Positions 1 through 64,000 of a DNA stretch of 64,000 nucleotides are shown in pieces. A model generated the notes under the pieces. The model was not told the origin of the DNA, made no database searches, and saw nothing but the letters and a program-made list of their open reading frames with translations. Position 1 is the stretch's first letter. Each line of letters opens with the position of its first letter. This DNA is from Rhizobium oryzihabitans (GTDB taxonomy: Bacteria > Pseudomonadota > Alphaproteobacteria > Rhizobiales > Rhizobiaceae): assembly GCF_010669145.1 (NCBI RefSeq), contig NZ_CP048632.1:1240001-1304000 (forward strand). The letters run 5' to 3'. A program made the translations under genes and the position numbers.

Positions 1-2460
1 AAACCCGCTTTGCTGCCGCAGGAAAAGGCCCCGCAGGCAAAAGTCGAGGCCGAGCATCACGACCATTCATCGTGCGGTGGCCACCACCATGCCGACACGG
101 AGACGAAGGCTGACGGCAGCAATGCCCTGATCTTTTCTGTGGGCGGCATGGATTGCGGCAGCTGCGCGGCGAAGATCGAGACCGCGCTTTCGCGCCTGCC
201 CGGCGTTGCCGACGTCAAGGTATCCGTCGCACGCGAAAGGCTGAACCTGTCGCTTGCCGAAAGCAAAACCCCGGTCGAAAAAATCGAGGACACGCTGCGC
301 AAGCTCGGCTTCAAGCCCGCTTTGCTGCCGCAGGAAAAGGCTGCCCGCGAAAAGGTGGAGGGTAATCACGACCACGATCACGGTTCGTGCAGCGGCCATG
401 ATCACAAGCATGACCATTCGGGGCATGACCACTCAGGCCACGATCACGCCGGCCATGATCACTCGGATCACGACCATGCAAATTGCGGCGGCCACGACCA
501 TGATCACGCCGGTCATTCCCATGACAAGGCGCAGACGGTGACGGCAGCAGCCCCGAGCGCTGAAGTCGGCCATGCCCACGGCGCGGATGAAAAAGGCGCC
601 TGGTGGCGCACCGCAAAGGCCCGCAACACTTTCACCGGCACCATTCTGGTCGCGGTCGCCTATGCGGCGGAGCTGAGCTTTCCGGCCTGGGGCGGTTACG
701 CCTTCATCGTCGCGACGCTGGTGACGCTGTTCCCCATTGCACGCAATGCCTTCAACGCGGCGCGTTTCGGCGCGATCTTCACCATCGAGATGCTGATGAC
801 GATTGCCGCCATCGGCGCGATCTTCATCGGCGAGGCGGAAGAGGCGGCCATCGTCGTGCTCCTGTTCTCCATCGGTGAATTGCTGGAAGGCTTTGCGGCC
901 GCTCGCGCCCGTTCGGGCATCAAGGCCCTTGGCTCGCTGCTGCCGAAAACGGCACTGGTGGAGGAAAACGGCGCGCTGCGTCAGGTCGCCGCCGATCAGG
1001 TGCGCATCGGCCAGGTGGTCGTGGCACGTCCGGGCGACCGTATCGCCGCCGATGGCGTGGTGATGGAAGGTGAGTCGAGCGTCGACGAATCGCCGATGAC
1101 CGGCGAGAGCATTCCGGTCGCCAAGGAAAAAGGCGCGCGCGTCTTTGCCGGCTCGATCAACCATGACGGTTCGCTGCGCATCCGCGTCGACCGCGCACCG
1201 GAAGACAACACGATCGCCCGCATCATCACCCTTGTCGAGGAAGCGCAGGATGCGCGCGCGCCGACCGAGCGCTTTATCCAGAACTTCTCACGTTATTACA
1301 TGCCGCTGATCGTGGCGATCTCCGTGCTCACCATCATCGTGCCGCCGCTTGCCGGCCTTGGTGACTGGGACACCTGGATTTATCGCGGTCTCGCCTTGCT
1401 TCTGATCGGTTGCCCCTGCGCGCTCGTCATTTCCGTTCCCGCGGCCATCGCCTCCAGCCTTTCGGCTGCGGCACGCCACGGCATGCTGGTGAAGGGTGGC
1501 GCGGTTATCGAGATGCTGGCGCGTACCGAAACCGTTGCCTTCGACAAGACGGGCACGCTGACGCTTGGCGAACCTGTGGTGACCGACGTGGTGGCGCTTG
1601 ATGGCAACGAGGTCGGGTTGATCGCCGAGGCGGCAACCATCGAGCATGAATCGAGCCATCCGCTGGCGCGGGCCATCGTCAACCATGCCGAAAAGGCCGG
1701 TGTGAAGCCCCTGCCCGGTTCCAACATCAAGGCGATTTCCGGTCGCGGCATGCAGGGCACTGTCGGCGGAAAGGACCTGTTCATCGGCGCGCCGCGCTTT
1801 GCAACCGAAGTCGGCACCCTCTCGAAGGAACTGGCCGATCGCATTTCCGCACTGGAAAGCGAAGGCAAGACCGTGGCTGTCGTGATGGCCGGCGGAACCG
1901 CAAGCGGCCTCTTCGCCATGCGCGACGAACCGCGCAAGGATGCGGCTGAAGGTGTCAAGGCGCTGAAGGACATGGGCATTTCCTCGCTGATGCTGTCGGG
2001 TGACAATGCCCGCACGGCGCGTGCCATCGGCAACAAGCTGGGCCTTGAAGCGCGCGGCGAACTCCTGCCGCAGAACAAGGTCGAGGAAATCCGCAAGCTG
2101 GCCGCCCAAAAGACCGTGGTGATGGTGGGTGACGGCATCAACGATGCGCCGGCACTTGCCGCCGCCAGCGTCGGTGTCGCCATCGGCTCGGGCACGGATG
2201 TGGCGATGGAAGCGGCGGATGCGGCGCTGATGCGCAACAATGTCGGCGATGCGGCCCGCCTTATCGGTCTTTCGCGTGCCACGATGGCGAATATCCGCCA
2301 GAATGTGACGATCGCACTTGGCCTGAAGGCGGTGTTTCTGGTGACGACCGTTACCGGCCTTTCCGGCCTGTGGCTTGCGGTCTTTGCCGATACCGGCGCG
2401 ACGGTTCTCGTTACCGCCAATGCCATGCGGCTGCTCGGCTATTTCAAGAAGAGCGCCTGA
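1..2460 (+). CDS. zntA: Zn/Cd/Pb-exporting P1B-type ATPase (5' end outside the window)
   Basis: Inner-membrane heavy-metal efflux ATPase. The reading frame is open from base 1, so the true start lies to the left. Visible in order: the tail of an upstream metal-binding region, a heavy-metal-associated domain with the GMDCGSC site near nt 145-165, a very His/Asp-rich linker at about nt 361-530 built of GHDHS-like repeats, membrane helices, the TGES phosphatase motif near 1100, the CPC transport motif at 1411-1419, the DKTGTLT phosphorylation site at 1543-1563, an HP motif near 1660 and GDGIND near 2128. CPC with an N-terminal Cys and His-rich metal-binding region fits the Zn(II)/Cd(II)/Pb(II) group better than copper exporters; substrate is inferred. 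A 29-nt near-identical match between nt 1-29 and 313-341 suggests tandem duplicated N-terminal domains. A strong terminator follows. Confidence 0.93.
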   Translation, partial: KPALLPQEKAPQAKVEAEHHDHSSCGGHHHADTETKADGSNALIFSVGGMDCGSCAAKIETALSRLPGVADVKVSVARERLNLSLAESKTPVEKIEDTLRKLGFKPALLPQEKAAREKVEGNHDHDHGSCSGHDHKHDHSGHDHSGHDHAGHDHSDHDHANCGGHDHDHAGHSHDKAQTVTAAAPSAEVGHAHGADEKGAWWRTAKARNTFTGTILVAVAYAAELSFPAWGGYAFIVATLVTLFPIARNAFNAARFGAIFTIEMLMTIAAIGAIFIGEAEEAAIVVLLFSIGELLEGFAAARARSGIKALGSLLPKTALVEENGALRQVAADQVRIGQVVVARPGDRIAADGVVMEGESSVDESPMTGESIPVAKEKGARVFAGSINHDGSLRIRVDRAPEDNTIARIITLVEEAQDARAPTERFIQNFSRYYMPLIVAISVLTIIVPPLAGLGDWDTWIYRGLALLLIGCPCALVISVPAAIASSLSAAARHGMLVKGGAVIEMLARTETVAFDKTGTLTLGEPVVTDVVALDGNEVGLIAEAATIEHESSHPLARAIVNHAEKAGVKPLPGSNIKAISGRGMQGTVGGKDLFIGAPRFATEVGTLSKELADRISALESEGKTVAVVMAGGTASGLFAMRDEPRKDAAEGVKALKDMGISSLMLSGDNARTARAIGNKLGLEARGELLPQNKVEEIRKLAAQKTVVMVGDGINDAPALAAASVGVAIGSGTDVAMEAADAALMRNNVGDAARLIGLSRATMANIRQNVTIALGLKAVFLVTTVTGLSGLWLAVFADTGATVLVTANAMRLLGYFKKSA

Positions 2461-2466
2461 TTTCAG

Positions 2467-2504
2467 AAGGGCCGAAAGCTGCGCGAGCGGTTTTCGGCCC
2501 TTTT
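2467..2504 (+). terminator. Rho-independent terminator after zntA
   Basis: Stem AGGGCCGAAA pairs with TTTTCGGCCC around a GC-rich loop and is followed by TTTT. It lies 7 bases after the zntA stop, and the convergent hydrolase stop falls in its T tract, so it may serve both strands. Confidence 0.8.
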
Positions 2505-3471
2505 ATGTGAATTGATTGAAAAAGCGGATGCTTTCCGTCACCGCGCCCGGGACCACGCCATTGTGGGTTCCGGGCAGCAGTTTTTTGTCGACCTTGAAAC
2601 CGGAAGACAAAGCACGATCGACAAACAGCTGGTGATCGGCATCAAATGGCCGCTCTTCGTCACCACGCAGCAGCAGCGCCGGACATTTGAGGCTCGGGCC
2701 GAAACAGACCGAGGAGCGCATGATGAATTCGCGCTCGTCGGTTTCATCGAAACAGATCTCGTCCGAATAGCGGTTGAAATAACGCCATGAATTGACGCCC
2801 GCGGACATGGGCGCGGCGGCACGAAATTTGCGGCTCATGGCCGCCAGCAGCGTCAGCGTGCCGCCATTGGAATGGCCGGCGATGAAGAACCGCTTTTTGT
2901 CGATGCCGGGCAGGTTTTCCAGATAGGCCGCAGCCGCCAGCGCATCCGCCGTTTCATCATAAAAACCGGAATAATTGCCGTTCTGGCCGTTCTCACCCCG
3001 GAAGGACGGGAGAAGCACGACGAAACCGGCTTCCCAATAGGGCTTCATCAGCGCCCAATGGCCGTCACCCGTGGCATTGCCGCCGTGGAGAAACAGGACG
3101 GCTGGTTTCGGCGTCCCGGATGGCTGGTAGTGGGAGAGCCAGGCGACAAGCTCGATGGAGCCGTCAGGCCCGCCCGGATAGGTAACCCGTTCGGCACCGG
3201 GTGGCGTGCCGAGGGCTGAGGATTTTTCCGGTGCGGGCATCTTGCGCAGCAGATGGGTGTGGAAACGTCTGCGGGCCTCCGCATAGTCCTGTCTTTCGAG
3301 CGGCAGGACTTCGGGGGCGGAAAAACCCGCCGCGCTTGCACCCGGCGGCAAGAGCGCTGCCACCGAGGCGCCAATCGCGCCGACAAGCAGGCCGCGCCGT
3401 GTCAGGCTCGGGCAGATCACGCCGCTCTCTTCCTGTCCGAAAGGTGAGGAAAGAAAGCGTTTTTCTGCCAT
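2503..3471 (-). CDS. Exported alpha/beta hydrolase (Tat-like signal)
   Basis: A 322-residue alpha/beta hydrolase of the dienelactone hydrolase/prolyl oligopeptidase-like superfamily. The N-terminus carries TRRGLLVGAIGASVAALL followed by an Ala-rich stretch ending ASAAG, which resembles a twin-arginine signal peptide, so periplasmic action is likely. Catalytic elements visible are the oxyanion stretch FLHGG, the nucleophile elbow GHSNGG, an acid candidate in LRGDEERPF and a His in PGTHNG near the C-terminus. The start at 3471 was chosen because it places the signal at the N-terminus; a longer frame upstream is unlike coding sequence. Substrate is unknown. It lies alone between zntA (convergent) and the ligase gene. 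Confidence 0.8.
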   Translation of the reverse strand: MAEKRFLSSPFGQEESGVICPSLTRRGLLVGAIGASVAALLPPGASAAGFSAPEVLPLERQDYAEARRRFHTHLLRKMPAPEKSSALGTPPGAERVTYPGGPDGSIELVAWLSHYQPSGTPKPAVLFLHGGNATGDGHWALMKPYWEAGFVVLLPSFRGENGQNGNYSGFYDETADALAAAAYLENLPGIDKKRFFIAGHSNGGTLTLLAAMSRKFRAAAPMSAGVNSWRYFNRYSDEICFDETDEREFIMRSSVCFGPSLKCPALLLRGDEERPFDADHQLFVDRALSSGFKVDKKLLPGTHNGVVPGAVTESIRFFNQFT

Positions 3472-3600
3472 ATGTGCACCTGAGGGCGGGAATGAGAATA
3501 TTAGCAGTTCAACACTGCGGCGGGAAACTGTCCAATCACGGATTCGCGAATGACAACAATGTATTCGCAGGCATCGTGGCAATTTCTGGACAAGGAAGCA

Positions 3601-5226
3601 CTACCCCTCCACACCATCGATCATCGCCACCAGCGTGGACAGGCGATCCGCCTCCGCCGGCAGCTTGTCGGCCCTGAGCCTTGCGATGCGCGGGAAGCGC
3701 ATGGCGACGCCGGATTTGTGGCGGGTGGAACGGTTGATGCCCTCAAAGGCCACCTCCAGCACGAAACCGAAATCCGGCGTGGCGCGCACCGCCCGCACCG
3801 GGCCGAAACGCTCGACCGTATTGTCACGCACGAACTTGTCCAACACCTCCAGCTCCGCATCGGTGAAGCCGAAATAGGCCTTCCCGACGGGCACGAGCTG
3901 TTCGCCGTCCTCACCTTCCGCCCAGACGCCGAAGGTGAAATCGGAATAATAACTCGACCTTTTGCCGTGGCCGCGCTGCGCATACATCATGACGGCGTCG
4001 ATATTGTAGGGATCGCGTTTCCACTTGAACCACGGCCCCTTGGCACGGCCGGCCTGATAGGCGCTGTCGCGGCGCTTGATCATCACGCCCTCGATCACCG
4101 GATCGGGCGGGGCGGCGCGCAGCGTGTCGAGTTCCTGCCAGCTGGAAAAGCCGATCAGCGGCGAAAGGTCGAAACGGTCATGCGGTGCGTGCTCGATAAT
4201 ATCCGACAGCCTGCCGCGGCGCTCCAGATAGGTCTGCGCGCGGATGTCGCTCTCGCCCTCGAACAGCAGGTCATAGGCGCGGATGAAGGCTGGATAATCA
4301 TCCAGCATCTTCGCTGTCACCGTCTTGCGGTTCAGCCGCTGCTGCAGGTCGGAGAAGGTGCGGGTGAGATTGTTGGACCGCGCTGTGCCGCCAATCAGCA
4401 ACTCACCATCCATCACCCCTTCGAAGTCAATCGCGTCAAGAACATCGGGAAAGGCGCCGGAAATATCGTCGCCGGAACGGGAATAGAGTTTTCGCGTGGC
4501 GCCGGCGCGGGACAATTGCACGCGAATGCCGTCCCATTTCCATTCGGCGGCGTAGTCGGCCGGGTCCAGCGCATCGAGATCGCCGTCTGCAACCGGTGTC
4601 GCCAGCATCACCGAATGGAAGATGGCAGGCGTCGCCAGCACCGGCCGCTCGGACTTGCCCTCCAGCCAGGCGAAAAGCGGCGTATAGGGCGGCGTCAGCC
4701 CGTGCCAGAGGGTCTCGATCTCGGTGATGTCCTTACCGGCAAAATCCGCCAGCGCCTGACGCGCCAGCCGCGCCGAAACGCCGATGCGCAGGCTGCCGGT
4801 GGCGAGTTTGAGGAAAGCGAAACGCGAGGATGTATCGAGCCGGTCGAGCAGATCGCGCACGGCGCCGCGCACCTCGGTACGGCCGAGCGAATTCATCAAT
4901 GTGACGACTTCGCCGAGACGCGGATCCTGCGCCTCGGAATCATCAGCACCGCCGATATTGCCCCAGACCAGCGATATGGTCTCGGCCAGATCGCCGACAT
5001 AATCGTAGGAATAGCGGAACAGCACCTCGTCCATGCGCTCCAGCACCAGCTCGCGCAGCATGGCAGGCTTGACGCTTTTAAGGTCCAGCGTGCCGGCAAT
5101 CGCCGCCAGTCCGTAACCCCGGTCGGGATCAGGCGTATCGCGGAAATAATCGGTCAGCAGCTTCAGCTTGCCGTTGCGCGAGGGGGTGAGAACGAGGCGG
5201 TCGAGCAGCGTGGCGAAGGCTTTCAT
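3601..5226 (-). CDS. ATP-dependent DNA ligase (ligase/exonuclease repair module)
   Basis: A 541-residue ATP-dependent DNA ligase that seals nicks through an enzyme-AMP intermediate. The adenylation motif I is EWKWDGIR with the nucleophile Lys at about residue 230; motif III-like and OB-fold parts follow, and there is an N-terminal alpha-helical DNA-binding domain of about 200 residues as in LigB-type enzymes. There are no LigD polymerase or nuclease domains. The gene starts one base after the stop of the upstream metallo-beta-lactamase exonuclease, so the two are co-transcribed. This pairing is the known bacterial ligase-associated repair cluster, whose other usual members, a DEXH helicase and a metallophosphatase, are absent here. 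Start chosen at MKAFATLLDR because it directly follows the exonuclease stop. Confidence 0.92.
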   Translation of the reverse strand: MKAFATLLDRLVLTPSRNGKLKLLTDYFRDTPDPDRGYGLAAIAGTLDLKSVKPAMLRELVLERMDEVLFRYSYDYVGDLAETISLVWGNIGGADDSEAQDPRLGEVVTLMNSLGRTEVRGAVRDLLDRLDTSSRFAFLKLATGSLRIGVSARLARQALADFAGKDITEIETLWHGLTPPYTPLFAWLEGKSERPVLATPAIFHSVMLATPVADGDLDALDPADYAAEWKWDGIRVQLSRAGATRKLYSRSGDDISGAFPDVLDAIDFEGVMDGELLIGGTARSNNLTRTFSDLQQRLNRKTVTAKMLDDYPAFIRAYDLLFEGESDIRAQTYLERRGRLSDIIEHAPHDRFDLSPLIGFSSWQELDTLRAAPPDPVIEGVMIKRRDSAYQAGRAKGPWFKWKRDPYNIDAVMMYAQRGHGKRSSYYSDFTFGVWAEGEDGEQLVPVGKAYFGFTDAELEVLDKFVRDNTVERFGPVRAVRATPDFGFVLEVAFEGINRSTRHKSGVAMRFPRIARLRADKLPAEADRLSTLVAMIDGVEG

Positions 5227-5227
5227 C

Positions 5228-6244
5228 TCAATCCCCCTCATCCTCGTAACCGACAAGATGCAGCGGCTTGGCGGCAATGCCCTGCAATTCGCACCAGCGC
5301 ACCAGCGCCTCTTCGCGCCCATGGGTGACCCACACGGCTTGCGGGCCAATTTCCTGGATGGTTTCGAGCAGTTCCGGCCAGTCACAATGGTCTGATATCA
5401 CTAGCGGCAGCTCCACGCCGCCCTGTTTTGCCCGTTGCCGCACCATCATCCAGCCGGATGCGAAGGCGATCAGCGGCTCGTTGAAACGTCGCGCCCAGCG
5501 TTCCTGAAAGGCCGAGGGCGGGCCGACGACGATGGCGCCCTTGAAAGCGGCGGGATTGCTTTTTTCCACTGTTGCGGGCCTGAGATCACCGAGATCGATG
5601 CCCTGCGAAACGTAATAATCGCAAAGCCGCGCCAGCGCGCCGTGGATATAAATGGGGTCGGCGTAACCATTATCGCGCAAGAGCCTGATGACGCGCTGCG
5701 CCTTGCCGAGCGAATAGGCCCCGACCAGGTGGGTGCGCTCGGGAAACTGCCTGATGGAGGTCAGCAGTTTGCCGATTTCCACCCGCGGCAGCGGATGGTG
5801 AAACACCGGCAACCCGAAGGTAGCCTCGGTAATGAACACGTCGCACGGCACCGTTTCGAAGGGCGTACAGGTGGGGTCGATACCGCGCTTGTAATCGCCG
5901 GAGGCGAGGATGCGAATGCCGTTCATTTCCACGGAAATCTGCGCCGAACCCAGCACATGGCCAGCGGGATGGAAACCGACGGTCACGCCGTTCACCTCCA
6001 CCGTCTCGCCGAACGCGACCGCCTGTTCGCTGCCGCAGAAATCCTCGCCATAACGGATGCGCATGATATCAAGCGTCTGGCGGGTGGCCAGCACGGACCC
6101 GTGGCCGGCGCGGGCATGATCGGAATGGCCGTGGGTTATCAACGCGCGCGCCACCGGGCGCACGGGGTCGATATAAAAATCGCCCGGCGGACAATAAAGG
6201 CCCTTGGGCGTGGAGTTCAGGAGCTGTTCCGGCTTCATATTCAT
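5228..6244 (-). CDS. Ligase-associated metallo-beta-lactamase exonuclease
   Basis: A 338-residue metallo-beta-lactamase/beta-CASP family protein like the ligase-associated DNA damage response exonucleases. The metal-binding motif THGHSDHA lies near residue 40, and further metal ligands are in GHVLGSAQ, SGDYKRG and the late VISDHCDWP and VTHGREEAL segments. Members of this family resemble SNM1/Pso2 nucleases and act before the ligase in end processing. The stop is one base before the ligase start, so coupling is expected. Two ATGs (6244 and 6238) are possible starts; both have weak ribosome binding sites. Promoter must lie in the 230-base gap before the toxin gene. Confidence 0.88.
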   Translation of the reverse strand: MNMKPEQLLNSTPKGLYCPPGDFYIDPVRPVARALITHGHSDHARAGHGSVLATRQTLDIMRIRYGEDFCGSEQAVAFGETVEVNGVTVGFHPAGHVLGSAQISVEMNGIRILASGDYKRGIDPTCTPFETVPCDVFITEATFGLPVFHHPLPRVEIGKLLTSIRQFPERTHLVGAYSLGKAQRVIRLLRDNGYADPIYIHGALARLCDYYVSQGIDLGDLRPATVEKSNPAAFKGAIVVGPPSAFQERWARRFNEPLIAFASGWMMVRQRAKQGGVELPLVISDHCDWPELLETIQEIGPQAVWVTHGREEALVRWCELQGIAAKPLHLVGYEDEGD

Positions 6245-6457
6245 TGAGATAGGACCGCCCGCGCGAATGTAAAGTGCTGCGAGCATAACGCGGAACGGGC
6301 GTTAAATTTCCAGCGTGGGTGTTTTTGTTTTGCCGTCACCCCACTGTCATTTTGGCTTTGAGCCGGGGCTGTATCGAGTTGCGGCACGACGTTCGCGGGC
6401 GCAATACAAGCGCACGGCCGGTTGGAGGACAGCCATGGGATTTGCGCTTGCTAAATT

Positions 6458-6473
6458 GTATCCACTCGGATAC
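6458..6473. promoter_or_regulatory. Likely autoregulatory operator of the HigBA-like module
   Basis: Perfect inverted repeat GTATCCACTCGGATAC (6-bp arms, 4-bp spacer) five bases upstream of the toxin start codon, in a locally AT-rich stretch. Toxin-antitoxin operons are usually repressed by their antitoxin at such a site; the assignment is by position only. Confidence 0.55.
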
Positions 6474-6478
6474 TTTTT

Positions 6479-6781
6479 ATGATGAACAGTTTCGAGAGAT
6501 CGGCGGAGTTCGACGAATGGCTGAAGGCTTTAAAGGATCGCACTGGAAAGGTGCGGATTCTTCACCGTCTTACCGCTGCCAAGCATGGAAATTTCGGCGA
6601 TTGCGAGCCGGTAGGTGGCGGCGTTTCCGAAATGCGCATCCACTACGGTCCGGGGTATAGGGTCTATTTCACCCGCATTGGCAAAAAAGTTTATTTCCTT
6701 CTGATCGGCGGGGACAAGTCGTCCCAGAAGCGGGACATAAAGCTTGCGATCGACATGGCGCAAACAATTGGAAAGAAATGA
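6479..6781 (+). CDS. RelE/HigB-like toxin of a type II toxin-antitoxin module
   Basis: A 100-residue protein of the Gp49-like RelE/ParE superfamily found with 'addiction module antidote' partners. It has the short basic toxin fold signature: FxxWLKALKDR near the N-terminus, a central G-rich strand with EMRIHYGPGYRVYFTR, and KVYFLLIGGDKSSQKRDIKLA near the end. Such toxins usually act on ribosome-bound mRNA; this is family knowledge and is not shown here. The gene overlaps its antitoxin by 4 bases (ATGA), and toxin precedes antitoxin as in higBA. Two adjacent ATGs (6479, 6482) could be the start. Confidence 0.85.
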   Translation: MMNSFERSAEFDEWLKALKDRTGKVRILHRLTAAKHGNFGDCEPVGGGVSEMRIHYGPGYRVYFTRIGKKVYFLLIGGDKSSQKRDIKLAIDMAQTIGKK

Positions 6782-7077
6782 CCATGACGGAATTCAGCAA
6801 ATTTGATGTGTCAGACTACCTCGACAGCGATGAAACCATGATCGAATATCTGGCCGTCGCGATGGAAGATGAAAACCCGGATGTCTTCATTGCCGCCCTT
6901 GGCGCAGTCGCCAGGGCTCGCGGAATGTCACACATTGCGGATGTTTCCGGTCTCGGTCGGGAAAGCCTCTACAAGGCTCTAAAGCCGGGCTCGAAGCTTC
7001 GCTACGAAACAGTGCAGAAAGTCATGCATGCGCTGGGCTTCCGTCTGGCCGTCGAAAAATCGTTGAATGCCGCGTAA
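6778..7077 (+). CDS. HigA-like helix-turn-helix antitoxin
   Basis: A 99-residue addiction-module antidote protein. Residues about 1-30 are acidic (FDVSDYLDSDETMIEYL) and the remainder is a lambda-repressor-like HTH with ARARGMSHIADVSGLGRESLYKALKPG. It would neutralise the upstream RelE-like toxin and repress the operon, probably at the palindrome at 6458-6473. Start ATG overlaps the toxin stop by 4 bases; an in-frame second ATG lies two codons later. The terminator hairpin of the operon begins inside this gene's last codons. Confidence 0.85.
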   Translation: MTMTEFSKFDVSDYLDSDETMIEYLAVAMEDENPDVFIAALGAVARARGMSHIADVSGLGRESLYKALKPGSKLRYETVQKVMHALGFRLAVEKSLNAA

Positions 7078-7097
7078 AGCCCGCATTCAACGATTTT
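7056..7097 (+). terminator. Terminator overlapping the antitoxin stop codon
   Basis: AAAATCGTTGAATGC at 7056-7070 pairs perfectly with GCATTCAACGATTTT at 7083-7097 (15 bp), with the TAA stop in the loop. The A and T flanks make it usable in both directions, which also suits the convergent exporter gene. Confidence 0.8.
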
Positions 7098-7121
7098 CTT
7101 GTCCAGGCAAAAGTCCCGCCC

Positions 7122-8654
7122 CTACTCCCCGGCACTCTCCGCCGGCTTCGCCGCCGGTGTCGCCGAGGGTAGCCGCACCGGTTTCAGCATCAGTGCTGCG
7201 GCAAGCCCGATGGCGGCGGTTGCGGCGGCTGCGAAGAACAGCGGGGTAAAGGCATCCGAATAAAGGGCTGCAACCGCTGTCTGGGATGCCGCGGGCAGTT
7301 CGGACAGCATCTTCGGCGTCAACTCCTCGATCCTGCCGACACCCGGAATGGTGACGGCAACGCCCTTGAGGCTGGAGGTGACAATTGCGCCATAGACCGA
7401 GATGGCGATGGCAGCACCACCCATGCGGGTCAGGGTCACCGCGCCGCTTGCGGCACCGATATCCGCCTTTGGCGCGGAATTCTGTACGCCGATGATCGGC
7501 GCCTGCTGGCCAAGACCGACGGCGAAACCCTGCACCAGCATCAGCGCGCCGATCAGCACCAGCGGCGTGCCGGCATGCACCTGCGTAAAGCAGAGCATGG
7601 CGAGAAGGTTGATCGTCAGACCTGCCACCGAAAACGGCTTGTAGACGCCGGTGATCGAGATCAGCCGCCCGGCCGATAGCGAGCCCATGACGATGCCGCC
7701 GGTGACCGCGATGAAGAACAGCCCGGCATGGGAGGGGGAAAGCCCGGTGGTGGTCTGCAGGAACAGGGCATAATAATTCACCATGCCGATTCCGATGCCG
7801 CCGCTGGTCAGCGAAACGATCATCAACAGCGGGAAGGTGCTGTCCTTGAAGAGCCTGAGCGGCACCACGGGTTCCGGCGCGCGGCGCTCCACCTGCACCC
7901 AGAGGAAGGCGGCGATGACGGCGAAGGCGATGATGCCGAGGCTTGGACCGGCAATGAGCGAGCCGAACAATTCACTGCTGTCGGCCCAGAAGACGACGCT
8001 GGCAATCGTCGCTGCCAGCAGCACGGCGCCGAGATAATCGATCTTCGGCTGGCGCGCGGGGCGGCGGTAAGGCAGCAGGAAAATCAGGCCGGTGATGACG
8101 ATCAGCCCGAGCGGCAGGTTGATGAGGAAGATCGACCGCCAGCCGAACAGATCGCTCATCGTGCCGCCGAGGATAGGCCCGACGCTGCCGGAGGCCATGA
8201 TGGTGAGGCTGGAATAGCTCTGGTAGCGAGCTCTTTCGCGCGGTTCGAACAGATCCGCATTGACGGAGAAGATCGACACCATGATGCCGCCGCCGCCGAG
8301 GCCCTGAAGCACGCGGGCCGCGATCAGGCTATCCATCGACCAGGCCAGCCCGCAGGCGAGCGAACCGAGCGTGAAGATGATGACCGCCGCAATCATCACG
8401 TATTTTCGTCCGAACAGATCGCCCAGCTTGCCATAAACAGGCATGACCGCACTGGTGGCCAGAAGATAGGCCGAGCCGATCCAGCCGAAACGCTCCAGCG
8501 CGCCGAATTCGCCGACGATGGTGGGAAGTGCTGTCGATACGATCTGGTTGTCGAGTGTCGCCATGAACATGGCCAGCATCAGAAACAGAAAGACGATGAG
8601 CCTGCGCCGGTGATCCGACACAAGCGGCGCCACGGGGGCGGTAGACATATCCAT
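7122..8654 (-). CDS. MFS drug:H+ antiporter, DHA2 (14-TMS) family
   Basis: A 510-residue major facilitator of the EmrB/QacA type. The D-x-x-I/V-V-x-x-ALP signature of TM1 is present (LDNQIVSTALPTI), motif A follows as GKLGDLFGRKYV, and motif C-like GSVGPILGG is in TM5; roughly 14 hydrophobic segments are visible. It should export drugs or similar hydrophobic compounds, driven by proton entry. The start at 8654 has a GAGA-type ribosome binding site. It is divergent from a MarR regulator, with a large inverted repeat in the shared promoter region, so it is most likely repressed by that regulator. Substrate unknown. Confidence 0.88.
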   Translation of the reverse strand: MDMSTAPVAPLVSDHRRRLIVFLFLMLAMFMATLDNQIVSTALPTIVGEFGALERFGWIGSAYLLATSAVMPVYGKLGDLFGRKYVMIAAVIIFTLGSLACGLAWSMDSLIAARVLQGLGGGGIMVSIFSVNADLFEPRERARYQSYSSLTIMASGSVGPILGGTMSDLFGWRSIFLINLPLGLIVITGLIFLLPYRRPARQPKIDYLGAVLLAATIASVVFWADSSELFGSLIAGPSLGIIAFAVIAAFLWVQVERRAPEPVVPLRLFKDSTFPLLMIVSLTSGGIGIGMVNYYALFLQTTTGLSPSHAGLFFIAVTGGIVMGSLSAGRLISITGVYKPFSVAGLTINLLAMLCFTQVHAGTPLVLIGALMLVQGFAVGLGQQAPIIGVQNSAPKADIGAASGAVTLTRMGGAAIAISVYGAIVTSSLKGVAVTIPGVGRIEELTPKMLSELPAASQTAVAALYSDAFTPLFFAAAATAAIGLAAALMLKPVRLPSATPAAKPAESAGE

Positions 8655-8703
8655 GAAAAATCTCGTTGGCTTCCGGCGGTTTTGCTGCGACAATTTGTGT
8701 GCT

Positions 8704-8749
8704 ATTAGCATATATATGTCAATGGCAAGTTTTTGACATCTATGCTAAT
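8704..8749. promoter_or_regulatory. Inverted repeat in the MFS/MarR divergent promoter
   Basis: ATTAGCATATATATGTCAA is followed, after a short spacer, by TTGACATCTATGCTAAT, its near-complement with two extra bases in the first arm. The pair lies midway between two divergent start codons, the expected place for the MarR-type operator. TTGACA within the second arm could double as a -35 box. Confidence 0.7.
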
Positions 8750-8794
8750 GCCACTAAATGTGATCGGAAACAGCATCGAAAGGGACGATGAAGC

Positions 8795-9310
8795 GTGGCG
8801 ACTGAGGAAGACTGGAACGAGGATCTGCCTGATGACATCAGGCGTATCGGTAATACGATGACGCGCATGCGCATCATGATCGGACGCCGCATCATCGGCC
8901 GCATGGCGCTGGCCAAGCTCGCTCCCGGTCTCGAACTCTCCCATATCGACGTCCTCGACATCCTGCGCCGCGCGGACGGCGATGTTACCGTTGGCGCCAT
9001 TGCCGAGGGCATGCGCATCGACCCCTCGCGCGGCAGCCGCGTGGTGGCGGATATGGTCGGGCGCGGCCTGTTGAAACGCGGCGTCTCGCAGGAGGATGCC
9101 CGTCGCAGTATCGTCGAGATCACACCGCTCGGCACCAGCCTGCTGCAGGAAATGCGCAGGACCAAGATGAGCGTTATCAAGGATGTGATGGATGGATGGG
9201 CGGACGAGGATGTCGAGACATTCGCACGTCTGTTCGAACGCTTCATCGACCGTTTCGAGTATCGTCTCTCGCCGGATACGGACTTCCTGACGGATCAGAA
9301 AAAATCATAG
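8795..9310 (+). CDS. MarR-family transcriptional regulator
   Basis: A 171-residue winged-helix regulator. The core reads LSHIDVLDILRRADGDVTVGAIAEGMRIDPSRGSRVVADMVGRGLLKRG with the wing VSQEDARRSIVEITPLG, a typical MarR DNA-binding domain; flanking helices would form the dimer interface. The start is GTG at 8795, because the nearby upstream ATG at 8788 is in another frame and stops after five codons. It probably represses the divergent exporter and itself at the palindrome at 8704-8749. Ligand is unknown. Confidence 0.87.
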   Translation: MATEEDWNEDLPDDIRRIGNTMTRMRIMIGRRIIGRMALAKLAPGLELSHIDVLDILRRADGDVTVGAIAEGMRIDPSRGSRVVADMVGRGLLKRGVSQEDARRSIVEITPLGTSLLQEMRRTKMSVIKDVMDGWADEDVETFARLFERFIDRFEYRLSPDTDFLTDQKKS

Positions 9311-9393
9311 TTGGCCCAGCGATCTGCAACTTCACTTTAAAACAGTGAAACCGTAACGTGCCGTCACCGAACTGGTTCAAGGGGTAAATTTCG

Positions 9394-10053
9394 ATGTTGA
9401 CGATTTACGGTGTCTACCGTTCCCGCGCCACGCGCACGCTCTGGCTTGCGGGGGAACTGGGCATAGAATTCAAGCATGTGCCGGTGATACAGGCCCGCCG
9501 CCTTGCCGATCCGCTGGCGACCGACGCCCCGCTCAACACGCTGTCTCCCGAGTTTCTCGCCATCAACCCGATGGGCACCATTCCCTGCATCGAGGATGAC
9601 GGCATGGTGCTTTATGAATCCATGGCCATCAATCTCTATCTCGCCCGCAAATATGGTGGATCGCTCGCCCCGGTCGATCTGAAGGAAGATGCGGCGATGC
9701 TGCAATGGTCCTTTTTCGCCGCAACCGAAGTCGAAGCCAATTCGCTGAAGATTTCTTCGGCCGTGGCCGAAGGGCTCTCGGAAGGCGATGCCGGCAGGGC
9801 GGTCATCGATGTCGCCGCGCGCCTCTTGAAGCGCCCTTTCCGGGTGCTGGAACAGCATCTTTCCAATCATGATTATCTGGTGGGTGACCGTTTCACCGTC
9901 GCCGATCTCAATGCGGCGGAAATAGTCCGTTATGCGCAGGGTCACCAGCCGCTGTTCGACGCCCATCCGGCGGTAAAAAGCTGGCTGGGCCGCTGCCAGG
10001 CCCGCACGGCCTTCAAGACGATGTGGGACAGCCGGGCCGCCGAGGCGGCTTGA
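9394..10053 (+). CDS. Glutathione S-transferase family protein
   Basis: A 219-residue cytosolic GST-fold protein. The N-terminal thioredoxin-like domain contains [19 protein letters not shown] and the cis-Pro/GSH-binding segment [13 protein letters not shown] followed by [16 protein letters not shown]; the all-helical C-terminal domain contains the N-capping box [18 protein letters not shown]. Good ribosome binding site AAGGGG. Specific substrate cannot be told. It is followed by a mosaic repeat and faces a second, distinct GST gene on the other strand. Confidence 0.88.
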
Positions 10054-10122
10054 GCAGAAGGCGTTCTTCCTCCTCCCGCACCTCCCTCGTTCCGGCCTTG
10101 AGCCGACGCGCATCTCTTTCGC

Positions 10123-10240
10123 CCCTCATTCCTGTGCTTGTCACAGGAATCCAGCCGACGTGCGTCTGCGCGGCGGGAAGAGTCTTTCAGCCCAAGGACT
10201 TGGGCTGGCTGGATCCCTGTGACAAGCACAGGGATGAGGG
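10123..10240. repeat. Mosaic palindromic intergenic repeat, family A, copy 1
   Basis: About 118 bp that starts CCTCATTCCTGTGCTTGTCA and ends with its complement, TGTGACAAGCACAGGGATGA plus GGG. The middle carries GTCTTTCAGCCCAAGGACTT and GGGCTGGCTGGAT. Full copies recur at 46893-47013 and 59837-59955, shortened forms at 24303-24372 and 28742-28778. It can fold end to end. It resembles the intergenic mosaic elements of rhizobia and sits between two convergent genes. Confidence 0.85.
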
Positions 10241-10312
10241 AAGCGAGCGTGGCAAACAAGCAAGCTGCTTGAACGAGGGCGCCAGCCGGGGTCCCTTGGG
10301 CGCATTAAGGCT

Positions 10313-10933
10313 TCACCCCTTCTCACCCGCCAGCGCCTTCTGAACCGCAGGCCGCTCGTTCATGCGGCGGAAGTGATCATGCACCTTCGGGAAGCGGGCA
10401 ATATCCACGCCGTCGCTTTCCAGCCAGCCGGACATGACGAAGAGATAGGGGTCGGCGACCGAATAGGCCGTGCCCAGAACCCATGGGCCATGCAGCATGC
10501 CGTGCTCGATCAGCTCGAAGCAGTCGGTCATGGTTTGCGGCACCTTCGCCTTCATATCCGCCAGAGAACTGTCCTCACTCGCCCAGCGGCTGCCGCGCCG
10601 GCCATGCGCATGGGCGACATGCACCGTGGACGAAATGAAGGCGTTGAAGGATTGCATCAGGGCAAACTCGAAGGGATCGTCGAGCGGTGCGAGTTTCTTT
10701 TCCGGGGCCATCTGGGCGATGAAGGCGAGAATGGCGGGCGTTTCGGTCAACACCCCGCTGGCCGTGGCGAGCGCCGGCACGCGGCCTTTCGGATTGATTT
10801 TCAGGAATGCCTCGGAGCGTTGCTCGCCATCTGCGAAATTGACGCGGTGGGCCGTGTAAGGCAGGCCGGATTCCTCAAGCACGATATGGCTGGCGCGCGA
10901 GCAGGAGCCGGGGGAGAAAAACAGTGTGAACAT
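10313..10933 (-). CDS. Glutathione S-transferase family protein
   Basis: A 206-residue GST of the bacterial beta-like type. It begins MFTLFFSPGSCSRASHIVLEE, where the SPGSCS motif holds the Ser/Cys typical of beta-class active sites. KINPKGRVPALAT gives the cis-Pro loop and LTETPAILAFIAQM the GSH gamma-Glu contact. The C-terminal helical domain ends GTAYSVADPYLFVMSGW. The frame is open for another 198 codons upstream, but that stretch is antisense to the asparaginase gene, so the start at 10933 is preferred. Role is probably detoxification. Confidence 0.87.
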   Translation of the reverse strand: MFTLFFSPGSCSRASHIVLEESGLPYTAHRVNFADGEQRSEAFLKINPKGRVPALATASGVLTETPAILAFIAQMAPEKKLAPLDDPFEFALMQSFNAFISSTVHVAHAHGRRGSRWASEDSSLADMKAKVPQTMTDCFELIEHGMLHGPWVLGTAYSVADPYLFVMSGWLESDGVDIARFPKVHDHFRRMNERPAVQKALAGEKG

Positions 10934-11073
10934 GGATATGCGACCTCCAAAGCAATGAGGGCGCCCACCTCCTCGTGTGCGGACGCCGGCCCCTGCCGGC
11001 AGCCACGGGATGGCTGCCACGCGCAAGGGCCAGCCATCATCGTGCCGGCAACCGGTCGCGTCAAAGGTTATTT

Positions 11074-12072
11074 CTAAAGGCCGACAACGCGGATATCGCC
11101 GACATGGATGCCGTTCCAGTTGCGCATCTGCCGGTTCGCCATACCCAGCAAGGCCTGCTGCTCGGCGCTGCCTTCCCCAAAATGGCGGGCGAGCAATGCC
11201 GAAATCATCGCTTCGACCGCGCGTGTCGTGCCGTCCTCGCATTTTACCGCGATCGCGACGCCCTGTTCCGGCAGCGCCGCGACGAAGACGCCTTCGGCGC
11301 CGGTCTTGGCGAAAATCTTTCCCGGTGCGATCTGCATCAGCTTCGTGCAGGCGCGGCCGGTGCCCGCCACGTAAAACGGTTCCGCCATGCAGGCCTCCAC
11401 GAGGCGGCGGGAGGCCTTGGCACGCCCCTCGTCCAGCCCCCTGCCCGTTACCATTTTGGCAAAACCATGCGCCAGCCCCTTCAGCGGCACAGCATAGGTG
11501 GGGATCGAACAGCCATCCACGCCGCAATTGTCATGGCCGATCGCCGCGCCCGTCAGGCTTTCCATCGTCGCGCGGATTTCCCGCTGCAGGGGGTGATCGT
11601 AGCCGACATAGCCCTTGGGATCGGTGCCCGTGTGGCAGCAGGCGCAGATGAAGCCGGAATGCTTGCCGGAACAATTATTGTGAAGCGCCGTCGGCTTTTC
11701 CAGCGTGCGGACCTGATGAATGATGGTTTTCTGATCGGAAGACCAGTGCGCGCCGCATTCCAGCGTATCGACATCCCTGCCTGCCCTGGCAAGCATGGAG
11801 GCGGCAAGCTCCGCATGGTCGTCTTCGCCGGAATGGGAGGAGCAGGCAAGCGCCAGTTCACGGCTGCCGAAACCATAGGCGTCCGCAGCACCGCTTTCCA
11901 CCAGCGGCAGGGCCTGCATGGCCTTGCAGGCGGAACGCGGGAAGATGCCACGCTCGATATCGCCGGCCGAGAACAGAACGTCACCATCGCCATCCACCAC
12001 CACGGCAAGGCCCTGATGGCGGCTTTCGACAAGGTTTCCACGGGTGACTTCGACGGTAACGGAATTGTTCAT
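11074..12072 (-). CDS. L-asparaginase (PF06089, rhizobial asparaginase II type)
   Basis: A 332-residue protein matching the asparaginase family first known from Rhizobium etli, unrelated to the E. coli type I/II enzymes. It hydrolyses asparagine to aspartate and ammonia in the cytoplasm. Conserved segments seen: IFPRSACKAMQALPLVESG near residue 45-65, SSHSGEDDHAE, NCSGKHSGFICAC, and DGCSIPTYAVPLKGLAHGFAKM; the Ser/Lys pairs in SACK and SGKHSG are the likely catalytic groups by family analogy. Start ATG at 12072 has GAGG about ten bases upstream, better than the ATG at 12102. It is divergent from the DUF3750 gene. Confidence 0.87.
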   Translation of the reverse strand: MNNSVTVEVTRGNLVESRHQGLAVVVDGDGDVLFSAGDIERGIFPRSACKAMQALPLVESGAADAYGFGSRELALACSSHSGEDDHAELAASMLARAGRDVDTLECGAHWSSDQKTIIHQVRTLEKPTALHNNCSGKHSGFICACCHTGTDPKGYVGYDHPLQREIRATMESLTGAAIGHDNCGVDGCSIPTYAVPLKGLAHGFAKMVTGRGLDEGRAKASRRLVEACMAEPFYVAGTGRACTKLMQIAPGKIFAKTGAEGVFVAALPEQGVAIAVKCEDGTTRAVEAMISALLARHFGEGSAEQQALLGMANRQMRNWNGIHVGDIRVVGL

Positions 12073-12145
12073 GTTCGCAGCCTCAAAAAATTCTGATTTC
12101 ATGCCGTTGATAGCGCGATTGATTTTCCGATGCACGGGGCTATCA

Positions 12146-12898
12146 GTGAAATTTGCAAAACGTCTGCTGCTGGCGATTGCCGTTATCTATCTGCTTCCCG
12201 CACTGGCCTCAGCCGGTTTGTGGGCCATGCGGGAGCATCCGCAGGGCTGGCGTGATGCCCGCTGGTCATCTTCCGGCGCCCTTCCGCAAGCCGACGCCGA
12301 CGGTGAGGCCGCGGTTTATGTGTTCTCCGCCATGACCGGCGGCTTCAAGGGCTCCGTTGCCAGCCACGCCTGGATCGTGCTGAAAAAGCCGGGCGCGACG
12401 GCTTATGACCGTTACGACAAGGTGGGCTGGGGCACGCCGATCCGCCGCAACGGCTATGCCGCGGATGCCTTCTGGTATTCCAACACCCCGCGTCAGGTCG
12501 TCGCCATCCATGGCGCAGAGGCGGAAAAGCTGATCCCGAAGATCGAAAAGGCGATTGCCGATTACCCCTATGGCAAACCGGGCGGATACCGCATCTATCC
12601 CGGCCCGAACTCCAACACCTTCGTCGCCCATGTGCTGCGCAGCGTGCCTGAACTGGGAGTGGTATTGCCGCCCGACGCGGTTGGCCGTGATTATCTGCCG
12701 AACGGCGCTTTTTATCATGTCGCCGATGACTGGAAGGATGCGAGCATTTCGCTTGGCGGGTTGTTCGGCATTTCCGCAGGCGCGCGCAGCGGCTTCGAGG
12801 TCAATTTCCTCGGTCTGGTTGCGGGTGTGGATTTCAGCCGGCCCGGCGTGAAGATACCGGGGCTGGGTTATTTCGGGGTGGCGGATACCCGCATCTGA
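12146..12898 (+). CDS. DUF3750 family protein, membrane-anchored
   Basis: About 250 residues. An N-terminal helix (KRLLLAIAVIYLLPALASAGLW) anchors or exports it; the remainder has the DUF3750 pattern with VASHAWIVLKKPGATAYDRYD, GYRIYPGPNSNTFVAHVLR and late GLVAGVDFSRPGVKIPGLG. The SHAW...PGPNSNTF arrangement hints at a papain/NlpC-like fold with His, Asn and other polar residues, but no activity is known to me. I chose the GTG at 12146, preceded by ACGGGG, since it places the membrane helix at the N-terminus and leaves room for the divergent asparaginase promoter; ATG 12101 is the alternative. It ends 5 bases before the convergent ClC gene. Confidence 0.75.
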   Translation: MKFAKRLLLAIAVIYLLPALASAGLWAMREHPQGWRDARWSSSGALPQADADGEAAVYVFSAMTGGFKGSVASHAWIVLKKPGATAYDRYDKVGWGTPIRRNGYAADAFWYSNTPRQVVAIHGAEAEKLIPKIEKAIADYPYGKPGGYRIYPGPNSNTFVAHVLRSVPELGVVLPPDAVGRDYLPNGAFYHVADDWKDASISLGGLFGISAGARSGFEVNFLGLVAGVDFSRPGVKIPGLGYFGVADTRI

Positions 12899-12903
12899 CG
12901 CCA

Positions 12904-14322
12904 TCAGGCATTGGAGGTATGACCTGCCCTTCTTGCGCGGATGACCTGCGCGATGAAAACGCGCGACAGGCCGTGATAGAGCGGCTCGCGGGAAAACAGG
13001 CGGGACGTCAGATATCCCAGCATCGAAGCGGCCATGATGGGAATGACCCCCTCATGATTACCGGTCATTTCGAGAATGATGACGAAGGCCGTCATCGGCG
13101 CCTGCACGACGCCCGCAAAATATCCCGCCATGCCGACAATGGCGCCGAGGCCGATGCTGGTGCCAAGTAAATTGGCCATGGTGCTGCCAAAGCCCGCGCC
13201 CACCGACAGTGACGGCGCGAAAATACCGCCGGGAATACCCGACATCATCGCGAGGAAAGTCGCAGCCAGCTTTTCGATAAAGAAGAAGGTTGGCGCAGCC
13301 TGACCCTCGATCGCCGCACGCGCCTGTTCGTAGCCCGTTCCGAAGGTCGCGCCACCCGTTGCAATGCCGATAATAGCGGAGGCAAGACCACAGGCGGCGG
13401 CAACCGCAAGCATCCGCTTCAATGGCATGGTCTGCGCAAAGCGGCGGATGCGGGCGGAAAGGCGCAGTGCCCCGGCGCTGAAAAGCGCGCCGAACGCACC
13501 GCCGCCGATGCCGCAGATCACCACCAGAAGCCAGTCCTTCACCGTTTCAGCGAGTACCGAACTCGCACCGAAATAGGTATAGCTTCCAACCAGCGCCAGC
13601 GAGGCAAGACCCGACAGGATGACGGCGGTGAGGACGAGACCGTTGGCACGGGATTCGTAGGTCTTGCTCATTTCCTCAATGGCGAAAACGATGCCCGCGA
13701 GCGGCGTGTTGAAGGCGGCCGCAATGCCCGCCGCCGATCCCGCAAGGATGAGGCCTTTCGCCTGCGCCATGCCGCCCCAGCGCGCGGCCTGCAGCATGAT
13801 CGAGGCGCCCACCTGAACGGTCGGGCCCTCACGGCCGATGGAAGCACCGGACAAAAGACCAGCGACCGTCAGCACCACCTTGCCGAAGGCGAGTTTCAGC
13901 GACAGAAGCCGCGAGCGATCCGCATCGTCTCGCAGGTGCCGCGCAGCGATGGCCTGCGGGATGCCGCTGCCGCCTGCATTGGGAAAAACCGTCAATGCCA
14001 GCCAGGCGCAAAGCGTGAAGCCGAGCGGCGTTATGACGAGCGGCAACAGGAACGACCATTCGCCGGAAGAGGTGGCGGTGAAGAAAAGATGCTGGGCGCG
14101 ATCCGCCGCCCATGCGAACCCGACGCTGATGATGCCTACCGCAAGCGCGCCAAACCAGAATACGGCTCTTGGCTTCCACACCCGCCACGATCCCCAGACA
14201 ACACGGGAACGGCGAAGCATCTTCAGCTTTTTGTAGTCGGCGGGCATGGCGGTCCAGATCAGTCTTTGGTAGGCGGGATGCCCGTTTATCGGCCTCCCGG
14301 GCACTGATTGCAAGTTTTGCAT
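12904..14322 (-). CDS. ClC-family chloride channel/antiporter
   Basis: A 472-residue ClC-type anion transport protein of the inner membrane. The selectivity-filter segments are recognisable: GSGIPQAIAA (helix D, GSGIP), GREGPTVQVGA (helix F, GREGP), and GGIFAPSLSVGAG (helix N, GGIFAP). These three motifs define the family. There are many hydrophobic helices and no CBS domains after the membrane part. Whether it is an H+/Cl- exchanger needs the gating and proton glutamates to be aligned; the E of GREGP, the gating glutamate, is present. The start at 14322 avoids running into the parD gene on the other strand; a later ATG (MPADYKKLKM) is also plausible. Confidence 0.9.
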   Translation of the reverse strand: MQNLQSVPGRPINGHPAYQRLIWTAMPADYKKLKMLRRSRVVWGSWRVWKPRAVFWFGALAVGIISVGFAWAADRAQHLFFTATSSGEWSFLLPLVITPLGFTLCAWLALTVFPNAGGSGIPQAIAARHLRDDADRSRLLSLKLAFGKVVLTVAGLLSGASIGREGPTVQVGASIMLQAARWGGMAQAKGLILAGSAAGIAAAFNTPLAGIVFAIEEMSKTYESRANGLVLTAVILSGLASLALVGSYTYFGASSVLAETVKDWLLVVICGIGGGAFGALFSAGALRLSARIRRFAQTMPLKRMLAVAAACGLASAIIGIATGGATFGTGYEQARAAIEGQAAPTFFFIEKLAATFLAMMSGIPGGIFAPSLSVGAGFGSTMANLLGTSIGLGAIVGMAGYFAGVVQAPMTAFVIILEMTGNHEGVIPIMAASMLGYLTSRLFSREPLYHGLSRVFIAQVIRARRAGHTSNA

Positions 14323-14384
14323 TTGACTTTGCGCGGTTCGTGATCGAAGCTTCGCATCGCAATTGCAACGCACGGAGAACCAAT

Positions 14385-14657
14385 ATGAAAACGGCGACGA
14401 TCCCTTCGTTGCGGGTGACCGCGGATTTTCGCGAAGCTGCTGAAAGCGTGCTGAAGGAAGGCGAGACACTGTCCTCCTTCGTTGAAGAGTCCGTGCGCAG
14501 GCAGGTGGAAATCCGCAAATCGCAGGCGGAGTTCATTGCACGTGGGCTCGCGTCACTCGAAGACGCTGAGCGCACCGGCGTTTATTATACGACCGACGAT
14601 GTTCTTTCGATGATGCAACGAAAGCTTGATGCTGCGAAAGCCGCGAAGCGAAAATGA
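14385..14657 (+). CDS. parD: ParD-like antitoxin
   Basis: A 90-residue antitoxin with an N-terminal ribbon-helix-helix (TIPSLRVTADFREAAESVLKEGETLSSFVEESVRRQVEIRK) and a disordered basic C-terminal tail that would wrap the toxin. It is preceded by CGGAGAA as ribosome binding site and overlaps the downstream parE by 4 bases (ATGA). It would also repress the operon; its promoter shares the short gap with the divergent ClC gene. Confidence 0.86.
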   Translation: MKTATIPSLRVTADFREAAESVLKEGETLSSFVEESVRRQVEIRKSQAEFIARGLASLEDAERTGVYYTTDDVLSMMQRKLDAAKAAKRK

Positions 14658-14953
14658 CATATGAGCTTCGCTATACCGAAGAAGCACTGGCGGATTTTGA
14701 TCGCATCTATGACTTTCTGATCGCCTACGACATCGATGTGGCTGAGAAAGCGATCCGCGCCATAAGAGCAGGACTGGAGATTCTCGGTGAGTTTCCCTTC
14801 AGTTGCCGCAAAGCATCTGCGGAAAACAGCCTGATTCGCGAACTCCTCGTACCGTTCGGGTCATCCGGCTATATCGTGCTGTTCCGCATCGACGGCCCGG
14901 AAACAGTCACCATCGCCGCCGTCCGCCACCAGCGCGAAGACGACTATCATTGA
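14654..14953 (+). CDS. parE: ParE/RelE-family toxin
   Basis: A 99-residue toxin starting MTYELRYTEEALADFDRIYDFL, the classic ParE pattern (YTEEALADLxxIYxYL), with a central AEKAIRAIRAGLEILGEFP helix and the C-terminal strand YIVLFRIDGPETVTIAAVRHQRED that carries the R/H-rich tail. ParE toxins usually poison DNA gyrase; RelE relatives cut mRNA. Translationally coupled to parD. It ends 3 bases before the convergent betA stop. Confidence 0.87.
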   Translation: MTYELRYTEEALADFDRIYDFLIAYDIDVAEKAIRAIRAGLEILGEFPFSCRKASAENSLIRELLVPFGSSGYIVLFRIDGPETVTIAAVRHQREDDYH

Positions 14954-14956
14954 TCC

Positions 14957-16606
14957 TTACCGGTCGCTGACGGCCGCGCGCGGGTTTACCCACGGCTCCT
15001 GATTGGAGCGCGGCAAAGGGGCTTTCCCGAGAATATGATCCGCCGCCTTTTCGCCGGTCATGATCGACGGGCCGTTGAGGTTGCCATAGGTCACATGCGG
15101 GAAGATCGAGCTGTCGGCGACCCTTAATCCCTCCACGCCGATCACACGGCATTCGGGATCGACCACCGCCATCGGGTCGTTGCGATCACCCATCCGGCAG
15201 GTGCCGCAGGGGTGATAGGCACTTTCCAGATGCTCTCGCAAAAAGGCGTCGATCTGCTCGTCCGTCTCCACCTTTTCGCCCGGCTGGATTTCCGGTCCGC
15301 GAAAATCGTCGAAAGCTTTCTGGCTGAAGATTTCTCGCGTCAGGCGCACGCAATGACGGAATTTTTCCCAGTCTTCCGGATGGCTCATATAGTTGAAGCG
15401 GATGACCGGGTCGTCATGCGGATCGGCGGAACGCAGGGTGACATTGCCGCGCGATTTCGACAGGTTGTAGCCCACATGCACCTGAAAACCATGGCTTTTC
15501 GCGGCGGCCTTGCCGTCATAGGAAATGGCGACGGGCAGGAAATGATACTGGATGTCAGGCTGTTTCAGACCGGCTGCAGAGCGCAGGAAGGCGCAGGCCT
15601 CGAACTGGTTGGAGGCCCCTAACCCGCCCTTCGACAGCAGCCATTGCGCGCCCGCCACGCCCTGCCAGAACCACGGCAACCAGGAATAAAGCGAGACCGG
15701 CTTGGTGGAGACCTGCTGGAAATAAAACTCCATATGGTCCTGAAGGTTTGCGCCCACGCCCGGACGATCCACCTTCACCTCGATGCCCATTTCCGCCAGA
15801 TGGGCAGCAGGCCCGATGCCCGAAAGCATCAGCAGTTTCGGGGAATTGAAGGAAGATGCGGAGACGATCACCTCGCGATTGGCCGTGATGGCTTCCACGA
15901 CACCCTTTCGCTCGATCTCCACCCCCACGGCGCAGCCATTCTCGATGACGACCTTGCGGGCAAAACCACTCACCAGCGTGACATTGCCGCGCTTCAGCGC
16001 CGGCCGGAGATAGGCATTGGCGGCGGACCAGCGGCGGCCGTGATGGATGGTCTGCTCCATGAGGCCGAAACCCTCCTGCTTGGAGCCGTTATAGTCGTCG
16101 GTGAGTTCAAAGCCTGCCTGTGCGCCGGCCTGAATGAAGGCATGGAACAGCGGATTGTTGACCGGTCCGCGCTGAACGTGCAGCGGCCCATCCGTGCCGC
16201 GCCAACCCTCTTCACCGCCATGGCTATGTTCCATGCGCTTGAAGTAAGGCAGCACATCCGCATAGGCCCAGCCCTGCGCGCCAAGCTCCTCCCAGCGATT
16301 GAAATCCTCCGCATGGCCGCGCACATAAACGAGACCATTGATGGACGACGAGCCGCCGATGACTTTTCCGCGCGGCGCTGTAATTCTGCGGTTGTCGAGG
16401 TTCGGTTCGGGTTCGGAGAGATAACCCCAGTTGTAGCGCTTCATGCTCATCGGCCAGGCGAGTGCTGCCGGCATCTGGATGAAGGGGCCGAAGTCCGAAC
16501 CACCCGCCTCGATGACGATCACCGAATAGCGGCCGTCTTCCGACAGGCGATAGGCGATGGCGGAGCCTGCGGAACCGGAACCGACGATGACGTAATCTGC
16601 GTGCAT
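14957..16606 (-). CDS. betA: Choline dehydrogenase, FAD-dependent (GMC family)
   Basis: A 549-residue GMC oxidoreductase that oxidises choline to betaine aldehyde. The N-terminus [22 protein letters not shown] is the FAD Rossmann motif (GxGxxG), [19 protein letters not shown] is the GMC signature 1, and the C-terminal HPCGTCRMG with [21 protein letters not shown] supplies the catalytic His/Asn region. Length and motifs match BetA. Start at 16606 has GGAGAG upstream; the frame continues upstream only through the inverted repeat. It is the third gene of betI-betB-betA, separated from betB by a 233-base gap holding a large inverted repeat. Confidence 0.93.
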
Positions 16607-16646
16607 GATTTGCTCTCTCCGATGAGCGTTGGTTCCGATTGGTTGT

Positions 16647-16831
16647 GGCGGGCGGGGCTTCACCCCCCTCTGTCCTGCCGGACATCTCCCCCTCAAGGGG
16701 GGAGATCAGCAAGACGCTGTTTCGTCATTTCATTCTCGAACGTTGAGATTGGCGAGACCGTGCCTCAGGTCGATCTCCCCCCTTGAGGGGGAGATGTCCG
16801 GCAGGACAGAGGGGGGTAAGCCCCGCCCGCC
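16647..16831. repeat. Large inverted repeat between betB and betA (family C)
   Basis: A left arm at 16647-16707 and a right arm at 16772-16831 are near-perfect complements of about 60 bp, built of GGCGGGCGGGGCTT, CTCTGTCCTGCCGGACATCT and CCCCCTCAAGGGGGGAGATC. The 64-base loop is unremarkable. A transcript from betB into betA would form an extremely stable hairpin. It looks like a mobile intergenic repeat that landed in the operon. Confidence 0.9.
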
Positions 16832-16839
16832 AAACCGAA

Positions 16840-18321
16840 TTAATAAGGCGCGTCCACTTTCCCCGTGCTCACATACACCGTCTTCAACTCGCTATAGTGC
16901 TCCAGCGCGGCGGCCGAATTCTCCCGCCCGAAACCAGATTGCTTCGACCCGCCAAAGGGGATTTCCACCGGGCAGAGATTGTAGGTGTTGATCCACAGCG
17001 TGCCCGCCTCGAGTTGGTCAACCACGCGATGGGCGCGGGCGAGATCGGCGGTGAAGACGCCGCCGGCGAGGCCGAATTCCGTGGCGTTGGCGCGAGCGAG
17101 AACCTCGTCCTCATCGTCGAAATCCAGAACGCACATGACCGGGCCGAAGATTTCTTCGCGGGCGATGGTCATACCATCCGTCACATCGGCGAACACGGTC
17201 GGCTGTACGTAAGCGCCCTCGCCCGAGACGTTGTTGGGAATGCCGCCGCCGGTGACGAGCGTTGCTCCCTCCGCCTTGCCCTTCTCGATATAGGAAAGGA
17301 CCTTCTCCTGCTGCGCTTTCGAGACCAGCGGGCCGAGATGGGTGGCGTAATCCAAGGGATCGCCGAGGATCATCGCTTCGGTGCGGCGTTTCAGATTTTC
17401 GAGGAAGCGGTCTTTCGCCTTTTTCTGCACGAAGACACGCGTGCCGTTGGAGCAGACCTGGCCGGAGGAATAAAAGTTGCCGAGCATGGCCCCGCCGACG
17501 GCGCTTTCGATATCGGCATCATCGAACACGATCAGCGGCGACTTGCCGCCGAGTTCCATCGTCACGTGTTTGAGATGCCCGGCAGCGGCAGCGGCCACCT
17601 TGCGGCCGGTCGGGACCGAGCCGGTAAGCGAAACCTTGGCCACATCCGGGTGATTGACCAGCAGCGGGCCGGTGTCGCGATCGCCCTGAATGACGTTGAA
17701 CAGGCCCTTCGGCAGACCGGCTTCGATCAGGATTTCGGCAATCTTTAGCGCGCCGAGCGGGGTGTTTTCCGAGGGTTTGAAGACCATGGCGTTGCCGGCA
17801 ACGAGCGCGGGTGCCGCCTTCCAGCAGGCGATCTGCTGCGGATAGTTCCACGCACCGATACCGACGCAGACGCCGAGCGGCACACGCTTGGTATAGGCGA
17901 AATCGCCGCCGAGCGGGATATAATCGCCGTTCAGCGCGGAAGGCGCGATACCGCCGAAAAACTCGAAGGCATCTGCGCCGGAGGTCGGATCGGCGACGAT
18001 GGTTTCCTGAATTGGCTTGCCGGTATCCAGCGTCTCCAGCGTCGAAAGCGCGTCGTTGCGCTCGCGCATGATATCGGCGGCGCGTTTGAGGATGCGGCCG
18101 CGCGCCATGGGGCTCATCGCCGCCCATTCCTTCTGGGCGCGTTTGGCCGAGGCGATGGCGCGCTCGACAATGGCCGGCGTTGCCGCATGCAGTCGTGCAA
18201 TCACCTCGCCGGTTGCCGGAAAGATGCTTTCGATCACCGTGCCGGTATTGTCTTCGACATAGTCCCCGTCGATGAAATGCGAGGCTTTGGGCTGCGCCTT
18301 AAGCGGCGTCGCGATGGTCAT
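16840..18321 (-). CDS. betB: Betaine aldehyde dehydrogenase
   Basis: A 493-residue NAD(P)-dependent aldehyde dehydrogenase that turns betaine aldehyde into glycine betaine, the osmoprotectant. Family landmarks: GACWNYP-like [30 protein letters not shown] near 160-190, the cofactor turn [22 protein letters not shown] with the general-base Glu near 255-260, and [12 protein letters not shown] with the nucleophile Cys near 290. Start ATG has AAGGAG nine bases upstream. It begins 12 bases after betI and is expected to share its transcript; the DMSO of related rhizobial loci, choline sulfatase betC, is not present between them. Confidence 0.93.
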
Positions 18322-18333
18322 GTCGAATACTCC

Positions 18334-18954
18334 TTAGAGAACACAGATGGACGGCTTCGGGCGCTGTCCATCGGGAAAAGATTTGAGCTGCATGTCGAAA
18401 TAATCCTCGACAAGCGCCGGCGCTGAAGCGAGACCGAGGGGCGCCGAACGCAGGCTGTGCCTGATATAAAGCCCGTCGATAAGGGCCGCCGCCCCTTCCG
18501 CAATGCGCGCGGCATCATCGGGCGGGCAAAGCCGGTTGAGGCTTGCCATGAGATTGGACCGCAGACGGCGCGAATAGAGCACGAGCAGGCGGCGCGTTTC
18601 CTCGGAACGCTGCGCCTCGACATAAAAGGCAAGCCATGCCGACACTGTCTCGGGCGTGAACTGGTCGCTCTGAAAGGACACGTGGACGATGGCGCTCAGC
18701 CTTGCACGCGGGCCATTGGCGCGGGTCAGCGCCGCCACCGCATCACGCCTCAAGTCGCGCAGCAGGCTGCGGATGGTTTCCAGAAGGAGCTGCTGTTTGC
18801 TGCCGAAATAGTGATGCGCAAGGGCCGCCGACACACCGGCTTCCCTCGCGATATCCGACATCGTCACATTCAGCGAACCATGGTGGCCTATGGTGCGCAG
18901 TGCCGCATCCACAAGCGCCTTCCGGCGCAAAGGCTCCATTCCGATCTTGGGCAT
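18334..18954 (-). CDS. betI: TetR-family repressor BetI
   Basis: A 206-residue TetR regulator starting MPKIGMEPLRRKALVDAALRTI, with the HTH SLNVTMSDIAREAGVSAALAHHYFGSKQQLLLET; this N-terminus is diagnostic of BetI. It represses the bet genes until choline is present. The start at 18954 has AAGGAG in front; an in-frame ATG eight codons earlier lacks one. A perfect 16-bp palindrome at 18986-19001 lies 32 bases upstream and is the likely autoregulatory operator. Confidence 0.92.
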   Translation of the reverse strand: MPKIGMEPLRRKALVDAALRTIGHHGSLNVTMSDIAREAGVSAALAHHYFGSKQQLLLETIRSLLRDLRRDAVAALTRANGPRARLSAIVHVSFQSDQFTPETVSAWLAFYVEAQRSEETRRLLVLYSRRLRSNLMASLNRLCPPDDAARIAEGAAALIDGLYIRHSLRSAPLGLASAPALVEDYFDMQLKSFPDGQRPKPSICVL

Positions 18955-18985
18955 AAGGGTCTCCTTGATGGCGGGCAAAATATTC

Positions 18986-19001
18986 TTGATTGATCAATCA
19001 A
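18986..19001. promoter_or_regulatory. BetI operator upstream of betIBA
   Basis: TTGATTGATCAATCAA is a perfect 16-bp palindrome followed by a further TCAATAAA, 32 bases before the betI start. Its position in the betI leader and the AT-rich sequence agree with known BetI sites that contain ATTGA/TCAAT half-sites; the protein-DNA link is inferred. Confidence 0.75.
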
Positions 19002-19089
19002 TCAATAAAAAATGCGCCATTTCATGTCGCGGATGTGCTGCCGGGCGGAAAGACTGAAGCGCAGACGGTTTTGCCGCTGCATGCGCCTC

Positions 19090-19103
19090 ATGATCTGGAT
19101 CAA
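19090..19103. promoter_or_regulatory. FNR/FixK-like box upstream of hdeD
   Basis: ATGATCTGGATCAA matches the TTGAT-N4-ATCAA anaerobox consensus at 9 of 10 fixed positions. It lies about 73-86 bases before the hdeD start, a spacing that would place a transcription start near 19138 if the box is centred at -41.5. A chance match cannot be excluded. Confidence 0.5.
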
Positions 19104-19175
19104 ATCTTCGGCATTCTCGTTGCGCTATGCTGCAATCGTGATAGCTTTACCCCGACCATTCATGGAGACAGCGAG

Positions 19176-19724
19176 ATGACACACAGTCTCAATGCGCCTG
19201 GATTTTCACCCCTCAGAGCAAAGTGGGGTTGGTTTCTGGCCCTTGGCCTCGTTCTTCTGGCCTTTGGGGTCATTGCGCTCGGCAATCTTCTCGTCGCCAC
19301 CGTTGCCTCCGTATTTTACGTCGGCGTCATGATGCTGATGGGCGGCATTTTGCAGCTTTTCCATGCCTTTCAGGTAAAGGGCTGGGAAAGCGTGCTGTTC
19401 TGGACGCTGAGCGGCCTGCTTTATGCCATTGCCGGCGTCATCGCCTTCCAGAACCCTGATCTGACGGCGGCGGTGCTGACATTATTGATGGCGGTTTCGC
19501 TGGTTATCGCCGGCATCTTCCGCCTTGTCGTCGGCTTCAGGCTGAAACCGGCAACCGGCTGGGGCTGGGTTGCCGTGGCGGGTGCAGTGACCGCACTGGC
19601 GGGTCTGGTGATTGCCGCCGGCTGGCCGGTGAACAGCCTCTGGGTGCTTGGCCTGTTTCTGGCGATTGACCTTATCATGCAGGGCTTTGCGATGATCGCG
19701 CTCGCCATGGCAATGCGTACATAA
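19176..19724 (+). CDS. hdeD: HdeD-family acid-resistance membrane protein
   Basis: A 182-residue inner-membrane protein with six hydrophobic segments in three pairs, e.g. WGWFLALGLVLLAFGVIALGNLL, ASVFYVGVMMLMGGILQLFHAF, and WVAVAGAVTALAGLVIAAGWP, the HdeD/DUF308 repeat pattern. In E. coli HdeD contributes to acid resistance at high cell density; the role here is unproven. Start at 19176 has GGAGACAGCGAG. A long open frame extends upstream into the betI promoter but lacks coding character. A possible FNR/FixK box precedes it. Confidence 0.83.
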   Translation: MTHSLNAPGFSPLRAKWGWFLALGLVLLAFGVIALGNLLVATVASVFYVGVMMLMGGILQLFHAFQVKGWESVLFWTLSGLLYAIAGVIAFQNPDLTAAVLTLLMAVSLVIAGIFRLVVGFRLKPATGWGWVAVAGAVTALAGLVIAAGWPVNSLWVLGLFLAIDLIMQGFAMIALAMAMRT

Positions 19725-19977
19725 GGGTGTTTGTGGCGCGCCTGCCGCCTCATATCGGGTAGACGAGGAACAGGGAAAAACTAAACCCCTATATACTGCA
19801 AATTGGGTATGGAACGCGTTTCGTGGTAAGATAGACAATGATACCAATTTCGCTGGAAGCGGCGTCCAGACGAAAACCTCAAAAAACGACCGCCCGCAAA
19901 AGATTGCCATCGCCCCGTCCGCACGGCGGACATCTATCGGGTTGCCTATGGCGGTCATTGAAAAAGGGAGTGATATC

Positions 19978-20214
19978 ATGCCAATGGTGACAGTATCGAT
20001 TTCCCCGGAACAGGCAGCAAGAATGCGCGAGGCCGTTAATTGCGGCGCTTATGCATCCGGCAGCGAGGTCGTCAGGGCCGCGCTGAGACTATGGGCGGCC
20101 TCCGCCGAACACGGTGTCGGCTCCACCCCCGCAGAACCTGTCGAGTCGGACCGCGAACGCATGAATGTTGCGGAACTTTACGCTGCTCACACCGGCCACG
20201 TCCGCCGGGCATAG
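19978..20214 (+). CDS. CopG/ParD-type antitoxin without adjacent toxin
   Basis: A 78-residue ribbon-helix-helix protein: MVTVSISPEQAARMREAV, then NCGAYASGSEVVRAALRLW, the ParD consensus with the SGSEVVR turn. The C-terminal half is short and polar (SDRERMNVAELYAAHTGH) and diverges from typical toxin-binding tails. GGGAG lies nine bases upstream. No ParE-like frame follows: the 180 bases to the next gene contain only a stem-loop. It may be a remnant, or act in trans. Confidence 0.75.
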   Translation: MPMVTVSISPEQAARMREAVNCGAYASGSEVVRAALRLWAASAEHGVGSTPAEPVESDRERMNVAELYAAHTGHVRRA

Positions 20215-20228
20215 GGCCCGGCGCAACG

Positions 20229-20249
20229 CCCTCTTTAGATATAGAGGGC
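20229..20249. other. Small stem-loop after the orphan antitoxin
   Basis: GCCCTC pairs with GAGGGC around TTTAGATATA. There is no T tract behind it, so a terminator role is doubtful. Confidence 0.4.
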
Positions 20250-20265
20250 CCGTTATAAAACGTTC

Positions 20266-20296
20266 ACAAAAGCTTCACAGTCGTGAAAGCTTTTGT
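20266..20296. promoter_or_regulatory. Inverted repeat upstream of the EAL/GGDEF gene
   Basis: ACAAAAGCTTCAC and GTGAAAGCTTTTGT are complementary apart from one extra A, with a 4-base centre. It ends 100 bases before the start codon of the EAL protein. TTGACC directly after it could be a -35 box, so an operator is the best reading; a terminator is unlikely because no T tract follows. Confidence 0.45.
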
Positions 20297-20395
20297 TGAC
20301 CTGTCATCTGCAATTGTTGCCGCAAAAGAGACGCGTCCCGTATGGGCATTCCATGCGCATGCCACGATTGGGACGGGCAATAGCGGAGAACAGAA

Positions 20396-22198
20396 ATGCA
20401 GGCCGTCACAGTGGAAAACGATGTCATAAGACGGTTTGCCTCCGGGCAGATGTTTCCGATGGCGAAGCTTGTTCTTGAGACCGCGTTTCAGCCCATTGTC
20501 GAGGCAACGACAGGCACGATCTTCGGTTATGAATCGCTGATGCGCGGCCATGATCGGCTTGGCTTTTCCAATCCGCTGGCGCTTCTTGACCAGGCGGCAG
20601 CAGACGGCGAGTTGAAGGCCTTCGAGCAGATGCTGGCAAGCCGGGCGCTGGCAAAATTTTCCACCCTGCCCGACTTTTCCTCCACCACCCTGTTTCTCAA
20701 TCTGGATGTGCGGCTGATCCCGCATGGAGACGCCATTCTCGACAAGCTCGTCGGCCATCTGGCGCGGGCGGGCATTCCGGCCTCTTCCATCTGCTTTGAA
20801 CTTTCCGAACGTTTCGACAATACCAGCGTGCCGGAATTCACGTCGCTGATTGCGCGGATGCGCAAGGAAGGCTTCAAGCTAGCAATCGACGATTTCGGTG
20901 CCGGCCACGGCGAGATGAAGCTGCTCTGCGACTTCCCGCTGGATTACCTGAAGATCGACCGGCATTTCATCAGCGGTGTCGACCACCTTCCCCGCAAGCA
21001 GCATCTCGTGCGCAACATCGTCAACATCGCCCATGTTCTCGGCGTTCGCGTCATTGCGGAAGGCATCGAAACGGAAGCGGAATTTCTGACCTGCCGCGAA
21101 TATGGCGTCGATCTCGTGCAGGGCTGGCTGATCGCCAAGCCGACGGTGTTCATCAGCGAGTTGCCTGAGAGCTTTCCCCATCTCAACCGTCTCGGCGTGG
21201 CGCGGCGCAGCAGCCAGTCGCTGGACGAAATTCTGATCCGCCGCGAAATAGAGCGTCTTCCCACCGTGTTTGAGCATGACAGCGTCGACAGCGTCTTCGA
21301 ACTGTTCCGCAGAAACCCGCAGCAGGCTTTTTTCCCGGTCCTCAACGCCAATGGCGAACCGCGCGGCGTCATCAACGAATATCACCTCAAGGAATATATC
21401 TACCGGCCTTTCGGACGCGATCTGCTCAAGAACAAGATCTACGAGCGCACCATTTCCCACTTCGTCGACCCCGCGCCGATTGTGGGTCTGGATGCGGATG
21501 CCGACCAGTTGATGAACATGTTCGCCAGCATGGGTGGCAGCGCCTGCATCATCCTGACCGAGAACATGCGTTACGCCGGCATCGTCTCGGCAGCGTCGCT
21601 CATCAAGGTCATCAATGAAAAACAGCTAAAGATGGCGCAGGACCAGAACCCGCTGACCGCGCTGCCCGGCAACCGCGCAATCGGCGGCTTCATCGTCGAC
21701 AGCTGCAGCGATGGCGACGAGACCCGTTTCTTCTGTTACTGCGACTTCGACAATTTCAAACCTTTCAACGACAAATATGGCTTCAACGCCGGCGACCACG
21801 CCATCACCCTGTTCTCGGCCCTGATGCGCCGGTATTTCTTCGCCGGTGACTGCTTTCTCGGCCATATCGGCGGCGATGACTTCTTCATCGGTGTGCGCGA
21901 CTGGTCGATGGAGGAACTGACGGAAATCCTCGAACGGTTGCTCAGCGATTTTCATGACGACGTCGCCGAACTCTATTCCGACGAAGACCGTGCAGCCGGA
22001 TGCATGAAGGGCCAGGACCGCCACGGCAACGAGCGTGACTTCGCCCTGCTGCGCTGCTCGATCGGCGTCCTCACGCTGCCGAAAGGGCTGATCATCGCCA
22101 ATCCCGAGCGTATCGGCGGCGAGATCGCCTGCATCAAGGCGGCCGCAAAGGAAAATGACGGCGGCCTCGTCATCCGGGTATTCGGCGAGACAAAATGA
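20396..22198 (+). CDS. EAL-CBS-GGDEF cyclic-di-GMP signalling protein
   Basis: A 600-residue cytoplasmic protein. Residues about 20-265 are an EAL phosphodiesterase domain with YESLMRG (the EAL motif as ESL), [52 protein letters not shown] and QGWLIAKP, so most metal and catalytic residues are kept. Residues about 285-410 are a CBS pair ([13 protein letters not shown]..., [13 protein letters not shown]...). Residues about 430-590 are a GGDEF domain with [15 protein letters not shown], but the signature is GGDDF at 492-496, which may abolish or weaken cyclase activity. The domain order matches EAL-CBS-GGDEF proteins of pseudomonads and rhizobia. No membrane segment; the CBS pair may bind nucleotides. 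Start ATG 20396 with GGAGAA upstream. Confidence 0.9.
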
Positions 22199-22286
22199 CA
22201 CTCGTGACAAAGGGACTTCTTCCCTAAACGGCGCATCTGACCTACATCTTCAGGCGACGCCGACAAGTGAGGAGTTGCCCCTGGCC

Positions 22287-23300
22287 ATGCCCGACACCAT
22301 GACCCTGCCCGAAAAAATGCGCTTCATCGACCTTCCCTCCCATGGCGGACCGGAGGTGATGCAGCTTTCGCAAGCGCCTTTGCCGAAACCCGCCAAAGGC
22401 GAGATATTGGTGAAGGTCGAGGCAGCGGGGGTCAACCGCCCCGATGTCGCGCAGAGGCAGGGAACCTATCCGCCGCCGAAGGATGCGAGCCCGATCCTCG
22501 GCCTCGAAATTGCCGGAGAGGTGGTGGCGCTCGGTGAAGGCGTCAGTGAATTCAAGCCGGGCGATAAGGTCTGCGCGCTCGCCAATGGCGGCGGCTACGC
22601 CGAATATTGCACCGTGCCGGCCGGACAGGCCCTGCCCTTCCCCAGGGGCTACGACGCCGTCAAGGCTGCCGCATTGCCGGAGACCTTCTTTACCGTCTGG
22701 GCCAACCTGTTCCAGATGGCAGGCCTCACCGAAGGGGAAACCGTGCTCATCCACGGCGGCACCAGCGGCATCGGCACAACGGCCATACAGCTTGCCAAAG
22801 CCTTCGGCGCGGATGTCTACGCCACCGCAGGCTCAGCGGAGAAATGCGAAGCCTGCGTCAAGCTCGGCGCCAGACGCGCCATCAACTACCGCGAGGAAGA
22901 CTTCGCCGCCGTCATCAAGGCCGAGACCGATGGCAAGGGCGTCGATGTCGTTCTCGACATGATTGGTGCGGCCTATTTCGAAAAGAACCTTGCCGCACTC
23001 GCCAAGGATGGCTGCCTTTCCATCATCGCCTTTCTGGGTGGCGCCACCGCCGAGAAGGTCAATCTCACGCCGATCATGGTCAAGCGCCTCACCGTCACCG
23101 GCTCCACCATGCGCCCCCGCACCGCCGACGAGAAACGCGCCATCCGTGACGACCTCGTCGAGCAGGTCTGGCCGCTCATCGAAAGCGGCAAGGTTGCACC
23201 GGTTATCAACCGGGTCTTCACGCTGGACGAAGTGGCGGAGGCCCACCGGCTGATGGAAAGCAGCAATCATATCGGCAAGATCGTGATGCGGGTGTCCTGA
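22287..23300 (+). CDS. NAD(P)H:quinone oxidoreductase (PIG3-type, zeta-crystallin family)
   Basis: A 337-residue medium-chain dehydrogenase lacking zinc ligands. It shows the MDR core [32 protein letters not shown] and the cofactor turn [23 protein letters not shown]; the sequence near 110-140 ([19 protein letters not shown]) and the [17 protein letters not shown] stretch fit PIG3/TP53I3-type quinone reductases. It would perform NADPH-dependent quinone reduction. The start at 22287 follows GAGGAG; an open frame continues upstream into the EAL gene but is not coding-like. Confidence 0.88.
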
Positions 23301-23329
23301 CGGCAAGAAGCGAACAGCGTTGTTTTCGT

Positions 23330-23353
23330 TGACAACATCCATGGGCGTTGTCA
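23330..23353. promoter_or_regulatory. Palindrome overlapping the TumE-like start region
   Basis: TGACAAC and GTTGTCA are perfect 7-bp arms separated by ten bases, ending at the toxin start codon. TTGACA inside the left arm could be a -35 element. Placement suits an autoregulated toxin-antitoxin operator. Confidence 0.55.
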
Positions 23354-23628
23354 TGAATAACAACATGAAGGCCGTACTGCTCGAAAAGACCCGCAGAGTG
23401 ATCAATGAAACGGCCTTCTTCGAGGTTGTCCTGTGGCATCTGCCGGAGCCAGTTCCTGGAAGCGTCCACTCTTTCAAATACCGGCTGGCGCTTGTGATCG
23501 AGGGGGAATGCGTTCTGCGTTATGACAATGAGCGCGGGAAAGGTGATCATCGCCATATGGCGGGGCATGAGGACGCAATTGAGTTCACGACGCTTGAAGC
23601 CTCTTCGATGCTTTTCAGGCTGATATGA
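23353..23628 (+). CDS. TumE-family (DUF6516) toxin
   Basis: A 91-residue protein resembling the toxin component of TumE/TumA-type modules: KAVLLEKTRRVINETAFFEVVLWHLPEPVPGSVHSFKYRLALVIEGECVLRYDNERGKGDHRHM. The FKYRL...LRYDNERGKGDHRH pattern, with closely spaced basic and His residues after a Tyr-Asp, is characteristic of that family. It is followed 13 bases later by a small HTH protein, the expected antitoxin. Possible starts are 23353 and 23365; neither has a good ribosome binding site, which is common for toxins. Biochemical target is not known to me. Confidence 0.7.
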   Translation: MNNNMKAVLLEKTRRVINETAFFEVVLWHLPEPVPGSVHSFKYRLALVIEGECVLRYDNERGKGDHRHMAGHEDAIEFTTLEASSMLFRLI

Positions 23629-23641
23629 AAAGGATTTTGAC

Positions 23642-24007
23642 ATGACCGCTCTCACCGTACGTCTCAGCTCAATCGACGACATTAAAGACCGGTTTGTCAC
23701 CGCCGGAAATCTGGCGATGTCCGGAAAGCCGGTGGCGGCAAAACCGTCGGTCGCATTTTCAAGCTATGAGGATTTGCACCGCATTCTCGCACCGCTGCGT
23801 CTTGCCATCGTCAGGGCTCTCGCGGGACAGGGGGCGCTTTCGATCCGCGAGGTAGCGCGCCGTGTGGGACGGGATGTGCAGGCCGTTCATCGCGATGTGA
23901 CGACGCTGCTCCACGCGGGCATCATCGACAGGAATGAGGGCGGCATCGAGTTTCCCTACGACAGCATCCATTTCGAATTCGACGTGAGTGCCGGAGAAGC
24001 GGCGTAA
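23642..24007 (+). CDS. Winged-HTH antitoxin partner (TumA-like)
   Basis: A 121-residue protein. The C-terminal two thirds is a winged helix: HRILAPLRLAIVRALAGQGALSIREVARRVGRDVQAVHRDVTTLLHAGIIDRNEGGIEFPYDSIHFEFD, with the REVARRVGRDVQAVHRDV recognition helix. The N-terminal 35 residues are probably flexible and toxin-binding. An AAGGATT ribosome binding site overlaps the end of the toxin gene region. The pairing with a DUF6516 protein is the main functional clue; it may bind the TGACAAC/GTTGTCA palindrome. Confidence 0.72.
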   Translation: MTALTVRLSSIDDIKDRFVTAGNLAMSGKPVAAKPSVAFSSYEDLHRILAPLRLAIVRALAGQGALSIREVARRVGRDVQAVHRDVTTLLHAGIIDRNEGGIEFPYDSIHFEFDVSAGEAA

Positions 24008-24038
24008 TCCGCCTGGCAATACCTCGAACGAACCCCTC

Positions 24039-24066
24039 TTGCATTAACCGCGAATCGTACTACCTT
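24039..24066 (+). promoter_or_regulatory. Candidate promoter of the 24-codon ORF
   Basis: TTGCAT at 24039-24044 and TACCTT at 24061-24066 are spaced by 16 bases and resemble -35 and -10 boxes. Transcription would start near 24073, about 30 bases before the small ORF. Confidence 0.4.
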
Positions 24067-24102
24067 CTAGTTATGTTCAACGTATCGGAAGGAGGTGATC
24101 CA

Positions 24103-24177
24103 ATGTCTAATGAGATTTCGGTCTCTGGTGCAGGCAATGGAAAGGGTGGGTTTTCGACGGGGCAGCCCTCGGCGTAA
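24103..24177 (+). CDS. 24-residue peptide ORF with near-complete Shine-Dalgarno
   Basis: ATG at 24103 and TAA at 24175-24177 enclose 24 codons (MSNEISVSG..., ending TGQPSA), Gly/Ser-rich, without a membrane helix. Directly before the ATG, AAGGAGGTGATCCA at 24089-24102 is complementary over 14 bases to the 3' end of bacterial 16S rRNA, far beyond the usual 4-7. A promoter-like pair precedes it and two stem-loops follow, so the whole looks like a short, independent mRNA of about 200 nt. It could make a small protein, act as a ribosome-capturing RNA, or be an RNA regulator with an embedded ORF. I do not recognise the peptide. Confidence 0.55.
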   Translation: MSNEISVSGAGNGKGGFSTGQPSA

Positions 24178-24211
24178 AAACCTCTTGCCTTCGGAACGTT
24201 GAGAAACAGTC

Positions 24212-24267
24212 CCGGGTCTGTAAACAGGACCAAGCTCATGGAAGGGTCGCCTCTGGCGGCCCTTTCC
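24212..24267 (+). terminator. Two stem-loops ending the small transcript
   Basis: First a small stem GGTCTGT-AA-ACAGGACC near 24214-24231, then GGAAGGGTCGCC at 24240-24251 pairing with GGCGGCCCTTTCC at 24255-24267. The second is a strong hairpin but has no run of Ts directly after it, so it is a probable rather than certain terminator. Confidence 0.55.
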
Positions 24268-24302
24268 CGTTTCCGGGCATATCAGCGCATTCACCAGCTT
24301 CC

Positions 24303-24372
24303 CTCATCTCTGTGCTTGTCACAGAGATTCAGCCAGACCAAGTCCTTGGGCTGACTGAATACCGGCAAGGCC
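24303..24372. repeat. Family A mosaic repeat, shortened copy
   Basis: Begins CCCTCATCTCTGTGCTTGTC, like the left end of the full element at 10123-10240, then CCAAGTCCTTGGGCTGACTG from its centre, but the right end is lost. It lies between the small ORF and cysA. Confidence 0.7.
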
Positions 24373-24413
24373 GGTGTGTGACGAGGACATTGCGGACGCC
24401 GACCCGCCGCCCG

Positions 24414-25451
24414 TTATTTGCGGAAAATCTTCCACCGTGTCGGCCGGAAGCGCAGTTCGGCACCCACTGCGACGGCGGCGTTGAGCGGCACCTCGATTTC
24501 AAGGTGATAGGGCTCGTGGCCATTATTGGCGATGTCGATTTCCGCGATGCGCGTGCCGGCGAGGCGACGACAGGTGGTGACCTTGCCGTAAAGCGCGTCC
24601 TTCTCCGCCGTCAGCGCCACATCTTCCGGACGGAAGAAAAGCACGCCCTCGCCATCGCCGCTCTCATCGATACCGATGCTTTCCCCCTGAAACAGCACAT
24701 GGCGTTCACGGATCGTTACCGGCAGGCTTGAGGATTCGCCGATGAAGGAGAAGACGAAGGGGGAATTGGGCGTGTCGTAGACGTCATCCGCCGTGCCGAC
24801 CTGCTCGATCCTGCCCTGGCTCATGACGACGACACGGTCGGCCAGCTCCAACGCTTCTTCCTGATCGTGCGTAACGAAGACGGTGGTGTGGCCGGTGCGG
24901 TCGTGGAATTCGCGCAGCCAGCGGCGCAGCTCCTTGCGCACCTTGGCGTCGAGCGCGCCGAAAGGCTCATCGAGAAGCAGCACCTTCGGCTCGATAGCGA
25001 CCGCGCGGGCAAGCGCCACGCGCTGGCGCTGGCCGCCGGAAAGCTGCGTGGGATAGCGCTTTTCGAGACCGGAGAGATGCACCATGTCGAGAAGCTCGGA
25101 TACCCGTCTGCGGATTTCGGCCTTTGGCGGACGCTTGGCGGAGGGACGCACCTTGAGGCCGAAGGCGATGTTTTCCGCCACCGTCATGTGGCGGAATAGC
25201 GCGTAATGCTGAAAGACAAAACCGACATTGCGTTCCTGCACCGTGCGGTGCGAGGCATCCTCATCGCCAAAGAAAATGTGGCCTTCGGTCGGCTGCTCCA
25301 GGCCGGCGATGAGGCGCAGCAGCGTCGTCTTGCCGGAGCCGGAGGGACCGAGCAGCGCGATCAGCTCACCGGAACGAATGTCGAGCGACACGTCGTTCAG
25401 CGCCGGAAAGCGATCGAACTGCTTGGTGATGCCGGAAACTTTCACTTCCAT
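24414..25451 (-). CDS. cysA: Sulfate/thiosulfate ABC transporter ATPase
   Basis: A 345-residue ABC ATPase energising sulfate import. Walker A is [11 protein letters not shown] near residue 35, Q-loop [13 protein letters not shown], signature [15 protein letters not shown], Walker [15 protein letters not shown]-loop [10 protein letters not shown]; a TOBE-like C-terminal domain follows. Start ATG at 25451 lies 11 bases after the cysW stop, with AAAGG upstream; a TTG five codons earlier is less likely. Last gene of sbp-cysTWA. Confidence 0.93.
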
Positions 25452-25462
25452 GAATATGCCTT

Positions 25463-26332
25463 TCAATGCTTGCCGGCTGCGTTGCCCGCGCCAAAGCGTA
25501 TTTCGAGAATGGTTTTGAGAACGAGCGTCACGAGCGCCAGACCGGCCAGCAGCGTCGCCACCGCAAAGGCAGCACCGATATTGTACTCATTATAGAGTAT
25601 CTCGACATGCAGCGGCATGGTGTTGGTCTCGCCGCGAATATGGCCAGACACCACCGAGACCGCGCCGAACTCACCCATGGCGCGGGCGTTGCAGAGCAGC
25701 ACCCCATAGAGCAGGCCCCATTTGATATTCGGCAGCGTGACATACCAGAAGGTCTGCCAGCCCGAAGCACCAAGCGAAATCGCCGCCTCCTCGTCGCCAT
25801 TGCCCTGATCCTGCATCAGCGGGATCAATTCTCGCGCCACGAAAGGAAAGGTCACGAAGATGGTGGCAAGCACGATGCCGGGAACGGCGAAGAGGATTTC
25901 GATGCCGTAACCCTTCAGCCATGGCCCGAGCACGCTGTGCGAGGAGAACAGGATGACATAGACCAGACCGGATATGACCGGCGAGATCGAGAACGGCAGG
26001 TCGATCAGCGTTATCAGAAACGCCTTGCCCTTGAATTCGAACTTCGCGATTGCCCAGGCGGCGGCAACCCCGAAAATGAGGTTGAGCGGCACCGAAATGG
26101 CGGCGACAAGCAGCGTCAGACGGATGGCGGAGAGCGCGTCGGGTTCGACGATCGCCTCCCAGAAGGCGTCGGCGCCTTTCCGGAAGGCTTCGAAAAACAC
26201 CGATACCAGCGGCAGCACCAGGAAGGCCGCAAGAAAAAGGAAGGCGACGGCGATCAGCGCCAGCCGGGCTGGCAGGCTCTCGCTGGCGGGATCACGGAAG
26301 GGCCGGGCAGACGTGCGGGAAGCGTCAGACAT
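25463..26332 (-). CDS. cysW: Sulfate ABC transporter permease CysW
   Basis: A 289-residue permease with about six membrane segments. The binding-protein-dependent transport loop is [30 protein letters not shown] (EAA motif), where it contacts CysA, and [29 protein letters not shown] is typical of CysW. It overlaps cysT by 8 bases, which suggests coupling. Confidence 0.93.
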
Positions 26333-27182
26333 AACCGTACCTCTTGCGGCTCCAGGCCTGAATGAGATTGATGAGGAACAGCATGGCGAAGGAGATGATC
26401 AGCATGATGGTGGCAATGCCGGTCGCGGCCGCATAGTTGAACTCCTCCAGCCGGATGACGATGAGGAGCGGCGCGATTTCCGAGACGTAGGGAATATTGC
26501 CGGCGATGAAGATGACCGAGCCGTATTCGCCGACGCCGCGTGCGAAGGCGAGCGCGAAACCCGTGAGAATGGCGGGCGTCAGGCTCGGCAGCAGGACGCG
26601 GGTGATGGTCTGGAAACGGTTGGCGCCAAGCGTCGCCGCCACCTCTTCCACCTGCCGGTCAATCTCTTCCATGACCGGCTGCACGGTGCGGACCACGAAT
26701 GGCAGGCCGATGAAGATCAGCGCAATGACGATGCCGGTCGGCGTGAACGCGATCTTGATGCCGAAAGGTTCGAACAGCGAGCCGACCCAGCCGCGATTGG
26801 CATAAAGCGTGGTGAGCGCGATGCCGGCGACCGCCGTTGGCAGGGCGAAGGGCAAATCCACGATGGCATCAACGAAGCGGCGGCCGGGAAAACGATATCG
26901 CGTCAGAACCCAGGCGACGATGACGCCGAAAACCGCATTGACCAACGCGGCGAGAAATGCCGTGCCGAAACTGACACGCAGCGCATTCAGCGTGCGGCTG
27001 TCGGTGGCGATCGCAATGAAATCTGAAAAACCCAGTTTCGCCGTGGACCAGATGAGGCCGCCCAGCGGAATAAGAATGATGAGAAACAGATAGGTTACCG
27101 TGTAACCAAGCGTCAGGCCGAAGCCGGGTATTACGCTCGACTGACGCCACTTCCACCTGTTTCCGGATGTATTATTGCTCAT
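26325..27182 (-). CDS. cysT: Sulfate ABC transporter permease CysT (CysU)
   Basis: A 285-residue permease. Six predicted helices start at [20 protein letters not shown]. The EAA loop is [31 protein letters not shown] and [26 protein letters not shown] is the CysT-specific segment. ATG at 27182 has GGAGCC in front; the TTG just upstream is not needed. It forms the channel with CysW. Confidence 0.93.
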
Positions 27183-27204
27183 CAAGGCTCCGGATAATCT
27201 TTAG

Positions 27205-27257
27205 TTTAACGCATTTCCAGACAGAAAACCGGGGTCCAGTTTTCCTGGAAATGCTCT
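27205..27257. repeat. Common rhizobial GCATTTCCAG intergenic repeat
   Basis: TTTAACGCATTTCCAG at 27205 and CTGGAAATGCTCT at 27245 are inverted copies around CAGAAAACCGGGGTCCAG. The pattern is one I associate with a frequent intergenic repeat in Rhizobium and Agrobacterium. It lies in the sbp-cysT gap. Confidence 0.55.
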
Positions 27258-27291
27258 CTGGGAGCCGGTGTTCCCCGGCCTTGTTATAAAG

Positions 27292-27319
27292 GATCGACCG
27301 GCATGGTGTCCGGTCGATC
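27292..27319 (-). terminator. Hairpin between sbp and cysT
   Basis: GATCGACCGG at 27292-27301 pairs perfectly with CCGGTCGATC at 27310-27319; on the minus strand it is followed by CTTTATAA. It could partly terminate or protect the sbp mRNA so that the abundant binding protein is made in excess of the permeases. Confidence 0.6.
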
Positions 27320-27378
27320 GAGCTGCTGTTATTCTGCTTCCCTTTCGGGCGGGCAATCTCTTTCAGCCCATCATCCGC

Positions 27379-28404
27379 TTACTTGGCGGGCTTGTAAATC
27401 TGGTCGAAGATGCCGCCATCACCGAAATGTTCAGGCTGCGCCTTGGCCCAACCGCCAAACTGCGGATCGTCGATGGTGACAAGCTTGATATCGGGCAGCT
27501 GCTTGAGCAGATCCTTGTTGACCACAGCCGGGTTCGACGGACGATAGAAGTGCTTCGCCGCGATATTCTGGCCTTCGTCGGAATAGAGATATTGCAGATA
27601 GGCTTCCGCCACCTTGCGGGTGCCCTTGGCGTCGACATTGGCGTCAACCACGGCGACCGGCGGTTCGGCAAGGATCGAGATCGGCGGAACGACGATATCG
27701 AAGGCGTCAGCGCCGAATTCCTGGCCGGCGAGATAGGCCTCGTTTTCCCAGGCCAGCAGCACGTCACCGATCTGGCGCTGTGCGAAGGTGACCGTGGAGC
27801 CGCGGGCGCCAGTATCGAGAACCGGGGCGCGCTTGTAGAGTTCGCCGACATAGGCCTTGATCTTGTCCTTGTCGCCCTTGAACTCTTCATTGGCCCAGGC
27901 CCAGGCGGCAAGGTAGTTCCAGCGTGCGCCGCCCGAGGTCTTCGGGTTCGGCGTGACGATCTGGATGTCACCCTTCACCAGATCGCCCCAATTATGGATG
28001 CCCTTGGGGTTGCCCTTACGGACCAGGAACACGATGGTGGAGGTGTAAGGCGAGGAATTATGCGGCAGGCGGGAGCGCCAGTCCTTGTTGATCTTGCCAG
28101 AATTTTCGACAATGGCGTCGATATCGCTCTGCAGCGCCAGCGTCACCACATCCGCTTCCAGACCGTCGATGACAGAACGCGCCTGCTTGCCGGAGCCGCC
28201 ATGCGACTGCTGGATGGTCACATCCTCACCCGTGTCAGCCTTCCACTTCTTGGCGAAGGCCTCGTTGAAATCCTTGTAGAGTTCGCGGGTCGGATCGTAG
28301 GACACATTGAGAAGCTTGGTCTGTGCAACCGCCGAACCAACGCCCCCCAATGTCAGGGACAGGCCGAGAGCGACAGCGCTCAAACCGGACAGAAACTTGG
28401 ACAT
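27379..28404 (-). CDS. sbp: Periplasmic sulfate-binding protein
   Basis: A 341-residue periplasmic binding protein of the Sbp/CysP family. A signal peptide of about 28 residues ends SAVAQ. The mature start [20 protein letters not shown] is the family hallmark, as are [48 protein letters not shown] and the late [10 protein letters not shown]. The strong ribosome binding site GGAGGG precedes the ATG at 28404. First gene of sbp-cysTWA; its promoter TTGACC-N16-TAGAGT encloses an inverted repeat. Confidence 0.93.
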
Positions 28405-28432
28405 CGGTATTCCCTCCTGATTGCGATGGCTT

Positions 28433-28455
28433 AACTCTACCGGTTGAGTAGAGTT
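28433..28455 (-). promoter_or_regulatory. sbp promoter with operator palindrome
   Basis: On the minus strand TTGACC and TAGAGT are spaced by 16 bases. Between and overlapping them lie AACTCTAC and GTAGAGTT, perfect 8-bp arms with a 7-base centre. A repressor bound here would block RNA polymerase. The half-site TCTACCGGTT recurs as TCTACTGGTT just before the Rrf2 gene (29261-29270, minus). Confidence 0.7.
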
Positions 28456-28814
28456 GGTCAATGAGGCTGAATACGATCGAAAAAGTGTTTCCCGAGAGCG
28501 TTTCCCCGGGCAACAAATACAGCGCAGCATAAGCGAAAGGCGCAACAAGCGTCGTGTAAAACTTTGCTGAATGCAAAAGCATTTCACATTTTTGACGATT
28601 TTTTACGCTGACGGCGAAAAATATTATGGGGTTTTAGACGATTTTTTCGTCGGGCAGTGCGAGGGGATGGGAGAGACGATCAGCACAGGGCTGTCCGTTC
28701 AGCGGGCTCAAGCTCAGGGTAGACACGGCGCACCCTGTCCCTCCCCTCATTCCTGTGCTTGTCACAGGAATGAGGGGAGGGAACAGCTGGCGCAGGCCAA
28801 ATGCCGCCGAGCGG
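28456..28814. other. Gap between sbp and the Rrf2 gene
   Basis: No gene seen. It holds the upstream part of the sbp promoter region, a T-rich stretch at about 28587-28650 with GACGATTTTTTCGTC that may end transcripts from the Rrf2 side, and the solo repeat palindrome at 28742-28778. Confidence 0.5.
28742..28778. repeat. Family A repeat reduced to a single perfect hairpin
   Basis: TCCCCTCATTCCTGTG and CACAGGAATGAGGGGA are perfect 16-bp arms around CTTGT. The arms equal the outer tips of the full family A element, so this is either a solo relic of a full copy or the elementary unit. Confidence 0.8.
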
Positions 28815-29255
28815 TCAGGCCGTCAAAAGCTCCGGCACGTCGACACCGGCGACGGCATCGGCGATGGTGGTGTTGAAAAGGATGTTGCGGGTGGCGTCGG
28901 CCACACGTGCAAACACGTGGCGTATCTCGCATTGCTTTTCGCCATCGCAATCCTCGCAGCGGCGATAGGCGGTCTGCGACAGGCACGGCAAGGGGGCGAG
29001 CGGCCCGTCGATGAGGCGCAGCACCTCGCCGAAGGTGATATCCGAGGCCGGACGCGCCAGGAGATAACCGCCCTGCTTGCCGCGTCGGCTTTCGACGATA
29101 CGTTCCTTCTTCATTTCGAGAAGGATCTGCTCCAGAAACTTTTTCGGAATGGCCTGCTCACGGGCAATGTCGGAAATCTGCACAGGACAGGCGCCGTCGG
29201 CCTTGGCCAGCGAAAGGAGCGCCCTCAGCGCATATTTTGCCTTCTGCGAAATCAT
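28815..29255 (-). CDS. Rrf2-family transcriptional regulator
   Basis: A 146-residue winged-helix regulator: ISQKAKYALRALLSLAK, DIAREQAIPKKFLEQILLEMKKERIVESRRGKQGGYLLARPASDITFGEVLRLIDG is the Rrf2 core. Three clustered cysteines (C near 118, 121 and 127, in RRCEDCDGEKQCEIR) could hold a [2Fe-2S] cluster as in IscR, NsrR or RirA, or sense sulfur status as CymR relatives do. It neighbours the sulfate importer and cysHDN. Start 29255 fits the family N-terminus; the frame is open 20 codons further. Confidence 0.82.
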   Translation of the reverse strand: MISQKAKYALRALLSLAKADGACPVQISDIAREQAIPKKFLEQILLEMKKERIVESRRGKQGGYLLARPASDITFGEVLRLIDGPLAPLPCLSQTAYRRCEDCDGEKQCEIRHVFARVADATRNILFNTTIADAVAGVDVPELLTA

Positions 29256-29503
29256 TGTAAAACCAGTAGACCACAAGCCCGGAAACCCGGCAATTCCGGC
29301 TAAAGAAGTTTTCATATTTACAGTTAAAGCGAAAACGACTTGCCTATTTGTTCAAATCTTTTTCGCCATGAACCTTTAGCTGGCGTGCTCGAACACGCAA
29401 GCCAAGTTTTTCGATAAAATCGCCGGCGTTGAATTGCTGTGGCATAAATCAGTCGCAAAATCGGATTTGCGACCGACTTTTATGACAGCCCGGTACGCCG
29501 GAC

Positions 29504-29821
29504 TTACGCTTCTGCGTAGCGTCGTAGACCCATACCGACGAATACCATGAGCATTAACAGTCCGAACGCGATGAGCAAAATAAAACGGAAAATATTTGTG
29601 ATGAGAGAAATCTTCACCTGCGAAAGCTGACTTGTTGGAACTCCTTGGGGTTTCGTTGCGAGAACCCCAAGATAGCTGACCAAAGACACACCAAAAAGCA
29701 CCGAAATATAATAATCCATCCAATCTGGTACCCTCACAAAACCGAAGTTAAAAGCAAAGGCGTGACTAGCCGGAATAAATAGTGCGGCGATTGCCCATAA
29801 TGATATTTTAAAATTTTTCAT
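29504..29821 (-). CDS. Small membrane protein of unknown function in an AT-rich segment
   Basis: A 105-residue protein with a signal-like first helix (ISLWAIAALFIPASHAFAF), a second helix around MDYYISVLFGVSLVSYLGVLA and a third around FRFILLIAFGLLMLMVFVGMGL. I do not recognise a family. Codon choice is AT-rich compared with all neighbours, and the gene lies between the Rrf2 regulator and cysH in a stretch flanked by very AT-rich DNA, so recent acquisition is likely. GGGATG lies upstream of the ATG. Confidence 0.55.
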   Translation of the reverse strand: MKNFKISLWAIAALFIPASHAFAFNFGFVRVPDWMDYYISVLFGVSLVSYLGVLATKPQGVPTSQLSQVKISLITNIFRFILLIAFGLLMLMVFVGMGLRRYAEA

Positions 29822-30238
29822 TACTTACATCCCCGTGATTAATACACCTATATTATAGTAACACTAAAAGTATAAATAAATATTAATTCACTATATCCAT
29901 ATATATATTACATATCTTTATTATAAAAATAGGATTGTCTCCTCACCAATACGAAACATAACGGCTGATCCGGTCGCTCAGCGCTACATCGCCTCGATCT
30001 CGCTGATCATTAGCCTGCAGGGTCTCAGCTCGGGTAATACGAGCTCAAAATTTTCTTGAGCCGCGAATATACGTCGTTATCACTTCCGATCGCACCACGG
30101 TGCATATCCAAGCGGCAAAGAAGGTGAACGGGCATCTTTTGCTCATACCACGCGCGCGAGAGGCATTTTTGCTCTTAAGCGCAGCGCACAAAGACTGTCA
30201 TTTCTGTTCCAGAGGCCGGATTTCAACAATAATCGGCC
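29822..30238. other. AT-rich gap before cysH
   Basis: About 29822-29945 is strongly AT-rich with many TATA-like runs and no gene. From 29957 the base composition returns to normal. An open frame at 30100-30504 is an out-of-frame shadow of cysH. The cysH promoter must be in the last 150 bases; I see no certain -35/-10. Confidence 0.5.
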
Positions 30239-31021
30239 ATGGAAATCCCGGACGTGACAATGACGATCAATTCAGCAAATGCCTCTGCCGATACCACTTC
30301 CCTCGATGCCACGCTTGCCGGGCTCGATCTGGCGGGGCGGCTTTCGTTTATCGCAGGCCTCGGCGGACGCGCGGTTTTCACCACCAGCCTCGGCATCGAG
30401 GATCAGGTCATTACGGCAGCCATCGGCACTCACCGCCTGCCGATCGATGTGGTGACACTCGAAACCGGCCGCCTGTTCAAGGAAACCGTCGATCTCATCG
30501 ATGAAACCGAGGAGCGTTTCGGCATTGAAATCCGCCGCTTCCGGCCCGAGCAGGACGATATCGACGCCTATGCCGGAAAATATGGGCTCAACGGTTTTTA
30601 CGAGAGTGTTGAAGCCCGTCACGCCTGCTGTCATGTCAGAAAGCTGATCCCGCTTGGCAAGGCGCTGGACGGCGCCTCCTTCTGGATCACCGGCCTTCGT
30701 CGCGGCCAGTCGGGCAATCGCGCCACGACGCCTTTCGCCGAATTCGATGCCGAGCGAAATCTTATCAAGATCAATCCCCTGGCTGACTGGGATATCGATC
30801 TCATCCGGGCGCATGTCGCCCAGGAGAACATCCCCGTCAATCCGTTGCACCAGCGCGGTTACCCCTCCATCGGCTGCGAGCCGTGTACGCGCGCCATCAA
30901 GCCCGGCGAGCCTGAGCGCGCCGGACGATGGTGGTGGGAAAACGACGAGAAGCGCGAATGCGGTCTTCATGTCGCCGGTGCGGAGCAGACATCCGCCGTT
31001 TCCGCCATCCCGCAACGATAA
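30239..31021 (+). CDS. cysH: Assimilatory adenylyl-sulfate (APS) reductase
   Basis: A 260-residue thioredoxin-dependent reductase converting APS to sulfite. It has the Cys pair CC at 130-131 and CEPC at 213-216, the four ligands of a [4Fe-4S] cluster that mark APS (not PAPS) reductases, and the C-terminal ECGLH at about 240-244 with the catalytic Cys. The phosphate-binding [11 protein letters not shown] stretch is in place. ATG 30239 is used; ATG 30260 is a possible later start. First gene of cysHDN, 28 bases before cysD. Confidence 0.93.
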
Positions 31022-31049
31022 TCATTCAGACCATCTCCCGGAGTTCACA

Positions 31050-32003
31050 ATGTCCAACGCAGTCCACGAGACGGACAGCAAGAATACTGTCGCATCCAAG
31101 CCGCCGCTCGATCCCCATCTGAAGGCGCTTGAAAACGAAGCTATTCACATCTTCCGCGAAGTCGCCGCCGAATTCGACAACCCTGTCATGCTCTATTCCA
31201 TCGGCAAGGATAGCTCCGTGCTGCTGCACTTGGCGCGCAAGGCCTTCTTCCCCGGCCGCATCCCCTTCCCGCTGCTGCACGTCAATACGGGCTGGAAATT
31301 CAAGGAAATGATCGAATTCCGCGACAATATCGTCAAGGAATATGATCTCGACCTGATTTCCCATACCAATCCGCGCGGTGCGAGCGAAAACGTGACGCCC
31401 TTCTCTCATGGTTCGGCGCTTTACACCGACATCATGAAGACAGAAGCGCTGCGTCAGGCGCTGGATGCCGGCCAGTTCGACGCGGCCTTTGGCGGCGCGC
31501 GGCGTGACGAGGAAGCGAGCCGCGCCAAGGAGCGCATCTATTCCTTCCGCACGCCCGACCACAAATGGGACCCGCGCAACCAACGCCCGGAACTGTGGAA
31601 CATCTATAACGGCATGGTCCGCAAGGGCGAAAGCGTGCGCGCCTTCCCGCTCTCCAACTGGACGGAAGTCGACATCTGGCGTTACATTGAGGCGGAAAAC
31701 ATTCCGCTGGTACCGCTCTATTACGCTGCCGAGCGTCCTTACATCGAGCGCGACGGCATGATGATCCTTGCTGAAGACGAGCGTCTGGAACTGCTGCCCG
31801 GCGAAGAGATCAAGCATGGCTCGATCCGCTTCCGCACCCTCGGCTGCTTCCCGCTGACGGGCGCGATCCGCTCCGAGGCGGCGACGCTTCAGGAAGTGAT
31901 CGCTGAACTCGAAATCGCCACCGTTTCCGAACGGCAGGGTCGCGCGATTGACCGTGACCAGTCCGGCTCGATGGAGAAGAAGAAGCGCGAGGGGTATTTC
32001 TGA
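31050..32003 (+). CDS. cysD: Sulfate adenylyltransferase subunit 2
   Basis: A 317-residue subunit that adenylates sulfate with ATP to APS. The PP-loop appears as [15 protein letters not shown] (SxGKDS), with [38 protein letters not shown] and the C-terminal [13 protein letters not shown], all typical of CysD. ATG at 31050 was chosen; an open frame extends further upstream but overlaps cysH in another frame. It overlaps cysN by one base (TGATG), so the two are coupled. Confidence 0.94.
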
Positions 32004-33484
32004 TGAGTGCCGCTGCGACCCCCAACGCCTCTTCCGCCACCATTCTGCCCTTTGCCGAGCATTCGAAGGCGGCGCGCGACACGCGGCCGCTGCGTCTCAT
32101 CACCTGCGGCAGCGTGGATGACGGTAAGTCGACCCTGATTGGCCGTCTTCTCTGGGACACCAAGGCCGTCAAGGAAGACCAGGCCGCAACCCTGCACCGC
32201 GATAGCGGCAAGCAGAACGATCTCGGCCTGCCCGATTTCGCGCTGCTGCTCGACGGTCTTCAGGCGGAGCGCGAACAGGGCATCACCATCGATGTCGCCT
32301 ATCGTTATTTCGCCACCGATCGGCGCGCCTTCATCGTGGCCGACACGCCCGGCCATGAGCAATATACCCGCAACATGGCGACCGGCGCTTCCACCGCCGA
32401 TCTCGCCGTGCTGCTCGTCGATGCGCGCACCGGCATTCTGGAACAGACACGCCGCCACGCCACCATTGCCGCGCTGATGGGCATCCGGCAATTCGTGCTG
32501 GCCGTCAACAAGATCGACCTGACGAATTACGACAAGGCCGGTTTTGAGCTGATCGCCCACGAGTTCCGTGATTTCGCCTCCGATCTCGGTATCAAGCAGA
32601 TTACCGCCATTCCCATGTCGGCGCTGAAGGGTGAAAACGTCGTGCTCTCAGGCAAGGCCTCCATGCCCTGGTATGAAGGCCCGACGCTTGTCGAAACGCT
32701 GGAGCTTGCCACCGTTCGCTCCGCGCAGTCCGGCGGCTTCCGTCTGCCGGTGCAGCGCGTATCGCGACCCGGTGAGAGCTTCCGCGGTTATCAGGGCACG
32801 GTTGCCGGCGGTTCGGTGAAGCCGGGCGACAGCGTCGTCATCCTGCCTTCCGGCATGGTCGCGAACGTCAAGCAGATCGTCACTTTCGATCTGGTGCGTA
32901 ACGCCGCCGTGGCTGGTGATGCGGTCACGCTCGTCCTTGATCGTCAGGTGGACGTGTCGCGCGGCGACATGATCGTCTCCATCGAGGCACAGCCGCAGAC
33001 GGGCCTTGCCTTCGACGCCCAGATCGTGGCCTTGCAGCCGGGCGGCATCGAGGCAGGCAAGCGCTACTGGCTGAAAAGCGGCAGCCGCCGCCAGCGCGTC
33101 AGCGTGCAGCCGGTGAGCCAGCTCAACCTCAAGGAAGGCGAATGGCAGGCGCACGAGACGTCGCTCTCCATGAACGCCATCGGCAAGGTGCGGCTCTCCT
33201 TTGACGAGACGGCGATCTTCGATGCCTATGAGCAGAACCGGGCAACCGGCTCCTTCATCCTGATCGACCCTGATACCAACAACACGGTTGCGGGCGGCAT
33301 GATCACCGGCAAGCGCAGCGTTGGCGCGACCGAGGAACAGGGCGACCGGGTCATCCTGTCCCTGCCCGCGCATCTGGCTGAGAAGCTTCTGGCAAGCGAA
33401 CTGCTGGCCAAACACCGCGACGAAATCGACATCCGCCGCACGGATGGCGCAACGGCCTCACGGCTGATCGGCGATCTGGACTGA
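32003..33484 (+). CDS. cysN: Sulfate adenylyltransferase subunit 1 (GTPase)
   Basis: A 493-residue EF-Tu-like GTPase whose GTP hydrolysis drives APS formation by CysD. G1 is GSVDDGKSTLIGRLL, the switch region EREQGITIDVAYRYF, G3 DTPGHEQY, G4 NKID. Beta-barrel domains 2 and 3 follow. There is no C-terminal APS kinase (CysC) domain, which agrees with APS reductase upstream, as PAPS is not needed for reduction. Ends with a strong terminator. Confidence 0.94.
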   Translation: MSAAATPNASSATILPFAEHSKAARDTRPLRLITCGSVDDGKSTLIGRLLWDTKAVKEDQAATLHRDSGKQNDLGLPDFALLLDGLQAEREQGITIDVAYRYFATDRRAFIVADTPGHEQYTRNMATGASTADLAVLLVDARTGILEQTRRHATIAALMGIRQFVLAVNKIDLTNYDKAGFELIAHEFRDFASDLGIKQITAIPMSALKGENVVLSGKASMPWYEGPTLVETLELATVRSAQSGGFRLPVQRVSRPGESFRGYQGTVAGGSVKPGDSVVILPSGMVANVKQIVTFDLVRNAAVAGDAVTLVLDRQVDVSRGDMIVSIEAQPQTGLAFDAQIVALQPGGIEAGKRYWLKSGSRRQRVSVQPVSQLNLKEGEWQAHETSLSMNAIGKVRLSFDETAIFDAYEQNRATGSFILIDPDTNNTVAGGMITGKRSVGATEEQGDRVILSLPAHLAEKLLASELLAKHRDEIDIRRTDGATASRLIGDLD

Positions 33485-33505
33485 CGGACGTTCCGATACG
33501 AACAG

Positions 33506-33536
33506 AAAAGGCGACCGCGATGCGGTCGCCTTTTTT
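33506..33536 (+). terminator. Terminator of cysHDN
   Basis: GGCGACCGC and GCGGTCGCC form a GC-rich stem with an AT loop, followed by TTTTTT, 21 bases after the cysN stop. The A tract before it would serve the convergent small gene. Confidence 0.9.
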
Positions 33537-33564
33537 CGTTTGCGGGCCGTTGTGTAGGCGCCGC

Positions 33565-33642
33565 TTAAAACACGAACATATAAAGCAGAATGATCACCAC
33601 AACCGGAACGCCCATAGCCCACAGCGCAATACCCTTTAGCAT
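33565..33642 (-). CDS. 25-residue single-helix membrane peptide
   Basis: ATG at 33642 gives a 25-residue peptide (MLKGIALWAMG..., ending YMFVF) that is almost entirely hydrophobic, one membrane helix. GGAGG lies seven to eleven bases before the ATG, a much better start signal than any in the longer frame that runs further upstream. I believe short conserved peptides of this form exist in rhizobia, but know no function. Confidence 0.6.
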   Translation of the reverse strand: MLKGIALWAMGVPVVVIILLYMFVF

Positions 33643-33972
33643 GTTATCCTCCATTGTCGTTGTGAATGGATAACGGGTGAGGCGCGGTTGCGTTCCCTGC
33701 GGCTGCACTGAGAATGGCTTCTTTACAGTCGATACCGGCAAACTCATCAGATTTCCGAACGCAAGCTGAGCCGGGAAGATGGCGAACGCGGTGGCACCGC
33801 TTCGCACTGGCGTCGCAGCCTGCGTGGTGCCCGGATAGTCCAGCCACGGCAATTGACAGGGAAACCCGTGGAACCGCGTTCAGGCCCGGTTAATGGTCGA
33901 CAGCTCACTCTCCCAGCAATGGAACTGCGTACTCAAGCGCACGTTAGAGTCCGTCATTGGGAGATGAAGATC

Positions 33973-34194
33973 ATGAAAATTCTGACTGCAGCGATCTGCC
34001 TGGTTTCGGTGGGCATCCTGAGCGGCTGTGTCGACGATCGAGGATACCGGAGCGGCGGATATTATACGACCGGCGTTTATTACCGCAGCTATGACCGCGA
34101 CCGCCACTATCGTGACTATGACCGTCGCGACTGGCGCGACCGAAGGGATTGGCGCGACCGTCGAGACTGGCGTGGTGATTACCGCTATCGCTAA
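33973..34194 (+). CDS. Small lipoprotein with Arg/Asp/Tyr-rich tail
   Basis: A 73-residue protein: MKILTAAICLVSVGILSGC has a lipobox (LSGC), so it should be lipidated. The rest is dominated by R, D, Y and W in RDRRDWRDRRDW-like repeats. GGGAG nine bases before the ATG at 33973 favours that over the ATG at 33964. No family recognised; similar short RDWRD-rich lipoproteins occur in rhizobia. Confidence 0.6.
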   Translation: MKILTAAICLVSVGILSGCVDDRGYRSGGYYTTGVYYRSYDRDRHYRDYDRRDWRDRRDWRDRRDWRGDYRYR

Positions 34195-34436
34195 TGGCGA
34201 TAGACCGCACTTACGTTGAGGCTATTACTTTTGTCCGAAGCTGTTGTCCGCGTTTTTTTCATTCTCGCGCTGGCGGGAATGAGTAGCTGACTGCCCGTGC
34301 AGTCGTTAAAGCTCTGAGTTGCGGGCGCGTGTGCGCGAATGCATTCTAAACGGTCCGGTTTCGGTAGAAGACTTCGAAGGATTTTCAGTAACTATCGGGA
34401 TTGGCTGCAAGCCCTCGGGAAATATTGGGCTTAAGC

Positions 34437-34513
34437 TGGTCGGAGTGAGAGGATTCGAACCTCCGACCCCCACGTCCCGAACGTGGTGCGCTACCAGACT
34501 GCGCTACACTCCG
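34437..34513 (-). tRNA. tRNA-Pro (CGG)
   Basis: Minus-strand cloverleaf of 77 nt with encoded CCA. Acceptor CGGAGTG pairs with CACTCCG; anticodon stem CCACG/CGTGG encloses TTCGGGA, giving anticodon CGG; the T arm has GGAGGTTCGAATCCTCT. Plus-strand reading is the classic GAGAGGATTCGAACCTCCGA pattern. Confidence 0.96.
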
Positions 34514-34777
34514 TGACCAGCGGCGCTTCTATAGACCAGCCTCCGGCATTCGACAAGCGGCATATTGCATTTTTTATGACAAGTTCTCCCGGCGTGGCGA
34601 AGGGCGACCAAGAGGTGCCCTCGGCACGGGCCTGGATGGCCGAAAACGTTACAAAAAAGCAATTGTGGCAGGAAATTTTCGTCAGGCAGCACGCCTCCCC
34701 TGCCCGTCGCCGTCAAATCTGCTAGGGGAACGGAATGACCGGCGGGAAGCCGGACACGGCACAAAGGACATTTCACC

Positions 34778-35200
34778 ATGCTATTTCGCAGCGTAACGCT
34801 CGCAGCGTTTGCCATTGCGCTCTCCGCCTGCACGACCTCCACGGGCGGCTCCGCCCCTTCCTTCACCCAGAAGAGCCCCGTTGAAACGCGGTGGGTAGGC
34901 CAGTCGGCAGGTATTTTCTTCGCAAAATTCGGCCCGCCGCTGAGCGACACGGAGACCGGCAGCTCGACCGTCTATAACTGGCGCGGCGGCTACAAGAAGG
35001 CCACCATTCCGGCCAAGTTCGAAGAAGGCAAGGACGGCAAGAAGGGTCGCCAGATCTCGCCTGCCCGCACCGCCTCGCTCTCCTGCACGGTGCAGCTTGT
35101 CGTTTCCAGCGACTATACGATCACCTCGGTGCGCACGGTCTCCGACCGCCCCGGCGTCAACGGTCCGAGCTACTGCGCGGAATTCCTCGCCGCAAACTGA
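34778..35200 (+). CDS. Putative lipoprotein
   Basis: A 140-residue exported protein. Its N-terminus LFRSVTLAAFAIALSAC ends in a lipobox-like LSAC, so it is probably lipidated. A WVGQSAGIFFAKFGPPLSDTETGSSTVYNWRGGYK segment resembles small outer-membrane-associated lipoproteins that track Gly-Trp repeats. Two cysteines (SLSCTVQ, SYCAEF) could form a disulfide. AAAGGA precedes the ATG. Function unknown. Confidence 0.72.
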   Translation: MLFRSVTLAAFAIALSACTTSTGGSAPSFTQKSPVETRWVGQSAGIFFAKFGPPLSDTETGSSTVYNWRGGYKKATIPAKFEEGKDGKKGRQISPARTASLSCTVQLVVSSDYTITSVRTVSDRPGVNGPSYCAEFLAAN

Positions 35201-35588
35201 GCTTTTCGGCAAGCAAATGGAACAGCAAGGCCCGCCCACACCGGCGGGCCTTTCACTTTTTGGGGACTATTGTCATTTTCCTGAAAAAAATTTGCCTGCC
35301 ACGGCCCAGCCCTTCCGCTGTAGCTCCGCAAACGGCGGCTCGCTGGCCTTTCCGCGGCATCTTGCACGCAGGACGTTTTCAACCGTTTGAAAGCCGCGCC
35401 TAATCTTCGTAATCCTAAAAAATGACAATTCGCAAGGCGGCGAAAATCGCGTTTGCGACCTTATGTCCCGGTAAAAACCCCGCAAAAACGCTTGAACTGG
35501 AGTGAATGAGTCCGGGTTGTGCCGGTTTACGCTTTGCTGTAACGGGGCGAATGGGAGGAATGTTTTTAACACAAAACAAGAATCAGGT
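35201..35588. other. Gap between lipoprotein gene and mqo
   Basis: Holds the terminator at 35227-35253 and the mqo leader. No other gene or repeat is seen. Confidence 0.5.
35227..35253 (+). terminator. Terminator after the lipoprotein gene
   Basis: GGCCCGCC and GGCGGGCC form an 8-bp stem around CACACC, followed by TTTCACTTTTT. Confidence 0.8.
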
Positions 35589-37322
35589 ATGGCCGTGACT
35601 CCCATTGATCAAGACAAATCCCAGCTCACTGATCTTTCCAAGGAAACCTCCCTTTCCAACGCATTTCCCATGAACCGCCGACAGGTTCTGGGCGGCGCGC
35701 TCGCCGGCATCGCCGCAGCCGCGCTGCCGGTTACACCGCTTCTCGCCAACACGGCCGCCAAGAAGGTCGATGTGCTTCTCATCGGCGGCGGCATCATGAG
35801 CGCGACGCTTGGCGTGTGGCTGCGCGAACTCGAGCCCACCTGGTCGATGCAGATGCTGGAGCGTCTGGATGGCGTGGCGCTTGAAAGCTCCAACGGCTGG
35901 AACAATGCCGGCACCGGCCACTCGGCGCTTGCCGAACTCAACTACACACCGGAAGACGACAACGGCAACATCAAGATCAGCCAGGCCGTCAACATCAACG
36001 AATCCTTCCAGATTTCCCGGCAGTTCTGGGCATGGCAGGTGCGCAACGGCGTTTTGAAGAACCCACGTTCCTTCATCAACCACACGCCGCATATGAGCTT
36101 CGTCTGGGGTGATGAAAACGTCGCCTATCTGGAAAAGCGCTACGAGGCGCTGAAGGCCAGCCCGCTTTTCGCCGGCATGGAATATTCCACTGATCCCGAG
36201 CAGATCAAGAAGTGGGTGCCGCTGATGATGGAAGGCCGCGATCCTTCCCAGAAGATCGGCGCGACATGGTCGCCGCTCGGCACCGACATGGAATTCGGCG
36301 AAATCACCCGGCAGTTCGTATCGCATCTGCAGGGTGACCAGAACTTCGACCTGCAGGTCAACAGCGAGGTTTCCGATATCCAGCGCAATGCAGATGGCAG
36401 CTGGCGCGTGACCTACACCAACACGAAGACCGATGCCGAGCAGGTGGTGGATGCGAAATTCGTCTTCATCGGCGCCGGTGGCGGCGCGCTGCACCTCTTG
36501 CAGATGTCCGGCATTCCGGAAGGTGATGATTATGCCGGTTTCCCGGTGGGCGGCTCCTTCCTCATCAATGAAAACCCTGATGTGACGATGCAGCATCTGG
36601 CCAAGGCCTATGGCAAGGCCTCGGTCGGCTCGCCGCCCATGTCGGTTCCGCATCTCGATACCCGCGTGCTTGGCGGCAAGCGCGTCATCCTGTTCGGGCC
36701 TTTTGCCACCTTCTCGACCAAGTTCCTGAAGGAAGGTTCCTATTTCGACCTCGTCTCCTCCGTCACGACAAGCAATGCCTGGCCGATGGTGCGCGTCGGC
36801 ATCGATGAATATCCGCTGGTGGAATATCTCGCCGGCCAGTTGATGATGTCGGACGACGACCGCTTTGCCGCGCTGAAGGAATATTTCCCGAATGCCAAGC
36901 AGGGCGAATGGCGTCTGTGGCAGGCTGGCCAGCGCGTGCAGATCATCAAGCGCGACGCGGAAAAGGGTGGCGTACTGCGGCTCGGCACCGAGGTCGTCGC
37001 CGCAAAGGACGGCAGCATTGCCGGCCTGCTCGGCGCTTCGCCAGGCGCTTCCACGGCCGCTCCGATCATGCTCAGCGTTCTGGAAAAGGTCTTCAAGGAC
37101 AAGGTGGCGACACCGGAATGGCAGGCCAAGATCCGCCAGATCGTGCCGAGCTACGGCACCAAGCTGAATGACGACCCGGAAAAAGTGCAGCAGGAATGGG
37201 CCTACACCGCCGAACACCTGCAGCTGCCCACCCCGCCGCAGATCGACCTTGAGGCGCTGAAGGGCGCCGGTGCGGCCCCTGCGGGCGCGCCGGTGAAGAA
37301 GGTGCCGGATATCGCGCTTTAA
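35589..37322 (+). CDS. mqo: Malate:quinone oxidoreductase
   Basis: A 577-residue FAD enzyme that oxidises malate to oxaloacetate and reduces quinone at the inner membrane. The FAD motif [16 protein letters not shown] lies after an [19 protein letters not shown] stretch that looks like a Tat signal. Family patterns include [24 protein letters not shown], the core [12 protein letters not shown] and the late [14 protein letters not shown]. The start at 35589 has a weak ribosome binding site; the in-frame upstream part is not coding-like. Tat export of MQO would be notable; alternatively the hydrophobic segment anchors it. Confidence 0.92.
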
Positions 37323-37489
37323 GGCTTGGCTGCGATTTAGGATTCGACGCCGCGTGTCTCTGGATGCGCGGCGTCTTTGCTGTCTTTCGCTGAGCCCCCG
37401 AACTTCTCCTGAAGTTTCCTTGCATGGTCTCCAGCACAGGAGTGAAGATGGGCGGCGCGGAAGACGAGCTTTGCGCCGCGCAATCGCAA

Positions 37490-37867
37490 TCAGGACTTCA
37501 TGTTCAGCAACTCAGGAAAATTATAGTAACGCAACCGCTTGTCACGGCAGCGGTAGTCATTCTTTGAGGCGTCCACGCTCACATTCTGGTACAAGGCTAT
37601 GCCAATATACGACCAATTGGGATTGGAACGTTCTGCTGTCCGCGTGCAAAAAGCGTAAATCTGCTTTGCGGGATCGAGCAACACTACGCTCGAAATCTCG
37701 GCTTTCGTGAAATCCCCAGGTTTAATGGTTCCGCGCAGGACGGCCACATAGTCCCGTTTAATCGATCTGGTAGGAGGACGCTGCGAATCCAAAACAGATT
37801 GTGGTGCCGGTGTCTGGCAGCCAGCCAGCGTCATCACTGCTGCACAGAATAGTAAAGTCGTCTTCAT
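37490..37867 (-). CDS. Putative lipoprotein
   Basis: A 125-residue exported protein with lipobox LAGC after MKTTLLFCAAVMT. The mature part has AFCTRTAERSNPNWSYIGIALYQN and a Cys-containing NDYRCRDKRLRYYNFPELL. I do not recognise a family. A TTGCGATAATATTCGCAA palindrome lies 55 bases upstream and may be its operator. Confidence 0.65.
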   Translation of the reverse strand: MKTTLLFCAAVMTLAGCQTPAPQSVLDSQRPPTRSIKRDYVAVLRGTIKPGDFTKAEISSVVLLDPAKQIYAFCTRTAERSNPNWSYIGIALYQNVSVDASKNDYRCRDKRLRYYNFPELLNMKS

Positions 37868-38210
37868 TCAATTAGATCCCCAAAAGGCAAGGCACAGGAC
37901 GCACACTATATCCTACGAAAATTGCGATAATATTCGCAACGCACAGGTATCCACAGCCGATAGTATCAAGGTCACTGTTCGATAGTCCGGGCAATAACCA
38001 TTTATCAATGAGGTTGCGGCGCGCTCTTCCAGCTTCCTCACTTCCGATCATGACGCCGCCAACTGCTTGGCAAAAAGTGAGCGACTATCACTCACGCAAC
38101 ATAGGTGGTCGAAAGAGTTCAAATCTTGCGGCAAACGGGGTACATAGTGAGGTACTCACCGAGGTACGCATCTACGTCTAAGTCTCTTATTTAACTGCGG
38201 TAAGAAAATT
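37868..38210. other. Gap with several palindromes before tRNA-Gln
   Basis: No gene. It contains TTGCGATAATATTCGCAA at 37922-37939 (6-bp arms) and a GTGAGGTACTCAC palindrome near 38147. Composition is more AT-rich than neighbours. Confidence 0.45.
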
Positions 38211-38285
38211 TGGCTGGGGCGCCAGGATTCGAACCTGGGAATGCCGGTACCAAAAACCGGTGCCTTACCGCTTGGCGACGCCCCA
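38211..38285 (-). tRNA. tRNA-Gln (TTG)
   Basis: Minus-strand cloverleaf of 75 nt with encoded CCA. Acceptor TGGGGCG pairs with CGCCCCA; anticodon stem CCGGT/ACCGG encloses TTTTGGT, giving anticodon TTG; T arm CCAGGTTCGAATCCTGG. Confidence 0.96.
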
Positions 38286-38487
38286 ACAGGGCAGCGTGGG
38301 CGAAACGCCGCTGCCTGAACCGCGCCTGATTAGCAAAGCCTGCCCGGCCCGGCAATGACCCGGCGACTTATTTTTTCACAAAATCCAAGCTTTTTGGATG
38401 CCGTGCCTGACATGGCATGTTAGGGCTTGGCGATGGCGCGGCTGAGGCCGTGGCTCTGGGTGGCATGGCATTTTTCAGGAGGTCTCG

Positions 38488-39396
38488 ATGGCGGACCCGG
38501 CATTCGATCTCGATTTCCAGCCGGCCTATGGCGAGGCGGTTCCCGTCGCCCCGCTCATTCAGCGCATCACCGTCAACAATCCCTCCGCCTTCACCTTCCA
38601 CGGCACAAACTCCTATATTGTCGGCGACCGTTCCGTCGCCGTCATCGATCCCGGCCCGGAGGATGAGGCGCATTTTCAGGCGCTGATGGCGGCGCTTGAT
38701 GGCCGCGAGGTCACCCATATCTTCGTCAGCCATACCCATCGCGATCACTCGCCCCTAGCGCGGCGGCTGAAAGAGGCGACCGGCGCGCTGACGGTCGCGG
38801 AAGGCCCGCACCGGGCCGCCCGGCCGCTGCATGTGGGTGAGACCAATCCCTTTGCGGAAAGTTCCGATACGGCTTTTGTGCCGGACATTGCGCTTAGTGA
38901 CGGCCAGAGCCTTTCCGGCGACGGCTGGGCACTGACGGCCCTGCATACGCCAGGACACACCGCCAACCACGCCGCCTTCGCGCTTGATGGCAGCGGCATC
39001 GTCTTTTCCGCCGATCACGTCATGGCCTGGGCCACCACCATCGTCGCGCCGCCGGATGGGGCGATGAGCGATTACATGGCCTCCCTGGAACGGCTGCTCA
39101 CCCGCGACGACCGGCTGTTCCTGCCCGGCCATGGCGGCCCGGTCACCGATCCCGCCGCCTTCATGCGGGGCCTGCGCGCCCATCGGCGCATGCGGGAAAA
39201 AGCGGTTCTGAAGCGCATCAAAGATGGCGACCGGCGGATCGCCGATATGGTGAAGGTCATCTATGCCAGCACCGACAAGCGCCTGCATGGGGCTGCGGCC
39301 CTTTCCGTTCTGGCGCATATCGAAGACCTGATTGAAAAGGGTGAGGTGCGGACCGATGGTGCGCCATCGCTGCTGGGGGAATATTTCCCGGCATAG
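38488..39396 (+). CDS. Metallo-beta-lactamase fold hydrolase (LACTB2-like)
   Basis: A 302-residue metallohydrolase. Metal motif FVSHTHRDHSPLARRL (HxHxDH) near residue 80, further ligands in ALHTPGHTANH, FSADHVMAW and LPGHGGPV, then a C-terminal helical winged part as in LACTB2/beta-lactamase-like 2 proteins. Substrates of such proteins include RNA and thioesters; unknown here. GGAGG precedes the ATG. Confidence 0.85.
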   Translation: MADPAFDLDFQPAYGEAVPVAPLIQRITVNNPSAFTFHGTNSYIVGDRSVAVIDPGPEDEAHFQALMAALDGREVTHIFVSHTHRDHSPLARRLKEATGALTVAEGPHRAARPLHVGETNPFAESSDTAFVPDIALSDGQSLSGDGWALTALHTPGHTANHAAFALDGSGIVFSADHVMAWATTIVAPPDGAMSDYMASLERLLTRDDRLFLPGHGGPVTDPAAFMRGLRAHRRMREKAVLKRIKDGDRRIADMVKVIYASTDKRLHGAAALSVLAHIEDLIEKGEVRTDGAPSLLGEYFPA

Positions 39397-39477
39397 CGGG
39401 TATTTCTGGCACGCGACATTTCAAAACTTGTTAAGGCCTCATCCCCGTTGCCCCGTTGATGGGACGAGCGGGTGCGG

Positions 39478-39606
39478 CTTGTCTCCTTCTCCCCGCCGGG
39501 GAGAAGGTCGCGGCAGCGGGATGAGGGGCGACGTTAGCGATAGACCGAAAGCTTTGCCCCCTCATCTGCCCCTTCGGGGCATCTTCTCCCGGCGGGGAGA
39601 AGAATC
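39478..39606. repeat. Mosaic repeat, family D
   Basis: CTTCTCCCCGCCGGGGAGAA is followed by GGTCGCGGCAGCGGGATGAG and mirrored by CCCCTCATCTGCCCCTTCGG and TCTTCTCCCGGCGGGGAGAA. It lies between convergent genes, a typical place for such rhizobial elements. Confidence 0.8.
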
Positions 39607-39662
39607 GAGCGGCAGCGACGCAGCGACACTCACTGCCGCAAACCTCACTTATCGGAAAAGGC

Positions 39663-40583
39663 TCAATTGTCGTTCAACCCCTGCATTTCCGCATCCAGCG
39701 CATCGAGATAGGCCTCCGCGATTGCAGCACCCATGCCAAGATCGTGCGGGCCATAGCGGGAAGCGACGCGCACGTCGACGATGGTGGTTTCCGCCTCTTC
39801 CTTCAGGCGGATGAGGATATCGAAGCGCAGGCCCCAGATGCGTGTGCGGGTTTCGCCCTGCATCAGCACCACACCGCTGCCATTAAAGAAGGTGGGTTGC
39901 GGCGCTTCTGCCGGACGGGCCATGGGCACCGGCACGATGGAGGGCAGATCCTCCACCGGCCCCTCCTCGGCGGGCGGCGTCTTGCCCTGTTCCGGAATGA
40001 CGACCGGAGGAGCCTCCACCGCGCCGATGACGCCCTTGGTATGGGTGATGCGAATGTTCTGAGCGGCAGCCATTTTTTTGGCGGCGGCATAAATGCGGTC
40101 TATCGCGCCTTCGTAACGGCGTCCGGCGAGGCTCGCATAGGCTTCGGCCTGCGCATCGCGGTCCTCTTTCGCAACGGTTGCGGGCCTGACCAGCCATTGC
40201 TGGTTGGCAGCCGGCATCACCAGCCATTCCGGCACATCGGCAAGATCGGTGGAGATGTCGTAAATCTTCGGCTGTTGCCAGTAGAGAAAGGCACCATAAC
40301 CGACGACGCCGAGCGGAAGAGCCGACAGAAGCAGCGCCGAAAGCGCCGAAAGGCCGCCCCGCGCACCTTTCGTCCATAACCGTTCGAGGCCGATCAACGC
40401 CAGAAGCACGGCGACCAGAGCAATTCCGGCGGCAATCATCAGCAGCCCGACGAGATCAGGCGTCGTTAACGGCCCGAAGCGGTGAATGCCGGCGGCGATG
40501 AGAAAAAGCGAAAGCGCCGCCAGACCAAGATAGCGGGAAAGATAGGCTGCAACCGAAAAAGGCCGGACGAAACGCACAGTCAT
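39663..40583 (-). CDS. DUF1499 family membrane protein
   Basis: A 306-residue protein. Three hydrophobic helices occupy residues about 15-115; the remaining soluble part has DISTDLADVPEW, EAYASLAGRRYEGAIDRIYAAAKKM and RFDILIRLKEEAETTIVDVRVASRYGPHDLGMGA, the DUF1499 pattern. A Pro/Glu-rich insert separates two halves. Start ATG 40583 is tentative because the frame is open upstream. Function unknown. Confidence 0.78.
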   Translation of the reverse strand: MTVRFVRPFSVAAYLSRYLGLAALSLFLIAAGIHRFGPLTTPDLVGLLMIAAGIALVAVLLALIGLERLWTKGARGGLSALSALLLSALPLGVVGYGAFLYWQQPKIYDISTDLADVPEWLVMPAANQQWLVRPATVAKEDRDAQAEAYASLAGRRYEGAIDRIYAAAKKMAAAQNIRITHTKGVIGAVEAPPVVIPEQGKTPPAEEGPVEDLPSIVPVPMARPAEAPQPTFFNGSGVVLMQGETRTRIWGLRFDILIRLKEEAETTIVDVRVASRYGPHDLGMGAAIAEAYLDALDAEMQGLNDN

Positions 40584-41105
40584 GGAAGCGGATATCCGTA
40601 AGATCGCATTGGCGTAAAAGCGTTGCACCCGAAATCTGGCAAGGGAATCACCTGCATATGATGTCATAGACCGGATTTGCGGTGAAAACAAAGGACGGGT
40701 CCGATCCGATGCTAAGTGCGCAAACCTTTCCTGCGTCATGCCGGACCTTATCCGGTATGACGCAACGGCGTGTGCGCATTGGAAGAAGACGCCCGCGATC
40801 GGGGATCGTGATCGCAATGGACCCGGATCCAGTCCGGTGTGGGGGAGCGTGCTGTCACGGCGTTGCCAAGCTAAAGGCTCCGAGCCTCCAACATCGGTTC
40901 GAGCGTGTGCGTGACCAGGGCGACGATGGCGGGAATATTTTTCCGCATTGTTTGCCCATAAGAGAATAATGCACCGGTAGTGCAACAAATACGCAAGCTC
41001 ATCCCTTAATTGCTGAGGAAATCGGCGTATTCTCGGTCCCTTACTTCGAGAATGCGTGTAAAACGTGCATCATTCTCGCTTTCTTGCATAAAAAAGAGAC
41101 ACGCC
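40584..41105. other. Gap between DUF1499 gene and the symporter
   Basis: Carries a degenerate family B repeat at 40733-40850, then the symporter promoter region. GCACCGGTAGTGC near 40971 is a short palindrome. No gene seen. Confidence 0.5.
40733..40850. repeat. Mosaic repeat, family B, degenerate copy
   Basis: GCGTCATGCCGGACC and GGTATGACGC with TTATCC between form a hairpin at 40733-40763, then GGCGTGTGCGCATTGGAAGA and, in mirror, GGACCCGGATCCAGTCCGGT. It matches the better copy at 62569-62683. Confidence 0.65.
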
Positions 41106-42470
41106 ATGTCACAGGCAACGACGCCCGTCCGACCCTCCGGGGCCAAACCCTTTTATCGCAATTTCGGCTTTCAGGTTCTGATAGCCATAGTCATCGGCCT
41201 GCTGCTCGGGCTCGTTGCGCGCAATATCGGTCCCGATGCCGCCGGCAGCCCCAACTGGCTTTCGGTGACGCTGCAGACCATCGGCAGCATTTTCGTGCAG
41301 CTCCTGCGCGCGCTGGTTCCGCCGTTGATCTTCACTGCCATCGTCGCCTCCATCGCCAATCTCAAGAACCTCTCCAATGCGGCAAAGCTGGTGTGGCAGA
41401 CGCTTCTGTGGTTCGCAATCACGGCGCTGATCGCCGTGGTCATCGGCATCGTGCTCGGCCTCGTCATTCAGCCGGGCGTCAACACGGCGATTGCCAATAC
41501 GGCTGCGGCTGCGCCGTCCTCCACCGGTTCGTGGCTGGACTTCCTCAAGGGCCTCGTTCCTGCCAACGTCTTCGGCCTCGAAGCGTCTACCAAAATCAAC
41601 AACGGTTCCGGCAGCACCTCGCTAAACTTCAACGTGCTGCAGCTGCTCGTGGTATCGATTGCCTTTGGTGTTGCGGCACTGAAAGCCGGCAAGGCGGCGG
41701 AGCCGTTCCTCGCCTTCAACCAGTCGCTGCTCGCCATCGTGCGTAAAATCCTTTGGTGGGTCATCCGGCTCACCCCGATCGGCACCATCGGCCTGCTTGG
41801 CCGCGCGGTTGACCAATATGGCTGGACGACGCTGTCGCAGCTCGGCTGGTATGCGGCGGCCGTTTATATCGGTCTGGCACTGGTGCTTTTCGTGGTCTAT
41901 CCGGCGCTGCTTCTGGCCCATGGCCTGAAGCCATCGCGCTTCTTTGCGGGCGCATGGCCGGCCATCCAGCTCGCCTTCGTCTCGCGTTCCTCCATCGGCA
42001 CCCTGCCCGTCACTGAAACCGTGACGGAAAAGAGCCTCGGCGTTCCGCGCGAATATGCCGCCTTCTCCGTGCCGCTTGGCGCCACCACCAAGATGGACGG
42101 CTGCGCCGCCATCTATCCGGCGATTTCGGCGATCTTCATCGCGCAGTTCTTCCAGGTGCCGCTCGGCATCCAGGAATATGTGCTGATCGTCTTCGTCTCC
42201 GTGCTCGGTTCCGCCGCAACCGCCGGCCTCACGGGCGCGGTGGTGATGCTGACGCTGACGCTTTCCACGCTCGGCCTGCCGCTCGAAGGTGTGGGCCTGC
42301 TGCTCGCCATCGACCCGATCCTCGATATGGGCCGCACGGCGGTCAACGTCGCCGGTCAGGCGCTGGTGCCCACCATCGTCGCCAAGCGTGAAGGCATTCT
42401 GGATGAGGCCGTCTACAACAACGCCAAGGACATCGAAGCGCTCGATGACCGGGAGGTTGCGGCGGCCTGA
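41106..42470 (+). CDS. Dicarboxylate/amino acid:cation symporter (DAACS)
   Basis: A 454-residue secondary transporter of the GltP/DctA family. The GFQVLIAIVIGLLLG helix, the serine-rich loop SRSSIGTLPVTETVTEKSLG, and the hallmark GATTKMDGCAAIYPAISAIFIAQ and AVNVAGQALVPTI segments are present. Substrate is a dicarboxylate or acidic amino acid, not decidable here; C4-dicarboxylates are a good guess near mqo and ppdK. ATG 41106 preceded by AAAGAGA. Confidence 0.9.
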   Translation: MSQATTPVRPSGAKPFYRNFGFQVLIAIVIGLLLGLVARNIGPDAAGSPNWLSVTLQTIGSIFVQLLRALVPPLIFTAIVASIANLKNLSNAAKLVWQTLLWFAITALIAVVIGIVLGLVIQPGVNTAIANTAAAAPSSTGSWLDFLKGLVPANVFGLEASTKINNGSGSTSLNFNVLQLLVVSIAFGVAALKAGKAAEPFLAFNQSLLAIVRKILWWVIRLTPIGTIGLLGRAVDQYGWTTLSQLGWYAAAVYIGLALVLFVVYPALLLAHGLKPSRFFAGAWPAIQLAFVSRSSIGTLPVTETVTEKSLGVPREYAAFSVPLGATTKMDGCAAIYPAISAIFIAQFFQVPLGIQEYVLIVFVSVLGSAATAGLTGAVVMLTLTLSTLGLPLEGVGLLLAIDPILDMGRTAVNVAGQALVPTIVAKREGILDEAVYNNAKDIEALDDREVAAA

Positions 42471-42624
42471 CGTCTGTTCAAATGAAGGGCGGTCGCAGTT
42501 CTGCGGCCGCCAGCTTTCCAATGCAACTTTCCGCCCCTACGCGGCTTTTCCCCACAAGAAAACAGGCGTATCAATCGCGGCAATAAAAGTGCCGTACGGC
42601 TGTCATGCTCAAGGGAGAAACAAA

Positions 42625-42874
42625 ATGCGCGTTTCCATCGTCTTCGGTGCGCTTGCCGCCATGCTGGCACTCACCGCCTGCCAGACGCTGACGCCGGAAG
42701 AGCGCCGGGCGCGGGACGAGGCGACATGCCGGGGTTATGGTTTCCGCCCCGGTACGGACCAGATGGCCGGATGCCTGCTGGACCTTGATCTAGACCGCCG
42801 CGCCGACAACCGCGCCTGGCAGGCGCAGATGAACCGCGACATGTTCTATAGGCCGGTCGTGGTCGAACGTCAGA

Positions 42875-42897
<23 letters not shown>
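42625..42897 (+). CDS. Small putative lipoprotein
   Basis: A 90-residue protein: RVSIVFGALAAMLALTAC gives a lipobox (LTAC). The mature part is basic and has RDEATCRGYGFRPGTDQMAGCLLDLDLDRRADNR. AAGGGAG nine bases upstream. Its last 23 bases overlap the end of ppdK on the other strand. Function unknown. Confidence 0.7.
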
Positions 42898-45600
<2,703 letters not shown>

Positions 45601-45828
45601 TCCACGCTCTCCACCCAGAAGCGTTGTCATTTTTCTATCATCTACAGCATTGGCAGCATGTTGGAAACGCCGCAACGTGCAGTTTACATCGCAGTGCAGC
45701 ATAATTGCGGCGAATTGCGCACCAGAATTGCCGCAAAAGCAAAATAACAGCGTTGCTGACGCATTCGTGTAGTGCGGAGAAACGGAGTGTTCCCTAAGCC
45801 ATTCACATCGCCCAAAAAGAGATTATTC

Positions 45829-46806
45829 ATGCAATTTACTCGCCGCCATACGTTGAAATTTGCCGGAATTTCTTGCGCCGCGACCGCCTTTGCCGGTGCT
45901 CTGAGAGCAGAAGGCGCCACGTCCGCCGCAAATGCCGGCGCGGTCCTTCCCTTCGCGCTGACGACCCCCATGCATATCGGCCAGGCCGCCCTTCGGGTTC
46001 GCGAACTTGACCCGATGATCGACTATTACCGTTCCGTGCTGGGGCTTAACGAGGTGGAGCGCACATCGAGGGGCGTGACGCTCGGCGTCGGCACCGTGCC
46101 GCTGCTCGATCTCGTCCACAAGCCGGCCGCCGATTACGAAAGCCCCACTTCAGCCGGCCTCTTCCACATCGCCTATCTGATGCCCAGCCGCAAGGATCTG
46201 GCGCGGTGGCTGGTGCATGCGGCGCTCAGACAGGTGCCGCTTTCCGGTTTTGCCGATCACAATGTCAGCGAGGCGATCTATCTCAACGATCCCGAGGGCA
46301 ACGGCATCGAGGTTTACAGCGACCGGCCGAAGGACACATGGGTGTGGAGCGGGAACGTGGTGAAAATGGGCACCGAACCGCTTGATGTCGATGATCTCGT
46401 GGCGCTGACCAACACCAGGAAAAGCGATTATGAAGCCGCACCCAGGGGGATGCGCATCGGCCATATTCACCTGCGGGTCGGCGAGATTGCCGCCGCCCGC
46501 GCCTTTTACGAGGAAGCTATCGGCCTGCAACCGACACAGGATGCCCGCACGGATGCATCCTTCCTGTCTTCAGGCGGATATCATCACCATCTGGCCGTCA
46601 ATACCTGGAACAGTCGGGGCGCAAAAGGCCGTAACACCACCGAAACCGGCCTCGACTGGTTTGCGCTCACCATCAAAAATCCCGCCGACCTAGAAGTGCA
46701 GAAAACACGGCTGCGGGCGGCCGGTTATGTGCTGGTGGAGATGGAGAACAAAGTTGTGGAAGCGATAGATCCCTGGGGCACGCGGCTGCGGCTAGTGCCC
46801 GCGTGA
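45829..46806 (+). CDS. Secreted VOC-family (glyoxalase/dioxygenase-fold) protein
   Basis: A 325-residue protein with two VOC (beta-alpha-beta-beta-beta) modules, as in catechol 2,3-dioxygenase-like CatE/YfiE proteins. Modules begin at MHIGQAALRVRELDPMIDYYRSVLGL and IGHIHLRVGEIAAARAFYEEAIGL; metal ligands H, H and E (GNGIEVYSDRP) are in place. Unusually, it starts QFTRRHTLKFAGISCAATAFAGALRA, a twin-arginine signal, so the metal would be loaded before export. Substrate unknown. ATG 45829 with AAAAAGAGA. Confidence 0.82.
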   Translation: MQFTRRHTLKFAGISCAATAFAGALRAEGATSAANAGAVLPFALTTPMHIGQAALRVRELDPMIDYYRSVLGLNEVERTSRGVTLGVGTVPLLDLVHKPAADYESPTSAGLFHIAYLMPSRKDLARWLVHAALRQVPLSGFADHNVSEAIYLNDPEGNGIEVYSDRPKDTWVWSGNVVKMGTEPLDVDDLVALTNTRKSDYEAAPRGMRIGHIHLRVGEIAAARAFYEEAIGLQPTQDARTDASFLSSGGYHHHLAVNTWNSRGAKGRNTTETGLDWFALTIKNPADLEVQKTRLRAAGYVLVEMENKVVEAIDPWGTRLRLVPA

Positions 46807-46892
46807 GTTGGGCGACGGCTTGAGGCGGAGTAGGTGCCAGAAAGGAATTCCTGCGCCACTTCGTCTGAGTACCGCAAGCGGTACATCCCCAC

Positions 46893-47013
46893 TCCCTCGT
46901 TGCTGTGCCTGTCACAGGCATCCAGCCGACACGCGTCTGCGTGGCGGGGAAGAGTCTTTTCAGCCCAACGACTTGGGCTGGCTGGATTCCTGTGACAGGC
47001 ACAGGAATGAGGG
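46893..47013. repeat. Mosaic palindromic repeat, family A, full copy
   Basis: CCCTCGTTGCTGTGCCTGTC at the left, GTCTTTTCAGCCCAACGACT in the middle and GTGACAGGCACAGGAATGAG at the right; same architecture as 10123-10240 with a few changes. Confidence 0.85.
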
Positions 47014-47050
47014 ACCGAGAGATCGAGAGACCACGAGACCAATAAAGAAA

Positions 47051-47111
47051 GCCTTGCGAGGCCACGGCAGCGGCCTCGCAAGGCATTCCATCCGGTACAG
47101 GAAACCGGATG
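47051..47111 (-). terminator. Two tandem hairpins downstream of smc
   Basis: GCCTTGCGAGGCC pairs perfectly with GGCCTCGCAAGGC (47051-47084), then CATCCGGT with ACCGGATG (47089-47111). They lie 126 bases past the smc stop and may end its transcript, but T tracts are absent. Confidence 0.45.
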
Positions 47112-47236
47112 GTGGGGTTGGGAGAGCACTCTTGGGCTTCTGTACTAACCATAACAAAACGCCGCGCATTGTCGTCCACCCGAATGGGTGATGCGGCCAG
47201 ATAAATTCACGATGGATGATGACTGGAAAACGACGC

Positions 47237-50200
47237 TCAGACGGCTTCGCGCAGCTGTTCGGCGGTTTGCAAATCCACGGACACCAGTTGCGAGACGCCC
47301 TGTTCGGCCATGGTTACGCCGAAGAGGCGGTTCATGCGCGCCATGGTGATGGGATTGTGGGTGATGATGACGAAGCGGGTTTCGGTGGAGGCCACCATTT
47401 CGTCCATCAGGTTGCAATAACGCTCGACATTGTGGTCGTCCAGCGGCGCGTCCACCTCGTCCAGCACGCAGATAGGTGCTGGATTGGTGAGGAAGACGGC
47501 AAAGATCAGCGCCATGGCCGTCAGCGCCTGTTCGCCGCCGGAAAGCAGCGTCATGGTCTGGGGTTTCTTGCCCGGCGGGCGGGCGAGAATTTCCAGCCCT
47601 GCCTCCAGTGGATCATCGGATTCGATGAGTTGCAATTCCGCCGTACCGCCACCGAAAAGATGGGTGAAAAGCCGCTGGAACTGCGAATTCACCACATCAA
47701 AGGCCGCAATCAGCCGTTCGCGGCCCTCGCGGTTGAGGTTCTGGATGCCGGCGCGCAGCTTGCGCACGGCGTCGATGATATCGTCGCGTTCCTTGATGAG
47801 GGCCGCGAGCTTGGCGGAAAGCTCGGCCTGCTCCTCTTCCGCACGCAGATTGACCGCGCCAAGCCTTTCGCGCTCGATCTTCAGCCGGTCGAGATCGCGC
47901 TCGACATCGCGAATATCGGGCTTCGGCTGGTCAGGGCCAAGACCGGTCAGGCGCAGCGCCATGTGCGGCTCGGTATTCAGCGTTTCGCGGATGCGATGTT
48001 CGGTTTCCTGCCGCTTCTCGCGGGCGGAGACCAGCCGCTCTTCGGAGCGTCCGCGTTTTTCGCGGGCCTCGGCCAGTTCGGAAAGCGCCGTCACGGCAAC
48101 CCGGTCGGCAGCGCGTTGCAGGTTTTCCGCCTCCGCCAGCCGGTCGGCGGCCTGACGGCGGGCGTCTTCGGTTTTCTGAAGCTCACTGAGGAGGTTGCGG
48201 CGTTTCTCGTCGAACTCCTCCGGCGCTATGTCCAGCTCGGCTATTTCCTCGCGCGCCTCTTCCTCGCGTTCACGCAGGGTGGCGATATGATCGGCGGCAC
48301 TTGCGGCGCGCGATGCCCAGGTGGAACGCTCCTGCGCAATCGCTTGCAGCCGGCGCTGGCGGCTTTCCGCCTCGCGGCTCACCCCTTCGTGGCGGGCACG
48401 CGCTTCCGCCAAGAGGCCACGATCGGTGGCGACCTCGAGCTGGCTTTCACGCAGGCGCAGATCAAGGGCGGAAAGATCCGGCGCGTCTTCCATTTCGATG
48501 CGGGCGTTTTCTTCCTGAACGACGATCTCGTCTATCTGCGCGCCGATCTGGTTCAGCGCTTCGGAAACGATATCGCGACGGCGCAGAAGATCACCCGAGG
48601 CGCGTTCGGCGGCGGTGAGCGCCTCTCGCGCTTCGGCAAGCTGGCGCGTCGCCAGCCGGCTTCTGTCGCGCACTTCCGATAGCCGCAATTCAGCGCTTCG
48701 GATATCCTCGGTTCTGATGGAGAGCTGCTCTTCGGCTTCCTCAAGACCGAAACGGGCCTCTTCAAGCTCCGTCTCTATTTCCGCAAGGCGGTTCTTTTGC
48801 GCCAGACGAAGGGCCGCCGCTCCCGGTGCGTCGGCGCTGGCGATGTGGCCGTCCCAGCGAAACAGCGCCCCTCGCGCGTCACCAACCTCTGGCCGGTTTT
48901 CAGCGATGGCATCAGGTGCAGGGCTTGCGCAATATCGGTTGCAATGCCGATCTGGGCGAGCGCGCGACGCAGGGGATCCGGTGCCTTCGCGTAGTCCAGA
49001 AGCGGTTTTACACCCTGCGGCAGAGCGGGATCGCCGGCACCGTCGCCATTGCCGGCCCAGTAGGCGGCAGCGGCGGGATCAAGCGAGCTCTCGAGATCGT
49101 CGCCAAGGGCGGCACCGAGCGCTGCCTCAAAACCGCGTTCCACCGTCATTTCTTCCGCAACCGGCGTGAAGCTGCCGGTGGCGGCAGCGCTGGAGGCGAG
49201 AATCTTGGTGATGGTGCGCGCTTCGGTTTCCAGCGCGTTCAGCCGGTTTCTCGCCGTTTCCAGCGGGCCGCGCGCCAGCGCTTCGGCGGAGCGCGCCGCG
49301 GCAACGGCGGCTTCGGCCTCTTCCGCCACGATCAACGCGTCTTCCACCGCGATCTCGGCAGCCTCCACCGCCTCGCGGCGCTCGGACGGATCGGGAAGGC
49401 CGGAGAGTTTTTCATCGACGGCACCGATCTCGGAGGACGCTTCCTGCGACTGGCGTTCCAACCGTAGTTTACGGTCGGAAAGCTCGCGGATCGCCTTTTC
49501 CAGCTGCTGGCGTCCCGCAGCGGCCTCGGCGCGCTCTGCGGTCAGTGCCGTGAAAACGGCTTCGCTTTCGGTCAGCTTGGCGGCGGCAGCCTCGAAGGCT
49601 TCGCGCATCTCTTCGGCATGGCGGCCGGAATCGGAGAGAATTTCGAGAAGTTCGGCCTCTTCTTCATCGAGCCGTGCGAGTATCTGGGCATTGTCCGAAA
49701 CCAGCCGTTCCTCGCGGACAATATCCTCGCCAAGCTGGGAGAGCCGGCGCGCCAGCTCATCGCGGCGGCGCAACAGGCGGTTTGCCTCGTCATCCAGCTG
49801 GGTGCGGGCGATCTGCAGGCGTTGCAGGGCGGCGGCCACACGCGCTTCATCCTCGCGCAGTTCCGGCAGTTTCAGGCTGGCGATGCCCTGCTGTTTTGCC
49901 GCTTCCATCTGCGCCTGCGCCTTTTCGGCAACGATGTTCGTGGCCTGATTGAGCGCGCTTTCCGCTTCGCCCTCCGCGTCCTTCGCCTCCACCCAGCGGA
50001 TATGCAGCAGGGTCGCCTCGCGGGAGCGAATATCCGCCGACAGCATCTTGAAACGATTGGCCTGTCGCGCCTGGCGTTTCAGGCTTTCGATCTGGCTTTC
50101 AAGCTGGGCGGTCACATCTTCCAGCCGCTCCAGATTGGCCTCGGCGGCGCGCAGGCGAAGCTCCGCCTCATGGCGGCGGGAATGCAGGCCGGAAATTCCG

Positions 50201-50703
50201 GCCGCCTCTTCCAGCAGCTGGCGGCGGGCCTGCGGCTTGGCGTTGATGAGTTCGCCAATACGCCCCTGCCCCACCATGGAGGGCGAACGCGCGCCGGTGG
50301 AGGCATCGGCAAACAGAAGCTGCACATCCTTGGCGCGCGCTTCCTTGCCATTGATGCGGTAGACCGAGCCGTTTTCGCGCTCGATGCGGCGTGTCACCTG
50401 AATTTCATCGGCATCGTTGAAGGCGGCGGGCGCGGTGCGGTCCGAATTGTCGAGATAAAGGCCGACTTCGGCGGTGTTTCTGGCCGGGCGATTGCCGGAA
50501 CCGGAGAAGATGACATCATCCATGCCGGATGCGCGCATGTTCTTGTAGGAGTTTTCGCCCATCACCCAGCGGAGCGCTTCCACCAGATTGGACTTGCCGC
50601 AGCCGTTCGGGCCGACGACACCGGTCAGGCCCGGCTCGATGATGAATTCCGAAGGTTCAACGAAGGATTTGAAACCGACGACGCGGAGCTTGTTGAACTT
50701 CAT
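47237..50703 (-). CDS. smc: Chromosome segregation protein SMC (frameshifted)
   Basis: Long coiled-coil ATPase that compacts and separates the chromosome with ScpA/ScpB. Walker [11 protein letters not shown] is at residues about 31-40, the two coiled coils flank a hinge around residue 510-630, and the C-terminus has the signature [13 protein letters not shown] and Walker [14 protein letters not shown]. Repaired length is 1155 residues, the usual rhizobial size. The frame is broken by one missing base in CCCC at 48868-48871 (plus strand), between VTREG and DGHIAS in the hinge region. Start at 50703 because the upstream extension runs into a terminator. Follows dsbA. Probably a consensus error. 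Confidence 0.9.
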
Positions 50704-50731
50704 GCCGCAACGCTCCGGACAGAAATACGGC

Positions 50732-50771
50732 AATAAAAAACGGGCGAACGGAAATATCCGCCGCCCGTTCC
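50732..50771 (-). terminator. Terminator between dsbA and smc
   Basis: On the minus strand AACGGGCG pairs with CGCCCGTT around GCGGATATTTCCGTT, followed by TTTTATT. It lies between the dsbA stop and the smc start, so smc probably needs its own promoter or read-through. Confidence 0.75.
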
Positions 50772-50787
50772 TTTAGGGGTTCGGCGA

Positions 50788-51468
50788 TCAGAGCAGCTTG
50801 TCGATGACAGCCGACATGGATTCAACCGACATGTCTCCTGCATATTTCTTGCCGTTGATGATGAAAGTCGGCGTGGAGTTGATGCCGAATTCCGTCGCAC
50901 CGCGTTGCATCGTTGCGTTCACATCATCCAGAAGTTTCTGGTTCGTCAAGCAGGCCTCGAAAGACTCCTGTGAGAAACCGGCCATTTTCGACAATTGCAG
51001 CAGGGCCGCACGGGCATCCTGTGCCACAGCCCAGCTCTGCTGCTGCTTGAACAGCATGGAAACGAACGGGAAATACTGTCCTTCCGGTGCGCAGCGCGCC
51101 AGCATGAAGGCCGCCGCCGCACGCGGATCGAACGGGAATTCGCGCAGCACGAAATAGACCTTGCCGGTATCGATGTACTTCTTCTTGATCTCGTCGAAGG
51201 TCTTGTTGTGGAAGTTTGCGCAATGCGGGCAGGTCATCGACATATATTCGACGATCTTGACGGGCGCATTCGCATCGCCGAGCGCCGCTTCCGGCAGCGG
51301 GCCGGGCTTCATCACCGCAGCCATATCCACGTCACCGGTGGATTCAGGCAGTTCCTGCGCCTCGGCAACACCGGGCGTGAAGGCAAACGGCAGGGCCGTG
51401 GCAATGGCAGCAAGAGCAACGCCGCCGAGCAGGCTGCGACGGGAAATGGTCAGTTCGGGAAAATGCAT
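50788..51468 (-). CDS. DsbA-family periplasmic thiol:disulfide protein
   Basis: A 226-residue exported thioredoxin-fold protein. The N-terminus TISRRSLLGGVALAAIATALP with AEAQE looks like a twin-arginine or Sec signal. The active site CPHC is at residues about 80-83 in EYMSMTCPHCANFHNKTF, and the cis-Pro loop is NSTPTFIINGKKY. The DsbA-type insertion helix is short, as in BdbD/Com1 types that work without DsbB. Follows the DUF721 gene and precedes smc, a common rhizobial arrangement. Confidence 0.88.
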   Translation of the reverse strand: MHFPELTISRRSLLGGVALAAIATALPFAFTPGVAEAQELPESTGDVDMAAVMKPGPLPEAALGDANAPVKIVEYMSMTCPHCANFHNKTFDEIKKKYIDTGKVYFVLREFPFDPRAAAAFMLARCAPEGQYFPFVSMLFKQQQSWAVAQDARAALLQLSKMAGFSQESFEACLTNQKLLDDVNATMQRGATEFGINSTPTFIINGKKYAGDMSVESMSAVIDKLL

Positions 51469-51596
51469 GAAAGCACCTGTTGGTAATAGACTCTATTGTC
51501 CGTTGATTCCGATATAGCGACGGCCTGTTCATCACAAGCGGCGTTTTGAACTCTTCTTGTCAAAGAATTGTGACCAGTCAAGGACGACGCAGTGCA

Positions 51597-52120
51597 TCAA
51601 ATTGTCCCGCCCCGCGGCTTCTTCTTCTGCATCACCGCCGTGCCGAGCCGTTCCACCGCCCTGCGCAGCGCCTCGCTCTCGATGCCGTCCATCATGTCGT
51701 TGAGGCGTTTGGCGGCGTCGCCGCGCAGCGGCTGGGGTTTTCGCCTTCGGGTAACGGCCTGGGAGACCGGTTTTTGCACGATCCTGATCTGGCGCACTGC
51801 CGGAAAGCCGAAAAACCCGTTGATGCGGGCAATGAACTCGCCCTGCGCATGGGTCAGAAACAGGGCTCGTGCGCCTTCGCAGGCAATCGTCAGCACACCC
51901 GGCTGGTAACCGCCGCGATCCGGCCCTCGTCGCGGCGCGGCCAGGTGATTTTCTCCGGCCGCGTGCAATCGGCAAAGTCATCGCCGGCGATCTCATCCCA
52001 CGAGCCGAGCAGCGCCGTGTTGATACCCGCCCGTTTCGACAGGACCGGATCCATGATGCCATTGGCGACTTCGGCGATCTGTACGACGCCCTTGCGGAAC
52101 GAATTTGCAGGTTTTTTCAT
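51597..52120 (-). CDS. DUF721 (DciA-like) family protein, frameshifted
   Basis: Starts MKKPANSFRKGVVQIAEVANGIMDPVLSKRAGINTALLGSWDEIAGDDFADCTRPEKITWPRR, then after the break continues VLTIACEGARALFLTHAQGEFIARINGFFGFPAVRQIRIVQKPV. W..IAG...A..T.P and the ARALFL..EFIARIN.FFG pattern mark DUF721, relatives of the helicase-loader-like DciA. A base is missing near 51920-51924; repaired length is about 174 residues. It lies between a membrane protein gene and dsbA on the same strand. Probably a consensus error. Confidence 0.72.
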
Positions 52121-52150
52121 GCTTTCCTCGACAGAGGCGAAAAACCGACC

Positions 52151-52615
52151 TCAAACGATCGCGCCATCGTCATCTCCTTCACCGCGCAGGAGCGCGCGGA
52201 ATCGCCGCCAGTCCCTGCGGGCGCCCAAGCTTATCATTCGCGCCACCAAACATCCAAAGAGGAAATAGGCCACCACCAAAATCTTCAGATGCGCCATGCC
52301 GGGTTTATCCGACATAAGGGCGATCACCAACATGCATGCCAAGACGACAAACATGTATATCCACAGGACGTGACAAAAAAGCGCCCAGAAACCGGATTCA
52401 AACATGCGAAAGCGCCGCGAGGGCTTCGAGCGCATTTTCTCCAGTTCGCCAGTTTCGCGGATCACGCGCGCCACGACAAAAGCCACGCTGTTTTCCAGCC
52501 CGAAATACATCCGGCCAAGATGGTTCAGCAGCCGCCCGATAATGTAGAGGGAAAGCAGAACTCCGATAACGGACAGGAGTGGCTGGGGTATCACATCGAG
52601 AAGCGCGTTCGGCAT
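52151..52615 (-). CDS. Membrane protein of unknown function
   Basis: A 154-residue inner-membrane protein with three or four helices (PLLSVIGVLLSLYIIGRLL, VLWIYMFVVLACMLVIALM, ILVVAYFLFGCLVARMI) and a basic cytosolic loop. AAAGGA precedes ATG 52615. Not recognised. It is divergent from mutY and heads the run to smc. Confidence 0.65.
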   Translation of the reverse strand: MPNALLDVIPQPLLSVIGVLLSLYIIGRLLNHLGRMYFGLENSVAFVVARVIRETGELEKMRSKPSRRFRMFESGFWALFCHVLWIYMFVVLACMLVIALMSDKPGMAHLKILVVAYFLFGCLVARMISLGARRDWRRFRALLRGEGDDDGAIV

Positions 52616-52739
52616 CGGTTTTCCTTTCTTCGAAATCAGACGACGGGTGTCGACGGCATTCATCACCGGACGCGATTTTCCACTTCGCCACGGTCGCGCC
52701 CTGTTGCAGATTGCCGCGCCGCGACTATGTTCAGCGGCA

Positions 52740-53846
52740 ATGAATACATATGCTCGCCAAGACCTATCACATCCAACGGCAGAACGACTTCTCGCATGGT
52801 ATGACCGCCACCATCGCGAGTTGCCGTGGCGTACGTCTCCGGCCATGGCGGCACAGGGAAAACGTGCCGATCCCTATCATGTCTGGCTTTCCGAAGTCAT
52901 GCTGCAGCAGACGACGGTGCAGGCGGTGAAGCCCTATTTCCTGAAGTTCCTTGCCGCCTGGCCAAGTGTCGGCGATCTGGCGGCGGCACCGGTCGAAGAT
53001 GTGATGGCCGCATGGGCGGGGCTTGGTTATTACGCCCGCGCCCGCAACCTTAAAAAATGCGCGGAAGCGGTGGCGAAAGAACATGGCGGCGTCTTTCCGG
53101 ATACCGAAGAGGGCCTGAAGAAACTGCCCGGCATCGGCGATTATACGTCGGCGGCGGTTGCGGCCATCGCATTCAACCGGCAGGCGGCGGTGATGGACGG
53201 CAATGTCGAGCGCGTCATCTCCCGCCTTTTTGCGATAGATGCGCCCCTGCCCGGCTCCAAACCCGCCATGAAGGCGAAGGTGGCGGAGCTCACCCCTTCC
53301 GACCGGCCCGGTGATTTTGCCCAGGCGATGATGGATCTGGGCGCCACGATCTGCACGCCGAAGCGGCCGGCCTGCGCCCTCTGTCCGTTCAATGGCAGCT
53401 GTCTTGCGCTTGCCCATGACGAGCCGGAGCGTTTTCCGGTCAAGGCCGCGAAAAAGGCAAAGCCGGTGCGGCTGGGAGCCGCCTTCGTGGCGGTGAATGC
53501 AAACGGCGAAATCCTGCTCAGGCGACGCATCGAAAGCGGCCTTCTCGGCGGCATGACCGAAGTGCCGACAACGGCATGGACCGCCCGCCTGGATGGCGGC
53601 ACGGACACGACCCACGCGCCCTTTGCTGCCACCTGGCAGGCGGCGGGCGTCATCGTGCATGTGTTTACCCATTTCGAGCTCAGGCTCACGGTCTATCGCG
53701 CGCAGGTGCCGGACTGTCTTGAAACCGGCCCAGATGACGGATGGTGGGAGCCGGTTACAAATCTTGACGCGCAAGCCTTGCCGACGGTGATGAAAAAAGT
53801 CATCGCCCAAGCTATTCCATCTGCCTATTCCATCCGCATTCGATGA
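52740..53846 (+). CDS. mutY: A/G-specific adenine glycosylase MutY
   Basis: A 368-residue base-excision repair enzyme removing adenine opposite 8-oxoG. The catalytic Glu (about 52) is in WLSEVMLQQTTV, the HhH in LPGIGDYTSAAVAAIAF, the catalytic Asp (about 153) in AVMDGNVERVISR and the [4Fe-4S] cysteines at about 205, 212, 215 and 221 in the C-x6-C-x2-C-x5-C spacing. The C-terminal Nudix-like domain that reads the 8-oxoG is present (HFELRLTVYRA). Start ATG 52740. Confidence 0.94.
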   Translation: MNTYARQDLSHPTAERLLAWYDRHHRELPWRTSPAMAAQGKRADPYHVWLSEVMLQQTTVQAVKPYFLKFLAAWPSVGDLAAAPVEDVMAAWAGLGYYARARNLKKCAEAVAKEHGGVFPDTEEGLKKLPGIGDYTSAAVAAIAFNRQAAVMDGNVERVISRLFAIDAPLPGSKPAMKAKVAELTPSDRPGDFAQAMMDLGATICTPKRPACALCPFNGSCLALAHDEPERFPVKAAKKAKPVRLGAAFVAVNANGEILLRRRIESGLLGGMTEVPTTAWTARLDGGTDTTHAPFAATWQAAGVIVHVFTHFELRLTVYRAQVPDCLETGPDDGWWEPVTNLDAQALPTVMKKVIAQAIPSAYSIRIR

Positions 53847-53861
53847 AAGCAGGAAGTTTCG

Positions 53862-54472
53862 ATGACCAAGATTGAGCATATCGTATTCGACATCGGCAAG
53901 GTACTGATCCATTACGATCCGCATATTCCCTATAGCCGCCTCATTCCCGATGCCGACGAGCGCAAATGGTTCTTCGAGAATGTCTGCACCCATGACTGGA
54001 ACCTCGAACAGGATCGCGGACGCGGCTGGGAAGACGCCGAGGCGCTGCTGATGGAACAGTTTCCCGAGCGGGAAGAGCATATCCGCGCCTTCCGCAAGTT
54101 CTGGCACGAGATGGTTTCGCATTCCTATGACGACAGCGTCGCGATCATGACTGGCTTGATCGACAAAGGCCACGACGTGACGATGCTGACCAATTTCGCC
54201 TCCGATACCTTCCGCGAGGCGCAGAAGATGTTCCCCTTCCTTACCCTGCCGCGCGGCGTGACGGTGTCTGGCGACGTGAAGCTGTTGAAGCCGGATGTGG
54301 CGATCTACGAGCTGCACGCCCGGGAATTCGGCCTTGACCCGCCGCCAGCATTTTCATCGACGATACGCTCGTCAATGTCGAAGGCGCCAAGGCCGCCGGC
54401 TGGCAGGCGGTGCACTTCACCGGCGCTGAAAAGCTGAAACAGGATCTGCGATCCTACGGTGTCGATGCTTGA
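53862..54472 (+). CDS. HAD-superfamily hydrolase (frameshifted near the C-terminus)
   Basis: HAD-like phosphatase: EHIVFDIGKVLIHYDP holds the nucleophile motif (here DIGKVL, a DxG-type), MLTNFASDTFREAQ is motif II and VTVSGDVKLLKPDVAIYELHAREFGL motif III. After that a base is missing (GCC GCC at 54342-54346), which hides the motif IV region FIDDTLVNVEGAKAAGW; the repaired frame ends at 54472 (203 residues). The first Asp of motif I lacks the usual second Asp. Follows mutY, 15 bases apart. Probably a consensus error. Confidence 0.78.
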
Positions 54473-54481
54473 GAATGAGAG

Positions 54482-54513
54482 AAAGGGCAGCTCCGGTGGA
54501 GTTGCCCTTTATC
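54482..54513 (+). terminator. Terminator after the mutY-HAD pair
   Basis: AAAGGGCA pairs with TGCCCTTT around GCTCCGGTGGAGT, followed by AT-rich sequence. Convergent degP could use it too. Confidence 0.7.
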
Positions 54514-54539
54514 GTCCGGTTCATTCCGGAATGCTGGCC

Positions 54540-56057
54540 TCAGCCATGTGCGAATGGCACGGCAAGATAGGTCTGCGCGTCTCCGCGTTGAACCAGTAGC
54601 AGAACGGATTTACGCCCCGCCTTTCCCGCCTGCGAAATCGCGGCCTTGGCGGCGCTTGCCGACTTCACCGCGGTCTGATTAACCGAGACGATCACATCCC
54701 CCACCTGCAGGCCGGCCTCGGCGGCAGGCTTCGACGGCGCGATGCTTTCAACCACAGTCCCGGTCTCGCCCTGTGGCAGGCTGAGAGCCTGACGAACGGC
54801 CGGCGTTATGTCCGCCAGACCAAGGCCAATCATCGGCAGGGATTGCGATGACGCGTCGCCCTGCTGCTGACCATTATCGGTGGAAGGCTGCCCGCCGCCC
54901 TGGGTGTCGTTTCCACCCACGGTAATCAGGAGATCCCTGTCCTCTCCCTGCCGCCAGACAGTGACATGTTCCTTCTGGCCGGGTGAGAGATCGGCGACCA
55001 TGCGCGACAGATCGCGTGGCGACTTGATCGCCTGTCCGCCGAGCGCGGTGATCACATCACCGGTCTTTATGCCGGCGCGGCCTGCCGGTGTATCGGCATC
55101 AACCTTGGCGACCAGCGCGCCTTCCGCTGCTGCCAGCCCGATCGCATTCGCCACATCCGGCGTCACCGGCTGGATCTGGACGCCGATGAAACCATGCTGG
55201 ATCGAACCGTCCTTCATGAGACGGACGACGACATTCTGCGCCTGATCGGAAGGAATGGCGAAACCGACACCGACACTGCCGCCATTTGGCGAGTAGATGG
55301 CGGTGTTGATGCCGACCACCTTACCCTCGACATCGACCAGCGGGCCGCCGGAATTGCCGTGATTGATCGGCGCGTCGATCTGGATGAAATCGTCATAGGG
55401 TCCGCTGTGCAGATCGCGGCCGCGGGCGGAGACGATGCCGGCCGTAACCGTGGTGCCGATGCCGAACGGATTGCCGATGGCAAGGATCTGATCGCCGGCC
55501 TTGAGCCTGTCGGAATCACCCCAGGAGATGACCGGCAGGGGCTTCGGCGCCGTGATCTTGACGACGGCCAGATCCGATTTCGGGTCGGCGCCGACAAGCG
55601 TGGCGGGAAGCTCGGTGCCGTCATCCAGCGTCACCTTGATGGCGGTGGCATTGTCGATGACGTGATTGTTGGTGACGATATAGCCGTCCGGCGAGATGAT
55701 GAAGCCCGAACCGAGCGCTTCCGCCTGCTGGGGCTGGCGTTGCTTGGGCTGTTGCTGCGGCATGGGAATACCCTGCTCGCCGAAGAACTGGCGGAACTGT
55801 TCCTCGAAGGGGGTGGTATCATCAGTCGCCTGCCCCTGCGTTTTCATTTCAGTGGTGATCGTCACCACCGCCGGCTTGTCGGAGGCGACGATCCCCGCGA
55901 AGGAACCGCCGGATGTTACCGGGCCGGGAACGGCCGATAATCCGGCCTGGGCGAAAGCGGGCGTGTTGTGCAGAAAAAGCGGCATTGCAAGCGGTGTGGC
56001 GACAAAGGCTGCGCCAAGCAAAGCTGCGATGCGATATCTGCGAAGAATAGTGGACAT
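54540..56057 (-). CDS. degP: Periplasmic serine protease DegP/HtrA
   Basis: A 505-residue protease-chaperone of the periplasm. A signal peptide ends near AFAQAG. Catalytic triad: His about 132 in VTNNHVIDN, Asp about 162 in KSDLAVVKI, Ser about 236 in NHGNSGGPLV. Two PDZ domains follow (VTPDVANAIGLAAAEGALVA; LADITPAVRQALSLPQGETGTVV). AAAGGAGAAA upstream of ATG 56057 supports the start. A Q/P-rich loop near residue 95-112 is unusually long. Confidence 0.93.
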   Translation of the reverse strand: MSTILRRYRIAALLGAAFVATPLAMPLFLHNTPAFAQAGLSAVPGPVTSGGSFAGIVASDKPAVVTITTEMKTQGQATDDTTPFEEQFRQFFGEQGIPMPQQQPKQRQPQQAEALGSGFIISPDGYIVTNNHVIDNATAIKVTLDDGTELPATLVGADPKSDLAVVKITAPKPLPVISWGDSDRLKAGDQILAIGNPFGIGTTVTAGIVSARGRDLHSGPYDDFIQIDAPINHGNSGGPLVDVEGKVVGINTAIYSPNGGSVGVGFAIPSDQAQNVVVRLMKDGSIQHGFIGVQIQPVTPDVANAIGLAAAEGALVAKVDADTPAGRAGIKTGDVITALGGQAIKSPRDLSRMVADLSPGQKEHVTVWRQGEDRDLLITVGGNDTQGGGQPSTDNGQQQGDASSQSLPMIGLGLADITPAVRQALSLPQGETGTVVESIAPSKPAAEAGLQVGDVIVSVNQTAVKSASAAKAAISQAGKAGRKSVLLLVQRGDAQTYLAVPFAHG

Positions 56058-56305
56058 GATGTTTCTCCTTTCAAGGACATCCTCAAGGCCTTGGCCCTCA
56101 GGGGAGCAGGCAGGCCCGCCTCCCCATGCATCCGGCCGGGCGCATGGTTTTTTGAGTTTCCGATCGTTTCTTTCGAAATCCGCGCAACCCCAAGGGGGTG
56201 ATAATCTGGAAGGCCGGAGGGCGGGTTCGTGCCCCGTCACCGCTCTCCGGCACGGTTTGTGGCAGTCTTTCCGGTCCTTGCCGCACAAGGGCGGGAAAGC
56301 CCCGG

Positions 56306-56782
56306 TCAGCTCATGCGGACGATGTTCCGGTCAAGTTGCCGGACTTCGCCCTGAAGGGTGGAAAATGCCTTCATGGGAATATGGCCATGATGCATGTCAG
56401 CCGTTTTCAGCGCCTGGGTGCGGATTGCGGACGATTGATTTTCGAGCCTGTTGAAAGCGCTTGCGCTCAGCCTGCCCTGCTGGCGTTCGAAGTCGATCCG
56501 GTGGTCGGCGACACGAAGCTCATGAAGTACACGGACCAGGTGCGGCCTCTGCCCGTAAGCGGCAGGGGCGGTATAGTTCATGGACATGTTGTTCATGAAC
56601 AGGTCGTCATCGTTATGGCGGAAGAAATGTCTCCCACCGCGGTCGAAATCATGAGAGCGATCGCTATGCATTCCACCCGAGCCGGAATGCTCGCCATGCG
56701 AATGTCCGGCCGCGAAAGCGCCGCCCGTGGCGGCCGCCAGAATGAAGGATGCTATTGTGACTTTCCTGAAAAGCGAGCGCAT
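56306..56782 (-). CDS. His-rich periplasmic protein
   Basis: A 158-residue exported protein. Signal peptide SLFRKVTIASFILAAATGGAFA. The mature part is rich in His, Asp, Ser and Gly (HSHGEHSGSGGMHSDRSHDF) followed by a helical region (LSASAFNRLENQSSAIRTQAL) that recalls Spy/CpxP chaperones, though no LTxxQ motif is obvious. Metal binding or envelope stress role is a guess. It lies upstream of degP on the same strand. Confidence 0.62.
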   Translation of the reverse strand: MRSLFRKVTIASFILAAATGGAFAAGHSHGEHSGSGGMHSDRSHDFDRGGRHFFRHNDDDLFMNNMSMNYTAPAAYGQRPHLVRVLHELRVADHRIDFERQQGRLSASAFNRLENQSSAIRTQALKTADMHHGHIPMKAFSTLQGEVRQLDRNIVRMS

Positions 56783-57336
56783 GGCACGCCTCCTTGTTCA
56801 TCGCAGGCAAAGGCCCGCGAATCCGGCTGTCTCGCATCGTCGCGTCGCGATTCTCTTCAACCGCCGGCGACACTCAGCCTGGAAGAATATGTACTCCCGG
56901 GCGTGTATAGCGTCACGTTAATCTTCCGTAACGCGCAGGACATCTATTGTTAAGGCTGGGGAACTTGTCTTTGCCGGGCGGGCCATCATGGCGGCTCATG
57001 AAAGCCTGCGGAAACCACAAAAGAAAATTGGCGCAGGCGGAAATGGCGGTCTCCGGCCTGCGCCAGTCCTGCCGCAAGCGGCATGGGACAGCAATGTTTT
57101 CGTGATCTGTCCGAACCGGATTTTCACAACCACTGCTTTGCATCAGACACTATGGCCGGTCTCTTGCGCGAAACTTGTCTAGCTAAAATTAAATGTTCGA
57201 ATATACCAACGCCCGACACCGAGGTGCCGGGCGTTGGTCGTTCTCCATCCGGGACTGAAGGTACTAAACCGGACGGAGACGTATCCTGACAAGGGCGGGC
57301 GGTGGATCGTCCGTCTTCAGCCTCCAAGGCTTTTGA
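56783..57336. other. Gap between the His-rich gene and ccrM
   Basis: Holds the ccrM terminator hairpin at 57205-57238 and the promoter region of the His-rich gene. Small open frames here are not supported. Confidence 0.5.
57205..57238 (-). terminator. Terminator after ccrM
   Basis: ACCAACGCCCG and CGGGCGTTGGT flank a short centre (CACCGAGGTG), 99 bases past the ccrM stop. On the minus strand TATATTCG follows. Confidence 0.6.
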
Positions 57337-58518
<1,182 letters not shown>

Positions 58519-58520
58519 TT

Positions 58521-58540
58521 ATGGTTACCGAAGATGGTTA
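58521..58540 (-). promoter_or_regulatory. Paired CtrA-like half-sites upstream of ccrM
   Basis: ATGGTTA on the plus strand at 58521-58527 and 58534-58540 (TAACCAT for ccrM), spaced 13 bases. TTAACCAT is the known 8-mer CtrA box of alphaproteobacteria, and CtrA control of ccrM is known in Caulobacter. The sites lie 24-43 bases from the start codon. Confidence 0.55.
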
Positions 58541-58716
58541 TCAAAGCCTGAACAAGTCACGGAAAATGCAAAATAAATGGCTGTCGAGGCGTGCATGGCG
58601 GATTTGCGCCGCCGCATGGGGAACCCGAAGTCCCGTAAAAACGTTGTGCACAACGGGTTGTCCTGTTGCGCATATCCATGCGGCAGGAAGGCCGGCAATA
58701 ACGGGGGGTAATCCGA

Positions 58717-59817
58717 ATGGGGTCCATGATGCGAACGGCTTCTTTTTCAATGCATGTCGTTTCCGCCGTTCTTCTGGTGGCGGCACTGCCGTCACCGTCG
58801 CGGGCGCAGCAGCCGGCACCGCAATTTAACGTCGTGACCGACGCTGTTCTTTTCGATGGCGGCCCCTCGCTCGGCAACAGCGACAAAGTGCGGTGGGATT
58901 TTTACAAGGCCGATCGGAACGGAACGCGCACGGATGCCAATGCCGGCGGGTCCTATGACGCCACTTTCGAGGCGAAGCTGCCGGCCGGCAGATATGTCGG
59001 CGTCGCGGTGCTGGGCAATGTCACCCGCGAAATACCATTTGAGGTGAAGGACGGAAGCGTCGCAAGGCCGAAGGTTAATTTCGACGCGGCAGAACTGACG
59101 GTGGTGCCGAAGCGCAGCCCCGACAGCGATGTGGAAACGCAGGCGAAGACCGAAATCACCAAGGGCGATTTCAAGGACAGCGTCTACGGCCAGAACACGG
59201 CCTTCGTGCCGGCAGGCGAAGTGCTCCTCACCGGCAGCATCGGCCCGGCACGGGCGCAGGAAACGCTTGCCATCAAGGCCGGGGAAAAGATCAGCCACGA
59301 GCTCGTCATTCCGAGCGGCGTGGTCGTTGCCAAGGCGGTCTATGCGCAGGACGGCAAGGCAGTGGAGACGGACGATATCCGTTTCGAGGCGCTCTCGGCC
59401 AAGGAGACGCTGGACGGCACCCGCCAGACCATCAACGGCGTTTACGGCACCGGCAAGATCATGGAAATGCCGGCGGGCGATTTCGTGATGCGCGCCCGTC
59501 TGGGCAAAGTCATGGTCGAGCAGCCCTTTACCGTGACGGCCGGAAAACGCTCTGAAATCAACATCGACCTTAATGCGGGCGTTCTGGCAATCACGGCGCC
59601 GGGTGCCGAGCGGATCGACATCGTCGAAACGACCAAAGACCTTCAGGGCACGCAAAAGGAAATTTCCGGCCGGTACGGCACCCGGCATCAGGAGACCCTG
59701 CATCCCGGCGATTATTCGGTGAAGGTGAGCTACGACGAGAAGTCCGGCCGCGACCCGAAGGAGATCAAGGCGACGGTCAAGGCCGCAGAGCGGACAGAGA
59801 CGAACGTGCCGGAGTAG
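58717..59817 (+). CDS. Exported repeat protein of unknown function
   Basis: A 366-residue exported protein. Signal peptide MHVVSAVLLVAALPSPSRAQ. Three beta-sandwich-like repeats can be seen: LPAGRYVGVAVLGNVTREIPFEV near residue 90, MPAGDFVMRARLGKVMVEQPFTV near 255, and LHPGDYSVKVSYDE near 330, suggesting tandem carboxypeptidase-regulatory-like domains. No catalytic motif. GGGGGT upstream. Likely surface or periplasmic. Confidence 0.65.
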   Translation: MGSMMRTASFSMHVVSAVLLVAALPSPSRAQQPAPQFNVVTDAVLFDGGPSLGNSDKVRWDFYKADRNGTRTDANAGGSYDATFEAKLPAGRYVGVAVLGNVTREIPFEVKDGSVARPKVNFDAAELTVVPKRSPDSDVETQAKTEITKGDFKDSVYGQNTAFVPAGEVLLTGSIGPARAQETLAIKAGEKISHELVIPSGVVVAKAVYAQDGKAVETDDIRFEALSAKETLDGTRQTINGVYGTGKIMEMPAGDFVMRARLGKVMVEQPFTVTAGKRSEINIDLNAGVLAITAPGAERIDIVETTKDLQGTQKEISGRYGTRHQETLHPGDYSVKVSYDEKSGRDPKEIKATVKAAERTETNVPE

Positions 59818-59836
59818 TGGCTGATGGGTCCTCCCG

Positions 59837-59955
59837 CCCTCATTCCTGTGCTTGTCACAGGAATCCAGTCGACGCGCATCTGCGCGGCGCGAGGAGTCTT
59901 TTCAGCCCAAGGACTTGGGCTGGCTGGATTCCTGTGACAAGCACAGGAATGAGGG
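59837..59955. repeat. Mosaic palindromic repeat, family A, full copy
   Basis: CCCTCATTCCTGTGCTTGTC at the left, GTCTTTTCAGCCCAAGGACT centrally and GTGACAAGCACAGGAATGAG at the right end. Same architecture as 10123-10240; sits between convergent genes. Confidence 0.87.
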
Positions 59956-59982
59956 CGTTGGGGGAATGTGGAATGTGGACCG

Positions 59983-60495
59983 TCACAGTTTCCGGCCAGA
60001 CGATCCATATTTAGGCCTGAGCATCGGATGGCTGGAAAAATGCTTTTCGTGTTTGACCGTCATTTGCAGCGGCTCGCCAACTTTCACGCCGGCAAATCCT
60101 GACGCCGCGATGCGATCGCACAACCTGATCCACTGGCAACCGCGACAGGCCTGCCGGATGTCTCCGGCGGCGAAAGCCATGCGCATCCTTGCCAAAAGAT
60201 CCGGCGTCACCCGCAGCCGTTTGCCGGCGGTCAGTGTTTCGCCCAAAAGCGTCGAAACCGAAAGCCGGGCCGCCTCGTCCCTCTGCACTACGCCTTCGTT
60301 GAAACAGTGGGCATGGCTTTCGCACAAAAGGCCGACGCAGATATCGTCAGGGCCGTCCACCAGCTCGATATCTTCGTCGCCCGCATTCAGGCGAGCGGCA
60401 ACACGATCGTAATTTTCGACGAAGCCGGATGAATATCCCTTCCCCACATAGGTCAGCATGCAGAGAAGGTGATGCGGGCGCAGTCGAACCGTCAC
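59983..60495 (-). CDS. DUF1284 protein, probable iron-sulfur protein
   Basis: A 170-residue protein starting VRLRPHHLLCMLTYVGKGYS, a family signature (RxHHLLCxLxY). Cysteines at about 12, 53, 58, 64, 115, 118 and 125 include QACRGCQW, a likely cluster ligand set. DUF1284 proteins are annotated as iron-sulfur binding; no activity known to me. Confidence 0.8.
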   Translation of the reverse strand: MTVRLRPHHLLCMLTYVGKGYSSGFVENYDRVAARLNAGDEDIELVDGPDDICVGLLCESHAHCFNEGVVQRDEAARLSVSTLLGETLTAGKRLRVTPDLLARMRMAFAAGDIRQACRGCQWIRLCDRIAASGFAGVKVGEPLQMTVKHEKHFSSHPMLRPKYGSSGRKL

Positions 60496-60709
60496 TGGCG
60501 GTGTTTCCCGGGCTGGAAAGGGGTCTGCGGACAGAGGGAGCGCAAGGCGGGACAGCCGAAAAATCCGCCCGGTGATTTCGCCGTCTCAACCGTCATCCAT
60601 CTCCCCCTTCCGCTGATCTTGTCGCGGACAGGATATCGATACCCGACTTTTTCGACGGAGTCCAAAAGGGCGAGCCGAGAGCCACCATATGGAGCAAGTT
60701 GCGCTTGAC

Positions 60710-61390
60710 TTATCCAACGATCGCGAAGGCGTCGTGCATCGAGCCGGAAGAGGTGCGGATCGCCTTGCGGCCGATCCATTGCACGTGGCCGTCGAGGATG
60801 CGCACCGCCTCCTCGGCGCGGCCACCGCGCAAGGCGTCAAGGATTGCCCGGTGGTCGGTATCGGTGCGGCGCTCCCAGCCGGCCCGCCATGCGGAAAACA
60901 GGAACCGGGCGCTCGCCGCATGCAGGCCGTCGATCGCCTCCATCAGGCGCGGCATGTTGCAGGGCGCGGTGATGAGGCGGTGGAAGCGGCGATTGGCCTC
61001 CTCCCAGTGCTGCACATCGACGGCGCTATCGCCTTCGAGTGTCGCGGCTTCCGCCTGGTCGAGAATGGCTGAAGTCATGTTGGGAATGGCGTGGCGCAGC
61101 GCCAGAACCTCGAGTGCCGCGCGCATTTCCGCGACTTCGCGCACATCGGCAAGGCCGAAATCCGCGACCCGCACGCCCCGGCGCGGAATGCTCGCCGCCA
61201 GGCCCTGCGCTTCCAGCCTGCGGAACGCCTCACGCACGGGCACATGCGAGGCGCCGAATTCGGCAGCGATATGATCCTGCCTCAGCCGTTCACCCGGCGA
61301 CAGTTCACCGCGAACGATGCGGTCGGCCAGAGTGCGGCTGATGCGTGCGGCAATGGTGTCTTCAGGCGTGGTTTTCACTGTCTTGGGCAT
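60710..61390 (-). CDS. GntR-family regulator (FCD/FadR subfamily)
   Basis: A 226-residue regulator. N-terminal winged helix: ISRTLADRIVRGELSPGERLRQDHIAAEFGASHVPVREAFRRLEAQGLAASIPRRGVRV. C-terminal FCD helices: MRAALEVLALRHAI, EEANRRFHRLITAPCNMPRLMEAI, DHRAILDALRGGRAEEAVRILDGHV, with the metal-binding D/H/H pattern. Probably responds to an organic acid. Start ATG 61390 with AAGGGA. Target genes cannot be told. Confidence 0.85.
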   Translation of the reverse strand: MPKTVKTTPEDTIAARISRTLADRIVRGELSPGERLRQDHIAAEFGASHVPVREAFRRLEAQGLAASIPRRGVRVADFGLADVREVAEMRAALEVLALRHAIPNMTSAILDQAEAATLEGDSAVDVQHWEEANRRFHRLITAPCNMPRLMEAIDGLHAASARFLFSAWRAGWERRTDTDHRAILDALRGGRAEEAVRILDGHVQWIGRKAIRTSSGSMHDAFAIVG

Positions 61391-61612
61391 AACATCCCTT
61401 AACGCATCTGGCGCGACTGTGTGTAGCGCTTTTTGCACGCGGCAGATGCGCAAAGCCGAATATTCGAAGCCGCACAGTCGCTTGCCCGACCGGCCAAGCT
61501 ATGAGCCTGATGGGACCGACCCTTGCGGGGCAACCGGTTGAGCTTGGCGCAGACATGGTCTAAAAGCGCCGGCATCACTTTCTTCCAAGCAAATTCGATA
61601 CAGGGAGCGCCC

Positions 61613-62302
61613 ATGAGCGGCTTCGACCTCATTATTTTCGACTGTGACGGCGTTCTGGTCGATTCCGAAATCATCGCGGCGCAGGTGGAGTCCCGTCTTT
61701 TGACCGAGGCCGGTTATCCGATCTCCGTCGAGGAAATGGGCGAGCGCTTCGCCGGCATGACCTGGAAGAACATTCTTCTGCAGGTGGAAAGCGAAGCCAG
61801 CATTCCCCTCTCCGCCTCCCTGCTCGACAAATCCGAAAAGCTGCTCGACATGCGGCTGGAACGCGACGTGAAGATCATCGAGGGCGTCAAATTCGCGCTG
61901 TCGCGCCTGACGACACCGCGCTGCATCTGCTCGAATTCCTCCAGCCACCGCCTCGACATGATGCTGACGAAGGTGGGTCTGAAGCCCTATTTCGCGCCGC
62001 ATATCTATTCCGCCAAGGATCTCGGAGCCGACCGCGTGAAACCGAAGCCGGATATCTTCCTGCACGGCGCGACCCAGTTCGGCGTCTCCCCCGACCGCGT
62101 GGTCGTGGTCGAAGATTCCGTGCACGGCATCCATGGCGCGAAGGCCGCCGGCATGCGCGTCATCGGCTTCACCGGCGCATCCCACACCTATCCGAGCCAT
62201 GCCGACCGGCTGACGGATGCGGGCGCGGAAACAGTGATTTCGCGCATGCAGGACCTGCCCGCCGTCATTGCGGCAATGGCGGAGTGGGAAGGCGCTTTTT
62301 GA
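61613..62302 (+). CDS. HAD-superfamily phosphatase, phosphoglycolate phosphatase/beta-phosphoglucomutase-like
   Basis: A 229-residue HAD subfamily IA enzyme. Motif I DLIIFDCDGVLVDSE (nucleophile and acid Asps), a cap domain around 20-85, motif II CICSNSSSHRL, motif III KPKPDIFLHGA, motif IV VVVVEDSVHGIHGAKAAGM. AGGGAG precedes ATG 61613. It resembles the YieH/GPH group; sugar-phosphate substrates are likely. Confidence 0.87.
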   Translation: MSGFDLIIFDCDGVLVDSEIIAAQVESRLLTEAGYPISVEEMGERFAGMTWKNILLQVESEASIPLSASLLDKSEKLLDMRLERDVKIIEGVKFALSRLTTPRCICSNSSSHRLDMMLTKVGLKPYFAPHIYSAKDLGADRVKPKPDIFLHGATQFGVSPDRVVVVEDSVHGIHGAKAAGMRVIGFTGASHTYPSHADRLTDAGAETVISRMQDLPAVIAAMAEWEGAF

Positions 62303-62312
62303 CGAGGTAGCT

Positions 62313-62540
62313 GTGGTTACATCCCAGCCACAAAAGGAATTCGTACCCGGCCAAGGCTATACCGAAGCGGACTGGGATGCTGTCGACTTTCCCGAGATGT
62401 CGAATGAAGAGCTAGCAAATGCGCGCCCCGCCAGGGACGTTTTGCCGCCAGCTTTTTTTGAGGCTGTGGAGGAGTATCGAAACTCTCGTAGCCGCCCGTC
62501 AGCGGAGAAAGCGATGGCTGTGGGAAAACCCTCCGCTTAA
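62313..62540 (+). CDS. BrnA-like antitoxin without adjacent toxin
   Basis: About 75 residues from GTG 62313 (GAGG upstream): YTEADWDAVDFPEMSNEELANARPARDVLPPAFFEAVEEYRNSRSRPSAE matches the BrnA pattern (DWDAV...PxxxxEELAxARPA...LP...RGRP). Partner BrnT normally precedes BrnA, but here the upstream gene is an HAD phosphatase, 10 bases before. The RGRP motif appears as SRSRP. It may be a remnant or a trans-acting copy. Confidence 0.65.
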   Translation: MVTSQPQKEFVPGQGYTEADWDAVDFPEMSNEELANARPARDVLPPAFFEAVEEYRNSRSRPSAEKAMAVGKPSA

Positions 62541-62568
62541 AAAGCATGGAAAGTCGTAGACCTCTCCT

Positions 62569-62683
62569 CCGTCATGCCGGACTTGATCCGGCATCCAGTC
62601 ACGGCGCGTCTGCGCCGTGAGAAGAGTCTTTTGCGATCAATGACTTGACCGCGCTGGACCCCGGATCAAGTCCGGGGTGACGG
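62569..62683. repeat. Mosaic repeat, family B, good copy
   Basis: CCGTCATGCCGGACTTGATC, then CGGCATCCAGTCACGGCGCG at the left and, in mirror, GGACCCCGGATCAAGTCCGG plus GGTGACGG at the right. The central AGAAGAGTCTTTTGCGATCA aligns with the centre of family A, which makes these two families mosaics of shared modules. Between convergent genes. Confidence 0.85.
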
Positions 62684-62757
62684 AATTCGGACCTTTGCGC
62701 GCAATCAGAACCGAAGCCTGCCGAGCAGACTCCGGTTTTTACATTTCGCCCGTCAAA

Positions 62758-63330
62758 TCACCGGCGCTTGGTCTTTGACTTCGCGCTCTCGCCGCCGAAG
62801 CCGATATAGACGCTGACCGACTTCGGTGCGCCGCCCGGACCGTTGGGAATGGCCACATGGTCGTTGTTGAAAATGAACTGCGTGCCAGCTCCGCCTGCGG
62901 GGACATCGATGGCGAAATTGGTCGTTTCGCCGTAAATCTCGCCGTCGCCGTCCTTCACCGTCACGCGGATCGGAACCGTCACGCGGCCGGGCTTGGCCAT
63001 CGGGCCAGGAACGAGGCGGCCCTGCGCCAGCACGTTCACCGTCAGCGTGGTTTCGTTCGCGGTGCACGAGCGCGTCGTATCTGACAGCGAGACCTGATAG
63101 GCGAGTTTCTGCGGATCATCCTTGGCGCCACCGGCATAAACGCGGTGGACGGCGTTGGCATCGAGAACCGTGACCGTCGGGCAGTTGGCCTGCACCACCG
63201 GAGCAACGGCATTGGCCTGCGCCGCCGGAGGGTTGACGGCAAGCGAGTCCGACGGATTGGAGGAATTGCATCCTGCAACAACGGCCAGAAGCGACATCGC
63301 GGCGGACAAACGCAAGAAATTCCCTGACAC
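62758..63330 (-). CDS. Putative lipoprotein
   Basis: A 190-residue protein with lipobox VAGC after LRLSAAMSLLAV. The mature portion has NCPTVTVLDANAVHRVYAGGAKDDPQKLAYQVSLSDTTRSC and an Ig-like end. The NCPTV...TRSC pair could form a disulfide. GTG 63330 is the start. Conserved in rhizobia as I recall; function unknown. Confidence 0.68.
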   Translation of the reverse strand: MSGNFLRLSAAMSLLAVVAGCNSSNPSDSLAVNPPAAQANAVAPVVQANCPTVTVLDANAVHRVYAGGAKDDPQKLAYQVSLSDTTRSCTANETTLTVNVLAQGRLVPGPMAKPGRVTVPIRVTVKDGDGEIYGETTNFAIDVPAGGAGTQFIFNNDHVAIPNGPGGAPKSVSVYIGFGGESAKSKTKRR

Positions 63331-63560
63331 TCTTCTAATTCCCTCTCCATTGTCCCGGAACCGAACCGGAGACGCTGTTTATTGACCTTTCACGCAGGTT
63401 GGCGATGGTCTATAGCAGCGACGCCGGAAAAAATCGATTGGCATGTTCGGTTTTGCTTGAATTTTCAAAAAAGCCCTTCATTACCTCGCCAATCGCCTCA
63501 TTTCCGTGAGACGCTGCTGAAGAAGAAGCCGATGACCGGCACCGGACAAGGGACTATCTC

Positions 63561-64000
63561 GTGAAATATGTATCGACCAGGGGTGCGGCCCCTTCGCTTG
63601 GTTTCTGCGACGCGCTTCTGGCGGGCCTTGGCCGTGACGGCGGGCTTTACGTGCCGCGCGAATGGCCGTCCATGTCGAAGAAGGAAATCCGCAACCTGCG
63701 CGGCAAATCCTATCAGGACATCGCGTTTGAGGTTCTCTATCGTTTCACCGGCGGCGAAATTCCGGCCGACAAGTTCAGGGCGATGATCGACGACGCCTAT
63801 GCGACGTTCCGTCATCCGGCCGTCGTGCCGCTGACGCAGACCGGCCCGAACACCTTCGTGCTGGAGCTTTTCCACGGCACCACGCTCGCCTTCAAGGACG
63901 TGGCGATGCAGCTTCTCGCCCGCCTGATGGATTACACGCTTTCCGAGCGAGGCGAACGCGCCACCATCGTCGGCGCAACCTCGGGCGATACCGGCGGCGC
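63561..64000 (+). CDS. thrC: Threonine synthase (3' end outside the window)
   Basis: First 146 codons of a PLP enzyme turning O-phosphohomoserine into threonine. KYVSTRGAAPSLGFCDALLAGLGRDGGLYVPREWP is the ThrC N-terminus, and HGTTLAFKDVAMQLLARLMDY holds the PLP Lys. GATSGDTGGA, the phosphate-binding loop, ends the window. Start is GTG 63561, preceded by GGGACTATC. Confidence 0.93.
   Translation, partial: MKYVSTRGAAPSLGFCDALLAGLGRDGGLYVPREWPSMSKKEIRNLRGKSYQDIAFEVLYRFTGGEIPADKFRAMIDDAYATFRHPAVVPLTQTGPNTFVLELFHGTTLAFKDVAMQLLARLMDYTLSERGERATIVGATSGDTGG

Follow-up and report, generated by a model that had tools for sequence, protein, structure and literature searches.

Two questions are raised by the locus described here, namely why a reading frame of only 24 codons should be preceded by a Shine-Dalgarno (SD) sequence that matches 14 bases of the 16S rRNA 3' end, and whether its conserved output is a peptide, an RNA or translation itself. 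The locus lies on the forward strand of the window, i.e., the whole stretch of DNA analysed, 64,000 nucleotides of Rhizobium oryzihabitans contig NZ_CP048632.1. A sequence-only reading of the window had proposed it as a candidate for an undescribed small-protein mRNA or for a dual-function RNA that titrates ribosomes or anti-SD sRNAs.

Layout of the unit and its Shine-Dalgarno sequence

The conserved transcription unit was delimited by blastn and by an alignment of 30 genus loci (from 39 genomes matched), and it occupies positions 24035..24267 (+). Mean identity to the window base is 0.85-0.98 within this block and 0.40 and 0.43 in its flanks. The block was matched by blastn in 39/39 genus genomes, with both the SD and the ORF conserved; the earlier reading had named lack of such conservation as grounds for rejecting it. 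Its picture of a unit that stands alone, with an exceptional SD and a real mini-ORF, is borne out. By position and conservation, a putative RpoD-type promoter is placed at 24039..24066 (TTGCAT at 24039-24044, 16 nt, TACCTT at 24061-24066), and transcription would then start near 24073. The 5' UTR (24073..24088) contains a conserved TTCAACG and is followed by the 14-base SD AAGGAGGTGATCCA (24089..24102) and by the 24-codon ORF MSNEISVSGAGNGKGGFSTGQPSA (24103..24177; ATG at 24103, TAA at 24175-24177). At the 3' edge stands a terminator-like GC hairpin, GGAAGGGTCGCC..GGCGGCCCTTTCC (24240..24267), paired in all 42 rows of an alignment of Rhizobiaceae that had been trimmed at the CCCTTT of this hairpin; the U-tract is poor in the window and reads CCCTTTT in relatives. 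The promoter-like boxes and the GC hairpin both fall within the conserved block, but a simple consensus scan picked up neither a promoter nor a terminator at the locus.

The 16S 3' end, recovered in 1/39 genus genomes, reads GGCTGGATCACCTCCTTTC, and all 14 bases of AAGGAGGTGATCCA are complementary to it; the duplex predicted for 24087-24101 has an energy of -27.5 kcal/mol. Contiguous 16S complementarity amounts to 14 bases at the sORF versus 3-7 bases upstream of 51 window ORFs of at least 120 aa (called mechanically as the longest non-overlapping frames and compared generously, with up to 6 starts each). The proposed 14-base complementarity immediately before ATG 24103 was thus confirmed. The assembly (5.86 Mb), in which the 16S copies themselves are apparently not readable, contains AAGGAGGTGATCC once, and a search of the window with the 14-mer at up to 3 mismatches gave 12 matches versus 4.5 expected, one of them exact. 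An antisense 16S fragment was considered and ruled out, because the match extends no further than the start codon and the unit shows conserved edges of its own. Contiguous pairing of 14 bases is not universal, as an extra A interrupts the SD (GGAAGGTGATCC) in 37/60 Rhizobiaceae loci.

Such an SD could simply serve as a decoy, in which the RNA would sit on the 16S 3' end, titrate free 30S subunits or damp initiation, and use its ORF merely for recycling. That many members throughout the class are almost fully complementary to the 16S tail, and that the duplex is strong, would suit this explanation, yet it needs neither the maintained frame of 14-36 codons nor the helix P1 described below, transcripts from a single gene would have to become as abundant as ribosomes, and the extra A breaks the contiguous match. 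We therefore consider a decoy improbable. CCUCC-type sRNAs are common in Alphaproteobacteria, and a perfect SD near the 5' end might equally act as a sponge or target for such anti-SD regulators. The conserved match, however, continues through GATCC, which would fit the 16S end over CCUCC-type sRNAs, and the chance we give to a sponge is smaller still, even though pairing of this general kind is reported from Caulobacter, where the available text describes sRNAs SisA-D, which have in common a 10-mer bearing an anti-SD signature and which pair with the sRNA CrfA (PMC12559287).

Distribution in Alphaproteobacteria and links to CC2171 and SEP1

How far the RNA extends was assessed with sequence patterns. 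The motif GRAAGGAGGTGATCC-N-DTG-TC was found in 39/289 genomes of the class (a reversed-pattern control gave 0), and the exact motif in 33/249 genomes of a phylum sample, all of them among the 67 alphaproteobacterial genomes (the own, family, order and class rows of the sample table; 33/67) and none among the others (0/182). In the family, 41/297 genomes contain the exact 14-mer together with an ATG at most 8 bases away, and at least one of these hits is unrelated: a hit before a 31-aa ORF (L048, MAKSKCGCK...) is counted in this figure and absent from later sets. A motif scan of named genomes matched at least 119 stretches. Among the 80 matches listed, the labels are presumably Alphaproteobacteria or broader (one 'Proteobacteria bacterium'), and we take the genera represented there to include Mesorhizobium, Bradyrhizobium, Methylobacterium, Sphingomonas, Novosphingobium, Gemmobacter, Brevundimonas, Phenylobacterium, Roseococcus and Azospirillum, with others. 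A query with the extra-A SD matched 60/199 family genomes (several in short pieces only, a few of these covering the terminator or the GGCAGCCC hairpin alone), so a genome without the exact motif is not necessarily one without the RNA. No match was found among 50,697 phage records, and a phage origin was ruled out on this basis.

The locus set used below has to be read with its origin in mind. As 140/198 loci (115/148 non-redundant) were gathered by SD-containing patterns, conservation of the SD among them is by construction; the blastn sets and the covariance-model set, whose model itself includes the SD, give less biased views. The loci are also related by descent, hence p-values overstate. 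One locus (L276) was omitted for want of a regex match, and four duplicates were left out of the SD-energy and extra-A analyses. Azospirillum-type loci (L140 from Azospirillum sp. B21, L181, L209) carry the SD motif before ORFs of 56-59 codons, with a start that resembles a signal peptide by eye and an ECSSSH/DCSSSH/ECSGSH stretch; these probably represent another gene, for a small exported protein, or else a fusion of the RNA to such a gene, and were retained in the 148-locus counts.

The RNA has a catalogued relative. All six loci tested (6/6) align end to end (1-159) to RF01867, the Caulobacter sRNA CC2171, with 35-47 bits and E-values of 2.6e-7 to 2.6e-4, against an Rfam gathering cut-off of 75 bits; at that threshold no RF01867 hit was found within the window. 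The window stretch scored 35.2 bits, and the match in the genome labelled G000 has an E-value of 1.9e-5. Judged by alignment, we regard the window locus as a homologue of RF01867 which, because 35.2 bits lies under the cut-off, is not a member by Rfam's rule. A Brevundimonas locus reached 86.1 bits, and a search of the class returned matches from 90.5 to 22.6 bits in 45/190 genomes, 7 of them above the cut-off and the weakest possibly due to chance, so that a chain of intermediate scores joins the members above the cut-off to the window locus. An SD-like site with a start codon is present in 29/30 loci retrieved from the covariance-model set, of which the SD is part of the model. The RF01867 consensus likewise reads GAAAGGAGGUGAUCCA-GUG-UCU and runs through a 22-codon frame to UAA, with a helix between the start-proximal and pre-terminator segments and a final hairpin, as in the window RNA. 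Therefore, the SD and mini-ORF of the window RNA are also present in a family that is catalogued as an sRNA. Six genomes (G341, G368, G396, G474, G489, G504) gave two RF01867 matches each, which suggests second copies of the RNA in some lineages, though most of the second matches are weak.

Two Bradyrhizobium loci scanned matched RF01867 (44.5 and 28.3 bits) and gave no RF02353 match. BjrC68 (RF02353) had been tried as a Bradyrhizobium version of the RNA and was rejected, as it matched just the 3' part of two loci (L053, L025). In the accessible part of a study of Mesorhizobium huakuii, RF01867 is the family given to the candidate sRNA MH_s33, and 34/35 predicted non-riboswitch sRNAs have RNA-seq products, the exception being MH_s6 (PMC5596092). 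For Caulobacter, the portion of a Ribo-seq study available to us reports ncRNA regions, mostly intergenic, as untranslated as a group, and two previously predicted ncRNAs as translated (PMC4117421). This counts against a simple account of a translated RNA; CC2171 may belong to either group.

The second link leads to a small protein. The Sinorhizobium meliloti orthologue (CP090106.1) encodes MSNEISDLVMDMGEVKESRQPSA, 23 aa with a pI of 4.18; a pI of 4.13-4.23 is found in 3.9% of random 23-mers. It lies at the orthologous position, since two upstream ORFs are shared with the window (354/593 and 204/302 identities), by eye of the EAL/GGDEF and quinone-oxidoreductase types, the S. meliloti record naming a 'GGDEF domain-containing protein'. 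According to the consulted sections of Hadjeras et al. 2023 (PMC10117765), SEP1 has 23 aa and a pI of 4.18, is conserved in Rhizobiaceae, shows the top translation efficiency (TE) of 54 unannotated sORFs, and was detected by Ribo-seq, as a tagged protein on a Western blot and by 1 PSM. By length, pI and range, the S. meliloti orthologue is probably SEP1, as described there; the window locus shares with it the conservation in Rhizobiaceae and the same two upstream genes. The locus can hence no longer be called undescribed: its orthologue fits SEP1, and its RNA is homologous to the catalogued RF01867. In the literature, as far as the sources were accessible, neither the SD nor the frame was found described, and no connection between CC2171 and SEP1 was found either.

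A reading frame that is kept while the peptide drifts

None of the 148 non-redundant loci contains an in-frame stop before codon 13, whereas such early stops occur in 50 loci in frame +1 and in 62 in frame +2, and in 145/148 the stop falls between codons 13 and 36. The same holds for the 33 loci not found by the SD pattern, with 0 early stops versus 15 and 12 in the other frames. The set was restricted to ORFs below 60 codons; when 184 SD-plus-start sites were rescanned with no restriction on length, the ORFs had 14-59 codons. This maintenance of the frame, together with the published Ribo-seq and Western blot of the probable orthologue, identifies it as a translated frame.

The encoded residues behave differently. 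In the same 26 genomes, the ratio of nonsynonymous to synonymous change (N/S) was 1.08 for the sORF versus a median of 0.05 (maximum 0.30) for the neighbouring gene, cysA by eye, sampled as 34 overlapping 23-codon windows; 4/30 genus loci were excluded from this comparison as their cysA was not codon-aligned. Silent divergence (pS) was 0.105 in the sORF versus 0.446 in cysA. As raw proportions, N/S was 0.71-1.07 in 7/8 clades (0.71-0.94 in six of them), 0.48 in the remaining one (Bradyrhizobium 14-mers, 5 sequences) and 0.86-1.05 in three Rhizobiaceae subgroups; since these carry no correction for multiple hits and lie below 1 in several clades, a weak constraint on the peptide may exist. Peptides are alike within orders, and those of different orders have little in common past the first residues. 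Thus, nucleotides are constrained while codon meaning is not visibly so, and purifying selection on amino acids, as expected of a functional small protein, was not seen.

These data bear on the most conventional explanation, that of an ordinary small-protein mRNA whose peptide of 14-26 aa (SEP1 in S. meliloti) is functional and whose SD ensures high expression. The open frame with its narrow range of lengths, the likeness of peptides within orders, the low N/S of the Bradyrhizobium 14-mers and the reported translation of the orthologue (in the consulted part of PMC10117765) all speak for it. It is opposed by the N/S values of the 7 clades and three subgroups and by the contrast with cysA, by the scant similarity of peptides between orders, and by the silent sites, which are as constrained as the others and therefore indicate selection at the RNA level. 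We consider this explanation unlikely, although not negligible. Of the small-protein mRNA or dual-function RNA first proposed, the real mini-ORF stands, possibly with a dual function, while N/S of about 1 disfavours a functional peptide.

Near the end of the ORF lies a hairpin, CGGGG-CAGC-CCTCG (24158..24171 (+)), placed there by RNAalifold, paired in all 42 rows and nearly invariant. This hairpin (GRGGCAGCCCTCG) and its equivalents (codons GAG/GGG CAG CCC TCG) show little silent change in Rhizobiaceae, and a similar GGCAGCCC occurs 3' of the stop in Rhodobacter-type loci; from its sequence, the element looks conserved as RNA rather than as peptide.

RNA structure, neighbourhood and a proposed ribosome-gated RNA

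Three features extend the earlier view of the locus, namely the spread across the class, a helix here called P1, and a cis anti-SD. In P1, codons 3-5 pair with the bases directly 5' of the terminator. In the window, its 5' strand ATGAG (codons 3-4, 24110..24114 (+)) pairs with the 3' strand CTCAT (24235..24239 (+)), immediately 5' of the terminator hairpin. The strands are GTGAT/ATCAC in another Rhizobiaceae group (L041, L056), CATTGTC/GACAATG in a Brevundimonas-type locus (L133) and CATGG/CCATG in sphingomonads (L100). Across 143 loci, a locus's own strands pair at 5.5/6 positions or more in 36% of cases versus 2% for swapped strands, and own exceeds swapped in 46/52 distinct 5' hexamers (Wilcoxon p 4.9e-9, on loci that are related). 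Five of the 148 loci were omitted from this test and from the post-stop anti-SD test below, and 1/148 from the test that runs from codon 9 to the terminator, for lack of a usable terminator window or of sufficient length.

In the Rhizobiaceae alignment (42 rows), pairing holds in 100% of cells for P1, for the CAGC-loop hairpin that closes the ORF and for the terminator, and in 80% for the SD helix, but variation in the first three is too small for a proof of pairing. Percentage paired, cells with both sides changed (7 vs 2.2) and the covariation score exceeded those of all 500 shuffles, while the 2 pairs changed on both sides were reached by 248/500 shuffles and the 13 further pair types by 487/500. 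P1 is absent both from the RNAalifold consensus (covariation term -1.13) and from the minimum free energy (MFE) fold of the window RNA.

The SD itself has a potential partner within the RNA. In the MFE fold of the window RNA, bases 24088-24095 pair with 24184-24192, within the segment ACCTCTTGCCTTC (24180..24192 (+)), just 3' of the stop and opposite the SD; in the same fold ACGTTGA (24196..24202 (+)) is the partner of TCAACGT in the 5' UTR (24077-24083). RNAalifold likewise sets the SD opposite the post-stop CCTTCC. Against dinucleotide shuffles, pairing of the SD with the downstream RNA from codon 9 to the terminator gave a mean z of -1.24 ± 0.10 (SE, n = 147), and an upstream control stretch gave +0.15. 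The post-stop region only, which was tested before the range was widened, gave a weaker signal (mean z -0.51, n = 143). Loci with a GGAAGG-type SD usually have CCTTCC as the post-stop element, and predicted energy favours a locus's own SD type in 18/23 and 28/37 loci. The window itself is not a strong case: one test showed no advantage of its own SD:anti-SD pair over shuffles (z -0.42), another that took in the 5' UTR gave z -1.61, the central SD bases 24093-24098 have ensemble probabilities of 0.7-0.97 of being unpaired, and the whole RNA folds with modest stability (z -1.50, 11/200 shuffles as good). Both P1 and the cis anti-SD are thus modest, statistical signals within single clades. Since P1 and the SD helix cross, they would form a pseudoknot or exclude each other. 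The internal anti-SD changes both its sequence and its location between loci, but the SD departs little from the complement of 16S; therefore, the fixed partner of the SD is probably the ribosome.

In two Rhodobacter-type loci (L103, L090) the stop and the terminator are separated by a stretch that nearly repeats the 16S 3' tail (CCACCTCCTTAA), and the SD has an unpaired probability of 0.11 in both.

A mini-ORF and alternative structures before a terminator resemble an attenuator, and the RNA might accordingly be the leader of a downstream gene; when 22 other loci were surveyed using a crude ORF caller, a co-directional ORF indeed came next in 8/22. In the same survey the next ORF lies on the opposite strand in 13/22 and is absent in 1/22, with no downstream neighbour that recurs by eye, and the neighbour is convergent in the window (cysA, - strand), in S. 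meliloti (DUF3750) and on two Rhizobium plasmids. As no conserved co-directional downstream gene was found, the leader is largely refuted and we regard it as very improbable. The convergent neighbour in the window belongs to a sulfate ABC transporter-like cluster (24414-28587 (-); by eye cysA, two permeases and a substrate-binding protein). On the two plasmids, of Rhizobium tumorigenes and R. rhododendri (L243, L246), the RNA lies on a replicon of 304-337 kb, flanked by a gene with a PAS domain and by one for a diguanylate cyclase/phosphodiesterase; an EAL/GGDEF-type gene is close to the RNA in the window and in S. meliloti too.

A frame that is kept but free of content, a structured RNA and the lack of a downstream target fit a switch that is read by the ribosome. 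Our best explanation, which we put forward tentatively and at somewhat less than even chances, is that the locus encodes a ribosome-gated regulatory RNA whose conserved output would be translation and not the peptide. The locus would be a monocistronic gene for a structured RNA of about 195 nt, the representative in Rhizobiaceae of an RNA that is homologous to CC2171/RF01867 and widespread in Alphaproteobacteria. The sequences support a near-maximal 16S complementarity on the start codon and a frame of 14-36 codons that is kept both open and short. With no ribosome bound, the SD would be at least partly masked by the cis anti-SD and P1 could form. A free 30S subunit would outcompete the anti-SD by means of its longer 16S duplex, and the ribosome would then translate the sequence-neutral mini-ORF, its passage and termination opening P1 and the anti-SD. 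A terminating ribosome would, we infer, cover the post-stop anti-SD and so leave the SD free for the next one. Because no conserved downstream gene was found, the output would act in trans, through RNA stability, base-pairing of the freed segments or 30S titration.

A bolder form of the ribosome-gated reading, which we hold to be doubtful though possible, extends it to the class as a ribosome-sensing RNA. There, the SD and, in many clades, the RNA's own imitation of the 16S tail would compete, free 30S would tip the switch, the content-free mini-ORF would hold it open, and the freed segments would act in trans. If the ribosome-gated reading is true, the RNA would be a regulator that stands alone and responds to the availability of ribosomes, in which the 'sRNA' CC2171 and the 'small protein' SEP1 are one object. 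One alphaproteobacterial RNA family would tie regulation to the act of translating, without a leader role or a selected peptide, and sORFs found by Ribo-seq should then be taken as proteins with caution. Caulobacter and Sinorhizobium could in that case provide a direct test of whether cells use RNA to monitor free 30S subunits.

Among the closest known systems, RF01867 differs from the locus in being filed as an sRNA gene, with neither function nor ORF recorded in the part of its entry consulted. SEP1 is treated as a small protein, and the SD, the RNA structure, the class-wide spread and the CC2171 link are absent from its description in the available text (PMC10117765). According to the same partial source (PMC10117765), rnTrpL/peTrpL of S. 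meliloti is similarly a small translated RNA with an attenuator mini-ORF, but it is leaderless, derives from the trp attenuator and encodes a functional 14-aa peptide, whereas the window RNA has a maximal SD, no downstream operon that we found and no conservation of the peptide. SisA-D and CrfA of Caulobacter, likened here by their description in the portion of the report at hand (PMC12559287), offer a possible parallel in regulation through SD/anti-SD-like pairing; SisA-D, however, are anti-SD RNAs, while the window RNA carries an SD and has an anti-SD within itself.
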